Below are positions 1 to 20,910 of a stretch of 20,910 nt of DNA, in pieces. Source of the DNA: Candidatus Latescibacterota bacterium (GTDB lineage Bacteria > JAAXHH01 > JACQVL01); assembly GCA_016209865.1 (NCBI GenBank), contig JACQVL010000141.1, forward strand, positions 1-20,910, read 5' to 3'. Numbering within the stretch: the first letter of the stretch is position 1; each line of letters opens with the position of its first letter. The notes under the pieces were generated by a model. It was not told the DNA's origin. It ran no database searches and saw only the letters and a list, made by a program, of their open reading frames with translations. A program made the translations under genes and the position numbers.

Positions 1-107
1 CCGTCCTGCCGCACGATCAGGACGAGGCTGCAGGAAAGAGCGAGCAGGTAGAAGAGTAGAAACCTCAGTGACGAGTGACGAGTGACGAGTGACGAGTACA
101 AAGCCAT
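1..107 (-). CDS. possible divergent membrane/exported protein, N-terminus only
   Basis: An open frame starts at an ATG (complement of 105-107) and runs off the left edge after 35 codons. Residues 5-14 (SSLVTRHSSL) are encoded by the GTGACGA heptamer array read on the minus strand. Residues 16-32 are strongly hydrophobic (FLLFYLLALSCSLVLIV) and look like a signal peptide or transmembrane helix, followed by RQD. No good Shine-Dalgarno sequence precedes the ATG. The hydrophobic run suggests a real gene that may have recruited the repeats as its 5' end, or the true start may lie within or after the array. Function unknown. It would be transcribed divergently from purM. Confidence 0.35.
   Translation of the reverse strand, partial: MALYSSLVTRHSSLRFLLFYLLALSCSLVLIVRQD
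66..97. repeat. tandem heptamer array (GTGACGA)x4
   Basis: Four consecutive copies of GTGACGA are visible, starting at 69 and preceded by CA. Bases 66-85 match the reverse complement of 245-264 at 19 of 20 positions, so the array is one arm of a widely spaced inverted repeat enclosing the purM promoter. The array also lies inside the possible divergent reading frame at the left edge. Confidence 0.9.
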
Positions 108-176
108 AATCATATCTTAATCGAAATTTCATCCTGTTGCAAGGGAAAAAGCATCGACAGAGATCAGGATAATGCC

Positions 177-205
177 TTGACAGTGTCCATACAATGAGGT
201 AATAT
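177..205 (+). promoter_or_regulatory. sigma70-like promoter of purM
   Basis: A perfect -35 TTGACA (177-182) is separated by exactly 17 bases from TAATAT (200-205), a 4/6 match to the -10 consensus, in a locally AT-rich stretch. The predicted transcript would start near 212 and carry a leader of about 70 nt containing the second heptamer arm. It probably drives purM and the genes behind it. Confidence 0.7.
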
Positions 206-244
206 TCAAAAGTGACACCAGGGACTGATGAAGGAGGAGGTTTT

Positions 245-266
245 TCACTGGTCACTCGTCACTGGT
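245..266. repeat. inverted heptamer arm upstream of purM
   Basis: TCACTGGTCACTCGTCACTG (245-264) is the reverse complement of 66-85 with one mismatch. The 13-mer ACTCGTCACTGGT (254-266) recurs at 5187-5199. A strong SD-like AAGGAGGAGG (231-240) lies just before the arm but has no start codon at a useful distance after it. The real purM ribosome-binding site, AAGGAG (270-275), lies after the arm. Confidence 0.8.
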
Positions 267-280
267 TTTAAGGAGCCCTC

Positions 281-1321
281 ATGCCCGGCCTGCGGTATGC
301 CGATGCGGGTGTTCATCTCGATACCTCAGACGACACCAAACGGCGGATCAAGACGATCGTCCGGTCGACGTTCGGGCCGGAGGTGCTCAGCGATATCGGA
401 CTGTTTGGAGGGCTGTTCGCGCCCGACTGGCGGCGCTACCGCGAGCCGGTGCTGGTGGCCAGCACGGACAGCGTGGGCACGAAGCTCAAAGTGGCGTTCG
501 CCATGCACCAGCACGACACCGTCGGCATCGACATCGTCGCGCACTGCGCGAACGATATCCTCGTCCAGGGCGCCCGACCGCTCTTCTTCCTCGACTATCT
601 CGGCATGGGGCGGCACGACCCGGCCGTGGCGGAATCGGTCATCCGGGGCGTGGCCGAGGGCTGCCGGCGGATCGGCTGTGCGTTGCTCGGCGGGGAAATG
701 GCGGAACTGCCCGACCTCTACCAGGCCGGAGAATACGATCTGGCCGGGACGATCGTCGGGATCGTCGACCGGGACCGGATCCTGGACGGCACCCGGATCG
801 CGGCGGGGGATCGGGTGATCGGATTGGCGGCTGATGGACTCCATACCAACGGGTACTCCCTCGCCCGCAAAGTCCTGTTCGGCGTCGCCGGGTACACGGT
901 CGACACGATGATGCCCGGATGCGGGCGGACGGTCGGGTCGGAGTTACTGCAGCCTCATCGGTGTTACGTCCCCGCCCTGCTTCCGCTCCTGCAGGGGCGG
1001 CGGCTGAAGGGCCTGGCGCACATCACCGGCGGCGGACTGCTGGATAATATCCCCCGGATCCTGCCCGATGGGTGCGCCGTCCGCCTCCAGGCGAACGCCT
1101 GGCCGATCCTTCCGGTCTTCGAGGCTCTTCAGCGTCTCGGCGAGATCGATGACCAGGAGATGTACCGGACGTTCAACATGGGCATCGGGATGGCCGTTAT
1201 CGTCGATGCCGATGAGGCCGGTGACATCGTCGAGACGCTCCGTCAGCACGGCGAATCACCTTACCTCATCGGGGAGGTGTACCCTGGAGAGCGGACGGTG
1301 ACGATCGAAGAGCGAGGATGA
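281..1321 (+). CDS. purM: phosphoribosylformylglycinamidine cyclo-ligase (AIR synthetase)
   Basis: PurM closes the ring of FGAM using ATP to give aminoimidazole ribotide, step five of cytoplasmic purine synthesis. The 346-residue product has the usual family length. Visible family motifs are YADAGV (6-11), the nucleotide-binding stretch STDSVGTKLKVA (61-72), HCANDILVQGA (88-98), LLGGEMAELPDLY (135-147), HTNGYSLAR (188-196) and HITGGGLLDNIPR (247-259). ATG 281 follows AAGGAG by five bases. The N-terminus matches the usual short lead before the ADAGV motif, so this start is favoured over an out-of-frame ATG at 228. It is first in a plus-strand group with a zinc-finger membrane protein, ruvX and mltG. 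No purN or other pur gene is in view, so the linkage is not a purine operon. Confidence 0.97.
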   Translation: MPGLRYADAGVHLDTSDDTKRRIKTIVRSTFGPEVLSDIGLFGGLFAPDWRRYREPVLVASTDSVGTKLKVAFAMHQHDTVGIDIVAHCANDILVQGARPLFFLDYLGMGRHDPAVAESVIRGVAEGCRRIGCALLGGEMAELPDLYQAGEYDLAGTIVGIVDRDRILDGTRIAAGDRVIGLAADGLHTNGYSLARKVLFGVAGYTVDTMMPGCGRTVGSELLQPHRCYVPALLPLLQGRRLKGLAHITGGGLLDNIPRILPDGCAVRLQANAWPILPVFEALQRLGEIDDQEMYRTFNMGIGMAVIVDADEAGDIVETLRQHGESPYLIGEVYPGERTVTIEERG

Positions 1322-1338
1322 GCGAAGTCGGGACGGGA

Positions 1339-1359
1339 ACGGATCGGCGATCGATCCGT
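1339..1359 (+). terminator. hairpin after purM, possible weak terminator or attenuator
   Basis: ACGGATCG and CGATCCGT form a perfect 8-bp stem around a 5-base loop (GCGAT). GTTCTTC follows, which is only moderately T-rich. Twelve bases further on is a perfect -10-like TATAAT (1371-1376), without a convincing -35. The hairpin argues that 1322-1386 is intergenic rather than coding. Confidence 0.35.
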
Positions 1360-1386
1360 GTTCTTCATCATATAATCGAGTTCTCG

Positions 1387-2004
1387 ATGATGGATCAGAC
1401 TGATTCCATCCCCTGCGCGACGCATCCAGATCGAGCCAGCGTGGCCTCGTGCAGCGTGTGCGGCAAGGCGCTCTGTCAGGACTGTCGGCGCGAGAGTCAC
1501 GGCGCCACGTATTGTGACGTCTGCGTCGAGATCGCGCCGTCCCTCCTGCGTGAAGAACCGCCGCGTCCGTCCCGGACCCTCCTCGCGTTCCTGGCCGGCG
1601 CGGCGCTCTCGGTCACGGCGTTGCTCGGCTGGGACTGGGGCATGTTCCGGACGCAGTTTGGACTGGCACGGTTTACGTCCCAGGTGATGCTGTGCGTGGC
1701 CCTGGCTGCCGTTGCCGTGATGCGCCGTGTGGCAGGTCGCCGGCCTGCGTGGCTCCGCTTGCTGGCCTACGGGCTGGTCATCGGGATGTTGCTCGGGGGA
1801 GAGTATATACAGCGTCAGTATGTCCTGTTTCAGGTGGCGCGTCAGCAGCGGCTCACCGCCGAGCAACTGCTTCGTTACTCAGAACAGTATACGTACTGGA
1901 CCCACCTGCGCTGGCTGGGTCCGTTCGATTATCTCTTCATGCTCGCCGGTCTGTTCGTGACCTGGCGCTGGTTGAGGGATCATGCCAAGACGTACGCGAA
2001 GTGA
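1387..2004 (+). CDS. B-box-type zinc-finger integral membrane protein, function unknown
   Basis: The first 46 residues hold a cysteine/histidine cluster like small bacterial B-box zinc fingers: C10, H13, C22-x2-C25, C30-x2-C33, H38 and C43-x2-C46. About four hydrophobic segments follow: LLAFLAGAALSVTALL, VMLCVALAAVAVM, LLAYGLVIGMLLGG and YLFMLAGLFVTW. It is therefore probably an inner-membrane protein with a cytoplasmic zinc-binding head. The frame is open from ATG 1318, which overlaps the purM stop as ATGA, but codons 1318-1386 (ATA, CAT CAT, CTT, GTT) are unlike the GC-rich third positions nearby and contain a hairpin. I prefer ATG 1387 (or 1390), although its ribosome-binding site is poor. 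The gene overlaps ruvX by 23 bases. No specific function can be assigned. Confidence 0.8.
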   Translation: MMDQTDSIPCATHPDRASVASCSVCGKALCQDCRRESHGATYCDVCVEIAPSLLREEPPRPSRTLLAFLAGAALSVTALLGWDWGMFRTQFGLARFTSQVMLCVALAAVAVMRRVAGRRPAWLRLLAYGLVIGMLLGGEYIQRQYVLFQVARQQRLTAEQLLRYSEQYTYWTHLRWLGPFDYLFMLAGLFVTWRWLRDHAKTYAK

Positions 2005-2635
2005 CCGGCCCAAAGTCCGTCGGCTGTGGGTCCGGAAGCCGGTGACCCAGGTCCAGCCCGATCGCCAGCGGTACGACCGCCAGCGGGAACAGGCGGGTGC
2101 GCGGCGGGAATGGGACGCGATGGAATCGAACATCGTTGACGATCAACGCAACGAGGCGATGCCACAGGCCCCGGCCGGTCGAGTGCTGGGAATCGACTAC
2201 GGTCTGCGCCGGGTGGGACTGGCGATCAGCGACCCGACCGGACGGATCGCCCACGGGCTGGAAACTCTCGATGCGGCCAGCCAGGACGCGGTGCAGGAGG
2301 CCATCCGTCGGATCGGCGACCGGTATGACATCCGCAAGGTGATCGTCGGCCTCCCGGTCAACATGGATGGGACGATGGGCGAGAGCACCGGTCGCGTGGT
2401 CGAATTCGTCCAGGCGCTGAGCGCCCGGACCGACGCGCAGGTCATCACCTGGGATGAACGGTTGACGAGTCACGCCGCGCAGCGCGCGATGATCGAGATG
2501 GGACGGTCGTTGAAGGGACGGAAGAAGGACATCGACCGCATCTCGGCCACGCTCATCCTGCAAGGGTATCTCGACAGCGTCCGGCAGGTCCAGGCTGCGA
2601 CCAGTTCGGCCACTGAGGAACGAACATGCGATTGA
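1982..2635 (+). CDS. ruvX: putative pre-16S rRNA nuclease / Holliday junction resolvase-like (YqgF/RuvX)
   Basis: The RNase H-like YqgF fold begins at residue 67 with GRVLGIDYGLRRVGLA. D72, E159 in the WDERLTS motif and an Asp of KKDIDRISA (183 or 185) would be the acidic catalytic set. IVGLPVNMDGT (121-131) is the other family signature. YqgF proteins are cytoplasmic and act in 16S rRNA 5' maturation; a resolvase role was also proposed. The 217-residue product is longer than the usual 140 or so because of a basic, Arg-rich N-terminal extension of about 65 residues. Codon use in the extension is GC3-rich and looks coding. ATG 1982 has GAGGGA just upstream; ATG 2120 and 2159 are shorter alternatives. 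It overlaps mltG by 10 bases. Confidence 0.93.
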   Translation: MPRRTRSDRPKVRRLWVRKPVTQVQPDRQRYDRQREQAGARREWDAMESNIVDDQRNEAMPQAPAGRVLGIDYGLRRVGLAISDPTGRIAHGLETLDAASQDAVQEAIRRIGDRYDIRKVIVGLPVNMDGTMGESTGRVVEFVQALSARTDAQVITWDERLTSHAAQRAMIEMGRSLKGRKKDIDRISATLILQGYLDSVRQVQAATSSATEERTCD

Positions 2636-3627
2636 ACAGGGTTGTCCTGATCATCATCTCTGGACTGGTGCTGCTGGACGCCGGGATTGGGTTCGAGGTG
2701 TACCGTCTCCAGTCCCCGGTCCCGGCCACCGGGGAGGCCAAAGTCGTCCTCGTCGAGCCGGGCATGACCGTCGCCCAGATCGCGACCCGGTTGGAGGACG
2801 CACGGCTGATTCGCAGCGCGCACTGGTTCAGGCTCCTGGCACGGTATCGCGGAGTCGACGGCCGGCTGCGGGTCGGGCGTTACCGGTTGGAGACCGGGCT
2901 GACGGTGGACACGGTCCTGAACCGATTGGTCAGTGGGATGGGACGGGAAGAGCAGGTGACGATTCCTGAGGGGTTTGAACTCAGCCAGGTGGCGGGCATC
3001 CTGAGGGCGAAGGCAGGGATCGACTCAGTCCAGTTCATGGCGCTCGTCCGGGATTCTACCGTGGCGGCGAGCCTGGGGATCGACGCTCCGACGCTCGAAG
3101 GTTACCTCTTCCCGAACACGTACAACATCTACTGGCAGATGGCTCCGGAGCTGATCATCCGGGAGATGACGGCACAGTTCACGCAGGTGTTCGATGAGCG
3201 GTACGCACAACAGGCGCAGCGATGGGGGTTCACCCTGCATGAGGCGGTGACCTTAGCCTCGATCATCGAACGGGAAGCTCAGTTGGAGGAAGAACGGGCG
3301 ATCATCTCCGGGGTGTTCCACAACCGGCTGCGGATCGGGCAGCGCTTAGAGTCGTGCGCGACGATTGAATACGTGTTAGGCGTGCCTAAGCCCCGGCTGT
3401 TCGAGAACGACCTGAAGATTCCCTCTCCGTACAACACCTACCTCCACGAAGGGCTGCCGCCCGGCCCGATCTGCAGCCCGGGCCGCGCCTCCTTAGAAGC
3501 GGCGCTCTTCCCCAAAGACGTCCCGTACCTCTATTTCGTCGCTCGCGGAGACGGTGGCCACATCTTCTCGCGGTCGAACGACGAGCACGTCACCGCGAAA
3601 TTGCGCGTCCAACGGAAGGCGACGTGA
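2626..3627 (+). CDS. mltG: endolytic murein transglycosylase MltG (YceG family)
   Basis: MltG cleaves nascent glycan strands at the inner membrane and is thought to act as a terminase of peptidoglycan elongation. The 333-residue protein has a single N-terminal transmembrane segment (about 6-22) and a LysM-like region near 40-100. The catalytic domain carries EGYLFPNTYNI, LASIIEREAQ with the probable catalytic Glu at 215, GVFHNRL, YNTYLHEGLPPGPICSPG and YLYFVARGDGGHIFS. These are all hallmarks of the family. GAGGAA lies about six bases before ATG 2626. The gene starts inside the end of ruvX, and the ruvX-mltG pairing is seen in several phyla. A convergent tolC-like gene begins 19 bases after the stop. 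Confidence 0.95.
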   Translation: MRLNRVVLIIISGLVLLDAGIGFEVYRLQSPVPATGEAKVVLVEPGMTVAQIATRLEDARLIRSAHWFRLLARYRGVDGRLRVGRYRLETGLTVDTVLNRLVSGMGREEQVTIPEGFELSQVAGILRAKAGIDSVQFMALVRDSTVAASLGIDAPTLEGYLFPNTYNIYWQMAPELIIREMTAQFTQVFDERYAQQAQRWGFTLHEAVTLASIIEREAQLEEERAIISGVFHNRLRIGQRLESCATIEYVLGVPKPRLFENDLKIPSPYNTYLHEGLPPGPICSPGRASLEAALFPKDVPYLYFVARGDGGHIFSRSNDEHVTAKLRVQRKAT

Positions 3628-3630
3628 GGG

Positions 3631-3656
3631 AGAGCGTTGGAACGTGCTAACGCTCT
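3631..3656. terminator. hairpin between convergent mltG and tolC-like genes
   Basis: AGAGCGTT (3631-3638) and AACGCTCT (3649-3656) make a perfect 8-bp stem around a 10-base loop. On the plus strand TTTC follows, a short T-run; on the minus strand there is none. The right arm is coding sequence for the last residues and stop of the tolC-like gene. It probably terminates mltG transcription, weakly. Confidence 0.45.
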
Positions 3657-5104
3657 TTCACCGGCCGTCCCGTTGCCTTGTCCAGGGCGGCCTGCGCGAT
3701 CTTGTAGTCGTACTGCGCGGTCACTAAGTTGGATTTCGCCCGCGCCAGGATCACCTGCGCGTTGAAGATGTCGAGCAGGGTGCCCGACCCGACCCGGTAG
3801 CGTTCTTGAGCCAGTCGAAGACCTTCCTCCGAGGCTAAGATGGTCTCGTTGCTCAGGGTCACAACTTGCCGGGCGGTCTCCAGGTTGAGGAGCGCCTGTT
3901 TGATGTCGAGCGCCGTGCTGCGTTTCAGTAGCTCCAGGTTCTCTTCGGCGACGAGCAAATCAGCTTGAGTACGGTCGATGTTGGCATAGGTTTGTGTGCC
4001 GTTGAGCACGTTGAGGGACATGTTTAGCCCGAAGGACACGGTCCAGTTTTTCCCGAAATTCCCGTACACCCGGTTCAGTTCCGAGCTAAACCGCTGGTAG
4101 CCGAGTGAGCCATTGACGGATGGAAGCAAAGCGCCGCGAGCGATCTTGACGCTGAGTTTTGCCGACTCGACACTTCCTGTTAATCGCCTGATATCCGGGT
4201 TCTCGCGGAGTGCGTCCGGCATCGCCTGATCGAGGGTCATCGGGACGGGGGGTTCCGTCGCGTCTGAGATGACATCATCCACGATATCGATGGGGGCATT
4301 CACGTTCAGTCCCATCGCCGTGTTGAGGACTGCTTTCGCCTGGAGGACGGCTTGCTGCTGCCTGAGCAGGGACACTCTCACTTCCCCTAAGTTCGCGCGA
4401 GCCTGGAGCACGTCCACTTTGGCGACAGACCCGATCTCGTACATGCTATCCGACCGTTTCAGTTGCTCTTCACTCAGCTTGACCTGTTCCTCGAACACCT
4501 CCTGGAGGCGCATCGCCTTGAGGAGGTTGTAATACTGCTGTTTGACCGTCAACGCCACCTGCCGCTCAGCCGAGTCCACGTTGAGCGAGGAATTCTGCAC
4601 ATTCTGACGCGCCTGCTGAATGTTACGCCACCACCGTCCGCCATCGTAGAGCGGCTGAGAGACCGAGAGACCCGATGAGTAATTGGTCAGGGAACTTCCG
4701 GGCTGGCTGGTCGGTACCCGGCCGTAGATGACGCTGCCGTCAGGAGCCCGGCCGATCGGGGCATTCTGCTGCACGATCCGGTCGCCTGATCGGTTATGGT
4801 TGACGTTCAGGATGGAGGCGTTGACCGTCGGCATGATACCCGACCAGGAGCTGTAAGCCAGCGCCTGCGAGGATTCGACCTGACGCTGGGCGATCAGCAC
4901 CTGGGAGTTCCGGTTGATGGCGATCTCGATGCATTGGGCAAGGGTGAGCTTGCCGCTCGCCGGCGGGACGGCCGTTTTCTCCTGGCCCCCGCCCTGGGAC
5001 TCTATCGCCCCGGCGCTGGAGCCGAGGATGAGGAGCATGACACATACGCCGAACAGAGAGCGAACCGGCCGAATCACGGACATCGGACGATCAGTCAGAT
5101 ACAT
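3647..5104 (-). CDS. TolC-family outer-membrane efflux/secretion channel
   Basis: TolC-type trimers form an outer-membrane barrel with a long periplasmic alpha-helical tunnel, paired with inner-membrane transporters for drug efflux or type I secretion. A signal peptide (hydrophobic core LFGVCVMLLILGSSAGA) is followed by LTLAQCIEIAINRN, the typical start of the OEP repeat. Two OEP-like halves follow, with SVSQPLYDGG, QARANLGEVRVSLL, SFGLNMSLNVLNG and RYRVGSGTLLDIFNAQVIL. The product has 485 residues, normal for the family. I moved the start to ATG 5104 because AAGGAG lies seven bases upstream; the upstream in-frame ATG at 5149 has no such site. No adaptor or transporter gene is adjacent, so the substrate is unknown. 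A 282-bp gap separates it from the RseB-like gene. Confidence 0.93.
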   Translation of the reverse strand: MYLTDRPMSVIRPVRSLFGVCVMLLILGSSAGAIESQGGGQEKTAVPPASGKLTLAQCIEIAINRNSQVLIAQRQVESSQALAYSSWSGIMPTVNASILNVNHNRSGDRIVQQNAPIGRAPDGSVIYGRVPTSQPGSSLTNYSSGLSVSQPLYDGGRWWRNIQQARQNVQNSSLNVDSAERQVALTVKQQYYNLLKAMRLQEVFEEQVKLSEEQLKRSDSMYEIGSVAKVDVLQARANLGEVRVSLLRQQQAVLQAKAVLNTAMGLNVNAPIDIVDDVISDATEPPVPMTLDQAMPDALRENPDIRRLTGSVESAKLSVKIARGALLPSVNGSLGYQRFSSELNRVYGNFGKNWTVSFGLNMSLNVLNGTQTYANIDRTQADLLVAEENLELLKRSTALDIKQALLNLETARQVVTLSNETILASEEGLRLAQERYRVGSGTLLDIFNAQVILARAKSNLVTAQYDYKIAQAALDKATGRPVKER

Positions 5105-5136
5105 ACCTCGACTCCTTTTCAAGAATGGATTCCCGC

Positions 5137-5154
5137 TCCCCGTCTTCACGGGGA
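5137..5154 (-). other. leader hairpin upstream of the tolC-like gene
   Basis: TCCCCGT and ACGGGGA pair perfectly over 7 bp around a 4-base loop, 32 bases upstream of the chosen start. No T-run follows, so a terminator is unlikely. It could structure the 5' untranslated region. Confidence 0.35.
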
Positions 5155-5186
5155 CAGGTTTCGTGGGAATGACATAATGGTCTTTT

Positions 5187-5199
5187 ACTCGTCACTGGT
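5187..5199. repeat. solitary heptamer-family site
   Basis: ACTCGTCACTGGT is identical to bases 254-266 upstream of purM and belongs to the same GTGACGA heptamer family. It is a single degenerate unit pair, not a tandem array. Confidence 0.7.
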
Positions 5200-5386
5200 C
5201 TTGTCAATTAGACGATGAACCGGCAGGGAGAGTTCCGTCCTGCTCTCACGTATCCCGGATACTTAAGAGGGATCACTGTATAGACTGCATGAGCGGGGGG
5301 AAGGTTTCATCGACGGAGGGACAAGAGGGGGCACGATCGGGAGGCAAGCACAACTCAGGACTGAAGGAGAGGGGCCGCGAGTCGTC

Positions 5387-6538
5387 TCAGCCGAACGTCC
5401 CGCGCCGTCTGATGATCCACCAGCCGGCGACGAACACCGCCATGAGCGCGCCTCCTCCGGCCGTCCACCAGAGGTAGGACGAGCGGGATGATGCGAGCTC
5501 AGGGCTAAGCTCGACCACCCGGAGGGATTCGATCAGCTTGATCGATTCGGACTCCGCGATGTTGCTGACCACCGTATAGAGCCGGATGCCGTCGTGCCGT
5601 CGCAGGATGCTGAAGAGGCCCCGTTTCCAGATGTCGACCGTGCCGCGGCGTTCCGGCGTGCCGCCCGGCCAGGCACGGGCGGCCTGATCCGTCGCGAGCG
5701 CCACGCGTTCAAACAACGAAAACTGGGCCAGCCCGTCCGTGTACGTGAAATGGATGAGCGGGCGGCCTTCGTAGGAACGGACCCGTAACCTCTCCAGGTT
5801 GAACCCGCCAGGCAGGTAGACCGGAGCCGCAACCCGGAACCCGGCGATGCGTTGCGCTTCCTGAATCGACCCGCACCCGATGATCGATGCTTCCTCCACC
5901 GGACGATTCGCCCATTCATCGGTCGCGAACAGCCGGTCATCGAGCGCCGGGTTGAGAGTCAGGCTGGAAAACCAGGTTTCCGTGATGACCCGTTCCGCCT
6001 CGTCACGGTCTTCAGCCCTCAGTACCAGCCCCGTCTGGGTATCGATCCAGGCGATTTTCGTGGATCGTCCCGCATGCTTCGGCCGAACCGTCAAGACGAC
6101 CGTTTCCCGGCCGAGCAGGACGTCCCGGCCGCGGACCGTGACGTCGTAATTGGCCATCAGCAGGTCGGTATCGCTGAACCGCAGGCCTGAATCCAGCACG
6201 CGCTCGCCGGGGCCGCGCCGGTGGGAGTAGGCGATCGAGTCGGCCTTCGGCTCCCGCCAGTAGACATCATCGTCGATCCGGATGGTCACGGCGCCCGGCC
6301 TCGGAGCGAGCACGTCCACCCGGTCCCGGCGCGGTCGTTTGTGGAACACCCGCTGGACGACCCGCTCCGTGTCCTCGCCCGCCGGACTCGTCTTGCGCAT
6401 GATTGTCCCCTGATAGTCGCAGACTTTTGGAGCGTTCAGCGTCCTGGTGAGGATCGCCTCGACGCTCTCCGTCTCCGCCATCGAAGGGGCGACAAGAACG
6501 CAGAGCAGCAACCAGAGCCCGAAGAGAGGTTTCACGCG
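5387..6538 (-). CDS. RseB/MucB-like sigma factor regulatory protein with C-terminal membrane anchor
   Basis: RseB proteins bind the periplasmic part of an anti-sigma factor and sense mislocalised lipids or lipoproteins through a LolA-like fold. A signal peptide (about 1-20, ending PSMA) is followed by a LolA-like N-terminal domain with YQGTIMRK, RVFHKRPRRDRVDVL and TGLVLRAEDRD. A C-terminal domain like MucB/RseB C contains YLPGGFNLERL and FTYTDGLAQFSLFE. Unlike classical soluble RseB, it ends in a hydrophobic helix (GGGALMAVFVAGWWII) with RRR after it, which would anchor it to the inner membrane. I chose GTG 6538 because it directly precedes KPLFGLWLL and has AGGA nearby; TTG 6556 is the longer alternative. 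It lies directly after the anti-sigma gene, as in rpoE-rseA-rseB operons. Confidence 0.85.
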   Translation of the reverse strand, partial: RVKPLFGLWLLLCVLVAPSMAETESVEAILTRTLNAPKVCDYQGTIMRKTSPAGEDTERVVQRVFHKRPRRDRVDVLAPRPGAVTIRIDDDVYWREPKADSIAYSHRRGPGERVLDSGLRFSDTDLLMANYDVTVRGRDVLLGRETVVLTVRPKHAGRSTKIAWIDTQTGLVLRAEDRDEAERVITETWFSSLTLNPALDDRLFATDEWANRPVEEASIIGCGSIQEAQRIAGFRVAAPVYLPGGFNLERLRVRSYEGRPLIHFTYTDGLAQFSLFERVALATDQAARAWPGGTPERRGTVDIWKRGLFSILRRHDGIRLYTVVSNIAESESIKLIESLRVVELSPELASSRSSYLWWTAGGGALMAVFVAGWWIIRRRGTFG

Positions 6539-6561
6539 CGTCGATTCCTGAGCCAAACGGG

Positions 6562-7074
6562 TTATTTCTTCTTCACGTTGCTAACGAGCACCGACCCGAA
6601 CGCGCCGTTCGAGAAGACGTTCTGATCGGCCACCAGCGCATGTTCCTTCAGGTAGAACCTCATCTCCTCTCCCTCGCGCATCCCCTGAGTCAGGGTAGTG
6701 GGTTGGGACGTCAGGAGATACCAGACGACGGTCGCCCCGGCGATGACGACGGCGGCGGCCGCGCTGATGGCGTACAGCGGGCGATGAAAGACCGTCAGGC
6801 GGTCGCCCAGCCATGCCCGATGAGCGGACAACCGGATCATTCGGGTCCGGGCGCGTTGCTCACGGATGGCCGTCATCATCGCAGACTGAAGCGACGGGTC
6901 AAGCGGAGGAATCCGAACCGCCTGGAGCAGGGTCTTGACCCGCTGCACGTCAGCCACGGCCCCCGCACAGGCTGGACACGACTCGATGTGGTACGCGATG
7001 GCGGCGATCTCATCGGCCGGGCACGCCCGCTCCAGGTACAACGTCATCTGCCTTTGCACATGAGAGCATGTCAT
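6562..7074 (-). CDS. zinc-finger anti-sigma factor (membrane-anchored)
   Basis: The N-terminus has the zf-HC2/ZAS arrangement C3, H29-x3-C33-x2-C36 (HIESCPAC), which holds ECF sigma factors at the membrane. A single transmembrane helix spans about 100-121 (AISAAAAVVIAGATVVWYLL). A short outside domain of about 50 residues follows and ends in KKK. At 170 residues the length is typical. ATG 7074 has AGGAGG seven bases upstream. The gene follows the sigma factor by 19 bases and precedes the RseB-like sensor by 23, so the three form a sigma/anti-sigma/sensor set. Release of sigma would presumably depend on proteolysis of this protein; no protease gene is in view. Confidence 0.9.
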   Translation of the reverse strand: MTCSHVQRQMTLYLERACPADEIAAIAYHIESCPACAGAVADVQRVKTLLQAVRIPPLDPSLQSAMMTAIREQRARTRMIRLSAHRAWLGDRLTVFHRPLYAISAAAAVVIAGATVVWYLLTSQPTTLTQGMREGEEMRFYLKEHALVADQNVFSNGAFGSVLVSNVKKK

Positions 7075-7093
7075 ACGGTACCCTCCTGTCGCC

Positions 7094-7735
7094 CTAAAAA
7101 TACCCCTTGAGCCGCTTGCTCAACAGACTCTTCAATTTCAGCCGCCCGTGATGCAGGCGCGACATGACCGTCCCTTCCGGGCATCGCAGGATTTCCGCGA
7201 TCTGTTTGTGCGAGAACCCCTCCAGGTCGAAGAGGACGACGACCGTGCGATGCCGTTCAGACAGCGCGTTCAGCGCGTCCGCGATCGCCCGTTGCAGTTC
7301 GTCCTGCTCCAGGAGGTCGTGCGGGGTCTTCGGATGCGCTCTGAGATCGACCGAGAGCGCCGTCGCCTCCCCGTTTTCCCGGTGGGACAACAGATCGGAG
7401 AGCGACAGCATCCGACGCCGAGTCTCCCGCTTCCGGTGGTTGATACATTTATTGATCAGAATCCGGTAGAGCCAGGTCGAGAACCGGTACTGGGTGTTGA
7501 ACCGGTCTAACGTGCGGTACACTTCCAGGAACGCATCCTGTACGAGATCACGCGCGTCGTCAGGATGGCTGAGCATCTGGTAGGCGAGCGAATACGCTTT
7601 CTCCAGATACCGCCTCGTCAGCTCATCGAACGCCAGCCCGTTGCCCGTCTTCGCCTGCTCGATCAGGTGCCGCTCGTCCTGTTTCTCCAAGGACGCCTCC
7701 GGCTCAACCGGAATCGTTCTCTGCTGAGTATACAT
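7094..7735 (-). CDS. ECF-type RNA polymerase sigma factor (RpoE-like)
   Basis: Region 2 is clear: GLAFDELTRRYLEKAYSLAY, DARDLVQDAFLEVYRTLDRF and FSTWLYRILINKCINHRKR. Region 4 has LNALSERHRTVVVLFDLEGF and the helix-turn-helix KQIAEILRCPEGTVMSRLHHGR. There is no region 1.1 or 3, as expected for an extracytoplasmic-function factor of 213 residues. A longer linker (about residues 108-140) joins the two. It should direct RNA polymerase to envelope-stress promoters and be held by the anti-sigma factor encoded next. No autoregulatory GAAC-type -35 is visible in the 26-bp gap before it, so it is probably transcribed from further upstream. The Shine-Dalgarno is weak. Confidence 0.95.
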   Translation of the reverse strand: MYTQQRTIPVEPEASLEKQDERHLIEQAKTGNGLAFDELTRRYLEKAYSLAYQMLSHPDDARDLVQDAFLEVYRTLDRFNTQYRFSTWLYRILINKCINHRKRETRRRMLSLSDLLSHRENGEATALSVDLRAHPKTPHDLLEQDELQRAIADALNALSERHRTVVVLFDLEGFSHKQIAEILRCPEGTVMSRLHHGRLKLKSLLSKRLKGYF

Positions 7736-7761
7736 ACAGTCGTTTGAAAACCTTCAAATTT

Positions 7762-9111
7762 TTACGTCGGATGGTAGAACCGCTCGTAGAACACCCGCGT
7801 AAATTCCTGGGATTCCTTGGAGAACAGGTTCAAGCCGCGCTGTTCCCAGACTTCCTCGATGATACTGAACGATTCCTCCCAGGAGGTTGCCTTCTCCAGT
7901 TGAGCCAGGACGTCGTAATAGAACTGACTGTCTTTATTAAAGAGCTTCCGGATGAACATCCGTTCCAGTTTTTCGTTGATCTCGACGGGGGGGAGGGAGG
8001 AGACGGGCACACGGTCGCGCGGCGTAAGCGACGGGGAGGTGGTGACCACGTCAGCCATCCAGGATGGCGGAACTGGTGGGGTCTGACTCTCGGTCGGTTG
8101 GGGCGTCGGAGGCTCTGGAACAGCCTCCAGTGGGGGTATGGAGAGTGAAGGAGACACGACGTCCTCCGGAGCCACCGGAGGTTCGACGTCCTCCGCCGGT
8201 GGCTCCGGGACGCTCACCGCGCTCCATTCCGTCTCAACCGGCAGGGCTGACGGTTCCGGGGTGGCGTCCAGGACGGAGGTGGGTTCTGTCAGCGGGACCG
8301 CCTCGGCCGCCGGGGCTACAGGCTCGATAGCGGGGGGAGAACTCCGGTCTTCCTGGAGCGCTTTCCACAATTCCTGGCTGCTCAGCGTCTGGCGTCCGCG
8401 CGCTCGTTCCCCCTCGATGACCGCCTGATAGTGCTGAAAATATTCCTCCAGATGGCGTGTTTCGAAGAGCGATGTCCAGACCTCCAGGCTCACCTGGTCG
8501 GTCTCCATCGTCCCCCCGATCAGGCAGAGGATTTCCGACACGGCGGCCATCGCGGCCGCCAGCGTCTCCATCGGGTGCTGCTGGTACGCCTCGTGTTCGA
8601 CGTTGGCCAGGAGTTGCTCGAGCAGGTCCTGGTCGAGCCGGGTATCGCTCTGGGCGGCGCTGTGCGCAGTCAGGGCGTCGACGTAGTACGATTCGCGTTG
8701 GAACCGGATGAGTAAGTCGGCCACGTGACGGCTGTCCACCACACTGGACTGCCGGAACAGGAGGGCGGAGAGAGCCGGGATGGGCTGATGCAGGTAGGAG
8801 ATCTCATGACGGATCGCCCCTTCGATGATCTTCTCACAATCGGGACGCGTGAACCGGGCGGTGTCCTTGACGGCGTGGTCGAACTGATGGGCGAGCGTCT
8901 GGACATCGGAGTCCTGAAAATCAAAACGGGGCTGGACGAGCCGGCGTGCGTACTCCGGGGCGTACCAGCTCTCGACGCCTAATTGAAACCAGGTCTTCAC
9001 GAACCACGGGGCGTGCGACCCCCTGATCTCTCGAAGCCGGGCCGACTCCTTCCCGTCGAGCACCGTGTCAACTAACCGCATGACTGCTGTTGAAGGCTCC
9101 ATCTCCATCAT
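7762..9111 (-). CDS. unrecognised protein with proline-rich linker, coupled to the HU-TPR gene
   Basis: I do not recognise this 449-residue protein. Residues 1-250 are mostly helical and charged, with no signal peptide or transmembrane segment, so it is probably cytoplasmic. Residues about 255-370 form a low-complexity linker rich in Pro, Glu, Val and Ser (for example PPAEDVEPPVAPEDV). A compact C-terminal segment of about 75 residues follows (INEKLERMFIRKLFNKD, SFSIIEEVWEQRGLNLFSKE, FTRVFYERFYHPT). Two folded ends joined by a flexible arm suggest a scaffold or adaptor. Its ATG overlaps the HU-TPR stop by four bases, so the two are probably made together, and the sigma factor follows 26 bases later. 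A link to sigma control or envelope sensing is inferred from position only. Confidence 0.85.
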   Translation of the reverse strand: MMEMEPSTAVMRLVDTVLDGKESARLREIRGSHAPWFVKTWFQLGVESWYAPEYARRLVQPRFDFQDSDVQTLAHQFDHAVKDTARFTRPDCEKIIEGAIRHEISYLHQPIPALSALLFRQSSVVDSRHVADLLIRFQRESYYVDALTAHSAAQSDTRLDQDLLEQLLANVEHEAYQQHPMETLAAAMAAVSEILCLIGGTMETDQVSLEVWTSLFETRHLEEYFQHYQAVIEGERARGRQTLSSQELWKALQEDRSSPPAIEPVAPAAEAVPLTEPTSVLDATPEPSALPVETEWSAVSVPEPPAEDVEPPVAPEDVVSPSLSIPPLEAVPEPPTPQPTESQTPPVPPSWMADVVTTSPSLTPRDRVPVSSLPPVEINEKLERMFIRKLFNKDSQFYYDVLAQLEKATSWEESFSIIEEVWEQRGLNLFSKESQEFTRVFYERFYHPT

Positions 9112-10190
9112 TGTCGCTCATTCCCCTTTCGGGCCAGCAGGTTCGCTCGTTGATACATCTCTAACGCTTTGACCCCGGCTTTCTTTTTATCGTACAGCAC
9201 GCCGAGATGCCAGCACGCTCGACTCTCATCCGGCCGGACCTTGAGGAGGGCCTCAAACATCCGGATGGCGTCGTCATGCCGCGCCTGATGGTCGTAAGCC
9301 CGGCCAAGATGAAAATACGCATCGAAGCACTCGGAATCGAGTTCTAACACCCGCTCGAACTCCTGAATCGCCCGGCCGTACAACCCACGTTTGGTATGGA
9401 TGACCCCCATGTTGTAGTGGGCGATCACACTGGATGGGTTGAGTTCCAGGGCTCGCTTGAATTCGTTCTCCGCTTCGACGTAGAACCCCAGTTCGCTGTG
9501 GAGACGGCCCAGGTGCTGGAGGGCGTCGAGGTTGTCCCGGTCGATCCGGAGGATGCGTTCATACTCCTCGATCGCGTTCTCATAGTCTCCCTGTTGCTCC
9601 CGGATGCGTCCGAGCTGCATGATCGCGCCCAGATGGACGGGATTCTGGTGGAGGATGAGGTGGCATTGTTCGAGCGCGCTGTCGTACAACTGGTGGGCGA
9701 TGTAGGCGACAGCCAGGGCGAGCCGGGCGTCGGGGTCGTCCGGGTTGGCGTTGACCGCGTCAACCCGGACGATGAGCCCGTCCTCAGGCTGGGGAGGGGA
9801 GGGTTTCACATCGCGTTCATCGGGCATAAGGCCTCTCGCTTCTGAAGAAAGAAACCGGGGCAATTCCGGCGGGACGATCACGACCGCTTGATCGGGAACA
9901 CTCGCCGGGTGGCTGGACGCCTCAATCATGTCCTTCAGGGCGTCGAACGGGACAAACCGGGGCATCGGACGGGCCGGCAGCCGTAAGGCATCGTTCGTGT
10001 TCAAATCCCGCGCGACCCGTGACCGACGGTACGTAACCTCGAACGTGCCGAACCGGCGGATCTCCACGCGTTGATGGTTCAGCAGCGCTTCCGTGATGAG
10101 CGACAGGAATGAATCCAGGGTCGCCGCGACCCTGGCTCTCGGATAGCCCGATGTCCGGGTGACAGCAGCGACGAGATCGGCTTTCGTCAT
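9108..10190 (-). CDS. HU/IHF-type DNA-binding domain fused to six TPR repeats
   Basis: Residues 1-92 read as an HU/IHF domain: TKADLVAAVTRTSGYPRARV, then RRFGTFEVTYRRSRVARDLN and PRFVPFDALKDMI. The DNA-intercalating arm is altered: at the position of the conserved proline (HU P63, in RNP) there is leucine (R61-D62-L63). A linker of about 50 residues follows, then six tandem 34-residue TPR units (about 145-350), with repeats such as AIMQLGRIREQQGDYENAIEEYERIL. HU proteins normally have about 90 residues and no partner domain, so this is a fusion that probably links DNA binding to a protein scaffold. GAGGA precedes ATG 10190. The PorV-like gene ends 34 bases upstream and the coupled unknown gene follows. 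Confidence 0.92.
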   Translation of the reverse strand: MTKADLVAAVTRTSGYPRARVAATLDSFLSLITEALLNHQRVEIRRFGTFEVTYRRSRVARDLNTNDALRLPARPMPRFVPFDALKDMIEASSHPASVPDQAVVIVPPELPRFLSSEARGLMPDERDVKPSPPQPEDGLIVRVDAVNANPDDPDARLALAVAYIAHQLYDSALEQCHLILHQNPVHLGAIMQLGRIREQQGDYENAIEEYERILRIDRDNLDALQHLGRLHSELGFYVEAENEFKRALELNPSSVIAHYNMGVIHTKRGLYGRAIQEFERVLELDSECFDAYFHLGRAYDHQARHDDAIRMFEALLKVRPDESRACWHLGVLYDKKKAGVKALEMYQRANLLARKGNERQ

Positions 10191-10224
10191 CGGTTCCTCT
10201 GCGTTCCTGTCGATTCAGCGCGCC

Positions 10225-11256
10225 TCAGAATTCGACAAACGCCGCGATCCGATGGATAGTGCCGAACGCGTTATGGCTGACGAACGCGTACTCGACGCCC
10301 GGCACGATCCGATGACGGCGCACCGCGACGGCTGGGACCCGGACCCCGGCGCCGGCTGTCACCCCCGTCGCCTCGGAGCCGACACGCAGGGCGACGGTGT
10401 TCTGCAGGACGTACTCGATGCCCAGGTGGGTGCTCACGCTGGCCTGGCCGAGGGATTGGGCGTCCGTCTTGTGCCGGCCCTCAAACCGCACGTCCGCGTC
10501 CGCCGCGACCACGACACGCCCGTGCAACCGGGCGACCTCGCGTTCGTACGCGAAACCCGTCTTCAGAAGGGGATTCAGGTATTCCTTGCGTCCCGTGTCC
10601 CATGCGAGGACGGTCGTCGTCAGGTTCATCACCTGGGCCCCGAAGGACAACCCGCGAGCCGGGCGGACGAGGAGGCTGGCGTCGAGTCCCGCGCCCAGAG
10701 CACCGGCGACTCCGACCGATTTTCGGATGATTTTGAGGTTCCCCCCGAACGCCAGTCGAGGGGTGACGCGACTGGCGAACGAGAGCAACACCGCGTATTC
10801 CGCGTCACTCACGTACCGTTCGACGAACGGCCGGTTCCGCTGGCCGTTCCCCAGGGGGGCGTCGATCGGCTGGCTGGGGTCCGGAAGCCGGGTCAGCGGA
10901 ATGTCATCGACGCCCAGCCGAATCACGGACACCCCGACCCCCGCCTGCCGGCGTCCCGGCGGGAGCGGATGGGCGTACGCCGCGTAATCATACGCCAGCC
11001 CGGCGAGTTGCTCCGAATGCATCACCATGGCGGCGCGCCGGGAGAGGAACGCCAACCCCGCCGGGTTCCAGTAACCCGACGTCACATCGTCGGCGACCGC
11101 CACGAACGCCCCGCCCATGCCCAGTGCCCGCGGCCCGACTCCGATGCTCAGGAACTCTCCGGCATACTTCGTCGCGTGGACAGCAGCGGGCGTCATCCCC
11201 AGAAGGAGGAGCAGGAGAAGACCGGGAAACACTCCGGGTACTCGTAACCTGTCCAT
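10225..11256 (-). CDS. PorV/PorQ (UPF0164)-type outer-membrane beta-barrel protein
   Basis: A signal peptide with a leucine run (PGLLLLLLLGMTPAAVHA) is followed by the family signature FLSIGVGPRALGMGGAFVAVADD and YWNPAGLAF. Alternating-hydrophobicity strands continue to a C-terminal aromatic residue (FVEF), as in outer-membrane barrels of the FadL/PorV type. In Bacteroidota PorV serves type IX secretion, but homologues occur widely without it, and no other such component is seen here, so the role is open. ATG 11256 is favoured over an in-frame GTG at 11277 because it places the basic n-region of the signal peptide correctly; the ribosome-binding site is weak in both cases. It is first in the minus-strand group and has its own promoter. 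Confidence 0.88.
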   Translation of the reverse strand: MDRLRVPGVFPGLLLLLLLGMTPAAVHATKYAGEFLSIGVGPRALGMGGAFVAVADDVTSGYWNPAGLAFLSRRAAMVMHSEQLAGLAYDYAAYAHPLPPGRRQAGVGVSVIRLGVDDIPLTRLPDPSQPIDAPLGNGQRNRPFVERYVSDAEYAVLLSFASRVTPRLAFGGNLKIIRKSVGVAGALGAGLDASLLVRPARGLSFGAQVMNLTTTVLAWDTGRKEYLNPLLKTGFAYEREVARLHGRVVVAADADVRFEGRHKTDAQSLGQASVSTHLGIEYVLQNTVALRVGSEATGVTAGAGVRVPAVAVRRHRIVPGVEYAFVSHNAFGTIHRIAAFVEF

Positions 11257-11310
11257 CGGCTCGTCACAGGTGAACACAACCGATTGTTCTGTCTGAGCGT
11301 TACATTCGGC

Positions 11311-11339
11311 AAAATATCATTCCGCTTCAGAAAAGTCAA
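11311..11339 (-). promoter_or_regulatory. sigma70-like promoter of the minus-strand envelope operon
   Basis: On the minus strand TTGACT (11339-11334) is separated by 17 bases from TATTTT (11316-11311). A TG one base upstream of the -10 gives an extended -10. It lies 55 bases before the PorV-like start and is divergent from the polysaccharide promoter. Confidence 0.65.
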
Positions 11340-11375
11340 GGGGTTTCTGACGCAACGCCCCCCTCGCTTTTGCCC

Positions 11376-11404
11376 TTGACAACGGGCGATCCGCTGTATA
11401 GCAT
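11376..11404 (+). promoter_or_regulatory. sigma70-like promoter of the polysaccharide locus
   Basis: A perfect TTGACA (11376-11381) is followed after 17 bases by TAGCAT (11399-11404); TATAGC at 11397 with a 15-base spacer is the alternative. No JUMPstart-like element was seen in the leader. The predicted start near 11411 makes the GTG at 11416 an unlikely start codon and favours GTG 11470. Confidence 0.6.
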
Positions 11405-11469
11405 AGTAACCCCGCGTGAGACAGTCCGGGCTCGTGCCGTTCGTCACACACATTGGAGCAAAGCTAGTC

Positions 11470-12603
11470 GTGGATGAACCTCAAGTGACCCTGCTCGATT
11501 ACCTCTATACCTGGCTGAAGTGGCGACGCCTCATCGTGTACACGGTGGGGATCACCTGCCTCATCGCGGCCGTAGTCAGCCTGGTCCTCCCCAAGTGGTA
11601 CCGCGCCACGACGACGATCCTGCCCCCCAAGCCAGAGGCCGGGATGGGGATCGCCGCGTCGTTCGGTTCCCTCCCGCTCGGCCTCGATCTGTTCGGGGCG
11701 GGGCGGACGGATGAGCTAAACACCTACGTGGCCATCCTGCGAAGCCGGCGGGTGATGGAACGGGTCGTCCGGACGTTCCAGCTCCAGAAGGTCTATAAAA
11801 CCCAGATGATGGATGACACGATTCGCGCCCTCGACAAGAACGTGGAGATCGACATCACGAAGGAACAAACCCTGACCCTCAGCGTGCTGGATCGGGATCC
11901 GGGGAGAGTGGCCGAGATCACCAATTTCTTCATCGACGAACTGGATCGGATCAACAAAACGCTGAGTACAGAGCAGGCGCGGAACAACCGGCTGTTCATC
12001 GAGCGGCGGCTGGGACAGAACCGCCGGGACATCCAGAGAGCAGAAGAGGCCCTCAAGGCCTACCAGGAGCAGCACCAGACCTTCGGCCTGTCCGAGGAGA
12101 GTCAGTCCGCCATCCTGGCGGGGGCTGAGCTGGAGGCGAGGGTGATGGCGCTCGAGGTCCAGCGGGATGTGTTCAAACGGATGCTCGGAACGTCGCATCC
12201 GCTCCTGACGCAGATGAGCACGGAGATCGAGGCCTCCAGGCAGCGTCTGTCTGACCTGCCGGAGGTCGGACTCGGCCTGGCTCGTCTGACTCGGTCTGTG
12301 GAGATTCAGAGCCGGCTGCTCAAATACCTCATCCCGCAGTACGAGCAGGCGCAGATCCAGGAAGCCCGCGATACCCCGACCGTCCAAATTCTCGACCGGG
12401 CCGTTCCGCCTCAGCGGAAACATTCCCCCAAGCGCCTGTTCATCGTCCTGGGGGCGGGCGTCGCCAGCCTGCTCTTCAGCCTGTTCCTCACACTGAACCT
12501 GGAGTCGGTCCGTCAGGCGCGCGAACAGGGCAGTCCACGCGCACACCGGATCGATCGGATCATCGGAGAATTACGGGCCATCCTGCCATCACGACGGGAA
12601 TGA
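11470..12603 (+). CDS. Wzz/GNVR-type polysaccharide chain-length determinant
   Basis: Wzz-type co-polymerases sit in the inner membrane and set polysaccharide length. The protein has a first transmembrane helix (LIVYTVGITCLIAAVVSLVLP), then WYRATTTILPP with a Wzz-domain start. A long periplasmic helical region follows, with coiled-coil-like segments (RRLGQNRRDIQRAEEALKAYQEQ). The proline-rich lead-in LDRAVPPQRKHSPKR precedes a second helix (LFIVLGAGVASLLFSLFLTL). No tyrosine-kinase domain is attached. I chose GTG 11470 (GGAG 11 bases upstream), giving 377 residues; GTG 11416 is open but would leave almost no leader. First gene of the plus-strand polysaccharide group, four bases before the next. 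Confidence 0.9.
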   Translation: MDEPQVTLLDYLYTWLKWRRLIVYTVGITCLIAAVVSLVLPKWYRATTTILPPKPEAGMGIAASFGSLPLGLDLFGAGRTDELNTYVAILRSRRVMERVVRTFQLQKVYKTQMMDDTIRALDKNVEIDITKEQTLTLSVLDRDPGRVAEITNFFIDELDRINKTLSTEQARNNRLFIERRLGQNRRDIQRAEEALKAYQEQHQTFGLSEESQSAILAGAELEARVMALEVQRDVFKRMLGTSHPLLTQMSTEIEASRQRLSDLPEVGLGLARLTRSVEIQSRLLKYLIPQYEQAQIQEARDTPTVQILDRAVPPQRKHSPKRLFIVLGAGVASLLFSLFLTLNLESVRQAREQGSPRAHRIDRIIGELRAILPSRRE

Positions 12604-12607
12604 ACCG

Positions 12608-14008
12608 TTGAGCCCCGCCACTCCCATCGCCCACGCGACTGACCGGCCCTGGATGTCAGGCCTGCTGATCGGCTGCTGCGCGCTCGGCTGCGTCGTGTCA
12701 GTCCTGGCCGGCATCGCCCCGCTCATCGTCTGGGGAAGCCTGGCCGTCTGCGGGGTCCTGATCTGGTGCTTCATGTCGCCCGTCTGGGGGTTGTGCCTGA
12801 TGACCGCGCTCAGTTTCTTGTTTCTCAGAAGCACGGAGTACATCACCTGGCAGGAAGTCGTCTACGCCGTCCTGTGCGCGACAGTCATCTCAGGCTGGGT
12901 CGCTCGCCGGCTGGCCGCCGGCCAGTCGTTCGCGGTCACCTGGATCGACCGGGTGCTCATCTGGTTCTTGCTGATCGGCGTCCTCTCCATCGTCCCGGCT
13001 GTGTTGTACGGAAACGCGTTGTTGAAATGGTTCCGTGAGTTCATCCCGTTCCTGATGTTCGTGCCCTACCTGGTCGTCGTCACGACGGTCCGCCGCACCC
13101 GCCAGGTCCGATGGCTCTGCCTGTCGTTCGTCCTTCTCGGCCTGATCATGGGCGTCCTCAACCTGATCGAATACCGGACGAACGTCGTCAACGCCCGGTA
13201 TGTGTGGGAACTGTTAGCCGGACGCCGGGCGCTCAACGAACCCCTCTTTTTTACCTCCCTGACCATCTTGATGACCCTGGTCGCATTCGAGGGGTTCCGT
13301 GGATGGCGGACGGTGGGGTATTTTACTCTCATTCTCTTCTTCATCGTGGCCCTGGCGGTGACCTTCTCCCGCGGGTACTGGGTGGCCACCGGCGTCGCGC
13401 TCCTCGTCGCGTTCCCGCAGATTCCCGCCCGGAGACGCCGGGCCGCCATCGGGTACCTGGTGGGACTGACCCTCGCCGGTCTCGGTCTTGCGCTGCTGTT
13501 GGCCGGCCCGATCGTCGTCGAGATCGCTTCCGTCGTCGCCGAACGCTTCGGCTCGATCACTGGAGCCACGCTCGACATCTCGATCAAGCAGCGGCTGGCG
13601 GAATCGACGGCCGTGCTGCGGCTCATCGCCGCCAACCCGGTCGTGGGCTACGGGCTGGGGTTCCTGTTCTCCTTCTACTCACTCATCCCGGCAGAACTCC
13701 CGACGTTCTACGTCCACAACGTCTACCTGTATATCTGGCTCAAGCTCGGCGTGTTCGGCCTGGCGACGTTCCTGGTCTTCTACCTGAGTGTCCTCGTCCA
13801 CGGGTACCGCGCCTACCGGTCGCTCGACCATCCGTTTCTGAAACCGCTCGTCCTGGGGATTGTCAGCGTGATGATAGCGATGCTGCCCCTCTCGCTCAGC
13901 TCGCCGCAGTTCATCCAGAAGGATTCCATCCTGTTCCTGAGCCTGGGGATGGGCATCGTGGAACTCGCGTACCGGGACACCCGAGCAGTCCGGGTGCTGG
14001 AATCATGA
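12608..14008 (+). CDS. O-antigen ligase/polymerase-like membrane protein (Wzy/WaaL family)
   Basis: The 466-residue protein is almost entirely hydrophobic, with about 11-12 predicted membrane spans. Two family features stand out: TFSRGYW with Arg255 and a periplasmic-loop region ending FYVHNVYLYIWLKLGVFG with His370, matching the Wzy_C pattern of O-antigen ligases and polymerases. The TTG at 12608 is the start nearest the previous stop. Such proteins either polymerise repeat units or ligate the finished chain. Next to a Wzz-like and a Wzx-like protein the polymerase role is likelier, but sequence alone does not decide. Its stop overlaps the flippase start by four bases. Confidence 0.88.
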   Translation: MSPATPIAHATDRPWMSGLLIGCCALGCVVSVLAGIAPLIVWGSLAVCGVLIWCFMSPVWGLCLMTALSFLFLRSTEYITWQEVVYAVLCATVISGWVARRLAAGQSFAVTWIDRVLIWFLLIGVLSIVPAVLYGNALLKWFREFIPFLMFVPYLVVVTTVRRTRQVRWLCLSFVLLGLIMGVLNLIEYRTNVVNARYVWELLAGRRALNEPLFFTSLTILMTLVAFEGFRGWRTVGYFTLILFFIVALAVTFSRGYWVATGVALLVAFPQIPARRRRAAIGYLVGLTLAGLGLALLLAGPIVVEIASVVAERFGSITGATLDISIKQRLAESTAVLRLIAANPVVGYGLGFLFSFYSLIPAELPTFYVHNVYLYIWLKLGVFGLATFLVFYLSVLVHGYRAYRSLDHPFLKPLVLGIVSVMIAMLPLSLSSPQFIQKDSILFLSLGMGIVELAYRDTRAVRVLES

Positions 14009-15447
14009 ACGACCATATGAACCCGACACGAGCGGTGCGCACGACGTTTGTCGTCTTCGGAGGCCAGGTCGCCGCCCGGCTCTTCGACTTAGGGGGGATG
14101 CTGTTGATCGCCCGGTCGTTCGGCGAAGCGGCGTTCGGCCAGTTCTCGTTCGCCGTGGCGTACGTGGGGTATTTCGCCATCCTGGCCGATTTCGGGTGCA
14201 ACGCGATCTTCGTCCGGGAACTGGCTCGATCACGGGAACGGGCGGCGGAGTTACTGGCCGGCATGCTCGCCATTCGGTCCGCCCTCATCCTCGTCGGGAT
14301 GGGCCTGGCGATCGCCCTGATCCTCATCCCCGGCTACCCGCCGGACACCGTCCGCCTCGTCCGACTGATGGCCGTCGCTCTGTTGATCTCCCCGAAATTG
14401 CCGTCACTCCGGGTGGTGTACGAGCAGGTCTTCCAGGTGCGTCTTCAGATGGGGATTCCGACCCTGCTCAAACTGCTCGACGGCGGGCTGTTCCTCAGCC
14501 TGGCGTACGGCCTCATCCGGTCCGGGCAACCGCTCGACGCGGTGATGATGGCGTACGTGCTGAGCTCCCTGCCCGGCCTCGTTCTCGTGGCCTGGATGTC
14601 CCGGCGGTTCATCGTGCCGTCCGGCCGGGTTGACCGCCATCTCATCGCCCGTCTGCTCAAGCAGGCGCTGCCCATGGCCCTGCTGGTCGGCCTCACGGCA
14701 CTGTACACCCGGATCGATGTGCTCATCCTGTCCTTGTGGCGCGGGGACGTGGAAGTCGGGTACTACTCCGCCGCCTACCGGCTGACAGAGGCGCTCCGGC
14801 TGATTCCGGCGGCCGTGATCACGTCGCTGTATCCGGTTCTGGTCGATGCCTACGCGCGGGCGTCAGCGGCCTTCGCGCCCGCCATCACCGCCGGCCTGAA
14901 ATCCCTGCTCATCGTGATCATCCCGATCGCCCTCGGCCTGGTGTTTTGCGCCAACCAGGTCGTCACCGTCCTGTACACCGGCCGGTTTGCCCCGGCCGGG
15001 ACGGCGCTGGCCATCCTCATCTGGGCCGAGGTCTGTCTTTTCATCAACTGCCCGTTGAGCTACGCCCTGATCTCGGCCGACCGGCAACAGGTGGTGACCG
15101 GGATCGCGTGCATCATGCTGGTCATCAACCTGACCGCCAACGCCCTCCTCATCCCCCGATGGGGATACCTGGGGGCGAGCACCGCCACGGTGATGACAGA
15201 GGGCGCCGGGACGCTCTGTTATGGCATGGCGACCCGGCATCTGCTCGGCGGCTCATTCTGGCGCGTCGTCTTGCCTCTCCTGCCGGGCGCCGGGCTGTTC
15301 CTGATGGGGATGGTCGCGGCCCGAACGATCCCCGTGCCGATCGCCGTCGCAGTCTCCATCCTGGTCTACGTCCTCAGTCTGAGGCTGACGGGGGGGATCA
15401 CCCGGAGCGACTTAGCCGCGCTCCGGACGGCGTTCGTCGGACCATGA
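14005..15447 (+). CDS. Wzx-like lipid-linked oligosaccharide flippase (MOP superfamily)
   Basis: Flippases of this family move undecaprenyl-linked repeat units across the inner membrane. The 480-residue protein opens with TTFVVFGGQVAARLFDLGG and LLIARSFGEAAFGQFSFAVAYVG, the typical first two helices of polysaccharide biosynthesis proteins. About 12-14 hydrophobic segments follow, including YYSAAYRLTEALRLIPAAVI and INCPLSYALISADRQQ. The frame is open far upstream, but ATG 14005 is the real start: it overlaps the previous stop as ATGA and begins the family N-terminus. The chemistry of the substrate is unknown; the heptose genes downstream hint at a heptose-containing unit. Confidence 0.92.
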   Translation: MNDHMNPTRAVRTTFVVFGGQVAARLFDLGGMLLIARSFGEAAFGQFSFAVAYVGYFAILADFGCNAIFVRELARSRERAAELLAGMLAIRSALILVGMGLAIALILIPGYPPDTVRLVRLMAVALLISPKLPSLRVVYEQVFQVRLQMGIPTLLKLLDGGLFLSLAYGLIRSGQPLDAVMMAYVLSSLPGLVLVAWMSRRFIVPSGRVDRHLIARLLKQALPMALLVGLTALYTRIDVLILSLWRGDVEVGYYSAAYRLTEALRLIPAAVITSLYPVLVDAYARASAAFAPAITAGLKSLLIVIIPIALGLVFCANQVVTVLYTGRFAPAGTALAILIWAEVCLFINCPLSYALISADRQQVVTGIACIMLVINLTANALLIPRWGYLGASTATVMTEGAGTLCYGMATRHLLGGSFWRVVLPLLPGAGLFLMGMVAARTIPVPIAVAVSILVYVLSLRLTGGITRSDLAALRTAFVGP

Positions 15448-15463
15448 CTGTGTGCGTCAACCT

Positions 15464-16453
15464 ATGACAGATCAACTTTCTCCGGATGTCTCGATCATCA
15501 TCGTCTCGTACAACGTCTCTGAGGAGCTGGGACGGTGCCTGGCCTCACTGTCCGCGTTGCACGAGACGGGGACGGCGGAAATTCTCGTCGTGGAGAACGC
15601 CTCGACGGACGGGAGCGGAGTCCGGGTGCGGGCGGAGTGCCCGTGGGCGGCCGTCATCCAGAATACCCAGAACGTCGGGTTTGCGGCTGGTGTCAACCAG
15701 GGACTGGCACGGGCGCGAGGCCGGTTCATCCTGCTCCTCAACCCCGACGCCGAGGTGTACCCTGGCACTGTCGAGCGGCTCGTGAGCTTTATGCAGGCCC
15801 ACCCGGAGTGCGGCATCGCCGGGGGACAGCTTCTCAACCCGGATGGTTCTCGCCAGGAATCCGCGCGGCCATTCCCGACGCCGGCGTTGCTCATCGCCGA
15901 GAGCCTGTTCCTCACCAGACTGTCCTCATCAGGCCGGCCGATCACCGGGCCGTGCGCGGTCGACGCCGTGGTCGGCGCATGTCTGATGGCCCGCGCGGAG
16001 ATGGTCCGGGAGGTCGGCCCCTTAGATGAACGGTTCTTCCTGTACTCTGAGGAGACCGACTGGTGCCGCCGCGCACGACAGGGGGGGTGGAAGGTTTACG
16101 TGCTGCCGGACGCCCCCGTCCTCCACCGGCTGGGACGGAGCACGGCCGGCCGGCCGGACGAGGCCCTGGTCGAATTATACCGGAGCCGGACGGTGTACCT
16201 GCGGAAATATTTCGGCAGGGTCAGCCGATGGGCGACGCACGGAGGGATGCTGATCGGCGTGGCGCTCCGGGTCGTCCTGTGGGGACTGGCCTTGCTCGGA
16301 CAGCGGCTCCAGCGCCGCTCGTCCAGCCGGGCAGCACAGAAGTTCGCCCAGAATGCTGCCGTTCTCCAGTGGTACTGCGCCGGATGCCCGAACCCCCGCG
16401 CCCGCCTCGCGTCGCCCCAGCCAGCCGTCGTCGCGGCCATCGACCCAGGGTGA
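15464..16453 (+). CDS. family 2 glycosyltransferase (rhamnosyltransferase-like)
   Basis: The GT-A fold is clear: VSIIIVSYNVSEELGRCL (9-26), VVENASTDGSG (42-52), NVGFAAGVNQGLARARG (70-86) and LLNPDAEV (91-98), where NPDAE takes the place of the DXD motif. The acceptor/catalytic region FFLYSEETDWCRRAR follows. These features match the dTDP-rhamnose-using branch, but the donor is not proven. A hydrophobic stretch near the C-terminus (IGVALRVVLWGLALLG) suggests membrane attachment. ATG 15464 is preferred to the in-frame GTG 15452; neither has a strong ribosome-binding site. The start overlaps the stop of a seven-codon mini-frame (15444-15467). It would add a sugar to the growing repeat unit at the inner face of the membrane. 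Confidence 0.9.
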   Translation: MTDQLSPDVSIIIVSYNVSEELGRCLASLSALHETGTAEILVVENASTDGSGVRVRAECPWAAVIQNTQNVGFAAGVNQGLARARGRFILLLNPDAEVYPGTVERLVSFMQAHPECGIAGGQLLNPDGSRQESARPFPTPALLIAESLFLTRLSSSGRPITGPCAVDAVVGACLMARAEMVREVGPLDERFFLYSEETDWCRRARQGGWKVYVLPDAPVLHRLGRSTAGRPDEALVELYRSRTVYLRKYFGRVSRWATHGGMLIGVALRVVLWGLALLGQRLQRRSSSRAAQKFAQNAAVLQWYCAGCPNPRARLASPQPAVVAAIDPG

Positions 16454-16456
16454 ACG

Positions 16457-17404
16457 ATGCCGCGCGTGAGCCTCGTCATCGCCACGTGGAACCGGCGGAG
16501 CGACCTTTATCGGACGCTGGTTGACTACCAGCGGCAGACGTACCGGGACTTCGAGACGATCGTCGTGGACAACGGCTCGACGGACGGCACGGCGGACATG
16601 GTCGCGCAGACGTTCCCGGACGTGCAGCTCATCCGGCTGGAACAGAATACCGGGATCGCGGGCTACAACACCGGCATCACGCACGCCGCCGGTGAATTCA
16701 TCGTCGTCTCGGATAACGATTCGTCCCTGGAACACGATGGAATCCGAAAGCTGGTCGAGAAATTTGATCGCTTTCCCCGTGTGGCCATCATCGCCTGCGA
16801 GGTGGTCGAGGGACCTGGAGGCACGATCTACGACTGGTATCTCCGTGCGGTGGATCGGTCGCATCCGCCGGATGACGGATACCCGTCCCATCTGTTCATC
16901 GGCGCGGGGGCGGGCTTCCGGAAGCGCGTGTTGGACGAGGTCGGCCTCTATCCTGAAGAATTTTTCATGTACATGAATGAAGTCGATCTGGCAACACGCG
17001 TCCTGGCCGCCGGGCATGACGTCCGGTTCTGCCCGGACATCCAGACGTACCATCGTCATTCTGAGACCGGCCGTTCCCGGGACCTGAATCGGTACTACGC
17101 GTTCCGGAACACGATCTGGTACTACTGGAAGTACCTGCCGGTCTCCGTCGCGTTCGGGCGATGCCTCATCCGAGTTCCGTTCGACGTCGTCTCCGGGCTG
17201 CTCTTGGGGACGAGCCCGCTGGCGCTGGGACGGGCGCTGGGGGCGGCGATCATCGGGCTTCCCCGCATCCTCCGGTCCCGACAGCCAGTCCCATCCGCCC
17301 TCGTCCGGCGCGTACTCGGCGGGCGATCCGAGCTGGCGACCCTGTATGGAGTGGTACACGAATGGTTGAGACGGAAGCGACAGGTCAGTCCCGGACGACG
17401 ATGA
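16457..17404 (+). CDS. family 2 glycosyltransferase
   Basis: A second GT-A enzyme of 315 residues: VSLVIATWNRRSDLYRTL (4-21), VVDNGSTDGTADMV (36-49), NTGIAGYNTGI (64-74) and VSDNDSS (84-90), with DND as the metal-binding DXD. FFMYMNEVDLATRVL supplies the probable catalytic Glu-Asp region. It is related to the preceding enzyme but clearly diverged, for example DND instead of NPDAE, so the two probably transfer different sugars. ATG 16457 follows the previous stop by three bases, and the gene overlaps the methyltransferase by four. The donor and acceptor cannot be told from sequence. Confidence 0.92.
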   Translation: MPRVSLVIATWNRRSDLYRTLVDYQRQTYRDFETIVVDNGSTDGTADMVAQTFPDVQLIRLEQNTGIAGYNTGITHAAGEFIVVSDNDSSLEHDGIRKLVEKFDRFPRVAIIACEVVEGPGGTIYDWYLRAVDRSHPPDDGYPSHLFIGAGAGFRKRVLDEVGLYPEEFFMYMNEVDLATRVLAAGHDVRFCPDIQTYHRHSETGRSRDLNRYYAFRNTIWYYWKYLPVSVAFGRCLIRVPFDVVSGLLLGTSPLALGRALGAAIIGLPRILRSRQPVPSALVRRVLGGRSELATLYGVVHEWLRRKRQVSPGRR

Positions 17405-18450
17405 CCGGACGAATCCCAGAATGCGATGTCGATGGGATCGAGTGGGAATCCGTCTCCTGTAACCTCTGTGGGGGGGATGACACGAGGCCGTTACATCGGC
17501 TGCGAGAGCGTGCATACGGACTGCCCGGGCTCTTTCAGGTCGTGGAATGCGAGCAGTGCCATCTCGTCTACCTCAACCCCCGGCCAACCCGGCGGAGTAT
17601 TCGGATGTTCTATCCGCCGTCCTATGCTCCGTACATCCAGTCGCAGACGGAGAGCCCCCCGGGACGCTGGGGACGGATGAAGAGCTGGATCAAGCGACGG
17701 ATATTTGAAACCGCTGGAGCGATGAGTCCAGAGTGTGTCGGACAACAACGCCTCAAGAGGTCGATCTGGCTGACTCCGCTGGTCTGGTTCTACACCCTCC
17801 TGAACCCCCGGTTCATCCCGTTTGAGGAAGGGAAACGTGTGCTCGATATCGGATGCGGCCGTGGCGATCTTCTCCGGTTCCTGCGCGACCTGGGATGGGA
17901 GGTTCACGGCCTCGAACCCGACCCCGAGACCGCCCGGGCCTGTCGAGACCGGTTTGGCCTGGATGTGATCGAAACGGAGTTCGAGGAGTATGGGGCCGCT
18001 CCTGAGCCATTTGATCTGGTCGTGTTCAACCACGTCCTCGAACATCTGCATGATCCATCGGAGGCGCTCCGACGGGCGAACCGGCTGCTCCGGCCAGGAG
18101 GACGCCTTCTGATCTGCGCGCCCGATATCACCAGTATCGAATACCGGATGTTCAAGGACGATTGGTTCTCGCTTGAATGCCCTCGACACCTGTCTCACTT
18201 CTCCCCGACCACCCTGGGACAGATGCTCCGGCAGACTGGGTTCACAGAGCCTTCTGTTCGCTATGAGCCTGCGGAATTCACGTTGCGACACAGCCTGGAG
18301 TATCGGTTTCATGATAGATTAATACTGGATCGCTCCAGCCTGGCTCTCATCCTGCTCAAGGGCGGTTGTTTTCTCGTCAGCTTGATGTTCGCAATCGCGC
18401 ATCGAGGCAGTATCATCACCATCATAGCCCGGAAGACGGGCAGGGGTTGA
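17401..18450 (+). CDS. class I SAM-dependent methyltransferase with N-terminal zinc ribbon
   Basis: Two Cys pairs, C20-x2-C23 and C50-x2-C53, form a zinc ribbon like that of sugar C- and O-methyltransferases. The Rossmann core starts with VLDIGCGRGDLLRFL (motif I, from residue 147). GLEPDPETARACR and FNHVLEHLHDPSEAL (post-I and IV) follow, then LLRPGGRLLI. The C-terminal hydrophobic tail (SLALILLKGGCFLVSLMFAIAH) could contact the membrane. ATG 17401 overlaps the preceding stop as ATGA, although the frame is open further upstream. In this locus it probably methylates a sugar of the polysaccharide or caps the chain. Third positions are less GC-rich than in the neighbours, especially near the 3' end (18300-18440), a mild hint of separate acquisition. 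Confidence 0.9.
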   Translation: MTGRIPECDVDGIEWESVSCNLCGGDDTRPLHRLRERAYGLPGLFQVVECEQCHLVYLNPRPTRRSIRMFYPPSYAPYIQSQTESPPGRWGRMKSWIKRRIFETAGAMSPECVGQQRLKRSIWLTPLVWFYTLLNPRFIPFEEGKRVLDIGCGRGDLLRFLRDLGWEVHGLEPDPETARACRDRFGLDVIETEFEEYGAAPEPFDLVVFNHVLEHLHDPSEALRRANRLLRPGGRLLICAPDITSIEYRMFKDDWFSLECPRHLSHFSPTTLGQMLRQTGFTEPSVRYEPAEFTLRHSLEYRFHDRLILDRSSLALILLKGGCFLVSLMFAIAHRGSIITIIARKTGRG

Positions 18451-18489
18451 ACGGCCGTGATACTCATGCCCGCGTGGGAAGCCGGCAGA

Positions 18490-19227
18490 ATGACGAAGCC
18501 CATGAAACAACAGGTGGGTCTAGACTTAGCGTGTGTCACGGCGGCCATTCTGGCCGGCGGCTTAGGGACCCGGCTGCGCACGGTCGTCGCTGATCGACCG
18601 AAGGTGCTGGCCGAGGTCCACGGCCGGCCGTTCGTGACGTACCTGCTCGATCAGCTCATCGTCGCGGGCGTCCGGGACGTCGTGATGTGTACGGGATACC
18701 GGGGGGAGCAGGTGCGAGCGCGGTTGGGGGATGCGTACGGGGCGCTCCGACTGGCCTATTCTCAGGAGTCTTTCCCGCTGGGCACGGCCGGCGCGCTGAG
18801 GCTGGCTCTCCCCCTGGTCAAGTCGGAGACGGTGCTGGTGATGAACGGGGATTCCTGGTGCGACGTGAACCTCAGGGACGCATGGGCTGAACATCGCGCG
18901 CGGGGCGCGAGCGCGTCCTTAGTGGTGACCGAGGTGGAGGACACGGGACGCTACGGTCGAGTCTGCCTCGATGCGCACGGTCTTGTCATCCGGTTTGAAG
19001 AAAAAGGAGCGGGAACGGGCTGGATCAACGCGGGTCTCTATTTCCTCTCGCGCCGGTTGCTGGGGACGATTCCGGCCGGCCGGCCTGTCTCGCTGGAACG
19101 GGAGATGTTTCCACGTTGGATCGGCCAGGGGGTGTCTGGCGTGCGCGTGAACAGACGCTTCCTGGATATCGGAACGCCCGAGTCATACAGCATGGCCGAG
19201 CGATTCTTCGCGCAGGAACAGGGGTGA
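18490..19227 (+). CDS. hddC: nucleotidyltransferase, HddC-like (heptose-1-phosphate guanylyltransferase)
   Basis: The enzyme would join NTP and a sugar 1-phosphate; in the HddC branch this makes GDP-D-glycero-alpha-D-manno-heptose. Motifs are AILAGGLGTRLR (19-30), DRPKVLAEVHGRPF, MNGDSWCDVNL with the metal-binding Asp, FEEKGAGTGWINAGLYFL and FLDIGTPESY. The 245-residue length fits. Pairing with an HddA-like kinase directly downstream supports the heptose assignment over a generic sugar-1-phosphate enzyme. The start is uncertain: ATG 18490 has GGGAA nine bases upstream, while GTG 18457 with AGGGG, ATG 18466 and ATG 18502 are also open. The next gene begins six bases after the stop. Confidence 0.85.
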   Translation: MTKPMKQQVGLDLACVTAAILAGGLGTRLRTVVADRPKVLAEVHGRPFVTYLLDQLIVAGVRDVVMCTGYRGEQVRARLGDAYGALRLAYSQESFPLGTAGALRLALPLVKSETVLVMNGDSWCDVNLRDAWAEHRARGASASLVVTEVEDTGRYGRVCLDAHGLVIRFEEKGAGTGWINAGLYFLSRRLLGTIPAGRPVSLEREMFPRWIGQGVSGVRVNRRFLDIGTPESYSMAERFFAQEQG

Positions 19228-19233
19228 GCAGGC

Positions 19234-20322
19234 ATGGTCATCAGCAGGACGCCGTTTCGGATTTCGTTCTTCGGCGGGGGAACGGACTATCCGGTCTGGT
19301 ACCGGCAATACGGCGGGAGCGTGCTGGCCACGACGATCAACAAATACTGCTACCTGACGTGCCGGTACCTGCCTCCCTTCTTCGAGCACAAGATTCGTCT
19401 GGTCTACTCGAAGATCGAGAACTGCCAGACGATCGACGAAATCGTCCATCCGGCGGCGCGGGAGGTCTTACGGTACGTGAACCTCGGCCGTGGCGTGGAG
19501 ATTCATCATGACGGCGACCTGCCCGCCCGGAGCGGGATGGGGTCGAGTTCCGCGTTTACGGTCGGCCTCTTACACGCGCTGTATGCCCTGCAAGGCCGCA
19601 TGGCCAGCAAACACCAGTTGACGATGGAGAGTATTGCGATCGAGCAAGAGATTCTCAAAGAGACGGTCGGGTCGCAGGATCAGGTGCTGGCCGCCTACGG
19701 CGGGTTCAACCATATTCTGTTCGCGCCGACGGGGGAGATCGATGTCCGGCCGATCACGATCACCCAGGATCGGCTCAGAGACCTGAACTCTCATTTCATG
19801 CTCTTCTACACCGGGATTAAACGGACGGCCTCGTCGGTCGCTGACAGCTATATTCGGGATATTGAGAACAAAAAAGCCCAGTTCGAGACGATGAAAGACC
19901 TGGTCGAGGAGAGTCTCGCCGTGTTGAACGGTGGGCAGGATCTGACCCGGTTCGGCGAACTGCTGCATCAGGCCTGGCAGGCCAAGCGGAGCCTGAGTGC
20001 GATCGTCTCCAACCCGCACGTGGATGACATCTACGACGCGGCGATCGCGGCCGGGGCGAAGGGCGGCAAGCTCACCGGCGCCGGCGGGGGCGGGTTTTTG
20101 CTCCTGTTCGTCCCCCCAGACCTGCACGACCGGGTTCGGGAGCGGCTCAACGCCTTAGTCTACGTGCCGTTCAGGTTTGAATGCTCCGGGAGCCAGATCA
20201 TCTTTTTCGATCAGGAAGAGGACTACTCGGCGCTGGAACGGTCGCGCGCCAGCCAGCCGATCCAGGCGTTCCACGAGCTGACTGACGAGAGCCCCTCACC
20301 CCCGGCTCCCCTGGGCAGGTAG
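19234..20322 (+). CDS. hddA: GHMP kinase, HddA-like (D-glycero-D-manno-heptose 7-phosphate kinase)
   Basis: HddA phosphorylates the anomeric position of D-glycero-D-manno-heptose 7-phosphate using ATP, before dephosphorylation and GDP transfer. GHMP motif 1 is RTPFRISFFGGGTDYP (5-20), motif 2 is LPARSGMGSSSAF (96-108) and motif 3 is KLTGAGGGGF (279-288). YGGSVLATTINKY is characteristic of the HddA/FKP-like branch. The product has 362 residues. The last codons and the stop are part of a heptamer-array inverted repeat (from 20311), and the tail after residue about 345 (SPSPPAPLGR) looks like low-complexity read-through. Pathway partners GmhA and GmhB are not in this window. Confidence 0.88.
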   Translation: MVISRTPFRISFFGGGTDYPVWYRQYGGSVLATTINKYCYLTCRYLPPFFEHKIRLVYSKIENCQTIDEIVHPAAREVLRYVNLGRGVEIHHDGDLPARSGMGSSSAFTVGLLHALYALQGRMASKHQLTMESIAIEQEILKETVGSQDQVLAAYGGFNHILFAPTGEIDVRPITITQDRLRDLNSHFMLFYTGIKRTASSVADSYIRDIENKKAQFETMKDLVEESLAVLNGGQDLTRFGELLHQAWQAKRSLSAIVSNPHVDDIYDAAIAAGAKGGKLTGAGGGGFLLLFVPPDLHDRVRERLNALVYVPFRFECSGSQIIFFDQEEDYSALERSRASQPIQAFHELTDESPSPPAPLGR

Positions 20323-20401
20323 GCAGTAGGCAGATGGGCAGTGGACGAGGGAATGGCTTCAACAGCTTCCATTGCCCACTGCCCATTGCCCACCTGCCCG
20401 G
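20311..20401. repeat. inverted pair of heptamer arrays forming a long hairpin
   Basis: The left arm (20313-20344) holds repeats of the type TAGGCAG/GGGCAGT and the right arm (20369-20400) repeats of TTGCCCA/CTGCCCA. The arms pair over about 31 positions with four substitutions, all A/G transitions, and one gap, around a 24-base centre. The element begins inside the last codons of hddA and ends ten bases before the Shine-Dalgarno of the next gene. It occupies the whole 101-bp gap. Confidence 0.85.
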
Positions 20402-20423
20402 TGGAGCAAGGGAGGTGGGGGGT

Positions 20424-20910
20424 ATGCAGATTCTTCAGCTCACTCCACAACTCCCGTTCCCGCCCGACAGCGGCGGACGGATGGGCATCTTCAATTCGAT
20501 CAAGTACACGTCCCGGCGTCACAGCGTGACCGTGCTCTCGTTCGTGACCGGGCAGACTGCATCGTACGCCAGGCAACTCGAACAGTCTTGCGCCCGGGTG
20601 GTCACCGTGCCTGCCGCCCCGACGATGCCCGTCGTGGCGATAGCGTTGAACCTTTTCTCCAGCACGCCGTACACGATCACGAAGTTTCAGTCCCCGGAGA
20701 TGGCTCGTCAGGTGAGACAGCTCAGCGAATCCGGCCGCTTCGACCTCGTCCATATCGATCATCTCCACATGGCGCAGTACGTCCGGCATCTGCCGACGGA
20801 CCTGCCTGCCGTCCTCCGGGAGCATAACGTGGAGAGCGTGATCATGCGCCGGTTCGCGGAACGGGCTGCCAGTCGGTTCGTCAAGGGCTACGCGACCCTC
20901 CAGGCCCGCC
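20424..20910 (+). CDS. family 4-like glycosyltransferase, N-terminal part
   Basis: The frame is open from ATG 20424 to the right edge (162 codons), with GGAGG eight bases upstream. The opening ILQLTPQLPFPPDSGGRMG resembles GT-B glycosyltransferases that begin with a P-P-D-S-G-G-R loop in the acceptor-binding domain. FDLVHIDHLHMAQYV and LREHNVES are typical of the same N-terminal Rossmann half. The donor-binding half lies outside the window, so neither the sugar nor the family subgroup can be fixed; branches linked to exosortase or exopolysaccharide loci share this start. It continues the polysaccharide group after the heptamer hairpin. Confidence 0.85.
   Translation, partial: MQILQLTPQLPFPPDSGGRMGIFNSIKYTSRRHSVTVLSFVTGQTASYARQLEQSCARVVTVPAAPTMPVVAIALNLFSSTPYTITKFQSPEMARQVRQLSESGRFDLVHIDHLHMAQYVRHLPTDLPAVLREHNVESVIMRRFAERAASRFVKGYATLQAR

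Follow-up and report, generated by a model that had tools for sequence, protein, structure and literature searches.

A conserved fusion of an HU-type DNA-binding domain to a six-repeat TPR superhelix in two bacterial lineages

The window analysed here, a stretch of 20,910 nucleotides from a Candidatus Latescibacterota bacterium, carries on its minus strand a gene of 360 codons (10190..9108; ATG at 10190, TGA at 9108) that encodes an HU-type DNA-binding domain followed by tetratricopeptide repeats (TPRs), termed here HU-TPR. The span given by the first-pass annotation, 9108-10190, is correct, and the strand is the minus strand. All of the neighbouring features described below lie on the same strand. 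A gene for a PorV/PorQ-family outer-membrane protein (10225..11277; NF033709, 113.7 bits, cut-off 90) ends 34 bp upstream of HU-TPR and is preceded by a sigma-70-like promoter, TTGACT-17-TATTTT (11311..11339), recognised as a consensus match only. On the other side, the HU-TPR stop codon overlaps by 4 nt (ATGA) the start of a gene for a 449-aa protein of no known family (7762..9111), which has no match in Pfam or NCBIfam and is composed of a helical N-terminal part, a proline-rich middle and a conserved C-terminal helical domain. It is followed by genes for an ECF sigma factor (7094..7735; PF04542 and PF08281; 69-73% identity to order-mates), a zf-HC2 anti-sigma factor whose sequence, on inspection, probably includes a membrane helix (6562..7074; PF13490, 31.7 bits), a MucB/RseB protein (5387..6556; PF03888, 57.5 bits) and a TolC-type outer membrane efflux protein (3647..5149; PF02321, 227 bits), the last of which keeps this downstream position in every order-mate with an assembled region. 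HU-TPR had been described as standing upstream of a sigma/anti-sigma/RseB set, and this holds, with one extra gene (7762-9111) in between. From the PorV gene through the RseB gene, the successive junctions measure 34 bp, a 4-nt overlap, 26, 19 and 5 bp. These short gaps, together with the one promoter match ahead of the PorV gene, make a single transcription unit likely in the window, and the PorV gene is likely its first gene.

The proposed architecture, an HU fold joined through a linker to six TPRs, is confirmed by both profile searches and structure prediction. The HU/IHF domain (residues 1-92; 9915..10190) matches Bac_DNA_binding over residues 1-89 (PF00216, 75.8 bits, cut-off 22.4, profile positions 1-89 of 90), and its closest relative in a comparison with solved structures is the HU protein 5eka (E 2.4e-15). 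The C-terminal two thirds of the protein match many TPR models, several Pfam TPR models being above cut-off in the region of about 145-350. An AlphaFold model built from 13 homologues (mean pLDDT 82.6) places an HU fold at residues 3-92, in which the elements follow the standard HU order (helices 3-14 and 18-37, strands at 42-81, helix 83-92), so that the two helices, the three-stranded sheet with its beta arm and the C-terminal helix are all present. In the model, residues 94-133 of the linker (residues 93-134; 9789..9914) are disordered, with pLDDT below 50. In the remainder (residues 135-360; 9111..9788), a capping helix (135-148) precedes six helix pairs (153-359). The pairs show the 34-residue repeat of the TPR superfamily, and a Foldseek search with the TPR part retrieves designed TPR superhelices, OGT and MamA. 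No signal peptide is apparent in HU-TPR, as the HU domain begins at Met1.

Full-length HU-TPR has been found in 20 genomes, 14 of which belong to the window's phylum and six to Latescibacterota. The window's phylum, whose relatives appear in public contigs under the labels Candidatus Latescibacterota, Gemmatimonadetes and uncultured bacterium, seems from accession names and genome counts to be a small phylum near Latescibacterota. It is little known and uncultured, and the names of the samples, together with published work on sponge Latescibacterota, suggest that it is largely sponge-associated. Within it, the whole architecture is encoded in one continuous frame in 14 of 16 genomes, with 36-50% identity between orthologues. 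In the other two (G001 and G011), the sigma cluster begins at a contig end, the contig starting only just ahead of the sigma gene. HU-TPR is thus unassembled in them, and a true loss of the gene was rejected. An artefact, be it a misread start, a frameshift or a chimeric contig in which separate HU and TPR genes were joined, is so improbable as to be negligible, since the architecture occurs in 20 genomes of two phyla, in continuous frames and with end-to-end alignments free of frame breaks; the same frames dispose of the suspicion that the HU part is no more than a plain TPR gene read from a wrong start. Among close relatives, dN/dS is 0.03-0.20 for the HU part, 0.13-0.25 for the TPR part and 0.12-0.81 for the linker, which contains no invariant column. 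The HU part is under purifying selection and is therefore maintained rather than decaying. Invariant in the 14 orthologues are F47, G48, F50, P77, F79 and P81 of the HU core, R55, R58 and R61 of the arm, and K86. Invariant residues are densest at the arm tip (7 of 12 positions) and, after it, in TPR5-6.

The association with the sigma/anti-sigma/RseB set is likewise conserved. In all 14 genomes of the phylum in which the region is assembled, HU-TPR, the ECF sigma factor, the zf-HC2 anti-sigma factor, RseB and, where assembled, TolC follow each other on the same strand, while the genes further upstream of HU-TPR vary between genera. The PorV-family gene adjoins HU-TPR only in the window genome and in G013. 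The 449-aa protein is restricted within the phylum to G000, G013 and G011 (cut by the contig end in G011), and it stands between HU-TPR and the sigma gene in the window and in G013. In genus g3, HU-TPR and the sigma gene are mostly separated by 119 bp containing a conserved promoter-like element, and the two genes may be transcribed apart there. This element, TTGAAGATA-N-ATGTATACGGG, is conserved in the gap in 12 genomes (L037-L048) and probably represents the promoter of the sigma operon.

A different setting was encountered in Candidatus Latescibacterota, where a profile search of 64 genomes, with the best few candidates scored per genome, revealed full-length HU-TPR in six of them (G073-G078; loci L132-L137), at 428-486 bits. 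These proteins align with the window protein end to end, without gaps in the TPRs and with 35-39% identity; they keep H62-P63, and their linker is short or almost absent. Where the contig is long enough, the gene order is argS - HU-TPR - holA - recJ, with a 4-nt overlap of HU-TPR and holA in five of the six genomes, and RseB was not found in any of the six. The architecture thus occurs independently of the sigma operon, and a tie to that operon as the sole ancestral role of HU-TPR is unsupported. The survey of architecture and neighbourhoods across genomes that the first-pass annotation had called for yields 20 genomes, two lineages and two distinct neighbourhoods. Its suggested link between the nucleoid or a promoter and an envelope complex survives in part: the linkage to the sigma set stands within the phylum, whereas a fixed envelope tie does not, given the holA-recJ setting of Latescibacterota and the RseB not found there. 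Two further frames with HU domains were also noticed. One Latescibacterota genome encodes a 261-aa protein that combines an HU/IHF domain with N-terminal pentapeptide-like repeats (L139:8611-9396), and G125 contains a 384-aa frame with an HU domain at its end (L138:6934-8088), the N-terminal part of which resembles an out-of-frame translation, the start being probably internal.

Among the best few candidates per genome in 384 genomes across the domain, no further full-length HU-TPR was found. Relatives composed of the same six-TPR module without HU are present in other phyla, scoring 148-260 bits with the full-length profile, and among them G142, G220, G357, G021, G238 and G377 reach 175-260 bits; their N-terminus is acidic or short, and their surroundings are varied housekeeping genes. 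By eye, the loci L205:7644-8537, L049:9314-10360 and L206:7240-7875 lie beside uppS-like/cdsA-like, NAD-kinase-like/dxs-like or other housekeeping genes. From these settings, HU-TPR could be read as a general adaptor for DNA transactions such as replication or repair, next to which the sigma operon would be a functionally meaningless neighbour. The argS, holA and recJ context, with its overlap, agrees with such a role, and so do the g3 genes, where HU-TPR has its own promoter-like element and mostly 119 bp before sigma, as well as the unrelated housekeeping surroundings of the TPR-only relatives. Yet all assembled genomes of the phylum share the order HU-TPR, sigma, anti-sigma, RseB and TolC despite differing upstream genes, which leaves this reading doubtful, though a real contender.

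The arm of the HU domain differs from that of ordinary HU proteins at its tip. In sampled ordinary HU/IHF domains, N62 is present in 44 of 44 and P63 in 42 of 44, the two exceptions being short HUs with isoleucine at 63. In contrast, all 14 orthologues of the window's phylum share the tip A60-R61-D62-[L/F]63-N64-x-N66, with L63 in 13 and F63 in one, and in the window the codons for R61-D62-L63 (10002..10010, minus strand) replace R61-N62-P63. The loss of Pro63 noticed in this one sequence is accordingly borne out across the phylum, whose HU-TPR lacks the intercalating proline, a residue that the Pfam model does not require. Genomes of the phylum contain about four more short HU/IHF genes each, and those examined in the window's own genome keep R-N-P; as sampled, the loss is thus confined to HU-TPR within the phylum. 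Among the HU-TPR lineages, it is limited to the window's phylum. Two short stand-alone HUs of Latescibacterota (L092:1477-1785 and L094:1492-1800) have RNI for RNP, an independent replacement of Pro63. Other changes of HU-TPR affect the body, in which K80 is replaced by V, M, T and others, K83 mostly by D, and position 82 is aromatic; compared with ordinary HU, the HU part has on average a lower net charge, down from about +8 to +4.5. The arginines of the arm at 55, 58 and 61 are present in 14 of 14 orthologues.

Could the HU fold then serve dimerisation or protein binding alone, in a dimeric TPR adaptor that no longer binds DNA? The first-pass annotation had raised protein-only use of the fold, and the alteration of P63, N62, K80 and K83, the lower charge and the TPR-only relatives of other phyla, which function without HU, all speak for it. 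However, R55, R58, R61 and K86 never vary among the orthologues, and conservation peaks at the arm tip, which lies outside the dimer core and would be needless for a pure dimeriser. The invariant arm arginines and the dN/dS of the arm, which lies at about 0-0.14 in all but one of eight pairs and at 0.43 in the remaining one, weaken the proposal, and we regard it as unlikely. The arm looks as if it had been re-tooled for DNA binding rather than abandoned, and binding without sharp bending is plausible. Leucine or phenylalanine can intercalate in other DNA-bending proteins and may do so here, so bending need not have disappeared together with the proline.

On whether the fusion arose once or twice, its two parts give differing indications. 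The TPR tree separates the two HU-TPR groups, but the AU test leaves a single clade unrejected (p 0.10), and the HU tree joins the groups weakly (55/61). Both groups have position 82 changed (F/Y, H once) and K80 lost, and these shared changes favour a single fusion.

In the model that we consider most likely, HU-TPR would act in the cytosol as an HU dimer, bending DNA differently from ordinary HU and tethering to it a partner held by the TPRs. Its conserved HU core suggests that the HU part dimerises; the arginine arms would hold DNA, and the rebuilt tip RDLN of the window's phylum probably alters or lessens bending. The six-repeat TPR superhelix, carried on a flexible linker some 40 residues long, would keep a partner protein near the bound DNA. 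That partner, or target, would most likely belong to the ECF sigma/anti-sigma/RseB switch in the window's phylum, where HU-TPR might for instance help to tune the expression of that operon, and to DNA metabolism in Latescibacterota. The two peaks of invariant residues, at the arm tip and in TPR5-6, fit a protein with two working ends; the retention of the sigma-switch gene order despite only 36-50% identity of HU-TPR counts for an adaptor, and the holA overlap with recJ downstream in Latescibacterota fits a DNA-based role. On the other hand, body lysines such as K80 and K83 are often used for flanking DNA, and their loss, along with the drop in net charge, counts against a DNA tether, as does Asp62 in the arm tip, which is unfavourable beside phosphates. 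The absence of the sigma linkage in Latescibacterota and the 119-bp gap of g3 count against a partner in the sigma switch. Overall, there is as much to be said for the tether model as against it. A more specific version, in which HU-TPR would be a nucleoid-bound adaptor whose RDLN arm reads DNA without a proline kink and whose TPRs bring the sigma/anti-sigma envelope switch to particular chromosomal sites, is considerably less probable, and we consider it a long shot; if true, HU-TPR would physically link the chromosome to envelope stress signalling.

Few bacterial chromatin proteins have been studied as much as HU/IHF, which are usually viewed as small architectural dimers. HU-TPR suggests that such proteins can serve as targeted adaptors. 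The protein-recruiting superhelix, conserved as part of the fusion, and the arm tip, rebuilt in one lineage, together amount to a natural experiment on the purpose of the intercalating proline. No description of the fusion was found in the literature searched, the coverage of which is incomplete, with many subscription papers outside it, and no already described family was matched there. Burroughs and colleagues reportedly surveyed novel HU clades in 2017, and HU-TPR may have been mentioned there earlier. New here are the six Latescibacterota HU-TPR with Pro63 beside holA-recJ and the TPR-only relatives in other phyla.

Judged by its profile match, fold and arm arginines, the N-terminal domain belongs to the HU/IHF superfamily. 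With the free HU/IHF dimers (PF00216; Bst HU, E. coli HU, IHF), HU-TPR has the fold, the core and the arm arginines in common. Unlike these stand-alone proteins of about 90 aa, it comprises 360 aa with six TPRs, has D62-L/F63 for N62-P63, has lost K80/K83 and is aromatic at 82. As in the sigmaE-RseA-RseB envelope-stress switch, an ECF sigma factor, a zf-HC2 anti-sigma factor and RseB are encoded beside HU-TPR; that system is not known to have an HU-TPR partner. HU_acti_C and HU_bacL also consist of an HU core and a long C-terminal extension, but their tails are lysine-rich or highly charged (PMC5683647), whereas the extension of HU-TPR is a folded TPR superhelix. Charged C-terminal extensions were described in a classification of thousands of HU/IHF sequences, from the text of which the words "TPR" and "tetratricopeptide" are absent (PMC5683647). 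The TPR-only relatives share the six-TPR module and differ in the absence of the HU domain. The Latescibacterota HU-TPR have the same architecture as the window protein and differ from it in H62-P63, the short linker and the argS/holA/recJ setting, and this pairing of lineages, one with Pro63 kept and one with it lost, makes the question of bending directly testable.
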